Shown: positions 1 to 64,000 of the stretch, piece by piece
Numbering within the stretch: the first letter of the stretch is position 1
Layout of the letters: every line of letters begins with the position of its first letter
Assembly (NCBI GenBank): GCA_022711465.1
Contig: JAKLEZ010000009.1
Coordinates: forward strand, 1 to 64,000
DNA: 64,000 nt
Source of the DNA: Planctomycetota bacterium
GTDB taxonomy: Bacteria > Planctomycetota > Phycisphaerae > UBA1845 > PWPN01
Reading direction: 5' to 3'
The notes under the pieces: model-generated
What the model was told of the DNA's origin: nothing
The model's database searches: none
Seen by the model: only the letters and a program-made list of their open reading frames with translations
Translations under genes and position numbers: made by a program

Positions 1-1
1 C

Positions 2-118
2 GTCCAGGCTCTGGTGAAGCGGGTCGAGGTTGGCACGGAAGGCGTTCGAGTTGTGTACCGGGTGGCCCCCGTCCCTTTTGTGGATAGCCCCGAAAGGGGC
101 AGTATGCAACATTGTTGG
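2..118 (+). pseudogene. C-terminal remnant of a probable serine recombinase
   Basis: Frame 2 on the plus strand begins in mid-protein and reads LVKRVEVGTEGVRVVYRV, then a PFVDSPERGSMQHCW segment. This resembles the C-terminal beta-rich end of large serine recombinases (resolvase/invertase family), which often close with a motif like LQHCW. The resemblance ends around position 118, where the antisense intron reverse transcriptase begins. The reading frame stays open far beyond by chance, so the native stop appears lost. Identification is from memory of the family and the stretch is short. It would be the DNA-binding end of a site-specific recombinase broken by the junction with the intron fragment. 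Confidence 0.4.
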
Positions 119-126
119 AGGCGTGG

Positions 127-1012
127 CACTGCCGCCCTGCGGCGTACCCTCCTCACTCCGCGTTCGCGTCCCGTCCTCCAGCACGCCGGCGTTCAGCCAT
201 TTCTGGATGAGCCGCACGACGCGCCGGTCTGCCACGCGATGCTCGACGAACTTCACCAGCCAGTCGTGGTCGATGGCATCGAAGAATCCACGAATGTCCG
301 CGTCGAGCACCCAGTTCACCTTCTTCGTCAGCAGTCCCGTGTACAGGGCGTCCAGCGCCTTGTGCTGACTCCGCCCCGGCCGGAACCCGTACGAGAAGCC
401 CAGGAAGTCGGTCTCGTAGATGGCGTTCAACACCTCGACCGCCGCCCGCTGGACGAGCTTGTCCTCCAGCACGGGCACACCGAGCGGCCGTTGCCGCCCG
501 TCGGCCTTGGGGATGTACACCCTGCGAACCGGCTTGGCCCGGTACGCTCCCCGCTTGAGCCGTTCGGAGAGGCCCCGGAGGTTATCCTCCAGGTCCTCGC
601 CGTAGGCTCGCCACGTCTCCCCGTCCACACCCGGTGCGGCATCCCGCTTGAGGCTGAAGTACGCCTCCCGGAGCGTGTCCAGGCTGTAGATGTGGTGCAG
701 GAGCGCGGTGAACCGCATCTCCTTGTCCCTTCTTGCCGCCTGACGTATCCGCTCCAACGCACTGGGCAGGTCGTCGGAGCGGCTGTAGGTGCATCCCCTT
801 GGCTGTGTCTGCGGTTTCCCGCTGCGTGCCCGTGTAGGGTTCTCCATGTCCGGCTCCTTCGCCCGGCACGGTGTCCGGGACCTGTTTTGTTGGGGCGGAT
901 TCCCTTTGGCCAGGCCCCTTCCCTCCGCCCCCTCCGCGACCGGTTGCCCGGTGTTGTTCGGGGGCTTCGCAGGTACTACGGGCCTGTCCGACTTCCCGTG
1001 TCCGTTCATCAT
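127..1012 (-). pseudogene. ltrA: Group II intron reverse transcriptase/maturase, 3'-truncated
   Basis: The reading frame from ATG 1012 encodes the N-terminal half of an intron-encoded reverse transcriptase. Visible blocks are RFTALLHHIY with AAPGVDGETW (RT0/RT1), RPLGVPVLEDKLVQRA (RT2), FSYGFRPGRSQHKAL, then DADIRGFFDAIDHDWL with the first catalytic Asp (RT3) and GTPQGG (RT4, about residue 290). Homology stops just after GGS, where SPLLANIYL is expected. The YADD catalytic motif, thumb/X domain and endonuclease are absent, and no other frame continues them. The frame stays open to the window edge but no longer resembles a reverse transcriptase. The start at 1012 includes the usual N-terminal KPPNNTGQP-type lead; an internal ATG lies at 847. 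The protein should be inactive. Confidence 0.88.
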
Positions 1013-1330
1013 CGGCGTGTGTCCTTGGACTTCCCGACACGGCCCGCAACGCCATCCGCTGCGGGCGGACACGGGATCTCCCGGTTCTCGCGCGAGGTGT
1101 TTCCGTTCATGCACGGGGTCTCTGACCGCGCGGGGTCCCCAGGCATCTCGCGATATCGATGCTCGGGATGTGGCCTTCCGCTTCTCCTTACAGCGTCGGC
1201 ACCCCGGAGGAATGATCTTGCGCGGCTGAATACCCGGCCTGCACGTACCCCTGTCAACGCTTCGCCCCTGCCCTCACGGGCAACGACGCATGACTCGGGG
1301 CCGCTATGGGCCGCTAACCCTTTAACGTAT
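1013..1330 (-). ncRNA. 5' ribozyme part of the truncated group II intron (approximate)
   Basis: About 320 bases upstream of the reverse transcriptase start, read on the minus strand, lack a convincing protein frame and are rich in short self-complementary stretches (for example GTTAGCGGCCC near GGCCGCTA on the opposite side). This is where domains I-III of a bacterial group II intron lie relative to its ORF. I could not place the exact 5' splice boundary. Domains V and VI would lie 3' of the reverse transcriptase and are missing because of the truncation. Confidence 0.5.
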
Positions 1331-1385
1331 GACTCTTGCATTCACTACACCTCGCCGGTTTATCCCGGCGCACAAGGAGATGGCC

Positions 1386-1967
1386 ATGGCACGAATTGAC
1401 GACCTGCTGGCAGCCCTGGACGAGCGCCGTATCGCCACGGCGGTGTCGGTCCCGCACGATGAGGCCCGCATCCGCTATCGCCTCAGGTCCAACACCGTCT
1501 CGAGCTACGGAGAATATGGCGCCGTCCTGGCAGACTACTACAATCATCACTTCACCGCTTGCGTCGCGCACGGAGGCCGACTCACCCCGGCGGATGCCAG
1601 GCAGTTGGCGTTGGGCATCCTCGAGCGCGAGTACCGCCGGCGAGGCGGCGACCGCATTCAGGCGTACAACGACGCTCAAGAGGGTCTCAACGGCGCCCTG
1701 CGAACGCAATTGGATCACATCTGTGAATCCCTGAAGGCAGACGCAACCGAGCGTTACATCCAGGAGATCTTCGACCAGTACGTAGCGCCCGTTTCGTGGG
1801 ACGACAGAGTGGAGATCATTCGGCAGTTCATCCAGCGCTGTGGCCCAAACCTCTCCTCCGCGGTGGACCGTGATCATCCGGAACGGTACGCCCAGAATCA
1901 CCACGAGCTCATCCGCAGTTACGTGGAGGGACTGCGCCGGACCTCCTCGATCTTCCGCCGTCTGTGA
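1386..1967 (+). CDS. Hypothetical protein, element-encoded
   Basis: The protein has 193 residues and no recognised family. The start is ATG 1386, preceded by AAGGAGA at 1374-1380, which is better than the upstream in-frame ATG at 1329. The protein is hydrophilic and probably mostly helical, with no signal peptide or membrane segment. It is Arg-rich in the middle (LEREYRRRGGDR) and ends SSIFRRL. The next gene follows after 13 bp, so the two probably form one unit. They converge on the ATPase operon from the other strand. I see no catalytic motif. A cargo or element-maintenance role is only a guess from context. Confidence 0.7.
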   Translation: MARIDDLLAALDERRIATAVSVPHDEARIRYRLRSNTVSSYGEYGAVLADYYNHHFTACVAHGGRLTPADARQLALGILEREYRRRGGDRIQAYNDAQEGLNGALRTQLDHICESLKADATERYIQEIFDQYVAPVSWDDRVEIIRQFIQRCGPNLSSAVDRDHPERYAQNHHELIRSYVEGLRRTSSIFRRL

Positions 1968-1980
1968 GTGAGGTGCCACG

Positions 1981-2565
1981 ATGAACACCCCGCTGGATTG
2001 CCTGCTCAAGGCTATTCACCCGGCCAACACACTCGATGAGACCGCCCGCCGGGCGGATGCGGCCTTCAACGAGTTTCCATGGCGCCGTGCCCGGGAAACG
2101 GACTGGGATGAGTTCCGACGTCTGTTGGTTCAGCTTCACCGTCACGTCGAAGCTCGGATCCTGAACGTGACGGGTGGCCTGCCGGACAGGGGCCTGGATT
2201 TCGCGTGGGGCCGCTGCACGCAAGTTCTGGCGCGGGCCTATGGCCCCAGCGGTGCTCAGGCCGCCTTTGAGATGGCCCGCACGGGCAATGACGGGGGGCT
2301 GCCCGCGGTCTGCAGGAAACTGGTTCAACTGGTGGCCGAGGAATATGGCGAAGCTGAGATTGCCGCCCGGATCGCCCAATACTGGAACGGCCTTTCGGCC
2401 GAGGAGAAGCTCGCCGCCGGCCGCGAGTACCTGGCCAAGCACGGCCACTTGCTGCCCGGTGAGCTTACCGAGGGAAGTGCGGCCCGGGTGCTGGCCAACC
2501 TGCCGAAGGTGCTTGAACAGCATGCCCGCCTGCTGCGTGGCTTGGACCGGCTGGCCCGAACGTGA
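1981..2565 (+). CDS. Hypothetical protein, element-encoded
   Basis: The protein has 194 residues and no recognised family. ATG 1981 is preceded by GAGGTG with normal spacing, 13 bp after the previous stop. It is soluble and predicted mainly helical, with several Leu/Ala-rich amphipathic stretches (AVCRKLVQLVAEEYGEAEIA; VLEQHARLLRGLDRLA at the C-terminus). Its last 101 bp overlap the 3' end of the oppositely oriented gene ending at 2465. One of the two 3' ends may therefore be overextended, although both frames are open and the strong start favours this one. Confidence 0.65.
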   Translation: MNTPLDCLLKAIHPANTLDETARRADAAFNEFPWRRARETDWDEFRRLLVQLHRHVEARILNVTGGLPDRGLDFAWGRCTQVLARAYGPSGAQAAFEMARTGNDGGLPAVCRKLVQLVAEEYGEAEIAARIAQYWNGLSAEEKLAAGREYLAKHGHLLPGELTEGSAARVLANLPKVLEQHARLLRGLDRLART

Positions 2566-3154
2566 TGCGCGGTGAGATACAGCCCATCTCCAACAAGCGT
2601 TGCAGCAACGGCACCAGGCTGTCGGCCAGCTGCTCGGGAATGCGATCCGCCAGATCCTCCGGCATGTACTCGTGGAGCCGATCGATTAGAACCGCCGCCA
2701 TGGCGCAGCGCGCGGCCCAGTCGGCCATCCTGATGAAGCGGACTTCCACCCACCTGTCCCACAGGAAATGTTGATGCAGCCGGACGCACTCCCCAAGGCC
2801 CATGAGCACCCAATGAGGGAAGCATACCGGTTCGCAGACCGCGTCGGCCAGGGCCGCGTCATATCCCCCCTGGTAGTACCTCTCCAGCAGCCAGATCGCT
2901 TCCGCTGCCGCGCTGGAATCCGAAAGCCGTCGCCGGCCGGGCAGCACTTCCCCGTAGGCCACTCGCACGAACTCAGCCAGCATTTCCGGCAGACGCGCGG
3001 GCGTACACTCATCCTCCACCCTCTCCAGGAACCGATCCAGGAGCCGGCTCAGGGGGCGATCGATCTCGTCAACAAGGCGCTGGGGGCCCAGTTGGTCCAA
3101 CAGCCAATCAACCTTCTCCTCCGCGAACCGGCGTTGATCCTCAGAAAACTCCAT
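2465..3154 (-). CDS. Hypothetical protein translationally coupled to the TraG-like ATPase
   Basis: The protein has 229 residues from ATG 3154. The start overlaps the end of the upstream ATPase gene by 14 bp (its stop is at 3141-3143), which suggests translational coupling and a shared function. It is acidic and helical (FSEDQRRFAEEKVDWLLDQL at the N-terminus), with no signal peptide. An internal hydrophobic stretch (FPHWVLMGLGECVRLHQHFL) is too polar for a membrane helix. Homology-like composition ends near residue 195. The last 35 residues are Pro/Gly/Ala-rich and lie opposite the plus-strand gene ending at 2565. No family is recognised. It could be an accessory partner of the ATPase. Confidence 0.6.
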   Translation of the reverse strand: MEFSEDQRRFAEEKVDWLLDQLGPQRLVDEIDRPLSRLLDRFLERVEDECTPARLPEMLAEFVRVAYGEVLPGRRRLSDSSAAAEAIWLLERYYQGGYDAALADAVCEPVCFPHWVLMGLGECVRLHQHFLWDRWVEVRFIRMADWAARCAMAAVLIDRLHEYMPEDLADRIPEQLADSLVPLLQRLLEMGCISPRITFGPAGPSHAAGGHAVQAPSAGWPAPGPHFPR

Positions 3155-5600
3155 ACACCCTGAGATCCTCCACATAGGTGGCAGTCATCGCTGAATCGAT
3201 TGGCTCCCGTTCTGTGACATCCCCCGGCGAGCCCGGGCGTCGACGGATCTGATCAGCCGGGCAGTAGTAGCGCTCCCGGGAGTGCTGGATGATGGCTGGC
3301 GTAGGGTCGGGTTTCAGCGAGGCGCGCGGCTTGACCGTCCGAAACCGCACCACATGGGTGCCGATCCGGGCAACGGCCTGCCAGGGTTCCAGATCAATCA
3401 GCTCCCCGACGCTCACGCGGCCACGTAGGCCTCTCCGAAAGTGCCGGGCGTCCTCCATTTCCACGTTGAAGATGATGGTCGAGTTGACGCTGGAGAGGGC
3501 CCCCCTCCTGTTGGCGTCAAACTGCCTCAGGTACTGGTGGGCCAAATTGAGCGATAGGTTGTACTTGCGCATCTGGGCGATGAGGTCCTCCAGCGCGTCG
3601 GTGGTGAAACGATGGGCCTCGTCACAGTAAACGTGCGCCGGCTGCCGCTGATGGGCCGGGATGCTGCTTCGCCCCAGCGCGGTCAGGCATACCGTTGAGA
3701 GGATCAGGCATCCCAGAATGTCCCGCACCTGCGAACCGATGTTTGAGAGATTCACAATCAGGGCCTGCCCCTGGTCCATGATCTGGCGAAAATCGATCCG
3801 GTTATCCGGCTGCGACAGCATCCGGGAGACGGTTCCCGTCAGCAGCAGCTTGCTCAGCTTGTTGCGGACTGGTCCCAGATCGTCCTTGCCGTACTTCTCG
3901 AGGTCGTGCCGCCAGAACTCCCGGGCCACTTCGTTGTCCAGGGCGTTGAGGATGTGCCCCCAGCGGCGCTTGTTCTGGTCCGTCTTGCGGAGCAGCTGAT
4001 ACGCATCCAGCAGGGTACTGCCCGGCATGGACAGACCCACAAAAAAGAGGTTCCGCAGCAGGTGCTCCAGCCGGTCGCCCCATCCCGTCGAGTAGCTCTT
4101 GAAAGCGGTCACCAGGTCGTCCGCCGCCCGGCCGATGTCGCGGCCGGCGAGGCACTGCATCGGATTCCACAGCGGCACCCAATCCGGATCGCCCGGATCC
4201 AGGTAGATGATCCGTTCCCATCTCTCAGGCCCGAGTCGGCAGAGCAGCTCCGTGCACAGATCGCCGTGGGGGTCGATAACGATGACGGCCTCCTGGCAGT
4301 CGATGTCCCGCAGAATCATGTTGAGCAGCAGCGTCGACTTGCCGGTGCTGGGCTTTCCGACGGCGTGGGTGTGCAGGCAGCGCATTGGGGACGGTATGCA
4401 GATGGGGTGATGTTCCCCGGCGTAATCACAGTATCCGAGGAGAGTGCCGTCTCGCAGCTGTTCGGGTGGGCGGAGCGTTTCCAGATCGAAGACGGTTACC
4501 CGCCGGCGGATCTGTTCGGGGTCGGGCGGCGGCAGGTGCACGAGCGAGGATAGCTCCCGGGAATTGAGCAGAAATCCCGGACGGTACACCAGGCCGTACT
4601 GGAACATCTCCCGCAGGCTGTCCGGATCGAAACGCTCCAGGTAGTCGCGCTCGATCAGGGCGTTCAGCGGCTGGCCGCCGTGCTGGATCAGGCTGGGCAC
4701 GACCGACAGGGCTCGTACCAGCCCCTCATGGTCCTCCGCGTCCGGCAAGACCCCGGTTCTCAGCGCCGCCGCGAAGATCCGGCGGTCGTTGTGGGCCTTC
4801 AACTCGACATCCATGGCCATGTGCCGCAGATCCCCGGAGGGTCCCTGCTGAAGGTGGGCCCGCGGATCCGCGATGGCCGAGGACAGGAGCCGGTCAAAGT
4901 ACTGGTTATCGTGGAGGGCCTGGATGTTCCCGTACCAGTCGTTTCCGGTGGACGTCGGCGCGAAGATGACTTGGTAGAACCCAAGGGCAGACGCCGGGAG
5001 GGTTTGAAAAACATTGATCAGCAGGGTGATCGGTGCTCGCCCCAGTTCCTCGGGGCAGGTAAACAGGTGCGAATACGGCGGCGAGGGGTAGAAGTCGTAA
5101 AAGCGCAGATTGCCCCAGCGGTTCGGGCTTATTCCCGACCAGCCGTCTGCCGGAGCTGAAGACAGTTCACACCTTTCGAAGGGGCCGCGGAAGGCCGCGT
5201 TCAGCGCGGTCCAATCTTGTCTATGGCACAGCAGCTGAATCACCGTCTTCGCCTGGTTGCCGAACACCTCGAACACCATTCGGTGGGTGAGGGGCCCCAG
5301 CCCCTTGACGAACAGTTCTGAACGGACCCAGTCGCAGGTCTGTCGCGGTGATATCCATACCTGCCACCGAGCTAGTTGTTCGGGGGCCCAGGGTGCCTCG
5401 CCGACCCAGGGAGCCAGACAACGGCCGGCAGGTCGGCGATCCCAGTCGATAATGGGCTCGTAGACCGGCTCCAGGGCCACGGGCCGGTCAGCAAGGTGGG
5501 GGTCGCAACCCTTGGACCACTCCAGCTGGACGATCTGTCGGGCCCGGGCCCGCAGCATGTAGGCCCTCGAACGTGCGATCAAGGCCTGTTCGATGGACAC
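3141..5600 (-). CDS. VirD4/TraG-like type IV coupling (DNA-translocation) ATPase
   Basis: The protein has 819 residues from GTG 5600, with AGGAGGAG six bases upstream; this is much stronger support than any ATG further upstream, which would run into the divergent primase gene. A family-specific N-terminal region of about 400 residues is followed by the motor domain. Walker A is GKPSTGKST (415-423), then AVIVIDPHGDL (438-448). The Walker B DEAH (660-663) lies in HVYCDEAHRFTTDALEDLIA, followed by QMRKYNLSLNLAHQYL, typical of the TraM-recognition part of TraG/TraD proteins. It should be a hexameric ATPase that pumps DNA during conjugation or mobilization. No clear N-terminal transmembrane pair is seen, so it may be a soluble variant or use a partner for anchoring. 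Confidence 0.85.
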   Translation of the reverse strand: MSIEQALIARSRAYMLRARARQIVQLEWSKGCDPHLADRPVALEPVYEPIIDWDRRPAGRCLAPWVGEAPWAPEQLARWQVWISPRQTCDWVRSELFVKGLGPLTHRMVFEVFGNQAKTVIQLLCHRQDWTALNAAFRGPFERCELSSAPADGWSGISPNRWGNLRFYDFYPSPPYSHLFTCPEELGRAPITLLINVFQTLPASALGFYQVIFAPTSTGNDWYGNIQALHDNQYFDRLLSSAIADPRAHLQQGPSGDLRHMAMDVELKAHNDRRIFAAALRTGVLPDAEDHEGLVRALSVVPSLIQHGGQPLNALIERDYLERFDPDSLREMFQYGLVYRPGFLLNSRELSSLVHLPPPDPEQIRRRVTVFDLETLRPPEQLRDGTLLGYCDYAGEHHPICIPSPMRCLHTHAVGKPSTGKSTLLLNMILRDIDCQEAVIVIDPHGDLCTELLCRLGPERWERIIYLDPGDPDWVPLWNPMQCLAGRDIGRAADDLVTAFKSYSTGWGDRLEHLLRNLFFVGLSMPGSTLLDAYQLLRKTDQNKRRWGHILNALDNEVAREFWRHDLEKYGKDDLGPVRNKLSKLLLTGTVSRMLSQPDNRIDFRQIMDQGQALIVNLSNIGSQVRDILGCLILSTVCLTALGRSSIPAHQRQPAHVYCDEAHRFTTDALEDLIAQMRKYNLSLNLAHQYLRQFDANRRGALSSVNSTIIFNVEMEDARHFRRGLRGRVSVGELIDLEPWQAVARIGTHVVRFRTVKPRASLKPDPTPAIIQHSRERYYCPADQIRRRPGSPGDVTEREPIDSAMTATYVEDLRVYGVF

Positions 5601-5807
5601 GAGCAACTCCTCCTGAACACGTCCCTCCCGGCAGGAAGCGGCAGATTTGGCGGCGGTGTTGCAGGCACCGGGTCTCGCTTTCAAGCCCCACCGGCCCGGG
5701 AATGGTCCACCGCGCTGCAATCGGTGGGGGGCGGCGTCCGCTCTGGCGGTTGGGGCAGGATGCCCAGCGAGGGTACTGGTGGTTCTCCCGGTCGCGGCGG
5801 CAAAAAC

Positions 5808-6842
5808 ATGGTCCTGAACACCCCTGGCAAACTGGCTTTGTTCCGCCAACGCTTCAGCGGCTTGACGTATGTCTACGGTACGTACGACTTGTGGACGGGT
5901 CGGGCCTACCAGGTGAAGCGGCCGGTCACGGATGAAGTGCTGCTTGGTCATCTCAGCGGGCGACAACCGTACGGCGTCTATCTGCTGTGCGGGGAGCAGA
6001 CCCGCGCCGCGGTGGTGGATATCGATCGCCCGGAGCCCGGTCCGGTGCTGGAGTTCTTGGGCCAGGCCCGGCATTACGGCCTGCCTGTCTGCGTGGAGCG
6101 ATCCAAAAGCAAGGGATGGCATCTGTGGCTGTTCGCCGATTCGTCGGGCGTTCCGGCCTGGAAGGCACGACTGGTGATCCGAGCGGTGCTCGGCGACATC
6201 GAACAACCGAACCTAGAGGTATTTCCAAAACGGGACCGGCTGACCGAGGAAGCCAGCTATGGCAGCTTCATCCACGCACCGCTGTTCGGCCGACTCGTTC
6301 CACTGGGCCGCACCGTCTTCGTCGATCCGGCGCGAAATCTCGAGCCCTGTCCCGACCAATGGCAGATCCTGCAGGATGCCGGTTTGCTGACGGAATCGCT
6401 GCTGGACGAGATCATCGAGATCAATGACCTGCAGCCACCGGAGCAGCTGTCTCGTGGTGTGCCATTGCCGCCGAACCGCCTGAGTGGGCGGACCTGGGGG
6501 CTTCCGCCGTGCGCCCGGCGCATACTGGCCGAGGGTGTTGTGGATAACCAGCGGGTGGCCTGCTTCTGGCTGGCCGTCCAGCTCAAAAAAGCCGGCATCC
6601 CCAAGGATATCGCTCTCATGGCCCTGACGGCCTGGGCGCAGAAGAACCGGCCCCGCGATGGCCGCCGAATCATCACGGCGGCTGAAGTGGCGTACCAGAC
6701 GCACTACGCCTACGCCAAAGGCTACCGCGGCTGTGGCTGCGGTAGCCCTGCGGTCCAGCCGTTCTGCGATGGGAGCTGTCCACTTGCAGCCGGACATCCA
6801 CGTACCTCGACCGGACTGAACGCGAACTGGGCCGATCATTGA
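5808..6842 (+). CDS. TOTE-type archaeo-eukaryotic primase (AEP) domain protein
   Basis: The protein has 344 residues from ATG 5808; an in-frame ATG at 5760 would add 16 low-complexity residues, and neither has a strong ribosome site. The N-terminal KLALFRQRFSGLTYVYG matches the entry of the TOTE-system primase domain. The three AEP motifs are visible: VVDIDRP (D71 and D73, metal ligands), ERSKSKGWHLWLF (H105, nucleotide binding) and EVFPKRD (139-143). Near the C-terminus is a Cys cluster (CGCG...FCDGSC, about 307-326) that could bind zinc. No helicase or nuclease domain is fused. AEP enzymes make primers or act as primase-polymerases, so it is probably the element's replication primase. It is divergent from the ATPase gene and tail-to-tail with the replication-relaxation gene. 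Confidence 0.85.
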   Translation: MVLNTPGKLALFRQRFSGLTYVYGTYDLWTGRAYQVKRPVTDEVLLGHLSGRQPYGVYLLCGEQTRAAVVDIDRPEPGPVLEFLGQARHYGLPVCVERSKSKGWHLWLFADSSGVPAWKARLVIRAVLGDIEQPNLEVFPKRDRLTEEASYGSFIHAPLFGRLVPLGRTVFVDPARNLEPCPDQWQILQDAGLLTESLLDEIIEINDLQPPEQLSRGVPLPPNRLSGRTWGLPPCARRILAEGVVDNQRVACFWLAVQLKKAGIPKDIALMALTAWAQKNRPRDGRRIITAAEVAYQTHYAYAKGYRGCGCGSPAVQPFCDGSCPLAAGHPRTSTGLNANWADH

Positions 6843-6861
6843 TGCGGCCGTGGAGCGGCTT

Positions 6862-7809
6862 TCAGATCGCCGCCACCCCGGCCGGACCTGCAGGCTGCTG
6901 GGGCAGTTGGCTGCCCAGAATCGACTCCGGGGCTTGCGTGTCCCAGCCGCCCCGGGCCCAGATTGCCGCCCACAGGCCCGCCTTCAGAAGTCGTCCAGCA
7001 TCCGTCAGCCAGACGAAATCGGACGGGGGCATGGCCCGCACCTGTCGGCAGAGAAAACGGCACCGGTTGACGGATTCCGTGACGAACAGCAGCCGGAAAC
7101 CCCGGAGTCGGCAGTCCAGGAGTCGCTCGTAGCGATGGTACTTGCCGGTGCCGAAGCAATGCTGGTAGTTGACAATCTTGCGCCGGATATCGCGATCCGG
7201 CGCCCGGCCGCTCGTGCCCGGCTGGCTGCCCATGTCCACCTCGAGGAAAAACAGGAGGGTGCTGCCCAGGCGGCTGTGCAAAATGGAGAAGACGCCGTCC
7301 GGTACGAATTCCAGCGCCCCATAGTCTGGACCGAGATCGAGCTTCTCGCGGATGCTGAAGGGCTCTCCCGAATCCGTTCGGGCCGGCCAGGTCGCCGTGA
7401 AGAACCGGGTCTTCAATTCCGGGAGCAGCCGCTCCATCTGGGCCAGCTGCACACGGACCTCGGCCACCAGCAGCTCGTGCTCCAGGCAGTTCGCTTTCAC
7501 CGGGCCGGTCGCGCTGTCAGCTGGCGGCAGGGCCTTCACGGCCCGGAGCCGTTCGAAGCCCTCGGGGCCGAGCAACACCAGGTTCTCGGGTCGGCCGCGA
7601 TTGGCTCCCAATCGCCGGCTGCTCAGATCGATAAAGCCTTGGTCTCGCAGTCTCCTCAGCCGCCGCCGCAAAGAGTTGGCATTACGTTGATGCAGCCGGG
7701 TGATCTGATCCACGGTCAGGGCGCCCTGCTGGGCGATCGAAACCAGGATCCGCTCGTCGTCGTGGCTCAGGTCCGAAGCCACCACACACCTCCCACTCGC
7801 GATCTCCAT
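6862..7809 (-). CDS. Replication-relaxation family protein
   Basis: The protein has 315 residues. The N-terminal 90 residues form a winged helix-turn-helix (VDQITRLHQRNANSLRRRLR, then a wing with LGPEGFERL). The rest resembles the Replic_Relax family, found on conjugative plasmids and elements and named for a need in plasmid replication and relaxation. Candidate nuclease-fold residues are H111/E112, D171 in VPDGVF, E190 and D192 in FFLEVDMGS, and K211/Y215, an arrangement like a degenerate PD-(D/E)XK core. Whether it cuts DNA cannot be judged from sequence alone. Its position next to the primase supports a role in replication or transfer initiation. The stop lies 20 bp from the primase stop. 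Confidence 0.75.
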   Translation of the reverse strand: MEIASGRCVVASDLSHDDERILVSIAQQGALTVDQITRLHQRNANSLRRRLRRLRDQGFIDLSSRRLGANRGRPENLVLLGPEGFERLRAVKALPPADSATGPVKANCLEHELLVAEVRVQLAQMERLLPELKTRFFTATWPARTDSGEPFSIREKLDLGPDYGALEFVPDGVFSILHSRLGSTLLFFLEVDMGSQPGTSGRAPDRDIRRKIVNYQHCFGTGKYHRYERLLDCRLRGFRLLFVTESVNRCRFLCRQVRAMPPSDFVWLTDAGRLLKAGLWAAIWARGGWDTQAPESILGSQLPQQPAGPAGVAAI

Positions 7810-7944
7810 CTCTCACCGGCTCCACAGGTACAGCGGGAGAAAAGCCATCCGGATTTCAGCACGCGGGCGCGATCCGGTCTGTATTCGTTACCTGCAATAG
7901 TCCGGGCGTCTCCTCCGCTTAGCTGTCGGGGGGATGAGCTCAAC

Positions 7945-7975
7945 CTCCGCGTCGCGCCAGCCCCGTGACGCGGAG
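7945..7975. promoter_or_regulatory. Perfect 9-bp inverted repeat in a divergent promoter region
   Basis: CTCCGCGTC at 7945-7953 is repeated in reverse complement as GACGCGGAG at 7967-7975, with a 13-base spacer. It lies between the divergent replication-relaxation gene and the conserved small protein gene. It could be an operator or an RNA hairpin in the leader of the plus-strand gene. Confidence 0.4.
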
Positions 7976-8045
7976 TGCGAGACAGACGATGGAGGCTGCC
8001 TAGAACGCGCGGTTGGTGAGATGCTCACGGTCGCTGGAGGAGGCG

Positions 8046-8372
8046 ATGGAGATTCACGAGCCCAGCATCGTGGAGGTACTGACCATGCAGAAACAGAAAC
8101 CTGCCCACGTAGTGCGCTTCGGCAGGATCAAGGCTGCGATCTGGGCAAACCAGAGCCCAAGCGGGTGCTGGTATAGCGTTCAGGTCTGCCGCGTTTACAG
8201 GGACGGTCAGAACGAGTGGCGGCAGAGCGACAGCTTCGGACGAGATGATCTACCGCTGGTCTGCAAAGCGATGGATCGAGCCCATACGTGGATCTACGAG
8301 CAGGCGCGGCCGTCGACGAACGGGATGGAGGCGGTCGCTCCGCCTGACGTCGCCGCCAGCGAACTGTCGTGA
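8046..8372 (+). CDS. Conserved small protein of mobile elements
   Basis: The protein has 108 residues from ATG 8046, with GGAGG five bases upstream. An alternative ATG at 8085 also has GGAGG at good spacing and would give 95 residues. The core FGRIKAAIWANQ, WYSVQVCRVY and QSDSFGRDDLPLVCKAMD is a pattern I have seen in small proteins of phage and plasmid-like elements across several phyla. Its function is unknown. It looks like a compact alpha/beta fold without a membrane segment. It sits between the replication block and the excisionase-like genes, in the same orientation as the integrase. Confidence 0.7.
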   Translation: MEIHEPSIVEVLTMQKQKPAHVVRFGRIKAAIWANQSPSGCWYSVQVCRVYRDGQNEWRQSDSFGRDDLPLVCKAMDRAHTWIYEQARPSTNGMEAVAPPDVAASELS

Positions 8373-8462
8373 GCGGAACAACGAGGGCGTTGCGCCGGGG
8401 CCTGGTACATGAAGCAGGTATCGACGCCGCAGGCAACGGTCCCCTGTCGAGGACATCGACGC

Positions 8463-8702
8463 ATGAGGGCTGAAGATCAGATCGATTCAGAGAACCCCGA
8501 CCCGTTACTGGACGCGGTGGCGGCGGCGGCCTACCTGGGCTTAGTCGGTGTCGTAAAGCACCCTGCTCAAGCGGTCCGAGCCCTGTGTCGCAAGCGCAGG
8601 ATCCAGTCCACGAAGGTCGCCGGGAAGGTGATGGTGCGTCGCTCGTGGCTCGAACAGTACATCAACGAGAATGCGCGGACCGTGTACGGACAGGATGCGT
8701 GA
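8463..8702 (+). CDS. Small excisionase-like HTH protein
   Basis: The protein has 79 residues from ATG 8463; an upstream ATG at 8409 is possible but has no ribosome site. The layout is that of the MerR/excisionase HTH_17 type: PLLDAVAAAAYLGL (first helices), AVRALCRKRRIQSTKVAGKV (recognition helix and start of the wing), then MVRRSWLEQYINENA. Such proteins bind DNA and act as recombination directionality factors or small repressors of integrative elements. It is encoded in the same direction as the integrase. The HTH is variant because an extra KHPAQ segment separates the two helices. Confidence 0.6.
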   Translation: MRAEDQIDSENPDPLLDAVAAAAYLGLVGVVKHPAQAVRALCRKRRIQSTKVAGKVMVRRSWLEQYINENARTVYGQDA

Positions 8703-8835
8703 GCCTGTGCAGGATGCGGTTCTCGGCCTGCCAACGGGCTCCGAGGCGTGTTACGCGAGATGTTACTCAGTCGTTTGCCGCCGAAGTGCCTCGCAGCTTG
8801 AGAGTTCGTGACATCTGACCCACGTGGCGGTGCCG

Positions 8836-9111
8836 ATGATCATGCAGAACTACCCGGTCATGTTCGTTTTGCCAGGCGACCCGCCGCAGCCGTGTCCCGA
8901 GCTGCTGACCGAGAAGGAAGCTGTCCGATACCTTCGGCTCGACGACAACAAGAACCCCTCGCGCACGTTGAAGTACTATCGCGAAAGGGGGTTGCTCAGG
9001 GGGACCCCCGTTGGGCGCCACTTGCTGTATCGCCGGGTCGAGTTGGATCGGTTCTTGGAACTGCAAACCGTGGGGGACACCGAGGAATGCCGGCGACCGC
9101 CACGCCGATGA
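8836..9111 (+). CDS. Excisionase-like / MerR-type HTH protein
   Basis: The protein has 91 residues from ATG 8836 (GTG 8824 and ATG 8842 are alternatives). The core ELLTEKEAVRYLRLDD, TLKYYRERGLLRGTPVG and LLYRRVELDRFLEL fits a helix-turn-helix DNA-binding domain of the HTH_17/excisionase group. It is the last gene before the integrase leader and probably sets integration versus excision or represses the integrase promoter. The palindrome at 9165-9185 is a natural candidate for its binding site, which is inference only. The last ten residues are Arg/Pro-rich. Confidence 0.7.
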   Translation: MIMQNYPVMFVLPGDPPQPCPELLTEKEAVRYLRLDDNKNPSRTLKYYRERGLLRGTPVGRHLLYRRVELDRFLELQTVGDTEECRRPPRR

Positions 9112-9164
9112 TCACGGCAGGGGGTTGCGCGATTGGCGATCGCGTGGGAGAATACTCCTTGAAA

Positions 9165-9185
9165 CGTGATTCACGGTGAATCACG
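9165..9185. promoter_or_regulatory. Perfect 21-bp palindromic operator upstream of the integrase
   Basis: CGTGATTCAC at 9165-9174 is followed by one central G and its exact reverse complement at 9176-9185. It ends 10 bases before the ribosome-binding site of the leader ORF and overlaps the region where the integrase promoter would be. A dimeric repressor or the adjacent HTH proteins are the likely ligands. Confidence 0.6.
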
Positions 9186-9208
9186 ACGAGTTAAAGGAGG
9201 TATATCCC

Positions 9209-9316
9209 ATGCGGAGAAAACTGAAACGGCAAGGTCGAAGCAGGTCCCTACATGTATCGCGAATGCGCGCGCCCACGCGGTCATTCGTGGGATGCGAAAG
9301 CGAGGTGACGACATGA
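9209..9316 (+). CDS. Small basic leader ORF coupled to the integrase
   Basis: The ORF has 35 codons. ATG 9209 has a complete Shine-Dalgarno AGGAGGT at 9196-9202, the best in this element. The peptide starts MRRKLKRQGRSRS and is strongly basic. Its TGA (9314-9316) overlaps the ATG of the integrase at 9313 in an ATGA junction, the classic arrangement for termination-reinitiation. It may simply drive coupled translation of the integrase or may encode a small DNA- or RNA-binding peptide. It is too short to assign to a family. Confidence 0.6.
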   Translation: MRRKLKRQGRSRSLHVSRMRAPTRSFVGCESEVTT

Positions 9317-10626
9317 CGACGAAGGTCGGGCTATACAGGGAAAGGCGCAACAGGAGCCGCCCCTGGATCGTGCGGTGGTTCGGCGGGTACGACCCCGCCA
9401 CGGGCAAACAGAGGCATTATTCCCAAGCGTTTGCGACGAAACGCGAAGCCGAAGCGTTTCAGGCAGCGAAGCAAGCGGAGCTGAACCGCGGAAAGCCACG
9501 TGATCTGCCCAGAGACATTACCGTGGGCGAGTTCGTTCACCGGTTCCTTGAGTCGAAGGTTCGCAATAGGCGGGCCGCAACACGCTACAACTACGCCCAC
9601 ACGCTTAAGCAGCTGGTAGCGTTCGCTGGTGCGACAACGTTGATCAGGATGGTTACCCCTGAAGTGGCCGACACCTTCGTCGCCACTCGAGAACGGGTGG
9701 CGCAGACGGGCACCGGCTACAGTTCATGGTCTCGCAATCAGCACCTTGGCAACATGAAGATCGCGTTCAATGTTGCGGTGCGGTGGGGCTACCTCGCGAC
9801 GAATCCGTTCGGTCACATCCGACGAGAGCGATGCGTACCCCGCAAATGGCACCACCTCAAACCGGACGAGTTCGAAATGCTGCTTGAGATGGTCCACGAT
9901 CTTCGTTGGCGGACGTTCTACCTGCTTGCCTACACGACCGGCGCAAGATTCGGCGAGCTCTTCAACCTGACATGGACAGATATCAACTTTGAGCGGTGCA
10001 CCGTGACGATTCGTGATCGACCAGGGGCAGCCGACACGCCACCGTTTCACGTCAAGGATCACGAGGCCCGAACGCTGTTGCTTCCGCGGCAAACGGTAGA
10101 CGCCTTGCTCGCATGGCAGGGGGAGGCTCCCGAAGGCGTTCCATGCGTCCTGCTGACGGCTCAACGATGGCAGAAGGTTCTTGAGAGATGGAGGCTCTGC
10201 CGAGCCCGCAAGCCGTGGAAGAGAAACGTGAAGACGGGTGAGCTGGAGTGGGTCGAATGGGAGAATCGGTATGTGGTCAACAACGTGATCCGCGACATGC
10301 GGTGTCACTTTAGGAAGGCTGGCTTTAATCTGATCGCTCCGATGACGATTCACACGTTCCGCAAATCGTTCGGCCAGAACCATGCGGACGCGGGGACGCC
10401 CGTCCACGTCCTGCAGGGACTGATGGGGCATGCTTCAATCACGACGACGAGGGAGTTCTATCTCCAGACCGCGGACGCGAATGAGCGGGAGGCGCTCGCG
10501 AAGTACCAGGCTCTCCTGGATAGTGCTGACGGCAAGACTTGCGTAAAACTTGCGTATGGGCAGGATTGCGGAGGACCTGCCGGCGACCCGCATTCCGTAA
10601 CTCACGTCTCCGAAACGACTTCCTAA
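9313..10626 (+). CDS. int: Tyrosine recombinase / integrase
   Basis: The protein has 437 residues. ATG 9313 is favoured by the ATGA overlap with the leader ORF and by GAGGTG upstream; the longer frame from 9166 runs through the operator. It has an N-terminal arm-binding domain (to about 65), a SAM-like core-binding domain (about 70-170) and a catalytic domain. Catalytic residues visible are R212 in TTGARFGEL, a likely Lys near 248, H347 and R350 in IHTFRKSFG, H373 in LMGHASITTT and the nucleophile Y383 in EFYLQ. The full set is present, so it should be active. The stop is 2 bp from the tRNA-Pro 3' end, as expected for site-specific insertion there. Confidence 0.93.
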   Translation: MTTKVGLYRERRNRSRPWIVRWFGGYDPATGKQRHYSQAFATKREAEAFQAAKQAELNRGKPRDLPRDITVGEFVHRFLESKVRNRRAATRYNYAHTLKQLVAFAGATTLIRMVTPEVADTFVATRERVAQTGTGYSSWSRNQHLGNMKIAFNVAVRWGYLATNPFGHIRRERCVPRKWHHLKPDEFEMLLEMVHDLRWRTFYLLAYTTGARFGELFNLTWTDINFERCTVTIRDRPGAADTPPFHVKDHEARTLLLPRQTVDALLAWQGEAPEGVPCVLLTAQRWQKVLERWRLCRARKPWKRNVKTGELEWVEWENRYVVNNVIRDMRCHFRKAGFNLIAPMTIHTFRKSFGQNHADAGTPVHVLQGLMGHASITTTREFYLQTADANEREALAKYQALLDSADGKTCVKLAYGQDCGGPAGDPHSVTHVSETTS

Positions 10627-10628
10627 TT

Positions 10629-10650
10629 CGGGGCGACTGGATTCGAACCA
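10629..10650 (-). other. Presumed attachment site (att) in the tRNA 3' end
   Basis: The acceptor/T-arm end of tRNA-Pro lies directly beside the integrase stop. Tyrosine integrases usually recombine in the 3' part of a tRNA and restore it from the element. I did not find a second copy of GGATTCGAACC in the part of the element shown, so the partner site should be to the left of the window. The exact core is not defined. Confidence 0.5.
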
Positions 10651-10702
10651 GCGACCTCTTGGTCCCGAACCAAGCGCTCTAGCCAGGCTGAGCTACGCCC
10701 CG
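10629..10702 (-). tRNA. tRNA-Pro(CGG)
   Basis: The 74-base cloverleaf has a 7-bp acceptor stem (CGGGGCG with CGCCCCG), a D-arm GCTC/GAGC, an anticodon stem CTTGG/CCAAG with loop TTCGGGA, so the anticodon is CGG with G37 as usual for proline tRNAs. The T-arm is GCTGG/CCAGT with loop TTCGAAT. No CCA is encoded. It decodes CCG and serves as the insertion site of the element. Confidence 0.95.
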
Positions 10703-10768
10703 GGCGCCTGGCCGGGACTTGGCCTCCTCTGACAGAGCCATGCCGCCGGCAGCGACCCCAGACTCTTC

Positions 10769-10796
10769 ATGATACGCCATGCTCCGGACAATGCAA
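10769..10796 (-). promoter_or_regulatory. Candidate promoter of tRNA-Pro
   Basis: On the minus strand, TTGCAT (10791-10796) and TATCAT (10769-10774) are separated by 16 bp. The -10 matches TATAAT in five of six positions and the -35 is weak. Transcription would start about 60 bases before the tRNA. Confidence 0.4.
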
Positions 10797-10933
10797 GCCC
10801 CCGCTGTTCAACGCCGATCAGGGCGCGGCGTTGAGGGGCGGGTGCACGTCTGATAACTGCGGGGCTCGCATCCGGGCGGCTTTTCGGGTAGAAGGGCCGC
10901 CTGGATTCCTGGTTCGAGGACCGGCACGACGAA

Positions 10934-11593
10934 ATGGGTGACACGATCGATCCGACACCTGCGGCTGGTGGTAGCCGAGGGAGCCCGTTCAAGGCGGTCT
11001 CGCGGTGGCATCTACACCGGCGGATGTATGACTGGGTGCTTCACTGGGCGGACACCCGCTATGGTACCCCGGCCTTGTTCGGTCTTTCCTTCGCCGAGTC
11101 CAGCTTCTTCCCCATCCCTCCGGACGTCCTCCTGATTGCCCTCGTACTGGGGGCCCGCCAGCGGTGGTTCCGCTACGCGCTGATCTGTACGGTGGCCAGT
11201 GCGCTCGGCGGTCTGGGGGGGTATCTCATCGGTTACGGCCTCTTTGAGACAGTCGGGCGGAAGATCATCGCCTTCTATCAGGCGGAACAGTATTACGACA
11301 GGGTCATGGACTGGTATCGTCGGTATGACTACTGGATCGTTTTCATTGCCGCCCTGACCCCGATCCCGTACAAAGTCTTCACCATAGCCTCAGGCGTGTT
11401 CCACATGAACCTGCTGGGATTCTCCCTGGTGTCGATCGTCGGGCGAGGCTTGCGTTTCTTCGCGGTCGCGGCCCTGCTGTACTGGTTCGGCCCGCCGATG
11501 AAACGGATCATCGACAGGTATTTCGACCTGCTGTGTGTCGTCTTCGTGGTCCTGCTGGTCGGCGGGTTCCTGGTCATCAAACTCGTTCGGTAG
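10934..11593 (+). CDS. DedA/YqaA-like VTT-domain membrane protein
   Basis: The protein has 219 residues from ATG 10934, with GAGG upstream; an in-frame ATG at 11024 would remove 30 non-hydrophobic residues and may be the true start. It has the SNARE-associated/VTT fold pattern: re-entrant helix GLSFAESSFFPIPPDVLLIA, then ICTVASALGGLGGYLIGYGL and a second re-entrant segment IVFIAALTPIPYKVFTIASG with the conserved Pro pair, and a C-terminal helix. DedA-family proteins are inner-membrane transporters or scramblases linked to lipid-carrier or phosphatidylethanolamine recycling. The YqaA-like subgroup has no confirmed substrate. It is the first chromosomal gene beyond the tRNA. Confidence 0.85.
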   Translation: MGDTIDPTPAAGGSRGSPFKAVSRWHLHRRMYDWVLHWADTRYGTPALFGLSFAESSFFPIPPDVLLIALVLGARQRWFRYALICTVASALGGLGGYLIGYGLFETVGRKIIAFYQAEQYYDRVMDWYRRYDYWIVFIAALTPIPYKVFTIASGVFHMNLLGFSLVSIVGRGLRFFAVAALLYWFGPPMKRIIDRYFDLLCVVFVVLLVGGFLVIKLVR

Positions 11594-11684
11594 AAGAACG
11601 AAGCGTCTGTTTCCTGCCGGGAACTCAAGGCCGGGCCGGCCACCCGGATACTGCCGGGTGGTGAAGACGCATGATGGAGTCGCC

Positions 11685-12896
11685 ATGATCGGTTTCGTGG
11701 TCTGGTGCATTCTCTTGGTCGGTGTGGCCTGCGTCTGGGCGTCGAGGCACCTGACCATCTCTCGCGCGCGCCGGGACTTCCCTCCCCTGACAGAGGACTA
11801 CCCCGCCGACGGCAATGCGGCGATGCCTTTTCTCAGCGTGCTGATCGCCGCCAAGGATGAGGAAGCCAACATCGAGACGGCCGTGCGCACCATGCTCGAC
11901 CAGGACTACCCGCAGTTCGAGCTGATAGTCATCAACGATCGCAGCACGGATCGAACGGCCGAGATTCTGGAGTCACTCAAGGCCGAGCAGGCGGACGGGC
12001 GACTGAAGGTCATCCACATCAAGGAGCTTCGCGATGGCTGGTTCGGCAAGAACAACGCCATGCAGACCGGCATGCAGGTCGCCCGGGGACAATGGCTGTG
12101 TTTTGGCGATGCCGACTGCCGTCAGACTTCGCGCAAGACACTCGCGGCGGCTGTCCGGTTTGCCCAAGCGAACAGCATCGACCTGCTGTCTGTGTTGCCG
12201 GAACTCGAGACGCATGGTCTCTGGGAGCGGATCATCCAGCCGGTCTGCGGGGCGGTAATGGTCTTCTGGTTTCAGCCCGGCCGGGTGAACGATCCGAGGC
12301 GCAGCGAGGCTTATGCCAACGGGGCCTTCATGCTCATGACCCGCCGCTGCTATGACACCATCGGGGGGCACGAGGCGGTCCGGACGGAGGTCAACGAGGA
12401 TATGCACATGGCCCGGTTGACCAAGGAGCGCAGCCTGCGGCTGTACGTCATCCAGGGGGGCGGCCTGTACAGGGTGCGGATGTACACCGGCCTGCGGCAG
12501 ATCTGGCGGGGCTGGAGCCGGATCTTCTACGGTTGCTTCGGCACGTTCCGCAAACTGCTGGTGACCATGCGCATGCTCACCATCATGAACGTGTTCCCCT
12601 ACGCCAGCTTGTTGATCGCGGCCTGCGTCCTGCTGATGTGGGGATGGGCGGGGGCAGGCGGCGGCTGGCGGGCGGTGGGATGCGCGGCCGCTCTGGCGGT
12701 GATCGTCCAGCAGACAACCATCGTCCGTTTCTACCGCATCAGCCGGGCCAATCCCTGGTATGCGCCGACCTTCATCATTGGCGCGGTCATGTGTATCGGT
12801 ATGCTGATCAGTGCAATGCGCAGACTGCAGGGGCGCGGGACGACCACATGGCGTGGCACGACCTACCAGGGGCAGAAGGTGGTCAAGACATCCTGA
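11685..12896 (+). CDS. Membrane-anchored family 2 glycosyltransferase
   Basis: The protein has 403 residues from ATG 11685. It has an N-terminal membrane helix (MIGFVVWCILLVGVACVWAS), then a GT-A domain with LSVLIAAKDEEANIETAV, VINDRSTDRTAEIL, the DxD motif in GDADC (D142/D144) and a later acceptor-side motif EVNEDMHMAR. The C-terminal part has two or three membrane helices (FPYASLLIAACVLLMWGW and others). This layout is shared by hopanoid- and carotenoid-associated and polysaccharide GT2 enzymes. The sugar donor and acceptor are unknown. It acts at the inner face of the cytoplasmic membrane. The next gene starts 31 bp downstream in the same direction. Confidence 0.85.
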   Translation: MIGFVVWCILLVGVACVWASRHLTISRARRDFPPLTEDYPADGNAAMPFLSVLIAAKDEEANIETAVRTMLDQDYPQFELIVINDRSTDRTAEILESLKAEQADGRLKVIHIKELRDGWFGKNNAMQTGMQVARGQWLCFGDADCRQTSRKTLAAAVRFAQANSIDLLSVLPELETHGLWERIIQPVCGAVMVFWFQPGRVNDPRRSEAYANGAFMLMTRRCYDTIGGHEAVRTEVNEDMHMARLTKERSLRLYVIQGGGLYRVRMYTGLRQIWRGWSRIFYGCFGTFRKLLVTMRMLTIMNVFPYASLLIAACVLLMWGWAGAGGGWRAVGCAAALAVIVQQTTIVRFYRISRANPWYAPTFIIGAVMCIGMLISAMRRLQGRGTTTWRGTTYQGQKVVKTS

Positions 12897-12927
12897 GCGA
12901 TCGATGCGATTAGCTGGCGGTTGAGTC

Positions 12928-13554
12928 ATGCCCTTTGATGTGTCATCTTTGCTCGAGCGTGTTCCCGAGGCCTACCGGCCGTATGTCGTGCCCGGCGGCT
13001 TGGCGATCCTCAGCTTGCTGGTCCTGCGCGTGGTTTGGGGCCGGGTAGCTCGGTTCCTGCGACGCCGTCGCCCGCCGATCATCAATCCGAGGCTGGCCAA
13101 GTACAGCGTGGACCATGCGGAACTGGATCGGAAGCGGCGTGAGCTGGCCAGGAAGATCGTGGCGACCTCGACCAGTGCCCGGTTGGCCGGCTTCAAGATC
13201 GTGCGCCAGGTGGAGGCGGTCTTTGTCGAGGGCTATCGCGCGCCGGAAGAGGCATTGATTGCGCTGAAGGCGGCGGCCGCTGAGCGCGGGGCCAACGGCA
13301 TTCTCAACGTCGGCACGGAGCGGACCGCGGCGGGTCGGTGCAGCGCGTCCGGAGACGCGGTGATCGTGGCTGCCATCCAACCATTGCGGCGACCGGCCGC
13401 CCCGAGCCGGGAGATGCCTTCTGCCGCGGAGGTCGTCCCTCCCCAGGCGACGTCCGCGCCACCGGAGCCGATGGGTCCTCCCCCGCCGGCCCCTCAACCT
13501 CCGGCCAGGGAATCCCCGCCGTCACCTCCCCGCAGTCCACTGCTCGACGACTGA
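12928..13554 (+). CDS. Membrane-anchored YbjQ-like domain protein with Pro-rich tail
   Basis: The protein has 208 residues. One N-terminal membrane helix (about residues 20-38) is followed by an Arg-rich juxtamembrane stretch. A domain of about 75 residues then contains VATSTSARLAGFKIVRQVEA, EEALIALKAAAAERGANGIL and a closing DAVIVAAI strand. This resembles the YbjQ (DUF74) fold, whose members form pentameric rings and have been proposed to bind metals. The last 60 residues are Pro/Ala/Ser-rich and probably disordered. Its close spacing to the glycosyltransferase suggests co-transcription. Function unknown. Confidence 0.65.
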   Translation: MPFDVSSLLERVPEAYRPYVVPGGLAILSLLVLRVVWGRVARFLRRRRPPIINPRLAKYSVDHAELDRKRRELARKIVATSTSARLAGFKIVRQVEAVFVEGYRAPEEALIALKAAAAERGANGILNVGTERTAAGRCSASGDAVIVAAIQPLRRPAAPSREMPSAAEVVPPQATSAPPEPMGPPPPAPQPPARESPPSPPRSPLLDD

Positions 13555-13688
13555 TCGGTCGCCGGACAGCAAGGCAGCGGCTGCACCCGGCTTCGTCGGG
13601 CTTCGCCCTGAGAGCCCGAGACGCGCAACTTCCCCACGATCCGCGGATCACAGGTCAAGCATGACAGGAACCCCGGGACCAGAAAGGC

Positions 13689-14114
13689 TCAGTCGTCGTA
13701 GACCAGTTCCGTTTGCCGCGAGCGCTTGACGGTGGATCGTTTGACCTTCTCGTCGAGACGCTTGCGCTGGGCTGAAGGCGGGATGGTGGTCGGTTTCCGG
13801 GTCTTAGGTACCTTGAAGGCCTCAGAGAGCAACTCGATGAATCGGTTGACCGCCGCCCGGCGATTGGCCAACTGGGTACGTTCCTTGCTGGAGTGAATCC
13901 GCAGAATGCCGTCCTGGGCGATCCGGCTGGACAGGCTCTTGCGGACCAGGGCCTTCTGGGCCGTGGAAAGGGACATACTGCCGCCGACATTGAAGTGGAG
14001 CGTGACACGAGTATTCACCTTGTTGACGTTCTGGCCGCCCGGCCCCGGACTTCTCTCGAAGGAGAAGCTCAGTTCGTGCTCGCTGACGGATACACCAGAG
14101 CAAATGTCGATCAT
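13689..14114 (-). CDS. arfB: Peptidyl-tRNA hydrolase ArfB (ribosome rescue)
   Basis: The protein has 141 residues from ATG 14114, with AAGGAG nine bases upstream; this gives the usual family length, whereas the longer frame from 14156 does not. The release-factor domain 3 signature SPGPGGQNVNKVNTRV carries the catalytic GGQ (residues 26-28). The C-terminal tail is Lys/Arg-rich (AQRKRLDEKVKRSTVKRSR), which in ArfB inserts into the empty mRNA channel of stalled ribosomes. It frees stalled ribosomes by hydrolysing peptidyl-tRNA without a stop codon. It stands alone with its own promoter. Confidence 0.93.
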   Translation of the reverse strand: MIDICSGVSVSEHELSFSFERSPGPGGQNVNKVNTRVTLHFNVGGSMSLSTAQKALVRKSLSSRIAQDGILRIHSSKERTQLANRRAAVNRFIELLSEAFKVPKTRKPTTIPPSAQRKRLDEKVKRSTVKRSRQTELVYDD

Positions 14115-14270
14115 AAACCGCCGCTCCTTCGCGAGTTGCATGCTCGCGATCTGCACCGTTGAGCAGGAAGCTGCCTGATGGCTCGCGTTCCGCCATGCCC
14201 CTCAAACCGTCAAGCGCGATCCAGAACCTTCGCTCCTGGTCATTCCGTCCGGCCCTGGCCGCGTGGGTTC

Positions 14271-14299
14271 ATTATAGCCGAAACGCTGGACCATGCCAA
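14271..14299 (-). promoter_or_regulatory. Consensus sigma-70 promoter of arfB
   Basis: On the minus strand, TTGGCA (14294-14299) and TATAAT (14271-14276) are separated by exactly 17 bp, a near-perfect housekeeping promoter. The transcript would start near 14264, leaving a leader of about 150 bases before arfB. Confidence 0.65.
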
Positions 14300-14360
14300 G
14301 CCCCTCGGCAAGATCCGATGGTGTGAAGAAAGGGAATGCTCCTGAAGAGTGAAAAAGAGG

Positions 14361-15440
14361 TCAGAGTGACGCCAGCCATTCATCGCGATGAGCCGCCACG
14401 AAGCGGTCGTCGTTGAGATGCGGATAGGCGGCGTATACGCGGTCGATCTCGGCCATCTGCCCTTCGGAAAGCCCCTCGCGGGGATCCAGGCACCAGCGAC
14501 CGGCCAGCAGCCCCTGTCGGCGAAGCACCTCGTGAAGCCCGGCAATGCACCCGGCAAAGCCGTTGGCTACATCGAAGAAAGCGCCGTTGGCGTCCGTGAT
14601 CTCGACATTCAGACGCAGCCACTCGACCGGAATGTTGCTGCCCGGGGTGTCTGATGCATGGATCGCCTCGAGCTGTTCCACCGCCTTCCGCGTCCACACC
14701 GCCCAGTGTCCGAGCAACCCGCCCACGATCCGCTGGGTGACCGGTCTGCCGTCGCGAACGAAGGTGAAGGGCGTCAGGAGATCCGCGACGATGTGGTCGT
14801 CGTTGCCGGTGTAGAGGACAACCTGATCCGCCCGACCGGCTTCCGCCACCGCCCGGACGACGTCGTGGGTCTGGTAGCGGTTGAACGGAGCGATCTTGAT
14901 GGCCGCCAGATTGTCGATCATCGCCAGCTCTCGCCAGAACTCCACCGGTAGCTGTCGTCCGCCGACGGCGGGTTGCAGATAGAAGCCCATGATCGGCATG
15001 ACTTCCGCCACGGCACGAGCGTGGGAGATGAGGCCCGCTATCGGCTCGGCCCTCAGGGCGGACAGGCTCAGCAGGCCGATGTCGTACCCCAGGTCCTTGG
15101 CCTGGACAGCTTCCCGAATCGCCTGGGTGGTCGGTCCGCAAAGGCCCGCGATCTTGACGACCGTCCGACCACTCTGTCGCTCGTGTCGGCGCATCTCGTC
15201 GACGGCCAGTTCGAGTACCGGACGGAGCAATCCGACCTGTGGATCGTGGATCGCGAATTGCGTAGTATGAACTCCGACGGCCAGCCCGCCCGCGCCGGCC
15301 GCCAGGTAGTATCGGCTCAGGACCTTCTGCCGCCGCTCATCGAGTCGCCGAGCCGCGCTCAGAGCCAGAGGATGCGCGGGAATGACCAGCCCGCGGCGGA
15401 GCGAATCACGAACTCGGGTTGCCAGAGCCGGCAGAGTCAT
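14361..15440 (-). CDS. DapA-like class I aldolase (dihydrodipicolinate synthase family)
   Basis: The protein has 359 residues, somewhat longer than typical DapA (about 290-300). It begins with VIPAHPLALSA and has AGGLAVGVHTTQFAI, the place of the GTTGE-type loop, MGFYLQPAVGG on the strand that usually carries the Tyr, and the Schiff-base Lys in AAIKIAPFNRY. The N-acetylneuraminate lyase/DHDPS superfamily catalyses pyruvate-dependent aldol reactions, but this branch lacks the exact GTTGE motif, so lysine biosynthesis is not implied. It may cleave a sugar-acid intermediate. It is divergent from the prenyl synthase gene. Confidence 0.75.
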   Translation of the reverse strand: MTLPALATRVRDSLRRGLVIPAHPLALSAARRLDERRQKVLSRYYLAAGAGGLAVGVHTTQFAIHDPQVGLLRPVLELAVDEMRRHERQSGRTVVKIAGLCGPTTQAIREAVQAKDLGYDIGLLSLSALRAEPIAGLISHARAVAEVMPIMGFYLQPAVGGRQLPVEFWRELAMIDNLAAIKIAPFNRYQTHDVVRAVAEAGRADQVVLYTGNDDHIVADLLTPFTFVRDGRPVTQRIVGGLLGHWAVWTRKAVEQLEAIHASDTPGSNIPVEWLRLNVEITDANGAFFDVANGFAGCIAGLHEVLRRQGLLAGRWCLDPREGLSEGQMAEIDRVYAAYPHLNDDRFVAAHRDEWLASL

Positions 15441-15583
15441 CGCCGTCGGAGGATATCCGGGGTGACCCCGGTCGACAACCCGGGGGCTCGCGAACCACCT
15501 CGAACGCCGCTACAATGCGGGTACGGATTGGACTGCACTGGTGTCCCGGCCCAAGGGCCGGAACTGGGGCCGAGAGCCAGAGA

Positions 15584-16552
15584 ATGCCTGCGAGTTCATC
15601 ATTGTACGAACCGATCGCAACCGACCTCGAGAAGGTCTGCGCCGTGTTCGACGACGAACTGTTCTCGGATCTGCCGATTGTCAATGAGTTGTGCGCCCAT
15701 CTTCGCCACTATCGGGGCAAGATGCTCCGGCCCGGCCTGCTGCTCCTGTCCGCCCGGGCCTGCGGCAAGGTGACCGACGAGCACCTGGCCCTGGCCGCGA
15801 TCGTCGAGCTCATTCACATGGCTACCCTGGTCCACGATGATGTGCTTGACGAGGCCGACGTCCGTAGACGGGGGCCGACAATCCATCGGCTGGAAGGAAA
15901 CGAGGCGGCGGTCCTTCTGGGCGATTACCTCTTCAGTCATGCATTCCACCTCTGCAGCTCGCTGGACTCGCAGTACGCCTCCAGGATCTTGGGGGCGACG
16001 ACCAACACGGTCTGCGAGGGGGAACTCCATCAGGTTCATCACCGCGGCGACCTCAATCTCAGCCAGGAGCAGTACCTGGAGATCATTACCCGCAAAACTG
16101 CTTCACTCATCGGCACCTGTTGCCGAGTGGGCGCTCATTTCGCAGGAGCCGATGAGCGGGTGGCGGCGACCCTCGAGCAGTACGGTCTGAGTTTCGGGAT
16201 CGCCTTCCAGATCACCGACGATGTGCTCGACATCACCGGGAATGAGGATCGGATGGGCAAGAGCCTGGGCCGCGATCTTCAGAAACGCAAACTCACCCTG
16301 CCGCTGATTCACTCCCTGGCCAAGTCGCCGCCGGAAACACAGCGGAGACTCCGCAAACTCCTCACCACCGAAGAGCCGGACCGATCCACGGTCTGCCAGA
16401 TCCTCGGCGAAACCGACAGCGTGAGCTTCGCGCTCGCGACCGCCCGCAAGTACGTCGAAACCGCCACCACTGCTCTGGAGGTCCTGCCTCCCTCAGACGC
16501 CCGAGACGCCCTCCGGCGCATGGCCACCCTGGTCAGTGAGCGGGAGCAATAA
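15584..16552 (+). CDS. Polyprenyl diphosphate synthase (trans-isoprenyl)
   Basis: The protein has 322 residues from ATG 15584. It has GKMLRPGLLLLSARACG (substrate diphosphate binding), the first Asp-rich motif DDVLD (85-89) followed by RRRGPT, HQVHHRGD, and the second Asp-rich motif DDVLD (212-216) with the GKSLGRDLQKRKLTLPLIHS loop. These are the chain-elongating E-prenyltransferase signatures. Small residues before the first motif (HMATLVHDD) suggest a medium or long chain product, such as the quinone side chain. The length fits octaprenyl/heptaprenyl synthases. Together with ispD in this window it belongs to isoprenoid biosynthesis. Confidence 0.92.
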   Translation: MPASSSLYEPIATDLEKVCAVFDDELFSDLPIVNELCAHLRHYRGKMLRPGLLLLSARACGKVTDEHLALAAIVELIHMATLVHDDVLDEADVRRRGPTIHRLEGNEAAVLLGDYLFSHAFHLCSSLDSQYASRILGATTNTVCEGELHQVHHRGDLNLSQEQYLEIITRKTASLIGTCCRVGAHFAGADERVAATLEQYGLSFGIAFQITDDVLDITGNEDRMGKSLGRDLQKRKLTLPLIHSLAKSPPETQRRLRKLLTTEEPDRSTVCQILGETDSVSFALATARKYVETATTALEVLPPSDARDALRRMATLVSEREQ

Positions 16553-16585
16553 CCTGCCCTCATCGGACAAAAGTGCCCAATCGAG

Positions 16586-16600
16586 TACCCGAACTGGGTA
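16586..16600. promoter_or_regulatory. Candidate enhancer site for a sigma-54 activator
   Basis: TACCC (16586-16590) and GGGTA (16596-16600) form an inverted repeat around GAACT. It is flanked by two direct copies of AGTGCCC (16572-16578 and 16603-16609). The site lies about 60-90 bp upstream of the -24/-12 promoter, a plausible position for an enhancer-binding protein. Confidence 0.4.
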
Positions 16601-16660
16601 ATAGTGCCCGCATTACGGCCACATCGTGCCTGTGCCGGCTGCTCTGATCGGTCCACGGTC

Positions 16661-16675
16661 TGGCACGGGACTTGC
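16661..16675 (+). promoter_or_regulatory. Canonical sigma-54 (-24/-12) promoter
   Basis: TGGCACG at 16661-16667, four bases, then TTGC at 16672-16675 match the sigma-54 consensus exactly, with 10 bases between the invariant GG and GC. Transcription should start near 16687, about 60 bases before the small exported protein gene. An AAA+ activator is required by known sigma-54 biology; none is encoded in this window. Confidence 0.75.
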
Positions 16676-16747
16676 CCATGATCATTCCGAAAGGCCTGCA
16701 ATGGGCAGGCGAGAAATCGAGAGGCATGTGATTGAAGGAGATCTATC

Positions 16748-16951
16748 ATGATTCGCAAGATTCGCAAAGTCCTGGTGGTGTTGGGCATCAGCGGCGTCAC
16801 CCTCTTCCAGGCCAATGGGTGTGACACCTTCATGCAGGAGTTCGTCAAGGGGTTCAACCTGGGCTACTCAAGCCAGACTGGCGAGGAGTTCTTCACCCAG
16901 TGCAGTGACGGGTCCTACGGTATCCTCGGCGAGTGCCCCGGCAACGATTGA
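16748..16951 (+). CDS. Small exported Cys-containing protein under sigma-54 control
   Basis: The protein has 67 residues from ATG 16748, with GAAGGAG upstream. The N-terminus is basic (MIRKIRK), followed by a hydrophobic stretch VLVVLGISGVTLF ending QANGC, so it is exported. The Cys at residue 25 could be lipidated, although the -3 residue is not the usual Leu. The mature part, about 43 residues, contains FVKGFNLGYSSQTG and two more Cys residues (QCSDGS, GECPG) that could form a disulfide. No known family. It is transcribed alone, between a sigma-54 promoter and a terminator, which suggests a regulated envelope or stress function. Confidence 0.75.
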   Translation: MIRKIRKVLVVLGISGVTLFQANGCDTFMQEFVKGFNLGYSSQTGEEFFTQCSDGSYGILGECPGND

Positions 16952-16983
16952 CCGAGCCGGGACGCGGACGCCTCCCCGGTCCA

Positions 16984-17023
16984 ACGGGACCCGACCTCTC
17001 ATGGCCGGGCCCCGTCTGTTTTT
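16984..17023 (+). terminator. Intrinsic terminator of the small exported gene
   Basis: The arms ACGGGACCCGACC (16984-16996) and GGCCGGGCCCCGT (17003-17015) pair over 13 bp with two mismatches and a 6-base loop. They are followed by CTGTTTTT. It closes the single-gene sigma-54 unit before the rhomboid gene. Confidence 0.65.
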
Positions 17024-17176
17024 GGGCAGCGGTCAGTGAGCGGCGATCAGCGGCAAAACAACTGGACTCAGTGTTTCAGGAACCCATGCCCGGTCCTGCC
17101 AGAACTCGCCTGCCTGTTCCGCGTAAGTGTGAAAGAGGTTAACCTTGTCCTCGTCAACCGTAACAGGGAGCGTGAA

Positions 17177-18109
17177 ATGAGCTGGCAGGACCGACTGTAT
17201 GCGCATGAGGACTCCGCCGAAGGACCCCACAGATCGTACCACGGGTCGGGCATGGAGCCGCTCAGTGTCACCGCCCTGATCTTCATTGCCAACGCCGTGG
17301 TGTTCTACCTCAGGTACGTGCCCGCGATCTACATCCCGGTGGAATCGCTTGGCCAGATGCAGCCGGAGGCCGTGCTCCACGGCCAGGTCTGGCGGTTGTT
17401 CACCGCCACCTACCTGCATGTCAATCTGACTCACATTCTGCTCAATATGCTGGGCTTGTACTTCCTCGGCCCGGCCCTGGAACGGCTCTGGGGACGGCGG
17501 CAGTTCTTCCTGGTCTACACGCTTGGCGGTGTCGCCGGGAACATCCTCTTCACCGCGGCCGGCACTATCGGGTGGATCGAATCCACGACCTTGGGCATGG
17601 GCGCCTCCGGGAGCATCCTGGCGTTGCTCGGCGCCGCGTCGGTACTGTTCCCCGACGCGGAGATCTACGTCTACTTCCTGTTGCCAGTGCGGATTCGGAC
17701 CTTCGCCATCGCCTACGGCGCCTGGTTCGTGTACAACATCGTTCATAGGGGCTCTAACTACGGCGGCGATCTGTGCCACCTGGGCGGCATCCTGCTCGGC
17801 TACTGGTGGGCGGAGTCCGGCGGCGTTTCAATTTCCGGCAAGCACTACACCACCAGCGACCCTGGATCGATGGCCGCCAAGCTAAAATCGCTGGTCAGAC
17901 CGAGTCTCACCGGTTCCGCCAACCATCCCTTCGAAGCAAGCCAGGAGCATGCAGACCAGGAGACCATCGATCGGATCCTCGGCAAGATCTCCGAGAGGGG
18001 GATCGACAGCCTGTCGCCGGAGGAGAAGGCCGCTCTAGGGGAGGCGACACGCCGGTCGCGGAAACGGGGTGGTGACTCGGCTCCGCCAGGCCCTTCCGGT
18101 TCACCGTAG
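17177..18109 (+). CDS. Rhomboid-family intramembrane serine protease
   Basis: The protein has 310 residues from ATG 17177. It shows the six-helix rhomboid core: VTALIFIANAVVFYL, the L1-loop WRLFTATYLHVNLTHILLNM, the catalytic Ser in GASGS (S144) and the catalytic His in DLCHLGGILLGYWW (H201). Both dyad residues are present. The C-terminal 100 residues are cytosolic and contain TIDRILGKISERGIDSLSPEEKAAL, a short helical motif found after the rhomboid core in related proteins. It should cleave membrane proteins near transmembrane helices. Whether it processes the C-terminal signals of the large exported proteins near 50 kb is unknown. Confidence 0.93.
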   Translation: MSWQDRLYAHEDSAEGPHRSYHGSGMEPLSVTALIFIANAVVFYLRYVPAIYIPVESLGQMQPEAVLHGQVWRLFTATYLHVNLTHILLNMLGLYFLGPALERLWGRRQFFLVYTLGGVAGNILFTAAGTIGWIESTTLGMGASGSILALLGAASVLFPDAEIYVYFLLPVRIRTFAIAYGAWFVYNIVHRGSNYGGDLCHLGGILLGYWWAESGGVSISGKHYTTSDPGSMAAKLKSLVRPSLTGSANHPFEASQEHADQETIDRILGKISERGIDSLSPEEKAALGEATRRSRKRGGDSAPPGPSGSP

Positions 18110-18391
18110 CTCATGGGTGAAATGGCCCGCGGGTGTTCTTGGTCACGGCCGAATAGGCTCACGTCTCCGGATCCACCCGCTCGATGTGACGCGGATTCGG
18201 GGGCCAGGATAGAGCCCAACTACCATGTTCCCGGCCAGCCTTCAGTATCCTCGTGCCCGCTTTCCAGATCGCGAGGCTTGGCGGATCGCCGCCGAGGTGA
18301 CCAAGGATGACGTCACGTCCGTCGGCATCCGCGCCCCCGGTGCGACGGCGCTACGGCCAAGCCTGGCGTGAGCATGTGCACCGGTGCGTCC

Positions 18392-19651
<1,260 letters not shown>

Positions 19652-19756
19652 GGTTGTCCACACCCTGGAACCGAGCCCACTCGACTCCGTGAAGAAGGTG
19701 TTCCACTTGAACCATCACCGATGAGACGCCGGCACTACGCTCATCGAGACGGGCTT

Positions 19757-20866
19757 TCACACAAGCCCGCGCAGGACCTCGCACACCCGGTCAACTTCCG
19801 ACTCGGTCAGTTGCCCGTGAAAAGGAAGCGCGACAGTCCGATCGGAGAGAGCTTCGCAGATCGGGAAGTCACCGGGCTTGAACCCGTAGTCCTTCATGTA
19901 GAAGGGTTGCAGGTGCACCGGGGGGAAGTAGTTGCTGCTTTGGACGCCCTTCTCCCGAAGCGCCACCAGCAGCCGGTCCCGGTCTTTGCTGGTGTAACAG
20001 TCGTCGAGCCGGACCACCATGACGAAGTGGCTGATCTTGCACTCGGGCAGCACTTTCTGCATGGTGACGCGGGGAATGTCGCCGAGCCGCTTGATGTAGT
20101 AACCTGCCACCCGCGCACGATTCGCCAGAATCTCATCGATACGCTTCATCTGGGCAACGCCCAGGGCACAGTTGAGCTCGCTCAGCCGGAAGTTGAAACC
20201 GACGCGGACATGGGCGAGCCAGCCGCCGCCCGCACCACGGCCTTGGTTCCGCATGGAGATCACCTGGTGGTAAATGTCTTCATCGTCGGTGACGACCATC
20301 CCGCCTTCGCCCGTGGTCACCTGCTTGTTGGGATAAAAGCCAAAGACGCCAACATCACCCAGCGTGCCGGCCATCCTGCCCTTGTAGCTCGCGCCCAACG
20401 CTTCGCAGGAATCCTCGATGACGCGGAGATTGTGACGCTTGGCCGTCTCGCAGACCGGTTCCATGTCGGCCGGCTGTCCAAATACGTCAACGGGCAGGAT
20501 CGCCTTGGTTCGGGCGGTAACGGCGGCGGAAATCCGTCTCGCGTCAATGTTCCATGTCTCCGGATCGATGTCGACAAAGACGGGCTTGGCCCCTTCGAAC
20601 TGGAAGCAATTCACCGAGGCAATGAACGTGAACGGTGTGGTGATCACCTCATCGCCGCGTCCGATACCCATGGCCCGAACGCAGAGGTGTAGGCCGCTGG
20701 TACCACTATTCATGGCGGCCGCAAAACGCGTGCCCACAAACCGAGCAACCAGTCGCTCAAACTCAACCATCCGGGGTCCCAGGGCCAACTGCGGGCTGAG
20801 CATGGCTTCGGCCACCGCGTCGCGCTCCGCTTGGGTGATGTCCGGACGGGACAACGAGATTTCCAT
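19757..20866 (-). CDS. DegT/DnrJ/EryC1/StrS sugar aminotransferase
   Basis: The protein has 369 residues from ATG 20866, with AAGGAGAG upstream. It is a fold-type I PLP enzyme: NSGTSGLHLCVRAMG (phosphate loop), TPFTFIASVN, IEDSCEALG (D152 at the pyridine nitrogen) and the Schiff-base Lys K181 in FYPNKQVTTGEGGM. RNQGRG and RVGFNFRLSELNCALG complete the family pattern. Such enzymes transaminate keto-sugar nucleotides for lipopolysaccharide, capsule or glycoprotein sugars. The divergent neighbour is a nucleotide-sugar dehydrogenase, so the pair may supply an amino-uronic sugar, as WbpE and WbpA do. The substrate is not determinable here. Confidence 0.9.
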   Translation of the reverse strand: MEISLSRPDITQAERDAVAEAMLSPQLALGPRMVEFERLVARFVGTRFAAAMNSGTSGLHLCVRAMGIGRGDEVITTPFTFIASVNCFQFEGAKPVFVDIDPETWNIDARRISAAVTARTKAILPVDVFGQPADMEPVCETAKRHNLRVIEDSCEALGASYKGRMAGTLGDVGVFGFYPNKQVTTGEGGMVVTDDEDIYHQVISMRNQGRGAGGGWLAHVRVGFNFRLSELNCALGVAQMKRIDEILANRARVAGYYIKRLGDIPRVTMQKVLPECKISHFVMVVRLDDCYTSKDRDRLLVALREKGVQSSNYFPPVHLQPFYMKDYGFKPGDFPICEALSDRTVALPFHGQLTESEVDRVCEVLRGLV

Positions 20867-20904
20867 CGAGTCTCTCCTTATCAAGGCTGCGCCAAGGGGT
20901 TAGC

Positions 20905-20910
20905 ATTATA
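20905..20910 (-). promoter_or_regulatory. Consensus -10 element of the DegT aminotransferase gene
   Basis: TATAAT on the minus strand (20905-20910) lies about 40 bases before the start codon, giving a short leader with the AAGGAG ribosome site. At 17 bp upstream the -35 is only TTTCGG, so an activator or an alternative factor may help. Confidence 0.45.
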
Positions 20911-21075
20911 GCCGATCGGCAATTTCGCCGAAATAGCTGGGTGAGTAGGCCCATGCTCGCGGGCCCGCGGTTGCCGAAAACCGGCGACTGGCAGGAACGC
21001 AGGGTCCTTGTGGCCTGTGGGACGGCGCCAGTGGCACGTTAATGCGTTCAATCCTCTGAACCAAGGAGAACTCCG

Positions 21076-22395
21076 TTGCTGGAAAAAAGACTGCTCACAA
21101 GGATCAGAAACAAGACGGCGCGAGTAGGAATTCTGGGGATGGGCTACGTCGGTCTGCCCCTCGCCCGCACCTTCTGCGGGGCGGGCTTCCGTGTCTTGGG
21201 CTTCGACATCGATCCGGTCAAGGTCAAGAAGCTGACCGCCGGGCGGAGCTATATCAAGCATATCCCGGCCAGCACCATTCGCGGCCTGCTGAGCAAGGGG
21301 CTGTTCAAGGCGACGTGCGACCCCAAGGCTCTGCGGACCTGCGATGCCTTGCTGATCTGTGTTCCCACGCCCTTGTCCAAAATGCGCGACCCGGACATGA
21401 CCTACGTGGTGAAGACGACCGAGACCATCGCCGGCCAACTCCAGCGTGGGCAACTCGTGGTCCTCGAGAGCACGACCTATCCGGGCACGACCCGTGAAGT
21501 GTGCATCCCCATCCTGGAGACCAGCGGACTCAAGGTCAGCAAGGACTTCTTCCTGGCCTTCTCACCGGAGCGCGAGGACCCGGGCCGCGAAGATTTCACC
21601 ACCGAGACCATCACCAAGGTCGTCGGTGGCCACGACCGGCCGAGCATGAACGTGGCTGCCGCCCTGTATGCGGCTGCGATCGCCAAGGTCAAGCCGGTGA
21701 CCAGTTGCGATGTGGCCGAGGCTGCCAAGATCATCGAGAACGTCTACCGTTGCGTGAACATCGCCATGGTAAACGAGCTGAAGATGCTCTTCGAGCGAAT
21801 GGGCATCGACATCTGGGAGGTCATCGAGGCGGCCAAGACCAAGCCGTTCGGCTTCCAGGCGTTTTACCCCGGACCGGGCCTGGGCGGACATTGCATTCCC
21901 ATCGATCCGTTCTACCTGACCTGGAAGGCCAGAGAGTTCGGCATGGCCACCCGGTTCATCGAACTGGCGGGTGAGATCAACACCGCCATGCCCGAGTACG
22001 TGGTCAACCACTGCGCCTCCGCCCTGAACGAGCACCAGAAGGCCTTGAAGGGCGCCAGAGTGCTCGTGTTGGGACTCGCCTACAAGAAGAACATCGACGA
22101 CATTCGCGAATCCCCCTCGATCGAGTTAATCGAGATCCTCAGGCGTCGCGGGGCCAAGGTCGACTACAACGACCCCTATGTTCCCACGACCCACAAGCAG
22201 CGCGAACACGATCTCAGAATGAGGTCCGTGCCAATCACCCCGGCTAGTCTCAGGAAGTATGACTGTGTGGTCGTGTCCACCGACCACGACTGCTACGACT
22301 ACGCCGCGATCATCAAGAACAGCAAGATCGTCGTGGATAGCCGGAACGCGTGTGCCCGCGTGAAGGGACCCAAGAGAAACGTGTACAAAGCCTGA
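21076..22395 (+). CDS. UDP-sugar 6-dehydrogenase (WbpA-like)
   Basis: The protein has 439 residues. The start is TTG 21076, preceded by AAGGAG at 21063-21068 with seven bases spacing; no in-frame ATG lies nearby before the Rossmann motif. GILGMGYVGLPLARTF binds NAD. CVPTPL and LESTTYPGTTREV follow, and the catalytic Cys is C273 in GLGGHCIPIDPFYL. The C-terminal domain has VLGLAYKKNIDDIRESPS. The sequence is closest in pattern to UDP-N-acetylglucosamine/mannosamine 6-dehydrogenases rather than UDP-glucose dehydrogenase. It makes a uronic acid nucleotide sugar for surface polysaccharide, in keeping with the divergent DegT aminotransferase. Confidence 0.9.
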   Translation: MLEKRLLTRIRNKTARVGILGMGYVGLPLARTFCGAGFRVLGFDIDPVKVKKLTAGRSYIKHIPASTIRGLLSKGLFKATCDPKALRTCDALLICVPTPLSKMRDPDMTYVVKTTETIAGQLQRGQLVVLESTTYPGTTREVCIPILETSGLKVSKDFFLAFSPEREDPGREDFTTETITKVVGGHDRPSMNVAAALYAAAIAKVKPVTSCDVAEAAKIIENVYRCVNIAMVNELKMLFERMGIDIWEVIEAAKTKPFGFQAFYPGPGLGGHCIPIDPFYLTWKAREFGMATRFIELAGEINTAMPEYVVNHCASALNEHQKALKGARVLVLGLAYKKNIDDIRESPSIELIEILRRRGAKVDYNDPYVPTTHKQREHDLRMRSVPITPASLRKYDCVVVSTDHDCYDYAAIIKNSKIVVDSRNACARVKGPKRNVYKA

Positions 22396-22461
22396 TCGAA
22401 GGCGATCACCAGGCTGCGACGCGCGATCGAGGCCCCCGAATCACAGAACGACGAATACCCA

Positions 22462-22496
22462 CAGGCCGGTGAGGCCCCAAGGAACCCACCGGCCTG
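22462..22496 (+). terminator. Hairpin terminator after the UDP-sugar dehydrogenase
   Basis: CAGGCCGGTG (22462-22471) and CACCGGCCTG (22487-22496) form a perfect 10-bp stem with a 15-base loop. The following GGCTTGCTCT is only modestly T-rich, so termination may be partial or factor-assisted. It lies between convergent genes. Confidence 0.5.
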
Positions 22497-22588
22497 GGCT
22501 TGCTCTGCATCCCGCTTCTCGCCTCAGGAATGCCCACCACCCGGTGAACGCCGGAGACGATCCAAGTCACGGGGGCGAAAGGCGGTCA

Positions 22589-23626
22589 CTAGTCCTCGCT
22601 GAACGCCGCGTCGAAAGCCACTTGCGACGGGGCGAAGTTGACCTTCTTGACGAACTCGCAGGCCTCGGCGGCGCCGAACTCGCGGTCCATGCCGCCATCT
22701 TCCCATTCAACCGACAAGGGACCCTGGTAGCCGGCCTTGTTCAACGCCCGGATGATGGCGTCAAAGTCAACGGAGCCGTGACCCAGCGACCTGAAATCCC
22801 AGAAGCGGTCGGGATGGCCGAAGTCCAGGTGCCCGCCGAACACGCCGGCCCGGGTCGGAACCTTGGACCAACCGACGTCCTTCATGTGCACGTGGAAAAC
22901 ACGGTCTCCAAACTCGCGGATGAAGCGCACGTAGTCGACGCCCTGATAGCCCAGGTGGCTGGGGTCGTAGTTGAAGCCGAACCGCTTGTGGTACTTGATG
23001 GCCTCGAGCGCCCGAGCAGCGCTGGCGATGTCGAACGCGATCTCGGTCGGATGCACTTCCAGCGCAAAGTAAACGTCCTCCTGCTCGAAAACGTCGAGGA
23101 TGGGCGCCCATCGCTTGGCGAAGTCGTCGAATCCGGCTTCGATCTGGCCCGGCTGGACCGGCGGGAACGAGTACAGCAGGTGCCAGATACTGCTGCCGGT
23201 GAAGCCGTTGACCACGACTCTCTTGGTCTTCTTGCGAACTGCGGCCGGGGCGGCATCAAAAAACTTGCGCGCCGCACGAGCACTGTCCATCATCTCGACC
23301 GCGGCCCGCTTCTTCACCCCGTCCGGCTTCCCATCCCCCCAAACGTGATCCGGCAGAATCGATTTGTGCCGGGCATCGACCAGATCGCACACCGCCTGGC
23401 CGACAAGGTGGTTGCTGATGGCGAAGCACTCCAGCTTGTTCTTGCCGAGCGCTTCCCACTTCCGCTTGCAGTAGCTGCGATCCTCCAGGGCCTTGCTCAC
23501 CTCGAAGTGGTCGCCCCAGCAGGCCAGTTCCAGACCCTCGTAGCCAAACTTCTTGGCTTTCTTGCACAGGACGTCCAACTTGAGATCCGCCCACTGTCCG
23601 GTGAAGAGCGTGACCGGTCTTGCCAT
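22589..23626 (-). CDS. Sugar phosphate isomerase/epimerase (TIM barrel)
   Basis: The protein has 345 residues from ATG 23626, with GGAAGG upstream. It begins with [20 protein letters not shown] and [16 protein letters not shown], the first strands of the AP-endonuclease-2-like barrel. [43 protein letters not shown] and [12 protein letters not shown] supply the expected metal ligands (Glu, Asp/His, His). The C-terminal [15 protein letters not shown] carries the last metal-binding Glu. Such enzymes isomerise or epimerise ketoses or inositol derivatives. They are very numerous in planctomycetes with unassigned substrates. A second member is encoded at 60303-61187. Confidence 0.87.
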
Positions 23627-23809
23627 CGTCAGGCCTTCCTTTCGTGATGTGACCAACTCACCCTGATCCGTCGCCTGGCGCCTTCGCCAAGGCCACCCGT
23701 CGCACTCGACCCACCGGCAAAGAGTGGTCGCCTGCCACTGTTTCGCCTCATGGGACCGCGCTTGAATCCGGATCATACCATGACCAGGGCGGTCCGGGCA
23801 ACACGATGT

Positions 23810-23836
23810 GTAACCTATTTTATATCATAGAGTTAC
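23810..23836. promoter_or_regulatory. AT-rich imperfect palindrome upstream of the isomerase gene
   Basis: GTAACCTAT (23810-23818) and ATAGAGTTAC (23827-23836) are near-perfect inverted arms, with one extra base, around TTTATATC. It is one of the few AT-rich islands here and contains TATGAT/TATAAA-like -10 sequences on the minus strand. A regulated promoter of the downstream isomerase gene is the simplest reading. Confidence 0.45.
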
Positions 23837-23924
23837 GGCACGCACGCCACTAGAACCCTTCGGAACACCGAAGTATCGCCAACAGGGCCGGGTGATCCGC
23901 TCCCCGGAGCCGGAAAACATCGCG

Positions 23925-24893
23925 TCACAGGCCCGCCGATCGGCAGGCCTCTCGAAGGATCCGGGCCGAGGCCTGGAAGGCGGCCAGTTCCTTCGCGTTC
24001 ATCGGCACGGGTAGCACCCGCCGGGCGCCGTGGCGGTTGACCAGGCACGGCACCGACATGCAGACATCGGAAACGCCAAAGTAGTTCTCGAGCAGCCGGG
24101 AGACGGTGAGCACCGCGCTCTCGTCACGGCGGATGGCCTCGATGATTCGGGCGACGGCTAGGCCCACAGCCCAGTTCGTCGCGCCCTTGGCTTCGATGAT
24201 CTCGCCCGCCGCGCCCTCGACCTGGGCGTTGATCTCCGTCCGATCGGTGGCGGTCAGCCGCCCACCCTTGGCATCCGCCATGCATCGCAGCGGTGTGGCT
24301 CCGATGTCGGCACTGGACCAGAGCAGCAGCTTGCTGTCGCCATGCTCGCCAACCACATAGGCATGTACACTCCGCGGGGCGACGCCCAGACGTTCCGCCA
24401 GCAAAGACACAAGGCGGGCGCTGTCCAGGACCGTCCCGGAGCCGAGTACCCGTTCGGGGCCGCCGTGATGTAGTTTGGACGCTTGATAGGTGAGGACATC
24501 CACCGGATTGGAGACGATGAGCAGGATCGCGTTTGGGGCAACCTCGGAGATCGCGGGGATCAGATGACTGAAAACGGCGACATTGGCTTGGATCAGATCG
24601 AGCCTGGACTGCCCCGGTTTCTGCTTCGCGCCGGCGGTGACGATGACGATCTCAGCCTCGGCGCAGTCCGCCACATCGCCCGCCCAGAGACGGACAGTGG
24701 GGACGAACCGCCGGCCGTGGTCGAGGTCCTTGGCCTCGGCCTCGCCCTTGGCCCTGTTTTGGTCGATGAGGACGATCTGCGATGCGAGGCCACGAAGCAT
24801 GGTTGCGTAGGCGATGGTCGAACCTACCGAGCCCGCGCCGATGATCGCGATGCGTCCTGCTGCGGCCGCCGTGGAATCGGGCTCGATAGACAT
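23925..24893 (-). CDS. ldh: L-lactate dehydrogenase
   Basis: The protein has 322 residues from ATG 24893. The NAD Rossmann motif is IAIIGAGSVGSTIAYATM. The active-site loop AGAKQKPGQSRLDL has Gln at the substrate-specificity position, as in LDH rather than the Arg of malate dehydrogenases. VSNPVDVLTYQ, the substrate Arg in GSGTVLDSARL and the catalytic His in VVGEHGDSKLLLWS are all present. It interconverts pyruvate and L-lactate with NADH. It is preceded by its own TATAAT box and is the last gene of a long minus-strand block that starts with larC. Confidence 0.93.
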   Translation of the reverse strand: MSIEPDSTAAAAGRIAIIGAGSVGSTIAYATMLRGLASQIVLIDQNRAKGEAEAKDLDHGRRFVPTVRLWAGDVADCAEAEIVIVTAGAKQKPGQSRLDLIQANVAVFSHLIPAISEVAPNAILLIVSNPVDVLTYQASKLHHGGPERVLGSGTVLDSARLVSLLAERLGVAPRSVHAYVVGEHGDSKLLLWSSADIGATPLRCMADAKGGRLTATDRTEINAQVEGAAGEIIEAKGATNWAVGLAVARIIEAIRRDESAVLTVSRLLENYFGVSDVCMSVPCLVNRHGARRVLPVPMNAKELAAFQASARILREACRSAGL

Positions 24894-24938
24894 ACAGAAT
24901 GGCCTGCTCCTGCAAACCGCAAAACCCAAACCGGCCTC

Positions 24939-24944
24939 ATTATA
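24939..24944 (-). promoter_or_regulatory. Consensus -10 element of ldh
   Basis: TATAAT on the minus strand (24939-24944) is 45 bases upstream of the ldh start codon. No recognisable -35 occurs at 16-18 bp. The element suggests that ldh is transcribed separately from the Clp N-domain gene upstream. Confidence 0.45.
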
Positions 24945-24989
24945 GGCAGGGTTAGGCAGTGGGATCGTGCCTTCGCCACCAAAAGGAGA

Positions 24990-25433
24990 TCAGGGGGTCG
25001 GCGTTCGTGCCTGGATCTCCTGGCGGACGGCGGCCTGTGCCAGCCCCAGGCTGCTGAGGGCCTTCTGGGCGACGCAGCCTTTCTCCAGGAGGAGGGCCAG
25101 GAGGAGGTGTTCTGTGCAAACCTCCTTGCTGCCGAGCTTGCGGGCCTCCTCGATGGCCAGGGCGACGACGTTGCGGAAGTGCGGCGTGCCCGGCAGCCGG
25201 CCAAAGACCCAGGTGTCCTCCATGCTCGCCTTCACCAGCTTGTCCACCTCGGCCTTGATCTTGTCTTTGCTCAGTCCGCGGCCCTTCAGAATCTGCGCCC
25301 CGGAATCTCGGACCCCCTCGGCGATCGCCAGGAGAACATGCTCGGTGCCGACGTACTCCAGCTCGTATTCGCGGGCAATAGCGTTTGCCTGCTTGATGAC
25401 TCGATGGACTTCGTTACTCAACTGCTCGTACAT
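24990..25433 (-). CDS. Stand-alone Clp N-terminal (Clp R) domain protein
   Basis: The protein has 147 residues from ATG 25433, with GGAAGGA upstream. It consists of the double Clp-N repeat only: LSNEVHRVIKQANAIAREYE, YVGTEHVLLAIAEGV and, in the second half, FRNVVALAIEEARKLGSKEV with CTEHLLLALLLEKGCVAQKAL. The two GTEH/CTEHLL motifs mark the repeats. In ClpA/B/C this domain binds adaptors or substrates, but no AAA+ module follows. It resembles ClpS-like or ClpC-N accessory proteins (for example plant ClpT and bacterial single-domain relatives). It could act as an adaptor or as a competitor for the Clp machine. Confidence 0.88.
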   Translation of the reverse strand: MYEQLSNEVHRVIKQANAIAREYELEYVGTEHVLLAIAEGVRDSGAQILKGRGLSKDKIKAEVDKLVKASMEDTWVFGRLPGTPHFRNVVALAIEEARKLGSKEVCTEHLLLALLLEKGCVAQKALSSLGLAQAAVRQEIQARTPTP

Positions 25434-25467
25434 GAGAGTGCGTCCTTCCGCAAGTAGATGAGCATGA

Positions 25468-26331
25468 CTATACCCACAGCGGCGGCGCCTCACAAGCACG
25501 GGGCGGGGAGGACCATTCGGCCTCTGCGGCCGGCTGCGACGCCGGGTCGGGCCGCGATGGCCCCGGCCGCAAGTAGGTGTAAATCAGGCTGAGCAGAGCG
25601 ACAATGACCGAGGCCACAAGCGTGATCTTGATGATCTTCAGCCGGTTGGCCATTTCCCGGTCTCGCCATTCCGCCAGCCGCTGATCGATCTCGTCGAGCT
25701 TGCGATCGATACGAGCCTCGATCTCGTCGAGCTTCTCGCGGACGTAATCGTCGGCCACGCCGCGAAGCTTGCGGGCAATCCCACCGACCACGCCTTCCTC
25801 GGCGATATGCTCCTTCAGGCTGGGAACGCCCGCCGCCTCCTCCGGCAGAAAGCGGTAGGCCTCGCTCTCCTCGCCGGTCGAGCCGGTGATCGCCTTGGTG
25901 ATCAGTGAGCCGACCAGCTTCCGCCGCTGACGGCGTACGCGATCCCAGAAACACTCGGCGTCGCGGAGTCGGGCCTCGATGACGTTGCGCGGCTCACCGT
26001 CACGAGCGACCAGCCCGCGCAGCCTGGCCAGGGCCACGAGCCCCCGATCGCCCAGCGTCTGCACTTCCATCTTCTTGATAGTGGCGATGTGGCGGGCCAG
26101 TTCCTCCTTGCCGGCAGACTTGCGCACCGGGTGACGAGCCCAGACCGCGATGTCAAGCATCGCTTCGCGGTCGAGTTCCAGGAGCAGTTCCTGCCGCTCT
26201 CGAACCAGGCGGAGCAGCTCGCCGCGGCCCATCTCGGGATTCAACTCCAGGCCGAGTTCGCTTCCGTAGCGGACCAGTTCGTCCGCCGGCAGTTCGCTGA
26301 TCGCCTGGGTCTTCTTCGTGCCGTTATCCAT
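25468..26331 (-). CDS. Coiled-coil protein with C-terminal membrane helix
   Basis: The protein has 287 residues. The N-terminus is soluble: ELPADELVRYGSELGL, then GRGELLRLVRERQELLLEL, a SAP/LEM-like helical pair. The middle is highly charged, then a coiled coil with repeated heptads (REKLDEIEARIDRKLDEID). A membrane helix follows (IIKITLVASVIVALLSLIYT) and a short Pro-rich tail ends the protein. The start overlaps the preceding membrane protein gene by 8 bp, so translation is probably coupled. The N-terminal half resembles proteins annotated only as hypothetical in planctomycetes, as far as I can recall. A role in envelope or DNA tethering would be speculation. Confidence 0.75.
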   Translation of the reverse strand: MDNGTKKTQAISELPADELVRYGSELGLELNPEMGRGELLRLVRERQELLLELDREAMLDIAVWARHPVRKSAGKEELARHIATIKKMEVQTLGDRGLVALARLRGLVARDGEPRNVIEARLRDAECFWDRVRRQRRKLVGSLITKAITGSTGEESEAYRFLPEEAAGVPSLKEHIAEEGVVGGIARKLRGVADDYVREKLDEIEARIDRKLDEIDQRLAEWRDREMANRLKIIKITLVASVIVALLSLIYTYLRPGPSRPDPASQPAAEAEWSSPPRACEAPPLWV

Positions 26332-26581
26332 GGTGCATGCAAACCAGTGCCAACAGCATGGCCGACAGAACGGCGATCTGCAAGAGCTCTCCAGCGAAAC
26401 GCGCGGACCTCATCCTCAGCAGCAGTACGAGGGTGTAACGTCCCAGAATCGCCGTCTGACGCGAGCTGCCGAAGTAGGTGAGCCAACCCCACAGCGACCG
26501 CCCGGTCACAACCACGGCATACACCGTGCAGACCGTCGCCAGCAGCCAGCGGAACCAGACGAAAAGGTCAAACTCGTCCAT
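26324..26581 (-). CDS. Small membrane protein
   Basis: The protein has 85 residues from ATG 26581. Two hydrophobic helices are seen (FDLFVWFRWLLATVCTVYAV and LLQIAVLSAMLLALVC), separated by a basic loop (LLLRMRSARF). The stop codon overlaps the next start (ATGGATAA), a tight operon junction. It starts 17 bp after the oxidoreductase stop. The small size and two-helix layout suggest a subunit or assembly partner of the downstream coiled-coil membrane protein. No family is recognised. Confidence 0.65.
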   Translation of the reverse strand: MDEFDLFVWFRWLLATVCTVYAVVVTGRSLWGWLTYFGSSRQTAILGRYTLVLLLRMRSARFAGELLQIAVLSAMLLALVCMHHG

Positions 26582-26598
26582 CGTCGGATCGGCTCTCG

Positions 26599-27681
26599 CT
26601 ACTTCCTCAGCCACAGGTCGATCGGCTTGTCCACCTGCCGCGGCTCGTAGGGCCATTCGATGCGACGACCGGTGCCGGCTGATTCGTAGGCCGCCAGGAT
26701 GATCTTCAGCACCTCCCGGCCGTCCTCGCCGGTCTCGACCGGTTTCTCCAGCCCCTGAACACAGCGCACGAAGTGAGCCATCTCCTGCGGGAAGCCGTAG
26801 TTCCAGATCTCCTCGAACATGGTGAAGGTGTAGCCCTTGGTCGTGCCGGCCTTCTCCACCGCGTAGCCGTAACCGCTCTCGCTGTAGGTCAGCAGCGAAC
26901 TGCCCCGGAGCAGATCCGCCCGGGTGAAGCCCGCCGAGCCGTAGATCTCACACTTGTCGTCCACCCCGCCGGTCTTGGCCCAGCTGTTTTCCGCCAGGGC
27001 AACGCGGTTGCCCTCGTACTCGACGATGCACAGGCTGTGGTCCTCGCCTCGAGTCTTGCCGGTGTGGACACGGACCCCCATGTTGGCAAAGACGCTCCGG
27101 ACCCCGGGTTTGCCGAAGACCCAGCGGGCGTACTCGATCGAATGGCAACCCATGTCCAGAAGCACGCCGCCGCCGGACTTGTCTACATCCCAGAACCAGG
27201 AACTGTGCGGCCCGAAGTGCTCCTCACTCTGCTTGACCAGAAAAGCCCGCCCAACGGCACCCTCATCCACGAGCTTCTTGGCCCGTACGTACTTGGGCGC
27301 AAAGCACAACTCCTCGGCGTACATCAGAAGCACGTCGGCTTCACCGCAGGCGGCGATCATCCGGTCGGCCTCCTGCAGCGTGCGGCACAGCGGCTTCTCG
27401 CACACCACGTGCTTGCCCGCCTTGGCGGCATCGACCGCCGCCTGGCAGTGCAGGTAGTTCGGCAGGCAGAGCGTGACCATCTGAATGTCCTTCATGGCCA
27501 GTAGCTGCCGATAGTCCTCGAACCCGTTGGCGATGCCGTGATCACGGGCAAACGCCTTGGCCTTGCCGGGCGTCGGCGACGCCACGGCGATCACCTCGGC
27601 ATCCGGAACCGTCTTGAAGGCGGCGGCGTGAATGTCGCCCACGAATCCCGTGCCGATGATCCCGACTTTCACCTTGCTCAT
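26599..27681 (-). CDS. Gfo/Idh/MocA family oxidoreductase
   Basis: The protein has 360 residues. VKVGIIGTGFVGDIHAAAF is the NAD(P) fingerprint, followed by VTLCLPNYLHCQAAVDAAKAGKHVVCEKPL with the family EKP motif. The C-terminal domain has GGGVLLDMGCHSIEYARWVFG, where D and H are the catalytic-area residues. Members oxidise or reduce sugars, inositols or related polyols. The substrate is unknown. The gene starts 4 bp downstream of the coiled-coil/HTH gene stop, so it is clearly part of the minus-strand operon. Planctomycetes carry dozens of such paralogues, so context gives little about the substrate. Confidence 0.9.
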   Translation of the reverse strand: MSKVKVGIIGTGFVGDIHAAAFKTVPDAEVIAVASPTPGKAKAFARDHGIANGFEDYRQLLAMKDIQMVTLCLPNYLHCQAAVDAAKAGKHVVCEKPLCRTLQEADRMIAACGEADVLLMYAEELCFAPKYVRAKKLVDEGAVGRAFLVKQSEEHFGPHSSWFWDVDKSGGGVLLDMGCHSIEYARWVFGKPGVRSVFANMGVRVHTGKTRGEDHSLCIVEYEGNRVALAENSWAKTGGVDDKCEIYGSAGFTRADLLRGSSLLTYSESGYGYAVEKAGTTKGYTFTMFEEIWNYGFPQEMAHFVRCVQGLEKPVETGEDGREVLKIILAAYESAGTGRRIEWPYEPRQVDKPIDLWLRK

Positions 27682-27685
27682 CAGG

Positions 27686-28267
27686 TCATCCTTCCTTGCT
27701 CTCGGCTTTCAGGTTCTTCTTCTCATCCTTGCCGGCGGTCTTGTCCCCCGGCTTGGGACGGAGTCTGAGGATCAACTCGATCTCGCCCGTGGTCTTGCCC
27801 AGGTCCTTGGCGATCTCGATCGCCGACAAACCGGCGTCGGACAACTCGTATACCACGTCGTACCGGACGTCGAGGCCCATGTCCTCGGTCGAGTGTTCGC
27901 TGGGGCGCTCGCCGCCCTGCCGAGTCAGCCGGTTGAGGACCGCAATCCGCCGGTCGGCGTCGCGGATCACCGCCTCGAGCTTGGCGTATCGCGTATCGAT
28001 ATCGGCGCTGATCCTCCGCGACAGCTCTTGAAGCTCGGCCAGCAGCGATTCGATGTTCCGGCGGAGTTCCACCTCCTCCGCCCGCGTCAGCGGGGGGGGA
28101 CGGAGCGGAACAGGCCTGTCGAACCGCTTGACCGCATCCCGCTGCCGCCGGCGCATGGAGTTCATCAGTAGAAACATGGCCAGAAGAGCAATTCCCAACG
28201 GGATCAGGCCGTCGGAGCTGAATGCACCGTTGGCCAGAGAGAGGCAGACTGATGAGAGGTGGCTCAT
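27686..28267 (-). CDS. Membrane-anchored coiled-coil protein with C-terminal HTH-like segment
   Basis: The protein has 193 residues. An N-terminal membrane helix (GLIPLGIALLAMFLLMNSM) is followed by RRRQRDAVKRF. The predicted coiled coil (EEVELRRNIESLLAELQELS continuing to about residue 110) leads into YELSDAGLSAIEIAKDLGKT and TGEIELILRLR, a helix-turn-helix-like segment. The tail is Lys-rich. This architecture recurs in proteins from many bacteria annotated DUF2802- or DUF6115-like, sometimes near motility genes, but no motility genes are nearby. It could tether DNA or a partner to the membrane. Confidence 0.65.
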   Translation of the reverse strand: MSHLSSVCLSLANGAFSSDGLIPLGIALLAMFLLMNSMRRRQRDAVKRFDRPVPLRPPPLTRAEEVELRRNIESLLAELQELSRRISADIDTRYAKLEAVIRDADRRIAVLNRLTRQGGERPSEHSTEDMGLDVRYDVVYELSDAGLSAIEIAKDLGKTTGEIELILRLRPKPGDKTAGKDEKKNLKAESKEG

Positions 28268-28338
28268 GACTGAAACGGATCACCTGCCGTACAACCGTCT
28301 CAAGACCGGCAAGGCCGGAACCAGGCCGGTACCGTGCA

Positions 28339-29514
28339 CTACTTCCATGCTCTGCGTGCCGCTTCCATGACCTCCATCAGCGACCGACCAAGCCGTTCGG
28401 CAGCCGCGCGGCAATCCTCGTACTCCGGCGAAACGCGCACGACCCGTCCGCTTCGCCGCCCGACCTTGACCGGGATCGGGCCAAACTCGGTCTCCACCGT
28501 CGTTATCGACCGGCTCAGCTTGCTCCGCCGGACTGGGTGGACACGGACGCCAAACGTGGTCGTCTCCGAAAAGAGGATGTTCTCGACCACGGACCGCAGA
28601 TCGGACGATGCCAGAACGGTCAGCAACGTCGCCGGCCGGTTCTTCTTCATGGTGATTGGCGAAGTGAATACGTCCATCGCACCGGCCGCCAACAGCCGCT
28701 CGCAAACGTAACCAATCGTCTCAGCGGTCACGTCGTCCAGGTTGGTTTCCAGCACCAGGATCTCGTCCGCCTCCTCGCCGCCGGGTGTCTCGGCCGACTC
28801 ACCCAGGATGAGCCGCAGAATGTTCGGGCGAGTCTGACCCTCGCGCCGGCCGGCACCAACGCCGATTTGCCCGACGGTCATCGCCGGCATGGGACCGTAG
28901 GCGTGGGCCAGCGTGGTCAGGATAGCCGCTCCCGTCGGCGTGGTGAGCTCGCCGATCTCGTCACAGGCGGCCAAGGGTACGCCTTTGAGCAGTTCAACCG
29001 TGGCCGGCGCCGGAACCGGCATCCGGCCGTGGCTGCATGCGATCGTCCCGCTGCCCGTGGGTATCGGGGACACGTGCACCTGCTCGACGCCGAGCTGATC
29101 CAGGACCAGGCACGCCCCGACAATGTCCACGATCGAGTCGATCGCACCCACCTCGTGAAAGTGGACCTTCTCCACGGTCGTGCCGTGCACCTTGGCTTCG
29201 GCCTCGGCCAGGCGCTTGAAGATCGCTTCCGCTCGCCGTCGGACCTGCTCCGGAAGCGCCCCGCCCTGGATGATCTGCAGGATGTGCTTCAGGTGCCGGT
29301 GAGGCTTCTCGACGGCCGGATCGACCACCACGTCTAACTGCGTGGCGGCGAAACCCTGTTTGCAGACCCGCGTGGCTTCGATTCGAAAACCGGGTACGCC
29401 CAGGCCGGCCAGATCTCGCCGCAGTCGCTCGACGTCCGCGCCGGCCGCAATGGCCGACGCAAGAATCATGTCCCCACTGGCCCCGCTAAAGCAGTCAACA
29501 TAGGCGATGCGCAT
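28339..29514 (-). CDS. larC: Nickel-pincer cofactor biosynthesis protein LarC
   Basis: The protein has 391 residues from ATG 29514. MRIAYVDCFSGASGDM is the LarC N-terminal signature. KVHFHEVGAIDSIVDIVG, PTGSGTIACSHGRMPVPAP and the C-terminal ETNLDDVTAETIGY complete the family. LarC inserts nickel into the pyridinium-dithiocarboxylate cofactor in a CTP-dependent reaction, the last step in making the cofactor of lactate racemase LarA and other racemases/epimerases. Here it is one uninterrupted frame, unlike the frameshifted larC1/larC2 of Lactobacillus plantarum. larA, larB and larE are not in the window. It heads a minus-strand block that ends with L-lactate dehydrogenase. Confidence 0.93.
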   Translation of the reverse strand: MRIAYVDCFSGASGDMILASAIAAGADVERLRRDLAGLGVPGFRIEATRVCKQGFAATQLDVVVDPAVEKPHRHLKHILQIIQGGALPEQVRRRAEAIFKRLAEAEAKVHGTTVEKVHFHEVGAIDSIVDIVGACLVLDQLGVEQVHVSPIPTGSGTIACSHGRMPVPAPATVELLKGVPLAACDEIGELTTPTGAAILTTLAHAYGPMPAMTVGQIGVGAGRREGQTRPNILRLILGESAETPGGEEADEILVLETNLDDVTAETIGYVCERLLAAGAMDVFTSPITMKKNRPATLLTVLASSDLRSVVENILFSETTTFGVRVHPVRRSKLSRSITTVETEFGPIPVKVGRRSGRVVRVSPEYEDCRAAAERLGRSLMEVMEAARRAWK

Positions 29515-29562
29515 ACCGATATCGAGTCTATGTTGCCGTCCAAGTCTTTGCAACAGCCGCAC

Positions 29563-29592
29563 TTGCTGGCGAACGCAGGCCCGGCCTATAAT
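29563..29592 (+). promoter_or_regulatory. Promoter of cysE with a palindromic -10
   Basis: TTGCTG (29563-29568) and a perfect TATAAT (29587-29592) are 18 bp apart. The -10 sits inside CCTATAATAGG, so the opposite strand also reads TATTAT and could serve larC. Transcription would start near 29599, leaving a leader of about 170 bases for cysE. Confidence 0.5.
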
Positions 29593-29769
29593 AGGCCTGT
29601 GCCACGCGTCTCATGGTTGATTCCGAGCGGCCAGTCGAGCCGCTGTTCGTGTACCCGCGGGGCCGGTGCGTGCGCCTGAGCGCATGGTCGCTGCCCCGCG
29701 CCGTCCGGTGGATGCCCCGTTTCCTGTTCCGTGTCCGATCTTCAACCCAGGTAGTCCGGAGAATCGCGT

Positions 29770-30741
29770 ATGCCTGCGGCGTTCCAGATTGGCGAGGCTT
29801 TGCCTGGCCTGGTGGACAGAATCGTCCAGAGTTACGAGAGCGACGATCGCACCCGCCACACCGACAAGACCTACCTGCCCAGTCGGGCCGAGGTCGTCGA
29901 GATCACCCACATGCTGCTCGAGTTGGCCTACCCCGGCTACTTCGGTCGGCAAAACCTGACCCGGCACAACGTGAAGTACCATGTGGGTGAACTGCTGCCC
30001 AAGCTCGGCGAGCGACTCTTTCGCCAGATCGACCACGCCTTGTGCTACAAGGAAGAAGTCGACGGCCGGACCCGCCCGGAGAAAAAGCCCTGCGATGCCA
30101 AGGCCCGGCGGATCACAATGGAGTTCCTGGAACGTATTCCGGCCATCCGGGCGAGGCTGGCTGGTGATGTCCAGGCCGCCTATGACGGTGACCCGGCGGC
30201 CATCAACACCGACGAAGTCATCCTCGCTTATCCGGGTGTCCTGGCCGTGACCGTGTACCGCTTTGCCCACGAGCTGCACATGCTGAGTGTCCCGCTCATT
30301 CCGCGAATGATGACTGAGTGGGCCCACACCGCCACCGGAACCGACATCCACCCGGGAGCCAGCATCGGGCCGAACTTCTTCATCGATCACGCCAGCGGCG
30401 TGGTCATCGGCGAAACCACCGACATCGGAGAGAACGTGAAACTCTACCAGGGCGTCACCCTCGGTGCCCTGTCCTTCCCCAAGGATGAGCGTGGGCGCAT
30501 CATCCGCGGCCACAAACGCCATCCCACCGTCCAGGCCGGCGTGACCATCTACGCCAACGCCACGGTTTTGGGCGGCGAGACCGTTCTGGGCGACTCATCC
30601 ATCATCGGTGGTTCCGTCTTCCTGACCAACAGCATTCCGCCGAACGCCACCGTTAGCATGAAGCCGCCAGAACTGAGAGTCCGCAAGCGCGGCGAGAAGG
30701 ACGACCAATTCCCCTTCGGGGTGTACGGAGAGGGAATATAG
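29770..30741 (+). CDS. cysE: Serine O-acetyltransferase, EpsC type
   Basis: The protein has 323 residues from ATG 29770. The N-terminal helical domain contains RAEVVEITHMLLELAYPGYFG and FAHELHMLSVPLIPRMMTEW. The C-terminal left-handed beta-helix shows the hexapeptide pattern TGTDIHPGASIGPNFFIDHA, with catalytic HASGVVIGE and VKLYQGVTLGAL. The N-terminal extension marks the EpsC subgroup. It acetylates L-serine with acetyl-CoA as the first step of cysteine synthesis. The partner O-acetylserine sulfhydrylase is not adjacent. It is divergent from larC. Confidence 0.92.
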   Translation: MPAAFQIGEALPGLVDRIVQSYESDDRTRHTDKTYLPSRAEVVEITHMLLELAYPGYFGRQNLTRHNVKYHVGELLPKLGERLFRQIDHALCYKEEVDGRTRPEKKPCDAKARRITMEFLERIPAIRARLAGDVQAAYDGDPAAINTDEVILAYPGVLAVTVYRFAHELHMLSVPLIPRMMTEWAHTATGTDIHPGASIGPNFFIDHASGVVIGETTDIGENVKLYQGVTLGALSFPKDERGRIIRGHKRHPTVQAGVTIYANATVLGGETVLGDSSIIGGSVFLTNSIPPNATVSMKPPELRVRKRGEKDDQFPFGVYGEGI

Positions 30742-30886
30742 TCGGGGAACACCGGCACCCCGCAAAGCGACAGCCCGGAGATACGCAGTGGCTTCTTGAT
30801 CCGTCGGCGCAGTCTCGGGATTGCGGCCTGGCCCGTGCCGGCGAGCGGAACACCCTCGCAAGGAAAACCGTCTCCAAGCGCCCCAC

Positions 30887-32383
30887 TCAAACGGGTTGTG
30901 ACCCTGCAGACGCCGCGGGCTGGGCTGCGGCGGGCTGGCTCTGCGCCGGACGATCCTGCTGCGAATCCGCTGCCGGGCGGGAGGTCGCGCTGTCTCGCTC
31001 GCCGGTCGGTCGACGTCGGCTGCCGTACTGAGCGATCTGGCTGTCGGTGGGGATGCGCTCCAGTTTCTCCTTGAGGGCCTCGAACAGCCGGTCGATCCCT
31101 TTGTTCAACCGCTCGATCTCGTCGCGTCGCTTCTGATCACTCTCGATCTTCTCCGCGGCGGCGTAGTCCGACTTGCGGGCGTCGCGGTATTGCCGCCGCT
31201 CGTCTTTGTACGTGCGCAGCAGGGAATGGGCCGACGACTGCTGCGAATCGTCCAGATGGTACCGGCGGACAAAGGCGATGACGTAATCATCCCAGGAATC
31301 GCCCGTGCCGCGAGACTCCCTCGCCCGCTCGCGCCAACTCCGCATGCGATCCTGGTCGTCCTGGACCTGGCCTGAATCCTGAACGCTCTGCTCCTGAGTG
31401 ATTGCTCGCTGCCGTCGCTGTGGGCGGTCGGGTCGCGGCCCTTGTTCTGCTCGCTGGTTGTCGGAAGGCAACCGGCTGTCCTGAGCCTGACTCGGGTCAC
31501 CGCTCGAACTCTGCTCCGGCTGGACCGGTTGTGGAACCGGCTGCTGGGCCTGTTGCTGTTGTTCCAACTGACGCTGGGCGTCACGCTGAGCCTGCATTTC
31601 CTGCCGGCGACGCTGACGCTCGGCATTGCGGGCATCCTCCTCGGCCTTGGACGCGCCGCGACGCTCCTGGGCCCGGGCGACCTGATCGGCCGGCAGCGTC
31701 TTCTCCACCGCGTCGGCGACATTTTCGAAGTTCATCAGCGGCGACTGGCTGCGGGCCTGACGCAGCCAGTCGGTAACCTGTTGAAGACGGTTCTCGTCGA
31801 TGGCCCGCCCCGCACGCCGCTGGCCCTCCAGCGCGAACCGCTCCCTCATCATCGTCTGCACATCCCTCATGATCGGCTGGCTGTACTCACGCTGCTGCTT
31901 CTTGATCGTCTCGAGGTGCCCCCTCACTTGGGCCTGCTGGTTTTCGGTCAACGCGTAGATGTCGGTCAGGCGGCGGAGGTGGCCCTCGCTCACCCGGACG
32001 TAGAACTGCTCGGCCATCTCAGGCGTGAACGGGCCGGGCGGTCCCCCGCGCCCGAAACCGCGATCGCCGCCCGGACCGCGGTTGCCACCTGGGCCGCGAT
32101 CGCGCCCCGCACCCCGGTTACCCTCGGGGCCACGATCGCGGCCGGTTCCTCGGTCGGCTTCGGGACCACGGCTGACTCCCGGCCCCCGTACGCCTCCCGG
32201 TCCCCGCATGCCCCCACCGCGAGTGCGATCACTACCCCACCCGCGTCGCCCTTGATTCGGCTGGGTCGGCTGACCCTGCCGGTCTGGCTGAGCCTCCTGG
32301 GCACCGGCCATGGGATACTCCAGCATCAGCGCACCGAGGGCGAAAACCACCCCCAGCTTCAATCCACGGTGCGAAGAACCCAT
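30887..32383 (-). CDS. Exported Arg/Gly/Pro-repeat protein
   Basis: The protein has 498 residues from ATG 32383. A signal peptide (LKLGVVFALGALMLEYPMAG, cut near AQA-like residues) is followed by about 85 residues of imperfect RGP/GGxRGPG repeats (about residues 45-120) with strong positive charge. A helical region (EMAEQFYVRVSEGHLRRLTD onward) resembles Spy/CpxP-like or heavy-metal-resistance helices with an LTxxQ-type element (LTENQQAQVRGHLETI). A Gln/Arg-rich linker follows, then a second similar helical unit (FVRRYHLDDSQQSSAHSLLR), and a Pro/Ala/Gln tail. It is periplasmic or secreted. The low-complexity part is genuine sequence on this strand, and the plus-strand frame opposite it is a shadow. 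Confidence 0.8.
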   Translation of the reverse strand: MGSSHRGLKLGVVFALGALMLEYPMAGAQEAQPDRQGQPTQPNQGRRGWGSDRTRGGGMRGPGGVRGPGVSRGPEADRGTGRDRGPEGNRGAGRDRGPGGNRGPGGDRGFGRGGPPGPFTPEMAEQFYVRVSEGHLRRLTDIYALTENQQAQVRGHLETIKKQQREYSQPIMRDVQTMMRERFALEGQRRAGRAIDENRLQQVTDWLRQARSQSPLMNFENVADAVEKTLPADQVARAQERRGASKAEEDARNAERQRRRQEMQAQRDAQRQLEQQQQAQQPVPQPVQPEQSSSGDPSQAQDSRLPSDNQRAEQGPRPDRPQRRQRAITQEQSVQDSGQVQDDQDRMRSWRERARESRGTGDSWDDYVIAFVRRYHLDDSQQSSAHSLLRTYKDERRQYRDARKSDYAAAEKIESDQKRRDEIERLNKGIDRLFEALKEKLERIPTDSQIAQYGSRRRPTGERDSATSRPAADSQQDRPAQSQPAAAQPAASAGSQPV

Positions 32384-32629
32384 CGTCGTACTCCCGAGGC
32401 AGGGGACTTGCGGCATCCCTTTCCCTCCTGTCCAAACGCCGAAACGCGCTGATTATTGCCCCATCCCAACCCGCCCCTCAGATGCTCCACGCCCCGCACC
32501 CCCGCCACTCCGCAACAGGTCGGGATCGCCCCGTTCCCCCCTCGCCGCTCTCCGGGTACAATCCGCACCCGCTGCGGCCAGCCAGGTTGACCCCTGGTCG
32601 CCGTCCAGCGTCGCTGCACTGGAGACGAC

Positions 32630-34345
32630 GTGATCTCGACCGAGCAAGCTGCAACCAAGCCCGTTCGTTCGCCGGAACCCGGCCTTGCCGCCTTCCCTTC
32701 GACACCACATCGCGAGCTTCAACCTGTTGTCGCAGAAAAAGTTATGGTGATCGGGCTGGACGGGGCCACATTCGACGTGCTCGATCCGCTGATGGCCGCC
32801 GGAAAGATGCCTCACTTGGCCGAGCTGGTCCGAACCGGTACGGCCGGCATTCTCGACTCCACCAAGCCGCCGATCACCCCGGCCGCCTGGACCACCTTCA
32901 TGACCGGTAAGGGCCCCGGGCGGCACGGGATCGTCGATTTCGAGCGCTACGACGCCAAAACCAACAAGCTAACCTTCAATAGCACCCTGGAAATCCGGGT
33001 CAAGACCATCTGGGATATGCTCAGCGAAAAGGGCTTCCGGGTCGGCTCGGTCAACCTGCCCATGACCTACCCCCCTCGACGGGTCAACGGCTTCATGATC
33101 TCCGGATTCGAGACCCCCAGCATCGAGTCTGACTTCACCTGGCCGCCCGAGCTGAAGACGGAGATCCTCAAACGGTGGCCGGACTACAGCTACCGGTCAA
33201 GCTGGAAGCGAAAGGCCATCGGCGGCGACGAGGTCTTCGAGCAGAACATCCGGTTCATCGAAAGGAGCTTCGGCCAAGGTGCCGAGATCGCTACGTTCTG
33301 TGGCCAGAAATACGGTTGGGACGTCCTGATGGTCCTGTACAAGCTGGTGGATAACCTCCAGCACAAGACCTGGAAGTATCTCGACCCGGTCCTATCGCAG
33401 GTCAACTGGAACCCGAAACGGGCCGCACTGGTGACCGGCTGCTTTGAGAAGCTGGACGTCGCCCTGGGCGAGCTGTTCCGCTACGCCCGGCAGAACCGGG
33501 CCACCATCCTGATCATGTCCGACCACGGACACGGCAGCCTGGACGGCAAGGCCCAGCCCAACGCCCTGCTCAGCCAGTGGGGCTACCTCAAGATCAAGAG
33601 CCCGATCACCCAGGCCTCGGTGCGAGCTCGGCAGGTCATGGATCGGCTGCTCGGTCGAACCAGCAAGCGATTCGAGGCCAACCTCGGCATCGAGCATGAG
33701 CTCGCCCTGGATTGGTCGCAAACCCGGGCGTGCGTCATTCACGCGGGCATCTACGGCTTCCTGTATATCAGCCTCAAGGGGCGTCAGCCCGGAGGACTGG
33801 TCGATCCGGCCGATTACGAGCCGCTTCGCGACGAGCTGCGCCGCAGGTTCCTGGCGGTCAGCGCTCGCCGTCCGTCCGGCGAAACCATCCCGGTCTACAC
33901 CGAGGTCCACAAGACCGAGGAACTGTACCAGTGCTCACGCAAGGAGCAGCCCTGGCTGCCCGACCTGCTGCTCGTACCTCAGCCGGGCCTGGCCGTGGTA
34001 CGCAAGATCCGCAGCTCCGCTCCAGTCCGATGGAGTTCGTTGCGGCATCTGGAAGGCACCCACCGAATCGAGGGCATCTTCATCGCCAACGGTCCCAATG
34101 TCCGCCAGGGCCACAGGATCCGCGCCCAGATCGCCGACATCGCCCCGACGCTCCTCGCTTCACTCGGCCTCCGCGTACCCCAGGATATGGAGGGCAAACC
34201 CCTCGCCGAGCTGTTCACCACACCACCCACCATCGAGTTCGAGACACCCCGTGCAACCACCGTTGGCGACTTCGAGGAGATCTACTCCGAGGCCGAAAAG
34301 GCGGCCCTCACCAAACGACTGACCGAGCTTGGATACCTCGAGTGA
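32630..34345 (+). CDS. Alkaline-phosphatase-superfamily phosphodiesterase/nucleotide pyrophosphatase-like protein
   Basis: The protein has 571 residues from GTG 32630, with GGAG upstream; ATG 32744 just before VIGLDGATFDV is an alternative that would drop a poorly conserved 38-residue lead. Metal-site motifs of the superfamily are visible: VMVIGLDGATFDVLDPL (first Asp), PITPAAWTTFMTGKGPGRHG with Thr as the likely nucleophile, ILIMSDHGHGSLDG (Asp-His pair) and GTHRIEGIFIANGP (last His). This is the type I phosphodiesterase/nucleotide pyrophosphatase layout, which in planctomycetes occurs in many paralogues. The substrate is unknown. No signal peptide is seen, so it appears cytosolic. Confidence 0.85.
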   Translation: MISTEQAATKPVRSPEPGLAAFPSTPHRELQPVVAEKVMVIGLDGATFDVLDPLMAAGKMPHLAELVRTGTAGILDSTKPPITPAAWTTFMTGKGPGRHGIVDFERYDAKTNKLTFNSTLEIRVKTIWDMLSEKGFRVGSVNLPMTYPPRRVNGFMISGFETPSIESDFTWPPELKTEILKRWPDYSYRSSWKRKAIGGDEVFEQNIRFIERSFGQGAEIATFCGQKYGWDVLMVLYKLVDNLQHKTWKYLDPVLSQVNWNPKRAALVTGCFEKLDVALGELFRYARQNRATILIMSDHGHGSLDGKAQPNALLSQWGYLKIKSPITQASVRARQVMDRLLGRTSKRFEANLGIEHELALDWSQTRACVIHAGIYGFLYISLKGRQPGGLVDPADYEPLRDELRRRFLAVSARRPSGETIPVYTEVHKTEELYQCSRKEQPWLPDLLLVPQPGLAVVRKIRSSAPVRWSSLRHLEGTHRIEGIFIANGPNVRQGHRIRAQIADIAPTLLASLGLRVPQDMEGKPLAELFTTPPTIEFETPRATTVGDFEEIYSEAEKAALTKRLTELGYLE

Positions 34346-34444
34346 GCGTCCGGACACCGAAAGGTCCAGACCACCCCCCTTTGCCCTCCCTGAAAAAAGC
34401 GCCAGGTGTCGGCTGATGAGTGACCACAGATCCCTGAACGCTCC

Positions 34445-34888
34445 TTACGGCTTCTCCGTACACTGCGGCCAGGCGCCGTCGGGCAGCGGGGGGGCATCGA
34501 CACCGGCTTGAGGCAGTGTGCCGCTGAGCTCTTGACGCCAGTGAGCGACGTCGCCGGCCGGTCCATAAACGTAGATCATCGTCAGCGGGGTCTCGCCGAT
34601 GTTGGTGAGCTGATGGAACTCGCGGGGCGGGATCTTGACCGCCTGCCCGGAACGAACGGTCTGCCGCTCAGAACCGACGCAGGCTTCCCCGGTTCCCTCG
34701 ACGATGAAGTAAACCTCCTCCTGTTCCTGATTGTGCCACGGGACCTGCCCGCCACGCGGCTCCAGCGTCACGTAGCCCATGCAGAATTGGGTGAACTGGA
34801 TTGGCGATGCTCCGCCGACCACATTCTGGGTCCTCCTCCGGGCGGGGTACGTCCGGCCGTCAATCTTGGCCAAATCAGCGATAATCAA
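34445..34888 (-). CDS. Cupin-domain protein
   Basis: The protein has 147 residues from ATG 34888. The first cupin motif is WHNQEQEEVYFIVEGTGEA and the second is PPREFHQLTN. The His and Glu residues (WHNQEQEE, FHQL) supply a metal site. Such small cupins may be sugar isomerases, dioxygenase-like enzymes or sensors. The sequence does not single out one. It is a monocistronic gene convergent with the phosphodiesterase. Confidence 0.85.
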   Translation of the reverse strand: MIIADLAKIDGRTYPARRRTQNVVGGASPIQFTQFCMGYVTLEPRGGQVPWHNQEQEEVYFIVEGTGEACVGSERQTVRSGQAVKIPPREFHQLTNIGETPLTMIYVYGPAGDVAHWRQELSGTLPQAGVDAPPLPDGAWPQCTEKP

Positions 34889-35211
34889 GGCCCAGCCTCC
34901 TTACGGTAGGTGAAGCGGTCCACGTGTGCCGCGTTGCTCATCCCTCTCCTCAGTACCTCACGCTCAGTCGCCTGTCACGCTATTCCCAGGTGATGCAGCC
35001 ATCCTAACAGATGTTGAGAGATTCGACACGCCCGGTGCTCAATGGGTGCGCAGGTGACGACGGGGCGTCATCCGGGGTGCGGCCCGCGGTGGCGGTCTTT
35101 CGACATGAAGCCCGATTTCATCGTCGGGTGAACTTCCGATCATGATTCCGCCAGCCCGCGTCCGTTTTTGCCGATGCTAAAGGGGTCTCAAGCTGGAGGA
35201 TATCGGACATT
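34889..35211. other. Intergenic gap between cupin and glucan phosphorylase genes
   Basis: This 323-base stretch separates divergent genes and should hold both promoters. I see no convincing -10/-35 pair and no ORF with a ribosome site. A GGAGG at about 35196, 11-12 bases before ATG 35212, is the only clear signal. Confidence 0.5.
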
Positions 35212-37770
35212 ATGACCCAAGTGCGCAGTTTCATGGTCTTGCCCGCCTTGCCCGAGCCCTTGCGCCCCCTCCGGGACTTGGCCTACAACCTGTGGTGGAC
35301 CTGGAGCGCGGAATCGTTCGAGCTGTTCCGCCGAATGGACATCGATCTCTGGCGGGAGCTGAAACACAACCCTGTGGCCATGCTTGCCCAGGTTCGACAA
35401 GAGCGTCTCGATCGGCTGGCAAGCGACCCGGCCTACTTGGCTTGGCTCCATCGGGTCTTGGAGGCAATGGAGGCCTACTTCGAGCGGCCGACCTGGTTCG
35501 ACAAGAACTTCGGCAACCGCCCAGTGGGCACGATCGCGTATTTCTCCGCCGAGTTCGGTATTCACGAATGCCTGCCCATCTACTCCGGCGGCCTGGGTAC
35601 CCTGGCCGGCGACCATCTGAAGAGCGCCAGCGACTTGGGATTGCCATTGGTCGGCGTAGGACTTCTCTACCGCCAGGGCTACTTCCATCAGTACCTCACC
35701 CAGGATGGCTATCAATTCGAGGACTACCCTGAACTGAACTTCGCCGAACTGCCGATCGTGCCCGTGCGCGACGAGAATGCACACCATTTGACCGTCAGCA
35801 TGGACGTCGGCGGGCACGATGTGGCTGCCCAGGTCTGGCTCGTCCGCTGCGGGCGGGTGAATCTCTACCTGCTCGATACCAACGTCGCTCGCAACCGGCC
35901 GGAGGATCGCGATATCACCGCCCGCCTGTACGGTGGCGACCAGGAGACGCGTATCCGTCAGGAAATCATCCTCGGTATTGGCGGTGTCCGGGCTTTGGCT
36001 GCTCTGGGTATCGACCCGTCGGTCTGCCACATGAATGAGGGCCATTCGGCGTTCCTGGCAATCGAACGTATTCAGCAGAAAATGAGACGCGAAGGGCTCA
36101 CTTTCGAAGAGGCCCGCGAGGTCGTCGCGACGGGTACAGTCTTCACCACCCATACGCCCGTGCCGGCCGGTATCGACACCTTCCCCAGCCCCCTGGTGAC
36201 CCGGTACATGACCGGCTACTGCCAAGCCCTGGGCATCAACCAGAATCGCCTGCTGGAGTTGGGGCGGATGAACGCCTCCGACGCCAACGAGCCGTTCAGT
36301 ATGGCGGTGCTCGCCCTGCGACTCGCGTATCTGAGCAACGGGGTCAGCGCTCTTCATGGGGAAGTCTCCCGCAAAATGTTCAGCGCGGTCTTCCCAGGTG
36401 TGCCGGTGAACGAAGTACCGATCACCTCCATCACCAACGGGGTGCACATCCGCAGCTGGATGTCCAGCGAGGTGGCTCATCTCTATGATCAGTACCTCGG
36501 CCCGCAATGGGCGGACGATCCGCTGAATCAGGCCATCTGGCAACGCGTGGATCTGATTCCGGACGCGGAACTCTGGCGCTCGCATGAGCGGCTTCGGGAA
36601 CGGCTGGTGGCCTTCGCTCGCCGGCGTCTGAAACTCCAGCTCATCGCTCGCGGCGCCCCTCCGGCCGAAATCGATGCGGCCGACGAGGTGCTCGATCCTG
36701 AGGCGCTCACCCTCGGTTTCGCTCGCCGGTTCGCCACGTACAAGCGGGCGACCCTGTTGATGCGCGACTCGGATCGCCTGGCCAGAATCCTCACCAGCGG
36801 CGACCGCCCCGTGCAACTCATCATTGCCGGAAAGGCCCATCCCAAGGACGAGGCCGGCAAAGAACTCATCAAGCGGATTGTGGCCATGACCAAGACGCCC
36901 CAGCTCCGCAACCGGCTGGTCTTCCTCGAAGACTACGACATGAGCATCACCCGGTCCCTGGTCTGGGGCGTGGATGTGTGGGTCAATACGCCCGTCAAGC
37001 TCCACGAAGCCAGCGGCACGAGCGGTATGAAGGTCATTCCCAACGGCGGCATCAACATGTCGGTGCTCGACGGCTGGTGGCCGGAGGGATTCGATGGCAC
37101 TAACGGCTGGGCAATCGGCGATCGCCGCATCTACGGCAACCAGGACTACCAGGACCATATGGAGGCCGAGTCGTTCTATGAACTGCTCGAGAAGGAAATC
37201 GTGCCGCGATTCTATGACCGCGGAGCGGATGGCCTCCCGCGCCGGTGGGTGGCGACGATGAAATCGTCGATGCGGACCTGCTGCCCGGTGTTCAACACCA
37301 ACCGCATGGTTCGCGAGTATGCCGAGCGATTCTACCTGCCCGCCGCCGAGCGCTGGCACCGGTTCAGCCAGGAGAAGTACAGAGTCTCACGCGATATCGC
37401 CGCCTGGCGGCAGAAGCTCCTGCAGCGCTGGAACGAGATCAGCATCGACTCGCTGCAGGCGGACATCCCGCAGACCGTCACGGTCGGCAATCGCCTCGCG
37501 GTCCAGGCCGAGATCCGCCTGGGCTCCATCGATCCCGCCGAGGTGTCGGTGGAGCTGTACTACGGCCCGCTGGACGCTCGCGGGTTAATCACCATGGGTA
37601 GTTCGGCTCCGCTGCAATGCCAGAGCCGCGACGGCTCCTCCGGCCGGTACAAGTACACCGGCGAGATCCCGTGCGAGTACAGCGGCCACTACGGCTACGC
37701 CCTTCGGATCGTGCCGCACCATCCGGAGATGGCTGCCCGCTACAACATCGGATTGGTCCGCTGGGGTTGA
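35212..37770 (+). CDS. glgP: Alpha-glucan (glycogen) phosphorylase
   Basis: The protein has 852 residues. It starts with the family-specific N-terminal domain found in thermophile and actinobacterial phosphorylases (LRPLRDLAYNLWWTWSAES). IAYFSAEFGIHECLPIYSGG, GVGLLYRQGYFHQ and HMNEGHSAFLAIER follow. The C-terminal domain has GFARRFATYKRATL and the PLP Lys K607 in EASGTSGMKVIPNGG. These are the signatures of the shorter, unregulated GlgP group that lacks the classical allosteric sites. It phosphorolyses alpha-1,4-glucans to glucose 1-phosphate. It is monocistronic, with no other glycogen gene in the window. Confidence 0.95.
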   Translation: MTQVRSFMVLPALPEPLRPLRDLAYNLWWTWSAESFELFRRMDIDLWRELKHNPVAMLAQVRQERLDRLASDPAYLAWLHRVLEAMEAYFERPTWFDKNFGNRPVGTIAYFSAEFGIHECLPIYSGGLGTLAGDHLKSASDLGLPLVGVGLLYRQGYFHQYLTQDGYQFEDYPELNFAELPIVPVRDENAHHLTVSMDVGGHDVAAQVWLVRCGRVNLYLLDTNVARNRPEDRDITARLYGGDQETRIRQEIILGIGGVRALAALGIDPSVCHMNEGHSAFLAIERIQQKMRREGLTFEEAREVVATGTVFTTHTPVPAGIDTFPSPLVTRYMTGYCQALGINQNRLLELGRMNASDANEPFSMAVLALRLAYLSNGVSALHGEVSRKMFSAVFPGVPVNEVPITSITNGVHIRSWMSSEVAHLYDQYLGPQWADDPLNQAIWQRVDLIPDAELWRSHERLRERLVAFARRRLKLQLIARGAPPAEIDAADEVLDPEALTLGFARRFATYKRATLLMRDSDRLARILTSGDRPVQLIIAGKAHPKDEAGKELIKRIVAMTKTPQLRNRLVFLEDYDMSITRSLVWGVDVWVNTPVKLHEASGTSGMKVIPNGGINMSVLDGWWPEGFDGTNGWAIGDRRIYGNQDYQDHMEAESFYELLEKEIVPRFYDRGADGLPRRWVATMKSSMRTCCPVFNTNRMVREYAERFYLPAAERWHRFSQEKYRVSRDIAAWRQKLLQRWNEISIDSLQADIPQTVTVGNRLAVQAEIRLGSIDPAEVSVELYYGPLDARGLITMGSSAPLQCQSRDGSSGRYKYTGEIPCEYSGHYGYALRIVPHHPEMAARYNIGLVRWG

Positions 37771-37818
37771 TGCCTGACCGCGTAGCTGAGACACCCGCCA
37801 CCGCGCCTGGCCCGGGCT

Positions 37819-37856
37819 CCCTCTCCGGCCGCCGCTCGCCCTCCCGCCGGTGAGGG
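37819..37856. repeat. Hairpin-forming inverted repeat after glgP
   Basis: CCCTCTCCGGC (37819-37829) pairs with GCCGGTGAGGG (37846-37856), 11 bp with one mismatch and a 16-base GC-rich loop. No T-tract follows. It may act as a rho-assisted terminator or belong to a dispersed intergenic repeat family; a second copy was not found here. Confidence 0.45.
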
Positions 37857-38067
37857 TGGAAACAGAGTGTCCGGACCGCCGCGCTGCCGAGACCGGCCCG
37901 TCACCACCCATAGCGATGTGCCAGCATGGCCAACGTCGGGAGTCGGGTACAGGCTCGACTCACGACATTGCCGAGGACCAGCCCAGGCACAGCCTCCGCG
38001 CCGCATCATCCCGGTTTGAGCTGGGCGTTCGAGACGGCCACGTCGGACCGCCGCTTGGCGAAGTCGC

Positions 38068-39021
38068 TCACTGAGCGGACGTCGCCGCGGGGGGCTTGGG
38101 CTTCACTTCGATGATGCCGGCGGCCGGCGGCGGGGGGGTGCTTGTCGAGCTGGACTTCGGCTGGCTCACGATCTCGCCCGGTGAATGCCGCGTCCTCTCG
38201 TCGGTCAACTGGGCGATGCGGCGATACGCGAAATCCAGGTTGCTCTTGTTGGAACGCTCGTTCTTGACCACCTCCTGGTACATCGCCAGGGCGTTCTCGC
38301 GCTCGTGCATGCGATAGTCGAGGAGCACGGCCAACTGGAACCGGACCGGGTGCTGGATGTTGGGGTTCCACTGGAGCGCCTTACGGTACCATTCGGCGGC
38401 GATGGTGTTGTCCTTCTCCTCAAAATACTCCTTGTGGATCTCGGCGATGTAGAAGGCGGCGTCGGCGATCTTGTCGCTGTCGGGGTAGTTGTCCACCAAT
38501 TCATTGAACTTGGCCAGCGCCAGCTTCATCGTCCGTTGGTTGTACAGGCCCGGGATCTCGGACCCGCCTTTCTTCATCAGGGCCCGGCCCTCGTTGAAGA
38601 GCTTGTCGGCCTCGGCGATCGACTGGGTAGGCTTGAGCTCGGTCGCCGGCGCCTCGGTGTCGCTGATGTAACGGTACGGCTTCACGTACTTGAGATCATT
38701 CAGTTCAGTGCGAGCCCATGCCTCCTTCACCGCGTTGCCGTTCTCGTTGTAGTAGTTGGCGAGCGCTCTGAGCAACCGGGCATACATGGTGCGGTGGAGG
38801 ATCATCTCCTCAACCAGGTCCAGCTCCGTGCGGCCCGCGGTCTTGATGTCGGGGACATGGATGCCCGCGGGCGTCTCCAGATCCGTGGTCGGGCCGGCGA
38901 CCTTGGTGCGCTCCGGACCCGCGATCTCATCGGTCTTGCAGCCGCCGGCCAGGACCGTACCCAAAACGATACCAAGCCCAGCGATCATCCGACGATTGAA
39001 CCTATCCGTCAGCGTCCTCAT
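38068..39021 (-). CDS. Lipoprotein with tetratricopeptide-like helices
   Basis: The protein has 317 residues. The signal peptide ends in a good lipobox (IVLGTVLAGGCK, Cys about residue 28), so it is a lipoprotein. It then has MYARLLRALANYYNENGNAV, KLALAKFNELVDNYPDSDKI, ADAAFYIAEIHKEYFEEKDN and TIAAEWYRKALQWNPNIQHP, a run of helix pairs typical of TPR/Sel1-like or YfiO-like solenoids. The last 50 residues are Ser/Pro-rich. Such proteins scaffold outer-membrane or cell-wall complexes. No specific partner is encoded nearby. Confidence 0.82.
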   Translation of the reverse strand: MRTLTDRFNRRMIAGLGIVLGTVLAGGCKTDEIAGPERTKVAGPTTDLETPAGIHVPDIKTAGRTELDLVEEMILHRTMYARLLRALANYYNENGNAVKEAWARTELNDLKYVKPYRYISDTEAPATELKPTQSIAEADKLFNEGRALMKKGGSEIPGLYNQRTMKLALAKFNELVDNYPDSDKIADAAFYIAEIHKEYFEEKDNTIAAEWYRKALQWNPNIQHPVRFQLAVLLDYRMHERENALAMYQEVVKNERSNKSNLDFAYRRIAQLTDERTRHSPGEIVSQPKSSSTSTPPPPAAGIIEVKPKPPAATSAQ

Positions 39022-39136
39022 TGCGTCAGCCTCCTGCGACGACGAACCAGCGCGATCCTGCTGAAATAGACTTCCCTGGCAACGTTAGGCGAGTCAAGCG
39101 TAAGCGAGAATGGCCGGAATCGTCAAGCTTCAGCGG

Positions 39137-39874
39137 CTACCATTGGGCCTCCTCGAACGCGCCCAGCGGTCCCTTGGGCCGTCCCTTCGGGCGGTTCTTG
39201 ATGATGGACTGGGCGAGGGCGATGTCGCCCGGAGCGGTGACTTTCAGGTTGCTGAAATCAGACTCGACGATCTGGACGGGATGGCCCAACCGTTCGACCA
39301 ACTGGGCGTCGTCGGTGGGTTCGCCCTCGAACTCGCCGCGTCTGGCGTAAGCCTGCTCGATCAGATCACGCTTGAACACCTGCGGCGTCTGAGCCTCCCA
39401 CAGCCCTTCGCGGGAGATCGTCTCGTCAACCACCAGGCTTTCGCCCGCCCGCTTGATCGTCCCGCGCAGCGGGGCGGCTAGGATCGCGGCGTTCGTTTTC
39501 CTCGCCTCGGCAGAAACGCGATCAATCATCTCCTGGCTCACGCACGGGCGGGCAGCATCGTGGATGGCCACAAACTCGGCCTCGGGAATCACCGCCGCCA
39601 GACCGTTGGCCACCGAGTCGCAGCGCAGCGGCCCGCCGATGACCGGTTTGACGCCCATGAAGCCCAGATTGGCCCCGAACTTCTCTTTGATGTGCTCCGC
39701 GTCTTCGGGAGCAATGACCAGCAGAGTCTGACACACGTCCTCACGGTTGATGAACTGCTCTACGGAGCGGAGGAACATCGGCCGGCCGTCGAGCTTGGCC
39801 AGAATCTTCTTCTCCTTGCCGCCAAACCGGGTGCTCTTGCCCGCGGCCACAATGATGACTGCCATCTTGCCCAT
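39137..39874 (-). CDS. ispD: 2-C-methyl-D-erythritol 4-phosphate cytidylyltransferase
   Basis: The protein has 245 residues from ATG 39874, with GGAGAG upstream. The N-terminal VIIVAAGKSTRFGGKEKK loop binds CTP, IHDAARPCVS carries the metal Asp, and TPQVFKRDLIEQAY with EPTDDAQLVERLG completes the family. The length is usual for IspD. It makes CDP-methylerythritol in the non-mevalonate isoprenoid pathway, which feeds the prenyl synthase at 15584. ispF, often adjacent or fused, is not present here. The C-terminal Lys/Arg/Pro-rich extension (NRPKGRPKGPLG) is unusual. Confidence 0.93.
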   Translation of the reverse strand: MGKMAVIIVAAGKSTRFGGKEKKILAKLDGRPMFLRSVEQFINREDVCQTLLVIAPEDAEHIKEKFGANLGFMGVKPVIGGPLRCDSVANGLAAVIPEAEFVAIHDAARPCVSQEMIDRVSAEARKTNAAILAAPLRGTIKRAGESLVVDETISREGLWEAQTPQVFKRDLIEQAYARRGEFEGEPTDDAQLVERLGHPVQIVESDFSNLKVTAPGDIALAQSIIKNRPKGRPKGPLGAFEEAQW

Positions 39875-40127
39875 GGCTGACGATCTCTCCTTCTCGATGC
39901 TCGAATATGCCCGCCGGCCGTCGTCGGCGAGGAGGACGTGCTGGCGGTTATCGCCGCGCCGAGTAATATGACCACGCGGCGCAACAGTACTCTAGAGCGG
40001 GCCCCGGGCACGGTCAAGAAAACCCAGCATGGCTGCAGACGATGCCGCCAGATCAAGGGCGAGTTGGAAGCGGAACAAGGCCCAGGCCGCGCCGCACGGC
40101 CAGCCTCCGCGGGGAGACGTCACCAGA

Positions 40128-41264
<1,137 letters not shown>

Positions 41265-41273
41265 GTGACGCAT

Positions 41274-41582
41274 ATGACGCTTCCCATTCTGGCTCAGGAC
41301 GCCGGCAACTTCCTCTGGATCGGCCTCATCCTGATGTTGGTGGTCTTCTACGGAGTCATGCTCTCCGGCAGCCGGAAAGACAAGAAGGCTCGCCAGGAGA
41401 TGCTCGCAGGGCTACACAAGAACGATCGGGTCATGACCATCGGAGGCATCATCGGCTCCGTCGTGTCCGTGACCGATAATGAGGTGACACTGAAGGTCGA
41501 CGAATCCGCCAACGTCAAGATCACCGTCGTTCGCAGCGCCATCCAGAAAGTGCTGGTCGAGGACGAGAAGCCGAGTCTGTAA
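41274..41582 (+). CDS. yajC: Preprotein translocase subunit YajC
   Basis: The protein has 102 residues from ATG 41274 (a GTG at 41265, right after the tgt stop, is also possible). One N-terminal membrane helix (FLWIGLILMLVVFYGVMLSG) is followed by SRKDKKARQEMLAGLHKNDR and VMTIGGIIGSVVSVTDNEVT, the YajC signature with the small beta domain. YajC associates with SecDF and the Sec translocon. secD and secF, which usually follow, are absent downstream, so the conserved cluster is broken here. Confidence 0.92.
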   Translation: MTLPILAQDAGNFLWIGLILMLVVFYGVMLSGSRKDKKARQEMLAGLHKNDRVMTIGGIIGSVVSVTDNEVTLKVDESANVKITVVRSAIQKVLVEDEKPSL

Positions 41583-41698
41583 ACGCACCGGCTGTCTCGG
41601 AATCGGGCGCCGTGCGGCCGGCCCCAAACCCCGATGCGATCAGTCACCCCGTTCGCAGCCCCCGGAAGAAGCCACATCCTTCCCTCGGGGTCGCAGGC

Positions 41699-41980
41699 TC
41701 AGGAGCTGGACGCATCACCCGATCCCTGGCGTTTCGGCCCGGGCGTGGGCGGAACATAGGGAATGAATGGTTGGCCTTCCGGCGGCAGTGTCATTCGGTC
41801 GGTTCTCGGCAGGTCGGCCGCGGGCTCCCCCGGCGTCGACAGGGGGCTTCGCGACCAACAACAGGCCTGCATCAAGACGGCCGGGGCGTAGTGCTGGAGC
41901 AGCGCCCGCTGGCATTCCGTGCTCCTGGTCTCCAGGTAGCGTTCCCAGAGCAGGTTGGCATCATCCGCGTATCGGTACAT
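41699..41980 (-). CDS. Possible small hypothetical protein
   Basis: The frame has 93 residues from the minus strand, starting MYRYADDANLLWERYLETRS. GGAGG immediately precedes the ATG, with AAGGGG slightly further upstream. The C-terminal half is Pro/Ser/Arg-rich (PPTPGPKRQGSGDASSS), which is weak coding evidence. No family is recognised. It fills most of the gap between yajC and the large exported operon and may be genuine or a chance frame. Confidence 0.35.
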   Translation of the reverse strand: MYRYADDANLLWERYLETRSTECQRALLQHYAPAVLMQACCWSRSPLSTPGEPAADLPRTDRMTLPPEGQPFIPYVPPTPGPKRQGSGDASSS

Positions 41981-42136
41981 CCTCCACCCCTTGTCCGAGG
42001 CGTTTTCGACGGGTATCGCCCCTGCAATCCTCTGTGACGAACATATCGACTACCCTTGGACAATCCGCGAGACCGTAAGTACCCGAGATTGAGGTCGATC
42101 CGCCTGTCTCGACCGCGGGGCTGAACGCAGGGCAGC

Positions 42137-42168
42137 TTGACAGGAACCTTGGTGTCCCGGATTATACT
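42137..42168 (+). promoter_or_regulatory. Candidate promoter of the giant exported-protein operon
   Basis: TTGACA (42137-42142) and TATACT (42163-42168) are both near-consensus, but the spacer is 20 bp, longer than normal. This may need an activator or the match may be fortuitous. The first gene of the operon starts about 100 bp downstream. Confidence 0.4.
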
Positions 42169-42270
42169 CGCGGGGCGAGGCAGGCTGGTGTCGGCCGCGC
42201 CTAACTGGAGTATTCGCCGATCTCTCGGCGAGCTCCCCTTTGGATTTAACTCATGCTGGAGCATGGAGTT

Positions 42271-45200
42271 ATGAGAAGCACGCGCAAGTGGCGACCGGGT
42301 CTGGGTATTCTCGCGTTGTCCGTGGCCACCCTGTTGCCACTCCTGCTCGGCCAGGGCTGTCCGGACCTCGCCGATCTCAGCAGTACCATCACCGGCAACA
42401 TCTCCGGGAGCCTCACCGGAACGACCACTCTCATCGTGCGCTCGCCGTCCGTCGCCCAGACGATCCGGATCGGCGATGCCTTGACCATGGTCTACGACGT
42501 GAGCAGCTCCGCCTCGAACGTGGTCGCCTTCTACGACCGCGACGGCGTGGCCGGCAGCGGCGATGAGGTGGTTTTTGCCACCTCCCTCGCCGCCGGCACG
42601 GGCAAGGTGGTGACGCTGCAGACCGGCACCCTGGCGGCGGGCACGCTGCGCGTGGGCATCCGTGCGACCATCGGCCTGCAGACCCTGACCGAGTACGCCC
42701 CCGGCGTCGTGACTCTGCAGGCCGGCGTGGCCGTGACTTGGGTCTCCCCGGCCGCCCCGGTCAGCCTCGCCGCTGGCGCCAGCCTTCCAATAGAGTTCGA
42801 CGCTGGCACAACCCAGTTCCAATATCGGCTCTTCTACGACCGCGACACCACCGTCAATTCCAACGAGACAACGATCCACCAGGCCACGGTCAACGGTTCC
42901 TCGACTGTGGAACGGACCTTCAACACCGCCTCGCTCGCCACCGGCGTCTACAATATCGGCGTGGTCGTCACCCCGACTACGGGGTCGCCGATCACCAGCT
43001 ACAATCCGGCGACACTGACCGTGACGACCGGCGTCTACATGGAGATCCTCGCGCCCACTGTCGGCCTGGTGGTGCAGCCGGGCGAGTTCGTCCAGATCCT
43101 CGTGGCCGCTAACGACCCGTCAAATCCAACCGCCAGCGTACGCACTTTCTACGATCCCGATACCACCTTCGGCAACGGCAACGAGACCACCATCGCGACC
43201 TTCCCCGCATCGGTCGGCGGGACAAACTGGAATACCACCGGGGTGATCACCGGCGATTACTACGTCGGCGCCGAGCTGCTCAACGGCCAGAGCCCTCCGC
43301 TGACCCGGTACAGTGCCGGCGTCGTTCAGGTCGGCAGCGGCGGCGGCGGCACGGGTGAAGCGTCACTCTCCGTGACCTCCCCCCTCACCGCCGCAAGCAT
43401 CCTGGAAGGTAATACCTACCGGATCAACTGGACAACCAACCTCCGGCGCAGCGAAGGCACCGTCCGGGTCTTCCGCGAGCCCGACGCCGACGACGACGGC
43501 GAGCCCGATGGCGAGGTGACTCGAGTGACCATCGTGGATGGCCTCGAAGCCCTGACCCAGTTCGTGGACTTCAAAACCACTGGCGCGATCGGCAAGTTCT
43601 TCATCGGGGCGACCTTGACACCGGTGACCGGCGACCCCGTGACCGACTACGCCCCAGGTACCCTGACCGTTGTGCCGAAGACCTTCTGGGTCGGCGACTT
43701 CGCCACCAAGCGGGACAACACCGGCAACGTGGTTGCCCAAACCGGCTTCGCCCGCGGGGCCATCTTCCGAGGCCACAACTTCGGTGACAACCTGGGCAGC
43801 GCCCTGCTCGCCGCCGACGACTACGACGGCGATGGCCGCAACGAGATCGTCATGGGCGCCCAGTTCGGCAAGCCGTTCTTCGCTCGCGCCGAGGGACGAG
43901 GAGCCGGCGAGGCATATCTGATCTACGGCCAGGCCGCGCGGTATTCGGGTCACTACTACGCCAATAGCGTTGGACTGGGAGCCACCACCACCACCGACGC
44001 GGCTCTCCCTGGCACCATTCTCACAGGCGTCGTGCCCAACCCCTACGCCGGCGACGATCTCGTCAACGTGAGCCTCGCTCGGGCCGGTTCCTCGATTCCG
44101 TATACCGTCGAAGGGGGCGTCGCCCAGCCATACGCCACCGAAGGCCTTCGGTCCATCACCTTGATCCCCGACCAGGACGGCGACAACCGGCAAGAACTCG
44201 TCTTCGGCTTCCCGTACTGCAACTCGTTCAGCTTGATCAACCAGGTGGCCGATGGAATTCACCCCGCACCACTGCCCGCCCTAGGCCGGCTGGAAAACAA
44301 CGGCCACTTCCTGCGCGGCGGGGTGATCACCCTGTCCAGCCGAAACTCCCTGCTGGCCAACCGCCGGGCCGTCAGCCGCCATTTTGACCGCGTCATTCAG
44401 CTCGACGAGGTCGGCCAGGTGTTCGAGGATATGGGTATCGATCCCGGTTGGGGCAATCCGCCTTCGGTGGCCGATGTCTGCCCTAACTTCCCCAATACCA
44501 CCCTCGACGGAACCGCGGAGACGATCGTGTTCCCGTGCGAGGGCTTCTTCCAGAGTACCGAAGGAACCATCAGTCCGCCGCGGTTGGCGACATCGCTCGC
44601 TGCAGGCGGTCTGGTCATCGCCCCGGAGACGACCTATTGCATGGGCGGCGAGATGGTCAATCTCTCCCAGATCGACCCGCCACCCGGGCCCAGCGAGCTC
44701 GAGTTCATCGGCGGCCGCCAGGTGGCCGGACCGAACGGCACCGACCAGTGCACCCCGAATGTCAACCTCGGCCCAGTCTTCGGCGAATGGCCAATGTTCG
44801 GTACCATGGCCGTGCTGGGTACGGGTTTCTACAGCACCGGGCTCACCCACGACACGCGGGTCATGTCCCCGCCCCGGGAGCCCTACGGATGCCGGATCCT
44901 CGGCCAGACCACCAGCCAGTGCCCCGACCCCGCCGCCTGCTTGTCCACCGCCAACCGCTTCGGACACAGCGTGTCAACTTCCGGCGACTTCCTGCTGGTC
45001 GGAGCCCCGCTGCGGACCGCCCTTCGCGCCGAGACACCGTCGCTGCCGACGGCTACTCGCGCCCAGGCCGGCGAAGTCTATATGCTCCAGCTCAAGCGAC
45101 CGGGGGCGCCCGACAACCAGTACCTCTGGACCACCCCCGCCCACGGCGACAATGAGACGGTTCCCGCACCCCACAACTACATCATCGGCGACCTCGGCTA

Positions 45201-46284
45201 CGTTCGCGCCGAGATACTCGATAGCCGCCGCTACGACAAGCCCGGCGATGTGGACTTCGAGATGTCCAACCCCATTCGCATCATCGGAGCCTCCGCCGGC
45301 GACCAGGTGGGCGACGTGACCGGCTTGGCGGACATCAACAACGACGGTGTCGATGATGTCGCCGTCGGTGCCCCGGGGGCGGCCAGAATGCCCAACGAGA
45401 CCTTCCCCCGTGGGGCGGTCTATGTCCTTTACCGCCGCCAGCCCGAGATCGAGGCGGACTACCTGCTCGAAGACTTGGCCCGCGACCCCGCCTCAGACCC
45501 GCAGCGCCTCAACGGCCTGATGATCATCGGCCAGCCGGGCGAGAACATCGGACGGTCGCTGGCCGGCGGCGGCGATCTCAATGACGACTACAACCACGAT
45601 GGGTACGCCGACCTGCTGATCGGCAGCCCCGACGCCTTTACCGCCGGCGGCGCCCAGTCGGGCGAGGTGTTCATCCTGTTCGGCGGACGCAACCTGTTGA
45701 ACCCGGCCGGCGGCATCACCCTCGGCGACCTCCGGGACGCCGGCTACGGCATGCTGCTGACCGGGGCGGGCACAGGGCATCACGCCGGTATCACCGTGGC
45801 AAACGCCGGCGATTTCAACGGCGACGGCATCCCCGATATCCTCATCGCCGCACCGGATGCCAGCCCATCGTTTACGTTCACCCCCGGCGGCGACGGCACC
45901 TACGCCGCTGCCGGGACCGCCCACGGCGTCGACTTGGACGGCAACGGGGTGGCCGACGACCGCAACCTCGACGGCGACCCCGATGACCTGACCGGCGCCG
46001 GTATCGTCTACGTGGTCTTTGGTGGCACCCACCTGACCGGGACGATTTCCTTGGGCCAGATCGGAAGTGACAATCTGCCCGGCGTCATGTTCGTCGGCAG
46101 CAACGGCGGTGACGCGTTGGGCGGCGGCCTCACTCAGAACGGCCTCCTGTCCAAGGGCGTTGCATCCGCGGGCGATCTCGACGGCGACGGCCGAGCCGAT
46201 CTCCTGATCAGCTCGATTCTGGCCTCACCCGAGGGTAAGACGGCCGCCGGTGAGGTATACTTGATCTACGGCTTCAAGCCCTGA
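42271..46284 (+). CDS. Giant FG-GAP repeat lipoprotein
   Basis: The protein has 1337 residues from ATG 42271; ATG 42253 would add six residues. The signal peptide ends LLPLLLGQGC, a lipobox-like site. The N-terminal 450 residues contain several Ig-like/cadherin-like beta repeats, each opening with a FYDRD or YDPDT Ca-like turn and closing in YAPGVVTLQ or YNPATLTV. The C-terminal part has FG-GAP (integrin alpha-like) repeats with Ca-binding loops: DYDGDGRNEIVMG, DINNDGVDDVAVGAPGAA, DYNHDGYADLLIGSPDA, DFNGDGIPDILIAAPDA and DLDGDGRADLLISS. It forms a beta-propeller at the cell surface. It is the first gene of the operon with the RTX protein and the subtilase. Confidence 0.85.
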   Translation: MRSTRKWRPGLGILALSVATLLPLLLGQGCPDLADLSSTITGNISGSLTGTTTLIVRSPSVAQTIRIGDALTMVYDVSSSASNVVAFYDRDGVAGSGDEVVFATSLAAGTGKVVTLQTGTLAAGTLRVGIRATIGLQTLTEYAPGVVTLQAGVAVTWVSPAAPVSLAAGASLPIEFDAGTTQFQYRLFYDRDTTVNSNETTIHQATVNGSSTVERTFNTASLATGVYNIGVVVTPTTGSPITSYNPATLTVTTGVYMEILAPTVGLVVQPGEFVQILVAANDPSNPTASVRTFYDPDTTFGNGNETTIATFPASVGGTNWNTTGVITGDYYVGAELLNGQSPPLTRYSAGVVQVGSGGGGTGEASLSVTSPLTAASILEGNTYRINWTTNLRRSEGTVRVFREPDADDDGEPDGEVTRVTIVDGLEALTQFVDFKTTGAIGKFFIGATLTPVTGDPVTDYAPGTLTVVPKTFWVGDFATKRDNTGNVVAQTGFARGAIFRGHNFGDNLGSALLAADDYDGDGRNEIVMGAQFGKPFFARAEGRGAGEAYLIYGQAARYSGHYYANSVGLGATTTTDAALPGTILTGVVPNPYAGDDLVNVSLARAGSSIPYTVEGGVAQPYATEGLRSITLIPDQDGDNRQELVFGFPYCNSFSLINQVADGIHPAPLPALGRLENNGHFLRGGVITLSSRNSLLANRRAVSRHFDRVIQLDEVGQVFEDMGIDPGWGNPPSVADVCPNFPNTTLDGTAETIVFPCEGFFQSTEGTISPPRLATSLAAGGLVIAPETTYCMGGEMVNLSQIDPPPGPSELEFIGGRQVAGPNGTDQCTPNVNLGPVFGEWPMFGTMAVLGTGFYSTGLTHDTRVMSPPREPYGCRILGQTTSQCPDPAACLSTANRFGHSVSTSGDFLLVGAPLRTALRAETPSLPTATRAQAGEVYMLQLKRPGAPDNQYLWTTPAHGDNETVPAPHNYIIGDLGYVRAEILDSRRYDKPGDVDFEMSNPIRIIGASAGDQVGDVTGLADINNDGVDDVAVGAPGAARMPNETFPRGAVYVLYRRQPEIEADYLLEDLARDPASDPQRLNGLMIIGQPGENIGRSLAGGGDLNDDYNHDGYADLLIGSPDAFTAGGAQSGEVFILFGGRNLLNPAGGITLGDLRDAGYGMLLTGAGTGHHAGITVANAGDFNGDGIPDILIAAPDASPSFTFTPGGDGTYAAAGTAHGVDLDGNGVADDRNLDGDPDDLTGAGIVYVVFGGTHLTGTISLGQIGSDNLPGVMFVGSNGGDALGGGLTQNGLLSKGVASAGDLDGDGRADLLISSILASPEGKTAAGEVYLIYGFKP

Positions 46285-46349
46285 TCCTTGTGAGGTGGAT
46301 GGTCATGGTGTTTGCCCGAAACTTGGTCGTCCCTGCGGAGGGCGTCGGT

Positions 46350-49300
46350 ATGCGCTCGCGGTTCACTGATCCCCGATTCGGCGGTTGTCTTTCCGTTGTC
46401 ATGACCTTCTTCCTGGCGGGCGGATTCCTGGCCGGCCAGGCCTCGGCCCAGACCGCCGTGGTCGCGGATGGCGTCTTGACCTTCACGGCCACCGGCGCCG
46501 ATGAAACCATCCAGTTGACCACCGACGTCTTTGCGGCAGACAGCGTCGCCGCGGGCGTCCCAGCCGAGGACACCGCCATCGTTCAGATTCTCTATGCCGT
46601 CAAGCCCGGCGCCCCGGTGGCCTTCTTCGTGGCCGGCGGTAACGTCGCCAGCCAGGCCGACCTGGATGCCATCACCTTGGATGCGGTCTCCTCGATCGTC
46701 GTCCGGGCCATGGCCGGCGCCGATGATGTGGATTGCAGCATGTTCGCCGGTGATGACACCCCGCCAGTAGAGGTTTGGGGTGGCCCAGGCGACGACATCA
46801 TCACCGGTAGCGGCGGGGACGATACCCTGAACGGCGAGGGCGGCAACGACCTCATCAACGGCGGCAAGGGCAAGGACGGCATCGACGGCGGTGGTGGAGA
46901 CGACATACTCAACGGCGGCGAGGATGAGGACACCATTGCTGGTGGCGGCGGCAACGACCTGGTTCGAGGCGACAGGGGAGCTGACGAACTGGGTGGCGGA
47001 GGCGGATTCGACGTCCTCGACTACGCCACCGACGCGGGGCTCTACGCGGTTGTCGTCAGTCTGGATTCCAATACCGCCACCGACGGGTGGGGCGATGCCG
47101 ACGCCCTGGCGGACGATACCTTCGCCGCCATTCGCGGAAAAGGCACCAACGACACCCTGACCGGTGATCCCATCCGCCCAACCACGATCCTCGGTGGCGG
47201 TGGCGACGATACCATCACCGGTGGAAACCAGCGGGATGTGCTCCTGGGTGACAGCGGCAACGACACCATCGACGCGGGAACCGGGAACATCGGCGACATC
47301 GTGTTCGGTGGAAGCGGCAATGACATTATCTACGGGCGGGAGGGCGGCGATCTCCTCGTGGGTGACGGCCCCTTGCCGCCCGACTGGGGAGCGACCGGAT
47401 CGGGTGACTACGATCCGCTGGTCACGGCCGTGGGGCCGATTCCCTGGGCCGCCATGCTGGATCCGGCCGCGATGATCGCCTCCACCTCGATCGGTAATGA
47501 TGACATCTTCGGCGGCGACGGCTCCGATTCCATCTACGGATGCGGCGGCAGCGACCGGATCATCGGTGACGAACACCAGGACGCGGCTAACGCCGGCGGC
47601 GATACGATCTACGGCGATTTCGACTACGACATCAACGCTGACGGCCTCATCAGCCTCAATGCCCCGGGAGGCCCCGATGAAGTGGGAACCGCCCTGGCGG
47701 AAACGGGCATCTTCGCCGGCGCCGCCGATGAAATCATGGGCTGCGCTGGGGCAGACATCATCTACGCCGGTGCCGGAAACGATATGGTCAGCGGTGGCGA
47801 CGGCGCGGATACCATCGAAGGCGGGACGGGAATGTTCGATACGCTCTATGGCGGAGCGGTCGGCTACGATCCTGAAACCGACTTCCCAACCTGGCTCCCG
47901 ACCAATGACGGCAGCGCCGCCGACACGGTGACTTTTGTCCAGATCCCCCTGGTGGCGGAAGGCGGGGCCAGCGTCCTCCTTGACCTGGGCGCAGGCTCGC
48001 TTGCCGCCGGCGGATTCGCCATGGACGACGGCAGCGGCGGCCTCGATATCCTGTACGGCTTCGAGAACGCCACCGGTTCGGTCAACGACGACATCATCTA
48101 CGGAACCAACGCGTTTCGCCTCCCCGACATGATGATGCCGCCGAACCCGGACGCTAACATGGTGGACCGGGATAACATCCTCATCGGCATGGGCGGCAAC
48201 GATATCATTGTCGGGCGAATGGGCAACGACTACCTGGTCGGCGATGATCCCATAGACATCACCGTGGTCGGTAATGATCAGATCTGGGGCGATATGGGCG
48301 ATCACACCAACCCGGCCTTGGCGGGCAACGACCTCCTCGACGGCGGCCCCGGCGACGACCAACTGCACGGCGAGGGTGGCGACGATACCATCAGCGGAGG
48401 CGCCGGCACCAATGTGCTCTACGGCGGGCCCGGCGAAGATACCCTCGACTACAGCAGTTTCGCCGGCACGGTCACCATTGACCTGAGCGGCGCGGGCAAC
48501 GGGACGACGACCGGTGACTTCGACAACGATGGTACCAACGACACCACCGACACAATCCCCACCTGCGACAACCTGACCCCGGCTACAACCCCGAACGGCG
48601 CCGCCGTCGCTCTGGCGGCCATCGATTGCGCCCTGGCCGTGAACAAGGACCTGGACCGCTTCGAACTGGTCCAGGGCGGCTCCGGAAACGACACCATTCG
48701 CGGCTACGCCAATTTCCCGACCGAGATCTACGGCCTCTTCGGTGACGACACATTGACCGGCGGCACCAAGGCGGATCTGGTCGACGGAGGGACCGGCAAC
48801 GACACCATCGAGGGCTTGGCGGGTGACGATATGTTGCTCGGTAACGCCGGTACGGATACGGTGACCTACGCCTCCTCGGCCGCCAATCAGCCCGTGACCG
48901 TCAACCTGCGAACCTTGGGTATCCAGGACACCGTCTCCGCGGGCTTCGACACCCTCAGCGGATTCGAGAACCTGACCGGGGGAGCTGGCAATGACACCCT
49001 CATCGGCGATTCGTACCCGAATGTCATCACCGGCGGCCTGGGCAACGACTACCTCCTGGGACAAGGTGACCAGGATGTCTTCCAGAACGGCCACTGGGTC
49101 GTGCTCGAGGATACCCTCGATGGCGGAGGTGGAACCAACTACGCCGACTACCGATTCGTACCCGATGCGACTCCGAACACCAACGCCAACGTTCCGGGCG
49201 GGTACGGGGTCGATCCCGGCAATCCCAACCACGTGCTCCACGACGGCTTCGGTGGAAGCGATGTCCTGCTGAACATCGCCTCCAAACTGGCCCCCAACGC

Positions 49301-50288
49301 AACCCTGACCGTCACCGCAGGCGCGGACCAGGTCATCAAGCCGGACGGCAGCGTCACCCTGGCGGGTGCCGCAACCGGCGGGGCTACCGGCGTCGCCGCC
49401 AACTACAAGTACGTCTGGAACACCGAGCCGCCGACGGCCATGCCCCCCGGCTCCGCGTGGGATGACTGCACCGTGACCATTCCCGGCCTGAGCAACCGCT
49501 GCATTGCCCAGCCGGTCGCCTCGCCAGAGACGACCACCACCTACCGGCTGACGGTTGTTGACTTGAACTCGGGAACCGACACCAACCAGCTGGTCGCCTC
49601 CGATTTCGTGAAGGTGACCGTGGCCACCGAGCTGGTCGTCGACGCGGGCAATGACCACAGCATCAGCGTGGGTGGCAGCACTCAATTGACGGGTGTCGCT
49701 ACCGGCGGGGTGACGCCGTATACCGTGTCCTGGGCCCCGGCTACGGGCCTGTCCAGCACCACCATCCTGCTGCCTGTCGCGTCGCCCTCGACAACGACCA
49801 GTTACACGCTGACTGTCACCGATCAGACCGGACAGACCGTGAGCGACAGCGTCACCGTCCGGGTAGCCAACGCCTTCTCCGTCAACGCCGGCCCGGACGT
49901 GACTATCAACGAGGGCGCGAGCACCCAGCTGACCTGCCTGGCCAGCGGCGGAACCGAACCCTACACCTATCTGTGGAGCCCCGCGACCGGCCTGAGCTCG
50001 ACGACCATCACCAGCCCAGTGGCCAGTCCGACGGTGACTACGACCTACACCGTCCAGGTCACCGACGCCGCATCGCGGATCACAACCGATTCCGTCGTCG
50101 TGACCGTGTTGCCTGTATCGGCCCAGCATCCCGATCCGGACCCGACCGGCCAGGATGACGCGACCACCACCGGCCAGGACTCGCCCACCAATCGGATGGT
50201 CCCGCTCTGCGGCAGCGGTGTCGGTCTGACCTTCGGGCTGATGAGCGCTTTGTTCATGGCCATGCTGCGGCGCAGAAATTGGAGATGA
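46350..50288 (+). CDS. Giant exported RTX-repeat protein with Ig-like domains and C-terminal anchor
   Basis: The protein has 1312 residues from ATG 46350, with GGAGG eight bases upstream; earlier in-frame starts (46290, 46299) would put an odd lead before the signal peptide. The signal peptide ends FLAGQASA. Many nonapeptide RTX repeats (GGxGxDxIxG, for example GGDDTLNGEGGNDLINGG) bind calcium in beta-rolls in at least four blocks between about residues 140 and 930. Three Ig/PKD-like repeats follow (VDAGNDHSISVGGSTQLTG and VNAGPDVTINEGASTQL), then a tail MVPLCGSG, a hydrophobic helix and RRRNWR. It should be a large calcium-stabilised surface protein. Confidence 0.87.
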   Translation: MRSRFTDPRFGGCLSVVMTFFLAGGFLAGQASAQTAVVADGVLTFTATGADETIQLTTDVFAADSVAAGVPAEDTAIVQILYAVKPGAPVAFFVAGGNVASQADLDAITLDAVSSIVVRAMAGADDVDCSMFAGDDTPPVEVWGGPGDDIITGSGGDDTLNGEGGNDLINGGKGKDGIDGGGGDDILNGGEDEDTIAGGGGNDLVRGDRGADELGGGGGFDVLDYATDAGLYAVVVSLDSNTATDGWGDADALADDTFAAIRGKGTNDTLTGDPIRPTTILGGGGDDTITGGNQRDVLLGDSGNDTIDAGTGNIGDIVFGGSGNDIIYGREGGDLLVGDGPLPPDWGATGSGDYDPLVTAVGPIPWAAMLDPAAMIASTSIGNDDIFGGDGSDSIYGCGGSDRIIGDEHQDAANAGGDTIYGDFDYDINADGLISLNAPGGPDEVGTALAETGIFAGAADEIMGCAGADIIYAGAGNDMVSGGDGADTIEGGTGMFDTLYGGAVGYDPETDFPTWLPTNDGSAADTVTFVQIPLVAEGGASVLLDLGAGSLAAGGFAMDDGSGGLDILYGFENATGSVNDDIIYGTNAFRLPDMMMPPNPDANMVDRDNILIGMGGNDIIVGRMGNDYLVGDDPIDITVVGNDQIWGDMGDHTNPALAGNDLLDGGPGDDQLHGEGGDDTISGGAGTNVLYGGPGEDTLDYSSFAGTVTIDLSGAGNGTTTGDFDNDGTNDTTDTIPTCDNLTPATTPNGAAVALAAIDCALAVNKDLDRFELVQGGSGNDTIRGYANFPTEIYGLFGDDTLTGGTKADLVDGGTGNDTIEGLAGDDMLLGNAGTDTVTYASSAANQPVTVNLRTLGIQDTVSAGFDTLSGFENLTGGAGNDTLIGDSYPNVITGGLGNDYLLGQGDQDVFQNGHWVVLEDTLDGGGGTNYADYRFVPDATPNTNANVPGGYGVDPGNPNHVLHDGFGGSDVLLNIASKLAPNATLTVTAGADQVIKPDGSVTLAGAATGGATGVAANYKYVWNTEPPTAMPPGSAWDDCTVTIPGLSNRCIAQPVASPETTTTYRLTVVDLNSGTDTNQLVASDFVKVTVATELVVDAGNDHSISVGGSTQLTGVATGGVTPYTVSWAPATGLSSTTILLPVASPSTTTSYTLTVTDQTGQTVSDSVTVRVANAFSVNAGPDVTINEGASTQLTCLASGGTEPYTYLWSPATGLSSTTITSPVASPTVTTTYTVQVTDAASRITTDSVVVTVLPVSAQHPDPDPTGQDDATTTGQDSPTNRMVPLCGSGVGLTFGLMSALFMAMLRRRNWR

Positions 50289-50319
50289 CCACGGTCCCCC
50301 CAAGGGAGTGAGGATAGCG

Positions 50320-53300
50320 ATGCGATCCAACCGGATGGGTATTCGTGTGCAGGTTCGACCACTGACCGGCCCGCTGGTAGTCATCGCCTGCGCGATGGCT
50401 GGCGCCGCGGCATGGAGCTCGGCCGCCTATGGCGCCGGCGGGGCCACGGGGCTGGTGACCCAGTCCGGTACTGAGTACACGCTTGTCCTCGATCCTCGAC
50501 AGTCGAGCGAGGCCATCACTCAGCGCCTGGCGAGTGCCGGCCATTTGAGCATCAGCCGTATTCCCGGCTTGCCGCCCCGCTTCGCCCACTATCGCCTGAT
50601 TACCGTGCCCGCGGCGGATCAGACCACCAAGAATCAACTCCTCGCTGTGGATGGCGTCCTGGCCGTTCGAAACGTCCATCGTTGCGCCAGCCTCGACTAC
50701 CCGATCCTGGAAACCGGCCAGATCATCGCCAAGTTCAAGCCCGGCACTCCCTACGCCCAGGTGCAGTCCACCGCGGCTCGTCACGGCTGCACGGTTCGAC
50801 GGCAGTTCGCTTTGCTCAACCAGGTCTACGTTCTCAACCTGAACGATACCACCATCACCGGTATGCAATGCGCCGCGGCTCTTGCCGCCGAACCCAACGT
50901 GGTGTTCAGCCATCCCAGTCTCCTCTTCAAGCTGGAGAAACACGCGGAGTCGATCGACGACCCGCTCTATCCCTATCAGTGGCACCTCCAGAACACCGGA
51001 CAGTTGCCGGGCGCGACGCCGGGGGAGGACATCAAGGCCCCCGAAGCCTGGGAAATCACCCAGGGACAGGGCGCCGTCATCGCCGTCATCGACGATTCAA
51101 TTCAAAAGGACCACGAGGATCTGAAGGACAACTACCTGACCGGCGTGGACATGCTGGGCTCGACATTCAACGATGACTGGAGCGATCCGTCATGGGTCGT
51201 TCCGGGCGACTCGGATGGCGACCCCAGCCCCTATTTCGGGCCTGACCCGTACCTCGGCACCGTCACGGGTCTGTATGGTGAGTTTCATGGCACTTGCGTG
51301 TCCGGCATCATCTGCGCCCGAGCTAACAATGTCGGAGTACGCGGCGTGGCTCCGATGGCCAGCCTCGTGGGCTGCAAAATCGGTCTGGGCAGCCTCTACA
51401 CCACGGATCAGGATGTGGCCGACGCTTTCATCTTCGCCGAGACCAACGGCGCCATGGCGGCAAACAACAGCTGGGGCGGGCCCGGTCAGGCCATCCTCCC
51501 AACCATCCCCAACACGAGTCTCATGCTGCCCGATCTGATCAGCGACACGATCAAGACCGTGTCCACCACAGGGCGCGGTGGACGCGGCATGCTGGTGCTC
51601 TACTCCGCCGGCAACTCGAGCATGCTGATCAGTTTCGGTAACATCTACGGAGGCATGCCGCAGGTGATGGCCATCGGTGCCACCATGCGAAACGGCTTGA
51701 TTGCCTGCTACAGCGACTACGGCCCCGACATGTCCGTCTGTGCCCCCGGTGGCGGATCGGCGGCCCCCCGCGACACCATGGGCGGCGGCGTCGCTCTCAG
51801 CGACTGCTTTGAGGCCGATATCGCGACCACCGACGACTCGGAGGTCCCCGGCTACTGGATCACCAACTACGATCTGGTGGGCAATACCTGGGTGTTCTTG
51901 CCCGGCTATCCCATCCGGGGCCTTAACCCCCCGATGAAGTTCCTTACCTCCGGGACCTACTTCCCGGGGCCGAACTGCATTCCGTCTATGCCCGGCGGCA
52001 ACTTCTGCATCCCGCAAGTTCCTGATAACTACGAGACCGTGGACTTCCCTCAGCAGGACTACACGCGGCACATGAATGGCACCTCGGCGGCATGCCCGGT
52101 CGTCACCGGCGTCGCCGCCCTCGCGTTCAGCATCAATCCGAATATGACTGCTCAGGAGGCTCGCAATCTCATCGAGCACACCGCCGACCGGATTCTGGCT
52201 CCCAACGAGTACTGGGATCCGATCACCGGCCACAACGACCGCTACGGGCACGGGCGGGTCAACGCCTATCGGGCCGTGCAGGCCGCCCAGGCCGCCAAGA
52301 CTTGGCCGAGCCCGATCAAGAACATTCAGAACGTCAGCTCGCAGGCTCTCGTCCGCCTCTTCTGGGAGTTCCCAGACTGGGATGAGGACGGATTCGCCGA
52401 TGCCGATGCCGCAGCCGTCCTCATCGTCCGGGCGCTCAGCGGCAAGCTGCTGTGGGCCCCGACCGACGGCGTGGAATACACCGTCGGCCAGCAGGTCGCA
52501 CCCGGCGTGGTGGTCGTGGCCAACTCGCTGATCGATACGCTTGATCAGACCGGCCTCCAGGCCGGCAAGTACGACTTCGCGTTCTTCACCCGGAACGGCT
52601 CGAACTACTACTCCTGGGGCCGCAGCGTGACCGTCACCACCACCGGCACGATCACTATGCCCCTCGCCTCGATCTCGGCTGCGCCCATCGCCGGGCGCGC
52701 TCCGCTGACAACCCACTTCGCCGCCGGCGTCATCGATCCCAGCCACGGCGTGAAGAACCTCACCTACCAGTGGGACTTCGGTGACGGAACCGCAATCAGT
52801 AACGAGGTGACGCCCGATCACACCTACACCATCGCAGGCGAGTACTTCCCCCAGGTGACTGTCACGGATTCCGCCGGGCTCTCCGCCAAGGCCAGCACAC
52901 GCATCGTCGTCTCCGGCGCTGCCAACAAGCCCCCGCAGGCAAGTATCGTGGCGAGCAAGACCAGCGGGCAGGCGCCGCTGCCCATCGTCTTCCAGGGCTT
53001 CGGCATCGATCCGGATATCGGCGGCTTTATCGTGCGCTATGACTGGGACTTCGGCGACGGGTCGACCGCCTCCGGCCAGATCGTGGAGCACGTCTTCGTG
53101 GCGGGCGGGACCTACGGCGTCAGTCTGACCGTGACCGACGACCAGGGCGCTTCCGGCAGCACCAGCATCCTCATCAGCGTGAGCGGGGCAAGCTCAACGT
53201 TGGCCGAGACCGATCCGCCCGGTACCCTGGGGCGGTCCCTGCCTCAGTGCGGCATGGGCCTGCCGGTGGCCCTGCTCGGCATCTCGGTGGGGCTCGTGAC

Positions 53301-53331
53301 CATGCGTACCGGCCGCCGCCGACCCACTTGA
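50320..53331 (+). CDS. Subtilisin-like (S8) protease with two PKD domains and C-terminal anchor
   Basis: The protein has 1003 residues from ATG 50320, with GAGG upstream. After a signal peptide and a propeptide-like region (about to 215), the S8 catalytic triad is visible: D258 in IAVIDDSI, H323 in GEFHGTCVSG and S589 in NGTSAACPVVTGV. The oxyanion Asn lies in AANNSWGG. The region between His and Ser is longer than in subtilisin. Two PKD domains follow (YQWDFGDG and YDWDFGDGS). The C-terminus has LPQCGMG, a hydrophobic helix and RRRPT. It may process or degrade proteins at the cell surface, possibly its operon neighbours. The 31-bp gap from the RTX gene implies co-transcription. Confidence 0.9.
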   Translation: MRSNRMGIRVQVRPLTGPLVVIACAMAGAAAWSSAAYGAGGATGLVTQSGTEYTLVLDPRQSSEAITQRLASAGHLSISRIPGLPPRFAHYRLITVPAADQTTKNQLLAVDGVLAVRNVHRCASLDYPILETGQIIAKFKPGTPYAQVQSTAARHGCTVRRQFALLNQVYVLNLNDTTITGMQCAAALAAEPNVVFSHPSLLFKLEKHAESIDDPLYPYQWHLQNTGQLPGATPGEDIKAPEAWEITQGQGAVIAVIDDSIQKDHEDLKDNYLTGVDMLGSTFNDDWSDPSWVVPGDSDGDPSPYFGPDPYLGTVTGLYGEFHGTCVSGIICARANNVGVRGVAPMASLVGCKIGLGSLYTTDQDVADAFIFAETNGAMAANNSWGGPGQAILPTIPNTSLMLPDLISDTIKTVSTTGRGGRGMLVLYSAGNSSMLISFGNIYGGMPQVMAIGATMRNGLIACYSDYGPDMSVCAPGGGSAAPRDTMGGGVALSDCFEADIATTDDSEVPGYWITNYDLVGNTWVFLPGYPIRGLNPPMKFLTSGTYFPGPNCIPSMPGGNFCIPQVPDNYETVDFPQQDYTRHMNGTSAACPVVTGVAALAFSINPNMTAQEARNLIEHTADRILAPNEYWDPITGHNDRYGHGRVNAYRAVQAAQAAKTWPSPIKNIQNVSSQALVRLFWEFPDWDEDGFADADAAAVLIVRALSGKLLWAPTDGVEYTVGQQVAPGVVVVANSLIDTLDQTGLQAGKYDFAFFTRNGSNYYSWGRSVTVTTTGTITMPLASISAAPIAGRAPLTTHFAAGVIDPSHGVKNLTYQWDFGDGTAISNEVTPDHTYTIAGEYFPQVTVTDSAGLSAKASTRIVVSGAANKPPQASIVASKTSGQAPLPIVFQGFGIDPDIGGFIVRYDWDFGDGSTASGQIVEHVFVAGGTYGVSLTVTDDQGASGSTSILISVSGASSTLAETDPPGTLGRSLPQCGMGLPVALLGISVGLVTMRTGRRRPT

Positions 53332-53369
53332 GATCAAAACGAAGCATCGCCCGCCTGTGGGCGGGTGCG

Positions 53370-53413
53370 GCACGGGGCTGGCTGAAGGCACACACCTTCG
53401 ACCGGCCCCGTGC
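53370..53413. terminator. Bidirectional hairpin terminator
   Basis: GCACGGGGCTGG (53370-53381) pairs with CCGGCCCCGTGC (53402-53413) over 12 bp with one T-G pair. An inner helix GAAGG (53384-53388) with CCTTC (53395-53399) extends it, and GTTTCTG follows. It lies between convergent genes and can stop transcription from both sides. A smaller hairpin (CCCGCC/GGCGGG) sits at 53350-53365. Confidence 0.6.
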
Positions 53414-53456
53414 GTTTCTGTGCCTCCCCCCGGCCGTCTCAGCGCGTGGAAATGAT

Positions 53457-54938
53457 CTACAGTCTCACGTGGGCCACCACGATCCCTTCGGGATCCCGGT
53501 AGGTCTTGGCGTCGTCCTCGGTGCGAACGGTCGCGCATCGGGTCAGGAAATACAGCGTCGGTTCGACGATGTGCTGGTTGTTCAGGAAGGGTTCCGTGTA
53601 CTTGATAGCTCCGTACTTGGCCTCGTCGATGTGGTGCTGCCGCCCCACGCGATCGTCCCAGTCCACGCCTTCGGTGAGGAAACCGTGAGGACCGTAATGA
53701 TGCTTGGCCGCAGCCCGCAGGAGGGTCAGCCCGTCAGCTAGGTACCTTCCCTCCCCCGTGTCGGAGTAGGCCTCCAGGAAGGCCAGCGATGCTTCGGCGT
53801 TCTCCCACATGTACGACGTATTCCAGCTGTCCTCCATGAACAGCAGACCGGTCGTCGCGAGTCCGTTGCGGTCCTCGGTCATCTTGAACCGCTCCAGGCG
53901 CGGCAGGATCTTCTCCAGGGCGAACCGGCCCAGGGCCGGGTCACCCAGAACCTGGCCGGCGCGGCGGATGACTCGGAACGCGGTCGAGCAGGTCACGTTC
54001 TCCTCGGCGTCGTAGGTGTCATGGTTGATGCTGGCATAGAATCCGCCCGCCCGCATGAAGGCCTGGACTCCGGTCCGCAACTTCTCCCGGTAATCACCCA
54101 GCTTCCGGTCGGTCAGCTCCGCCCATAGCTGCAAAATGAACAAGCCGTCGCCACTGGTGGCAAAGAAAGCATCGTCGCCACCCTCGGCTGCCCGCGGATA
54201 CGGGCTGCCGTCCGGTGTGCAGCGGCGGGGAAACCAGCCGTTGGCCAGCGGCTTGAGGTGAGCATCGAGCCACCGGGCGTATGCGACGGCCGCGGCCCTC
54301 AGCCGGCCCCGGCGGCGCTCGTCGAGATCCGAACAGAACAGCATCTGCACCGCCACCTTGGCGGTCGAGCCAGGACAAAACCAGTCGTTCGTGTGCTTGA
54401 AATTGAGCACGATCCGGTCCGTGGGAATGTGCCGGTACCCGCGGATCAAACCGCTGCCGGTGTCAATGAAGCCAGCGTCGAGGACGTGGTCGATGACAGA
54501 AAGGGCAGTCCGTTCCACGTCCGTCTTGCCGGTGAACCGGGCCCATTGAATGAGTTCGTAAGCTCCGCCGACGGCATTGGCCGCCCAGCCCGGGCCTTCC
54601 AGCGGGCCAAAGTCGTGCCAGCCCATGATCGCTCCGTCGAGACCAACGAAACTCGATGTGGAGCACGCTCGGCCCCGGTAAGTGGTCATGCACCGGGTGA
54701 GCGTAAAACGGAGCGAGTCGGCGGCGCTGTCGAAGATCGTGTAACGCGGATTCTCCGGGACGTAGAACCGGCCGGAAGAGGGCGAGGACCGGGAGGTGGG
54801 AAGGCTCGACGACGGCCGGCTCTCGGCGGCTGCGACCGCGTACCGGGGATGAGGCCGGCTGGCCATCAGGCTCGCCATGGCGGCTCCGCCCATGAGACGG
54901 AGAAAACCGCGGCGATCCAATTCCGTGATACGATGCAT
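53457..54938 (-). CDS. Tat-exported (alpha/alpha)6-barrel glycosidase-like protein
   Basis: The protein has 493 residues. The N-terminus has a twin-Arg signal (DRRGFLRLMGGAAMASLMAS). The mature part shows repeated helix pairs of an (alpha/alpha)6 toroid: GPGWAANAVGGAYELIQWAR, TNDWFCPGSTAKVAVQML, DDAFFATSGDGLFILQLWAE, YMWENAEASLAFLEAY. Acidic residues suitable for catalysis are present, but no GH family signature is clear; GH88/GH105/GH127-like folds are possible. Tat export suggests it folds before crossing the membrane. It begins 11 bp downstream of the next barrel protein and forms a two-gene operon with it. Confidence 0.75.
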   Translation of the reverse strand: MHRITELDRRGFLRLMGGAAMASLMASRPHPRYAVAAAESRPSSSLPTSRSSPSSGRFYVPENPRYTIFDSAADSLRFTLTRCMTTYRGRACSTSSFVGLDGAIMGWHDFGPLEGPGWAANAVGGAYELIQWARFTGKTDVERTALSVIDHVLDAGFIDTGSGLIRGYRHIPTDRIVLNFKHTNDWFCPGSTAKVAVQMLFCSDLDERRRGRLRAAAVAYARWLDAHLKPLANGWFPRRCTPDGSPYPRAAEGGDDAFFATSGDGLFILQLWAELTDRKLGDYREKLRTGVQAFMRAGGFYASINHDTYDAEENVTCSTAFRVIRRAGQVLGDPALGRFALEKILPRLERFKMTEDRNGLATTGLLFMEDSWNTSYMWENAEASLAFLEAYSDTGEGRYLADGLTLLRAAAKHHYGPHGFLTEGVDWDDRVGRQHHIDEAKYGAIKYTEPFLNNQHIVEPTLYFLTRCATVRTEDDAKTYRDPEGIVVAHVRL

Positions 54939-54949
54939 GGCCCACCTGC

Positions 54950-57649
54950 CTAACGCCGGATCTCAATATCCCACCGGATGAGTCGGTCACCTGCCACCAG
55001 GGCCACGTCCTCGCCCGCCTTGACGGTCTTGCCGCCGAGCCGAACCGTGTTTGCCCAGTCGCGCGTGTGCAGCACAACTCGTGTCGGAGGTGTCCGCCCG
55101 GGTATGGCGACTTCCAGGACTGCGGTTCTGCCGTCTTGGGCCATCGCCAGGGTCATCGTGAGCGGCCCGAATCGCGTGAGCACGCTTCTCAGCGACGTCC
55201 TCGCGCCGGGAGCCAGCCACGTCGGCGGTAAGCCTTCGAGCAGATGCAGCTCGGCCCCTCGCTCGATACAGAGCAGGTGGGCCGTCAGTCGGATGAACTC
55301 CGCGCTGGCCCAGTTGTGGGGCATGTCGCCGCAGATCTCCTCCGCCGCACCAACGGGATTCTGCTCCTCACGCCAGGCCAGCAGCGGAGAGGAGTGATTG
55401 CCCAGGGCGTACAGCACCTCGGCCGCTTTCCTGCCCTGCCCCAGCCAGGCGAACGCGTGCCCGTAGAACGACCCGCCGTAGCCCCAGATACCCGCGTCCA
55501 GCCAGCCGGTACCCTTGACCAGCCCCTGGCATTCGTTGTCCGTCAGGCTGGCCATCGTGCCGAGCATGATCGGATCGCTGGACGCGAACAGCTCTCCGGG
55601 GTAGACGCCGTGCAGGAAAGCCCACAGAGCTTTGTGTGGGGCCTTCTTCAACGGGCGATCCATGGGGATGGGCAACATGCGGTTGCCGAACGAGTCGGAG
55701 CACAAGTCGCGGGCCGCGGCCTTCGCGAAGGCCGCCTGCATGTCATCGTATTCGGCCGCCCAGCGCTGGGCCGCATCTGCCTTGCCCATCCGCTCGGCCA
55801 TGGCGACGGCCGACTTCAGGCCGGTGAGAAGCCAGTAGACGTTGGTGTACTCGCTGATCGGACCGCCAAGTCCGCCGTCCGGAAAGCCGGGGGGCACCAG
55901 CCCTGCGTGCAGGGCCTTCGGATCGGCCGAGGCCCGCTTGCGGAGTGCGGCGATGAAACTGACCGCCTTCTCGACTCGTGGCCAGGTTGCCTTCAGCCAC
56001 TCCTGGTCGCCGGTCAACTGTTGGTGGCGGTCGATGACCCACAGCACGATGCCCGTTTCCTTCCAGTGCTGGTTGAGCAGCTCGAAGGAACCATCCGGCC
56101 GCTGCTGACTCAACATGTATTGCACGCCAGCCCGGGTCTCCTTGGCCCGGTCCAGTATGGTCACTGCCTCGAGCAGGAAGGCCCCGTCCACGATCCACAA
56201 GCCTCGATAACAGGTCGGCCCGACCTGGAATGCGGGCAGGCCGTCCTTGATCTCCCGAGCCTGGTAGATGTTGCGAATGCAGGAGTCGATCAGGGCCTGT
56301 ATTCCGGCGTCCGGCACCTTAATGCCCCCGTAGGGGAGATCGGCTTTCTGCCAGTACTCACGTGCCTTGTCCAGAGCCTGTTCGGCCTGCTGAACCGTCC
56401 AGCTCTGCGGATCCGCCGCCCGGGTGATCGCGACGACGAAGCCGTACGCTTCGCCGGATCGCAGCGTTGTGGTCGCGAGTGCGATCGTCGCTTCCCGTTC
56501 GGCCACCTTCGCCGATTCGACCTCGCCGGAGCAACGAATCATGGGCTGCTCGCCCACCCAGAGCGTGGCCGTCCGCTCGTCGTAGCGAAGTCCGAGCCGT
56601 GACTGCACCCGGATCACCGGCCGGGCCTCGGGACGCAACGAGGCGGTGGCCCGCACCGAGGCCAGCACGAGGTCCACCCGCGGTGTTCTCTGCGGTGAGC
56701 CGGCATTGCGACCGCCGGGCAGATAGCCTAAGGCCTTCGCGGTGGCCTCGCCTCGGATGACTGCGTCGAGGTCCGGCTGCTGCTCGAAGACCCAGAGGGC
56801 GTTGAGGATGGTGTTCTTATCCGAAGCGACCGCGGCGGCGCTGACTTCAATATCGAGCCATCCGTCGCCGTTCAGATCCTTGGCATCGACCGCCTTGGCG
56901 AACGCCGCATTCTGGCCGTGGTCCGCGATCGGGTCAACCTGGTTCCGGATCCTGCCTTCGACCCGAAGCTCGAGTACCCGCTTCCCGGGCTTGTTCCAGT
57001 AGCCCTCGCAGAGGCCGAACACGACGCAGTAATCTCTGCCAGCCTCGGCCTTGAAGCGATAGCGGAGTGAGGTTCCGAAACCGACGTCAATGTCCGCGAA
57101 AACGGCCCCGGCCGGAGCCTTGGGTCTGGCCCAGCCAAGATTGGGGGCGAATTGGCCGAGCCGTTCGATACCACGCCCCGAGTTCAGTTTGGCGAACTCC
57201 TGCGTCGGCGCCGACGGCCAGGCGACCGGGTCGGTGACCGCGAACGCCTGCGTGGTCAGCTCCAGCGACCCTTGCTTGGCGGTCGTGATCACGATCGGCA
57301 CGCGTGGGTCGTCCAGCCGCTGCTCGGTCCATGTGACCGGCTCGCCGTCCAGCCCGACGGTGATCCGCGTCCCGAACTGAGCAAACTCGCCGGGATAGTC
57401 GTACAGCATTGCCCCATCCTTGCCCACGAGCGTCTTCTGCCAGTCGTCCGGCAGGCAGATCGAGGTCTGCCAGTAGGGAGGCTGGAAACGGTGATCGAGC
57501 ACAAAGGGCTTGTCCAGCGACTTGCCCAGCTTGAGCCCGGGGCACGAGACCTCGCCCTCGCGGTATTGGAGCTGGACCTCGGCCGCGGTGACGAAGCCGG
57601 CGAGTGTCAGGAGAAGATGAATCCCGGCAACAGTGGTTAGGTTACGCAT
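54950..57649 (-). CDS. Exported six-hairpin glycosidase-like protein
   Basis: The protein has 899 residues with an N-terminal Sec signal peptide (TTVAGIHLLLTLAGFVTA). The first 430 residues are beta-rich and contain a jelly-roll-like region (LRYRFKAEAGRDYCVVFGLC, DLNGDGWLDIEVSAAAV). The C-terminal half is an (alpha/alpha)6 barrel: WIVDGAFLLEAVTILDRAKE, YTNVYWLLTGLKSAVAMAER, AKGTGWLDA-like loop, HNWASAEFIRLTAHLLCIER. The order beta-sandwich then toroid recalls GH78/GH95-type enzymes acting on rhamnosides or fucosides, but no family can be fixed by eye. It is upstream of the Tat-exported barrel protein in the operon. Confidence 0.75.
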   Translation of the reverse strand: MRNLTTVAGIHLLLTLAGFVTAAEVQLQYREGEVSCPGLKLGKSLDKPFVLDHRFQPPYWQTSICLPDDWQKTLVGKDGAMLYDYPGEFAQFGTRITVGLDGEPVTWTEQRLDDPRVPIVITTAKQGSLELTTQAFAVTDPVAWPSAPTQEFAKLNSGRGIERLGQFAPNLGWARPKAPAGAVFADIDVGFGTSLRYRFKAEAGRDYCVVFGLCEGYWNKPGKRVLELRVEGRIRNQVDPIADHGQNAAFAKAVDAKDLNGDGWLDIEVSAAAVASDKNTILNALWVFEQQPDLDAVIRGEATAKALGYLPGGRNAGSPQRTPRVDLVLASVRATASLRPEARPVIRVQSRLGLRYDERTATLWVGEQPMIRCSGEVESAKVAEREATIALATTTLRSGEAYGFVVAITRAADPQSWTVQQAEQALDKAREYWQKADLPYGGIKVPDAGIQALIDSCIRNIYQAREIKDGLPAFQVGPTCYRGLWIVDGAFLLEAVTILDRAKETRAGVQYMLSQQRPDGSFELLNQHWKETGIVLWVIDRHQQLTGDQEWLKATWPRVEKAVSFIAALRKRASADPKALHAGLVPPGFPDGGLGGPISEYTNVYWLLTGLKSAVAMAERMGKADAAQRWAAEYDDMQAAFAKAAARDLCSDSFGNRMLPIPMDRPLKKAPHKALWAFLHGVYPGELFASSDPIMLGTMASLTDNECQGLVKGTGWLDAGIWGYGGSFYGHAFAWLGQGRKAAEVLYALGNHSSPLLAWREEQNPVGAAEEICGDMPHNWASAEFIRLTAHLLCIERGAELHLLEGLPPTWLAPGARTSLRSVLTRFGPLTMTLAMAQDGRTAVLEVAIPGRTPPTRVVLHTRDWANTVRLGGKTVKAGEDVALVAGDRLIRWDIEIRR

Positions 57650-57699
57650 GAGATGGTCCCGAAAACGAAGCAGGTACCAACGCCCTCGCTTGTCGCGTG

Positions 57700-57705
57700 A
57701 TTATA
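57700..57705 (-). promoter_or_regulatory. Consensus -10 element of the glycosidase-like operon
   Basis: TATAAT on the minus strand (57700-57705) is about 50 bases upstream of the start codon at 57649. The -35 at 16-18 bp is not recognisable. Confidence 0.4.
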
Positions 57706-57771
57706 GACGAGCGTGGCTGCAACGCCAGCGTGTAACCGAGACGTTCAGGCGGTGGCGGCCGAGGATCAGGG

Positions 57772-58677
57772 TCAGCCGGGCTGTGTTTTGGGGACCTTGC
57801 TCGACGCCGCTTCCTTCGGTTTGGACCGGGCAGGCTGCGTCCCTGTCGTCTCTGCTCTTCGAATGAAGCAGTCGATCAACTTGCCGCCGCCGGGCACCCC
57901 ACGGAGAAGGCGTTTCTTCTGTTCCTCAGTCAGTTGTTGGGTGTCCTTGTGGTTGGGCTTGGACGTGTAGAGAACCCACTTCGGGAACCTCCGGTCCAGC
58001 GTCGCAAGGGTGATCTTGTCTCCGTCGATCTGGAGCAGATGATAAACCCAGTAGTTGTGTGATTTCTCGTCCTGACCGGCCTCGCCGTACATGAATGTGG
58101 TGTGAACGATCTGACATCCCTTGCCGGGCGGCATCCTGACGAAGTCTTCAGGCCCCGGGGCGACAGTCGGCTCCGTCAGGACGGCGTAGTGCGTGGCTGT
58201 TGAGAGCAGAAGCACACGATCGTAGTACTCCGCCCCAAGGCCGCACCCGCCGCTGGGGAAATGGAGGACGTAATCAGGCTTCCCGTCCTGGTTGAGGTCG
58301 CCTCGATAGGCCGCGGAAGCACACCACTTGTACGCCGAGACCCGCCTGGGCGGCAGAATCGTATCCCCGTTGGCTCCGATGAGCGCGAGCCAGCATCCAT
58401 CATCCTGTTGACGCACATGGATCCGCGGTCCTTGTGAGCGGGCTTCTCCAAACGTGTATTGCAGGCCTGGTTGGTTGGCGGGTGGTATCACGCGGTCCAT
58501 CACCGGGAGTTCGGTCAGTCTCACTTGAGGAGGCTGCTTGCCAGGCTCGAACGGGCCGTAGTCTCTGGGATAGGCCCACAACGGCGCCGGTGCCGTCAGG
58601 ATCAGCGCTGCACTTGTCACCCGTGCGACCAGGCCCGCAGCACGGAATCGGCCGAACGCGCCTCTGCGGATCGTCAC
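57772..58677 (-). CDS. Exported hypothetical protein
   Basis: The protein has 301 residues if started at GTG 58677, which puts a classic signal peptide first (VARVTSAALILTAPAPLWA). ATG 58824, 17 bases after the sucD stop with GGAGAA upstream, would add 49 residues before that signal. The mature protein contains YRGDLNQDGKPDYVLHFPSG, a Ca-binding DxNxDGxxD loop like those in dockerin or FG-GAP proteins, then a mostly beta region and a Lys/Ser/Pro-rich tail. No known family. It follows sucD on the same strand and may be co-transcribed with it. Confidence 0.7.
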   Translation of the reverse strand: MTIRRGAFGRFRAAGLVARVTSAALILTAPAPLWAYPRDYGPFEPGKQPPQVRLTELPVMDRVIPPANQPGLQYTFGEARSQGPRIHVRQQDDGCWLALIGANGDTILPPRRVSAYKWCASAAYRGDLNQDGKPDYVLHFPSGGCGLGAEYYDRVLLLSTATHYAVLTEPTVAPGPEDFVRMPPGKGCQIVHTTFMYGEAGQDEKSHNYWVYHLLQIDGDKITLATLDRRFPKWVLYTSKPNHKDTQQLTEEQKKRLLRGVPGGGKLIDCFIRRAETTGTQPARSKPKEAASSKVPKTQPG

Positions 58678-58841
58678 TTCGCGGCAGGACGGCCGCTCGT
58701 ACGGCAGCCAGTCAGAGGTGGTTAGCGGCAGAAGGTGACTCAGACCCAGGTATGCGTTGCCGCCTCCTCGGTCGCGGACCCCTGCAGGGACCTGAAACAG
58801 ACTGGCTTGGCCTGTGCCTTCCATAGCGATGGGTTCTCCGG

Positions 58842-59729
58842 CTATCGCAGAAGGACAGCGACGGTCTCTCCAATGTCCGCCGGGCTTCTGGCCACAATGA
58901 TGCCCGCGGCGTCGAGGGCGGCGATCTTGCTCGCGGCCGTGCCTTCGCCGCCGGAGATGATGGCCCCGGCATGGCCCATGCGGCGGCCCGGCGGAGCGGT
59001 CTGGCCGGCGATGAAAGCCACCACCGGCTTGGTGACGTTCGCCTTGATGTACGCCGCCGCCTGCTCCTCGTCGGTGCCGCCGATCTCGCCGATCAGGACG
59101 ATCGCGTGCGTCGCAGGGTCTTTCTGGAACATCTCCAGCAGCTCGATGAAGTTCAGCCCCTTGACCGGATCGCCTCCGATACCGATGCAGGTCGACTGCG
59201 AGAGCCCGCGTGTCGTGCACTGCCAGACGGCTTCGTACGTCAGCGTGCCACTTCGCGAGATGAGCCCGACGTTCTTCGAGCCGTCGGCCGGTGCCTTGTG
59301 GATGTAGCCGGGCATGATCCCGATCTTGCACTCGCCCGGCGTGATGATGCCCGGGCAATTCGGGCCAACCAGCTTCACGCCGCGATCATCGAGGTACTTG
59401 CGAAGCCGAACCATGTCCAGCGTGGGCACTCCCTCGGTGATGAGCACGACCAGTCCGATGCCGGCGTCAGCCGCCTCCATGGCCGCGTCGGACGCAAAGC
59501 GAGCGGGCACCAAGATGAGCGTCGCGTCCGCCCTGGTCGCCCGGATCGCCTGGTGACAGGAGTCAAAGATTGGCAGACCATGCTCGCTCTTGGTGCCGCC
59601 CTTGCCGGGGGTGACCCCGCCGACCATCTTCGTACCGTAGGCCAGGCACTGGCCGGTGTGGAACGCGCCGGCCTTGCCGGTTATGCCCTGGCAGATGACG
59701 CGGGTGTCCTTGTCAACAAGAATGCTCAT
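58842..59729 (-). CDS. sucD: Succinyl-CoA synthetase alpha subunit
   Basis: The protein has 295 residues. [17 protein letters not shown] binds CoA, GVTPGKGG follows, and the phosphorylated active His lies in [38 protein letters not shown] and [13 protein letters not shown] match the family. With the beta subunit it interconverts succinyl-CoA and succinate with nucleotide formation in the TCA cycle. Unusually, sucC is not directly upstream; the acetyltransferase, isomerase and membrane protein genes lie between them on the same strand. Confidence 0.95.
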
Positions 59730-59776
59730 GGAGCAGCTCTCAGCAGTCAGCGATCAGAGCGATCACCTTCGCCGAC

Positions 59777-60283
59777 TCAGCTAAGCTTAGGCTTCGCGGC
59801 CGAGCCTGGCAATCGGCTCGCGAAGCACGGTTTCGCGTTCGACATGACGATCGGCTGTTCCAGCGTGAGGCAGTAGTCGGTGAAGCCGACCGCATGCCAG
59901 AAAGCGATGCCTGGGGTGTTGCCTACCAGCACTTCCACCCGCAGTCGCGGGGCATCCTGCCAGGCGTGTTCCGTTAGCCACTTCACCGCCGCCCGGCCGA
60001 TGCCTTGTCGCCGATAGTCGCGATCCACGAAGAACTGCCGTAGGTAGTACCACTCCGGCTCACGGCGGTACAGCCCGTAGCCCAGAACAATCCCGGCACG
60101 TGAGAAGATGATCGCCTTGTACTCACCCTCCAGCCAGCCGGCCATCCGTTGTTCGAGCTCCGCGACCGTCATGGTGTTCCGGTGGCCTTCGTCCTCGATC
60201 AGCCGGCAGTTGAGCAACCCCAGCGTGGGACAGTCCTCCTTCGTGGCGTAGCGGTACTCGATGGTATCGTTCGGCGGATTCAT
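59777..60283 (-). CDS. GNAT-family N-acetyltransferase
   Basis: The protein has 168 residues from ATG 60283, with GGAGG eight bases upstream. EYRYATKEDCPTLGLLNCRL opens the fold. YYLRQFFVDRDYRRQGIGRAA contains the Q/RxxGxG/A acetyl-CoA loop (RRQGIG). VEVLVGNTPGIAFWHAVGFTDY is the C-terminal strand-helix pattern with the expected Asn and Tyr. The acceptor could be a small amine, an amino acid or a protein; nothing in the sequence decides. It is translated from the sucC-sucD interval and starts 19 bp downstream of the isomerase stop. Confidence 0.88.
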   Translation of the reverse strand: MNPPNDTIEYRYATKEDCPTLGLLNCRLIEDEGHRNTMTVAELEQRMAGWLEGEYKAIIFSRAGIVLGYGLYRREPEWYYLRQFFVDRDYRRQGIGRAAVKWLTEHAWQDAPRLRVEVLVGNTPGIAFWHAVGFTDYCLTLEQPIVMSNAKPCFASRLPGSAAKPKLS

Positions 60284-60302
60284 GATTGTGCCTCCGTGCG
60301 GC

Positions 60303-61187
60303 TCAAATGCCGTCCACGAGCGGCTCCAGGCAGCGCTTGGCCACCAGCAGGCCGGTGTCCTCGAGTTGCCGGCCACCCTCGTGGTTGCAGTAGACCGCGT
60401 CGTGCCAGCCCTCGATATTCAGATCCCCGTGGTATCCAGCCCGCAGCAGTTCCTTGACGATGGCCGCCCAGTCCGAATCGCCCAGACCGGGGAAGCAGTG
60501 CTCGATCGCCCCCCGGTGGCAGATGCCGTAACGGTCCGTCACGTCCCGATAGACCTTGGCGTCCTTGGCATGGACGTGGTAGACCTTCGATCCGAACTGC
60601 CGCAAGTTGGCGACCGGGTCGATCAGCTGGCAGACCAGGTGCGAGGCATCCCATTCCAGACCGATCGCCTCAGACGGTACGGCGTCGAAGCACCGCTCCC
60701 ACATGGCCGGCGTGCACATGCAGTTGATCCCTCCGAACGGCAGGTGGAACGACCCCATCGGGCAAGGCTCGAAGGCAATGCGAACCCCGGCATCGGCCGC
60801 CGCCTTGGCGTGCTCGTTCCAGATCTCCCTGAACCGAGGCAGCGAGGCGTCGAGTTCGGCGTTCATGACCCGCCCGGCGAAACCCGCCACCGTCCCGACG
60901 CCCAGCTCCCGGGCCAGGGCGACGCAGCTCCGCACCCGCTCGCAGTGAGCTCGGGCGACGTTCGGGTCGGCGTCCATGTGGTTGACGTAGAAGCCGCCGA
61001 TACAACTGATCCGCAGTCCGGCCTCCTGGTAGGTTGCGCGGACCTCCGCCACCCGGCTCTGCCAGCCGTCGTGCCCGGGCATGAACGGATCCTCGGGCTT
61101 GACCAGCAGCTCCACGCTGCCGAATCCATGCTCACGAGAGAAGGCGATTCGATCACCATCGAGAGGACTCAGAAATCCGATACGCAT
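60303..61187 (-). CDS. Sugar phosphate isomerase/epimerase (TIM barrel)
   Basis: The protein has 294 residues. MRIGFLSPLDGDRIAFSREH and GFGSVELLVKP form the first strands. GTVAGFAGRV, VRIAFEPCPMGSFHLPFGG, IGLEWDASHLVCQ and VYHVHAKDAKVY supply a Glu, Asp/His and His metal site, with the last Glu in GDLNIEGWHDAV. This is the AP-endonuclease-2-like barrel of ketose epimerases and inosose dehydratases. The substrate is unknown. It lies in the sucC-sucD interval, and its neighbours on the same strand give no pathway. The paralogue at 22589 is only distantly similar by eye. Confidence 0.87.
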   Translation of the reverse strand: MRIGFLSPLDGDRIAFSREHGFGSVELLVKPEDPFMPGHDGWQSRVAEVRATYQEAGLRISCIGGFYVNHMDADPNVARAHCERVRSCVALARELGVGTVAGFAGRVMNAELDASLPRFREIWNEHAKAAADAGVRIAFEPCPMGSFHLPFGGINCMCTPAMWERCFDAVPSEAIGLEWDASHLVCQLIDPVANLRQFGSKVYHVHAKDAKVYRDVTDRYGICHRGAIEHCFPGLGDSDWAAIVKELLRAGYHGDLNIEGWHDAVYCNHEGGRQLEDTGLLVAKRCLEPLVDGI

Positions 61188-61226
61188 ACGCTCTGGCTCC
61201 CTGTGCGCACAAGTGGTCCTGCCTGG

Positions 61227-63011
61227 TTACCGAGTCCGTCGTGGGGCTTGCGACACACGCTTAATTCCAGCCAGCTTCTCCACGCGCCGCGCGAACCACT
61301 TGGCGGCCGTCTGGCCCGGGATCATACCCGCCAGCTGCACCTTCCGGCCACCGCAGGTCTCCGCCTTGACCGCATACCAACGCCTGTTGCCGCTGCTGGC
61401 CGACTGCGATTGGGAGATCGTCACGATCTCCGCGGTCGGTACCTCCTTCCTCAATATGATCGGCCCCAGCCGCCGCGCGACTCGGACAAGGCCGGGCTCG
61501 AACGAGACATGCGTACTGCCGATGAGGCTGAACAGGATCAGCCAGAGAAGCAGTGATACGAGCCCGAAGACGATCAGGAAAACCAGCATGAACCATTCAT
61601 GTTGAGCGACCTGCATCGCGGAGAAAACTGCCACGCCACTGCATAAAACGGCAGCACCCAAAAACACGGCCGCGAGTCCCACACCGGGCCATGCAGACGA
61701 GACCAGCGAAGGATAACCCGAGGCGTCCTGTTCCTCGCGGACCTTGCTCGGCGCAGGCGACTCGTCATGCTCGAGCATCTCTCGTTCAAGACGGTTCATC
61801 TCGGATGACTCGCCCAGCGATGGGTCGCTCGATTCCGTTCGGAAGACCGGGACGTCAAAGGTCAGGTCGAGGTCCACGCCCGGAATCTCTGCCCGGGCGT
61901 GCAGCTCCCAGGTCACCGGCCGCTCCTGCAGCGAATCGTCGTAGGGCTCACACGAGTAGGGGATCTGGAAGTCTACCGGCAACACGACGCCCGCGTGGCC
62001 GAAGGTCGTACTCGGCGGATGAACCGTCCGGCTGTCCTCCCAGAGCGTGTGGCGATGCGTGTCGTCACCGGACGCGACGGTGCGGATGCAGCGCAACGTG
62101 AGGCTCACCTCATCCAACTGCGACAGCCCGCCGCCAACCAGCAGATCGCCCTTGAAGTGCCCGCCAATCACGCCGGGAAAGGTGTCCAACTCCAGGCGAG
62201 TGCCGCGGAACTTGCGAGCCATGAGCGTGGCCCGAATGGCGCCACCGATGAGCAGCAGCCCGACCAGCGGGAAGACGATCACAAACAGCCACAACAATGT
62301 CAGCGGACCGTGACTCAGCTCCGACCAGATGGCCGCCGAAACCGGGATGGTGATGCCGTTCCAGAAAATCGCCCCTGCCCACATTCCAGCCGCCTTATGG
62401 CTTGCCTTGCTGTGAATGACTCCGCCCGCCCACCGCTTGTTCCACAACCATGGCTCGTCGGGATATTGCTGAGACATCCGCCGGGCATGCCGGCCGGCGG
62501 AGGTTCCCACCAGGCCGACCGTCAGCATGAGTCCTCCAAAGCCGCCAAAGACGACCATGAAGCCGACGAAGAACAGGACCATCGGCCAGCGGATCTCGCG
62601 GTCCAGCAGGGCGTTCTCCGGCTTGTGGGGGTCGACGTAGCATACCACCGGTTGCTGCCGGTCGAACGCCTGCTTGAGCCGCTCATAACTGGCCCGCTGC
62701 CATTTGCCAATGTTGTCGCTGCCCCCGATGAGGCCTACCCGGTTGCCTCTGTACTCCCGTCCCTCGAACGTGTAGACATAGCTGCAGACGACACGGTCGG
62801 TTTCGTCGCTCTCCATCTTCACGGACACGATTTCGGCCGGCGTCTCAGCCCAGCCCAGGGCCGCGTAGTGCTGGACGATCATGCGAGCGCAGAGGAACGC
62901 CATGACGCATCCAACGGCAAAAAACGGCAGGCCGAAGAGCGAAAGACCCCAGCGGCGTTTCTTGGAAAGGGACGCGTGCTTGGGTGCCTCTTCCATGGTA
63001 TGGGCTTTCAT
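61227..63011 (-). CDS. DUF3592-like multi-pass membrane protein
   Basis: The protein has 594 residues from ATG 63011 (ATG 62996 is an alternative). At least six membrane helices are seen in two groups: about residues 25-50 and 145-180, then 230-290, and a C-terminal pair near 455-510 (MLVFLIVFGLVSLLLWLILF). Between the first helices is the DUF3592-type extracytoplasmic strand region AEIVSVKMESDETDRVVCSY and FEGREYRGNRVGLIGGSDN, with PVVCYVDPHKPENALLDREI. A large soluble domain of about 150 residues (beta-rich, VSLTLRCIRTV) lies between the helix groups. Function unknown. Confidence 0.72.
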   Translation of the reverse strand: MKAHTMEEAPKHASLSKKRRWGLSLFGLPFFAVGCVMAFLCARMIVQHYAALGWAETPAEIVSVKMESDETDRVVCSYVYTFEGREYRGNRVGLIGGSDNIGKWQRASYERLKQAFDRQQPVVCYVDPHKPENALLDREIRWPMVLFFVGFMVVFGGFGGLMLTVGLVGTSAGRHARRMSQQYPDEPWLWNKRWAGGVIHSKASHKAAGMWAGAIFWNGITIPVSAAIWSELSHGPLTLLWLFVIVFPLVGLLLIGGAIRATLMARKFRGTRLELDTFPGVIGGHFKGDLLVGGGLSQLDEVSLTLRCIRTVASGDDTHRHTLWEDSRTVHPPSTTFGHAGVVLPVDFQIPYSCEPYDDSLQERPVTWELHARAEIPGVDLDLTFDVPVFRTESSDPSLGESSEMNRLEREMLEHDESPAPSKVREEQDASGYPSLVSSAWPGVGLAAVFLGAAVLCSGVAVFSAMQVAQHEWFMLVFLIVFGLVSLLLWLILFSLIGSTHVSFEPGLVRVARRLGPIILRKEVPTAEIVTISQSQSASSGNRRWYAVKAETCGGRKVQLAGMIPGQTAAKWFARRVEKLAGIKRVSQAPRRTR

Positions 63012-63363
63012 GCCGGGTCCTGGCGGCGAAAACAACAACTCCGTATTGTCGATCCAGGTATTGCCCGTGTGTGAAAGAAGCCGACGGCGCCGCAATCGAT
63101 TCCGTCAACGAGGCACTTCCTCCCCGAGCAACAGGCGAGCCGGAACATATAAGATAGGACGATCATGATTCCCGGAGATTACAGGGGAGCAGACGCATTT
63201 CGCAAGCTCGGCCGGAGTTGGGCGTTCCCGCGGGGCGATGACGGCCTGCATTCGCCGATAGCACCCCGACGCCACGCCCAAGGAAGTGATCCGCCTCGAC
63301 AAAGCGCGGAGGGCTGTGGACCACCCCTGGAAGCCAAGCCACAAGTGAGGCCGAGGCCCTCGC
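63012..63363. other. Intergenic gap between sucC and the DUF3592-like gene
   Basis: This 352-base stretch has no convincing ORF or RNA. Short GC-rich palindromes exist but no T-tract follows them. It should contain the sucC transcript end and the promoter of the membrane protein gene. Confidence 0.5.
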
Positions 63364-64000
63364 CTACACCACGGCGCACACCTTCCGAGCCGCGTCGGTC
63401 AGATCCTCAGCTGCGGTCAGGCGGGGGACCTCAGCTTCTTTCAGGATCTGCCGGGCGCGATCAACGTTGGTGCCTTCCAGCCGGACGACCACGGGGACGT
63501 GGAAACCGACCTCGCGGGCGGCGGCCACCAGCGCCTCCGCGATCACATCGCACTTCGCGATCCCGCCAAAGATGTTCACCAGCACCCCTCTGACCTTGCG
63601 ATCGGCCAGCAGAATGCGGAACGCCTCAACCGCCCCCTCCGCCGTCACGCTGCCGCCGACGTCGAGGAAGTTGGCCGGCTCTCCACCGTGCAGCTTGACC
63701 AGATCCATGGTGGCCATCGCCAGACCCGCGCCGTTGACCAGGCACCCGATGTTGCCGTCCAGGGCAATGTACGACAGTCCGGCGGCCTTGGCCCGAATCT
63801 CCGCCGGATCCTCCTCGCTCGGGTCGTGCAGGGCTTCGATTTCCGGATGACGATACAGGGCGTTGTCATCGAAGCTGAGCTTGGCGTCGATGGCCAGCAG
63901 CTCGCCACCCTTGGTCAGCACGAGAGGGTTGATCTCGGCCAGCGTCGCATCGTACTGGAAGAACACCCTGGCCAGGCCCTCGACGGTTTCGCCGGCCACC
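63364..64000 (-). CDS. sucC: Succinyl-CoA synthetase beta subunit (partial, 5' end outside window)
   Basis: The C-terminal 211 residues are present. The frame continues past the window edge, so the start is not seen. [20 protein letters not shown] binds nucleotide-metal, [18 protein letters not shown] and [20 protein letters not shown] follow, then [20 protein letters not shown] and [17 protein letters not shown], the CoA-ligase domain. It pairs with the SucD subunit at 58842. The two genes are in the same order and strand as a normal sucCD operon but are 3.6 kb apart. Confidence 0.95.

Follow-up and report, generated by a model that had tools for sequence, protein, structure and literature searches.

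A short exported-protein gene in a Planctomycetota genome is probably part of an order-wide sigma-54 regulon in Phycisphaerae

A set of sigma-54-type regulatory signals packed around the gene for a 67-residue protein raises the question of whether so small a protein has a switch of its own or shares one with other genes. The preliminary description of the window (the whole 64,000-nucleotide stretch of DNA that was analysed) took the unit to be self-contained and singular. We found the palindrome in at least two more units of this genome, and in others throughout the order, and this recurrence argues that the window unit is not a lone one but part of a regulon. The reading we favor, with a probability of about 0.78, is that the unit is monocistronic and belongs to a sigma-54 regulon that has been conserved throughout one order of Phycisphaerae (Planctomycetota). 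Sequence comparison documented the arrangement of promoter and palindrome, its spacing, the coding constraint on the gene, the 5′-UTR hairpin, and the presence of rpoN.

The -24/-12 promoter, TGGCACGGGACTTGC, lies on the forward strand at 16661-16675, with GG at 16662-16663 and GC at 16674-16675; it has the GG-N10-GC form of RpoN promoters with a TGGCAC-N5-TTGC core, and the predicted +1 is near 16687. Comparison of upstream regions showed the GG-N10-GC to be kept in G001, G002, G003, and G005. The canonical promoter of the preliminary description is a sound one. That description had also staked its reading on rpoN, of which the genome holds one copy (C5:6015-6488; PF04552 match, E 7.5e-53); with this gene and about 18 activators, the genome supports the idea of a regulated sigma-54 unit serving a tiny exported protein. 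TGGCAC-N5-TTGC by itself was unenriched in the genome (12 matches vs. 14 for a reversed control pattern), so we dropped the promoter consensus alone as proof, and the case rests on comparison, that is, on conservation of the whole arrangement. In a paralogue on contig C5 of the same genome (own_C5) the -12 element is degenerate, and at G005_C436 the promoter is present and the palindrome absent.

Upstream of the promoter lies a putative proximal activator site (UAS1), the palindrome GGGTAATAGTGCCC at 16596-16609 (+ strand), which is conserved in orthologues, paralogues, and the order-wide units. In most homologues a palindrome resembling GGGYANTANTRCCC precedes the -24 GG by about 60 bp, the distance from palindrome center to GG being 59-61 bp in orthologues and paralogues; the distance between palindrome and -24 element was 51-53 bp in most family members compared. 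In G002 the good palindrome sits at 83 bp, with a weaker copy at 52, and G003_C2 retains a 12-bp variant. The best second site in a position weight matrix (PWM) scan was a degenerate copy, GGACAAAAGTGCCC, at 16565-16578 (+ strand), 31 bp upstream of UAS1 (offset -31), which we regard as a putative distal site (UAS2). Weaker tandem second palindromes at -30/-31 were found by the same scan in 9 other units (10 in all), and at -20 in 3 units. The preliminary description had instead singled out an inverted repeat, TACCC-N5-GGGTA, flanked by direct repeats. The inverted repeat is indeed present (16586-16600, + strand) and is overlapped by the conserved palindrome, but we rejected it as the operator: a same-genus relative has TACCC-N5-GGGCA, with the right arm altered, and yet GGGCAATAGTGCCC is perfect there as the outer palindrome. 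The direct repeats, AGTGCCC at 16572-16578 and 16603-16609, are real as well, and each forms the right arm of one of the two palindromes, which stand in tandem 31 bp apart.

Downstream of the predicted start, a stem-loop in the 5′-UTR (GCCTGC-AATGG-GCAGGC, 16694-16710, + strand) has all 6 bp paired in six of six homologous UTRs, with changes on both sides at 3 pairs, and the pairing was lost in a control in which the partner strand was slid. We consider this hairpin well supported by pairing and covariation, though short of proven, since the comparison covers just six sequences and individual leaders mostly gave weak energy z-scores. The strong ribosome site of the preliminary description is found as AAGGAG at 16735-16740, followed before the ATG by the conserved leader AAGGAGATCTATC (together 16735-16747, + strand); the leader AGGAGNTCTATCATG is invariant in the same six UTRs and occurs in own_C5 too. 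The terminator it had proposed was also recovered, by terminator scan and by folding: the 16975-17026 segment folds at -23.9 kcal/mol, and a probable intrinsic terminator at 16985-17023 (+ strand) consists of an imperfect stem, CGGGACCCG...CGGGCCCCG, then TCTGTTTTT, the T-run ending at 17023. A contig labelled Desulfuromonadales (L134) also matches the promoter-leader pattern of the 67-residue gene family, which could reflect chance, misbinning, or transfer.

The gene itself (16748-16951, + strand) encodes a protein, predicted to be exported, whose hydrophobic N-terminus is followed by ANG-C25-D. The homologue search proposed in the preliminary description returned a 96% identical protein in G001, of the same genus, and shorter matches in G003 and G002, from other genera of the family. 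Relative to G001 the gene shows 8 synonymous and 4 non-synonymous changes (pN/pS 0.14), by which measure the ORF is under purifying selection. With a profile of the N-terminus we detected own_C5 (at C5:143393) and additional members in G001 and G003, plus a weak match in G005; a profile of the mature domain, run over the order, matched only G000-G003 and two paralogous genes in G015, from another family, with a recognisable mature part (GCxQAAQLFATGMELGYQAQTG). No TGGCA promoter was seen by eye upstream of the two G015 genes.

As the preliminary description had it, the protein falls into no recognised family, Pfam giving no match and NCBIfam none above its cut-off. The three cysteines that it had pointed out are present (Cys25, Cys52, and Cys63), but a role for all three is not borne out, as only Cys25 is conserved among paralogues and the other two are confined to the closest relatives. 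In the members read, the N-terminus carries positive charge and is hydrophobic, and G-C is invariant, with D, N, or T at +2. Compared with the lipobox pattern [LVI][ASTVI][GAS]C, the window protein has Ala at -3 in place of the usual Leu, and other members mostly have A, V, S, T, or N. The protein is probably a prolipoprotein lipidated at Cys25, export and lipidation both being predictions.

Judged by sequence, the neighbors of the gene are polyprenyl synthetase-like and a rhomboid-like membrane protein. The former immediately precedes the unit; G001 retains it, G002 seemingly does so too, and G003 does not. About 6 kb upstream of the unit, an ORF at window 9166-10626 resembles a tyrosine recombinase (integrase) and may mark a mobile or phage-derived element.

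The scan for promoter plus upstream site that the preliminary description had proposed did uncover a regulon, with the palindrome taking the place of TACCC-N5-GGGTA. Searching the window's own genome for the palindrome led to a third unit, on contig C42, before an 81-residue G-C-D protein unrelated to the 67-residue protein. A looser TGCCC...TGGCA...TGC pattern gave 29 matches in this genome, only those on C42 and C86 being recognised as units, and the palindrome alone was mildly enriched in the family (29 vs. about 21 places for the control). We then extended the search to 114 genomes of the order, using the pattern TGCCA-N44..104-GGGNANTANTNCCC (reverse strand) and reading the matches from fetched DNA. 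Among 52 distinct palindrome/TGGCA pairs, 26 had GC at -12, as against 13.4% of 2252 TGGCA occurrences in the fetched DNA (p 2.8e-10); about half of the pairs look like chance. In the 26 pairs with GC, the gap between palindrome and promoter was 51-52 bp in 12, and 62-63, 82-84, 87, 92, or 95-98 bp in the others, a distribution that is helically phased (R 0.62 at 10.5 bp, p 5e-5; R 0.69 at 10.8 bp), whereas phasing was not significant in the 26 pairs lacking GC at -12. These p-values are somewhat optimistic, because the count includes near-duplicate pairs from congeners (G000/G001, G018/G022, and G103/G104), and a bias in the opposite direction comes from the fetched DNA being enriched for units. 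A palindrome at phased distances from the promoters of independent genes, as found here, is what marks an enhancer-dependent regulon.

Directly after 10 of the 26 units (own_C86, own_C42, G001_C29, G001_C35, G002_C164, G003_C142, G005_C413, G020_C138, G033_C61, and G097_C96) lie genes for tiny, predicted exported proteins with G-C(D/N/T). Some are homologous across units, such as the C42 protein and that of G020, which belongs to another family and has the same arrangement (E 1e-12), or those of G097 and G033 (E 1e-17). Homology does not extend to all of them, the C86 and C42 proteins of the own genome giving E 0.78. Units elsewhere precede PilZ proteins, in G042 (PF07238 above cut-off) and G097 (below cut-off), or a Flp pilin, in G103 and G104 (Pfam matches just below cut-off). 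The Flp pilin of G103 is followed by a tad cluster with genes for a prepilin peptidase, RcpC/CpaB, Tad proteins, and a ParA/MinD-type ATPase; on the G104 contig, Flp pilin and peptidase were identified. The G103 Tad pilus cluster occupies L205 6681-12580, downstream of the UAS/sigma-54 unit and the pilin. At the window locus we found no Flp pilin or Tad gene, the 67-residue protein having no Pfam match and the stretches read nearby containing no tad gene. Two further units precede a protein kinase with a sulfatase-modifying-factor domain (G003) and a longer protein with an F-T-G-C motif (G019).

In G018 (L182), a 34-residue hydrophobic ORF, MEGFDLLGTIQAFLSGIWEILAGFLSLIFGPIQL, below the usual ORF size limit, lies downstream of the -24/-12 site of a further unit, and a near-identical ORF is similarly placed in G022 (L183). 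Three other places, in G008 (L188), G006 (L189), and G009 (L190), have a UAS and promoter-like sequence, lack a clear ORF over the few hundred bases that follow, show apparent terminator hairpins by eye, and are candidate sigma-54-driven small RNAs.

Taken with the tiny exported G-C proteins, the PilZ proteins and Flp pilins of relatives make the cell surface the likely theme of the regulon, which probably controls tiny, lipid-anchored envelope proteins. Perhaps, as our best guess, it has a role in surface attachment; for the window genome this is a guess by an indirect link, because the units with PilZ and Flp genes come from other families within the order.

As to what reads the palindrome, a profile search found 18 full sigma-54 activators in the genome, weaker matches being taken as other AAA proteins. 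No activator gene with an intact GAFTGA was present in the DNA fetched around the units, and a search for palindrome plus promoter around the 18 genes gave no convincing autoregulation. About 8 kb from the regulon member on C42, on the minus strand, lies a PAS-AAA-HTH_8 activator gene (L126 11628-13073). It is unlikely to encode the direct activator, as its GAFTGA loop is degenerate (GHAPAGTTGLSAAG).

From these features we infer that a single NtrC-type activator probably drives the regulon by binding the palindrome. In the window, such an NtrC-family protein would occupy both tandem palindromes (16565-16578 and 16596-16609), which are separated by about three helical turns, and loop onto the closed complex of sigma-54 RNA polymerase at 16661-16675. 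Looping of a bound activator to the closed complex is established sigma-54 biology. Transcription would run from near 16687 to near 17023, yielding an mRNA of roughly 337 nt that opens with the conserved hairpin and encodes the 67-residue precursor; this would be exported and probably lipidated at Cys25 to give a 43-residue envelope peptide. The same scheme would drive the other tiny exported G-C proteins, as well as the PilZ proteins and the tad-cluster Flp pilin found in relatives.

We weighed three other explanations. The palindrome might be the site of an ordinary regulator, a repressor or accessory protein that modulates sigma-54 promoters activated by a different enhancer-binding protein; its size would suit many types of regulator, and our searches tied no activator to it. 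Its placement is nevertheless typical of enhancers: it precedes -24 by about 60 bp or by that distance plus whole turns, is helically phased, and occurs in tandem copies spaced 20 or 30-31 bp. It also does not overlap the promoter, and these features make this explanation unlikely. We think it still less probable that the transcript acts mainly as a regulatory RNA, with the small protein secondary or one of two products. The covarying 5′-UTR hairpin would fit this, as would the G006, G008, and G009 candidates with their terminator-like hairpins and no clear ORF, but the promoters of two of these three deviate (TGGCCC in G009; GT for GC at -12 in G008), Rfam gave no match, and the window gene combines strong coding constraint (the pN/pS given above) with a conserved export sequence.

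That the promoter is a chance match beside a conserved small gene transcribed from elsewhere seems very improbable. The -24/-12 pattern is not over-represented in the genome on its own, which would fit a chance match; against this, promoter and palindrome are kept together across several genera and in paralogues whose flanks are unrelated, the order-wide excess of GC at -12 speaks for a real association, and a sigma-70 type match is absent from the region. Beyond the regulon reading that we prefer, one could picture a single activator governing a surface-attachment program throughout this order of Phycisphaerae, in which fast-evolving tiny lipid-anchored peptides, Tad pili, PilZ proteins, and perhaps small RNAs are deployed together, with the shared 5′-UTR hairpin as a second layer of control, but we hold this broader picture to be rather doubtful. 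Palindrome, spacing, and promoter in any case make up a regulatory code, precise and open to testing, for a group that is little studied and mostly uncultured, and the code finds tiny envelope proteins missed by similarity-based annotation and, by tying them to pilus and PilZ genes in relatives, suggests where their function may be sought.

Regulons of the NtrC/PilR type combine a -24/-12 promoter with palindromic sites that lie about 60-110 bp before -24, frequently as tandem copies two or three helical turns apart, and are served by Fis-type activators. The window unit resembles them in its promoter and upstream tandem palindromes, and Fis-type activators are found in its genome too; to our knowledge, the palindrome GGGCANTANTGCCC and the present gene set are not among the regulons of this type. 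Tad/Flp pilus loci are alike in that, in G103 and G104, the Flp pilin of a tad cluster stands behind this palindrome and promoter, and differ in that the stretches read around the window gene hold no tad gene, the link being one of shared regulation in relatives. In the QseE/QseF-QseG system of E. coli, according to the parts of the source consulted, sigma-54 promoters with UAS likewise serve envelope homeostasis and a lipoprotein is involved, but in that system the lipoprotein acts as an input to the kinase, with a small RNA and rpoE as the targets (PMC6075780). Our search of open-licence papers found no description of this palindrome/sigma-54 regulon and nothing closer than a 2025 survey of predicted sigma-54 regulons that includes Planctomycetota (PMC12316311). 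A search of the survey's text met no mention of PEP-CTERM or small RNAs, and a single mention of lipoproteins, which does not concern the present gene set. In the portions consulted, it likewise places envelope genes, along with secretion and signalling genes, under predicted sigma-54 control in the same phylum; it differs in working by COG groups, and small orphan genes lie outside COGs (PMC12316311).
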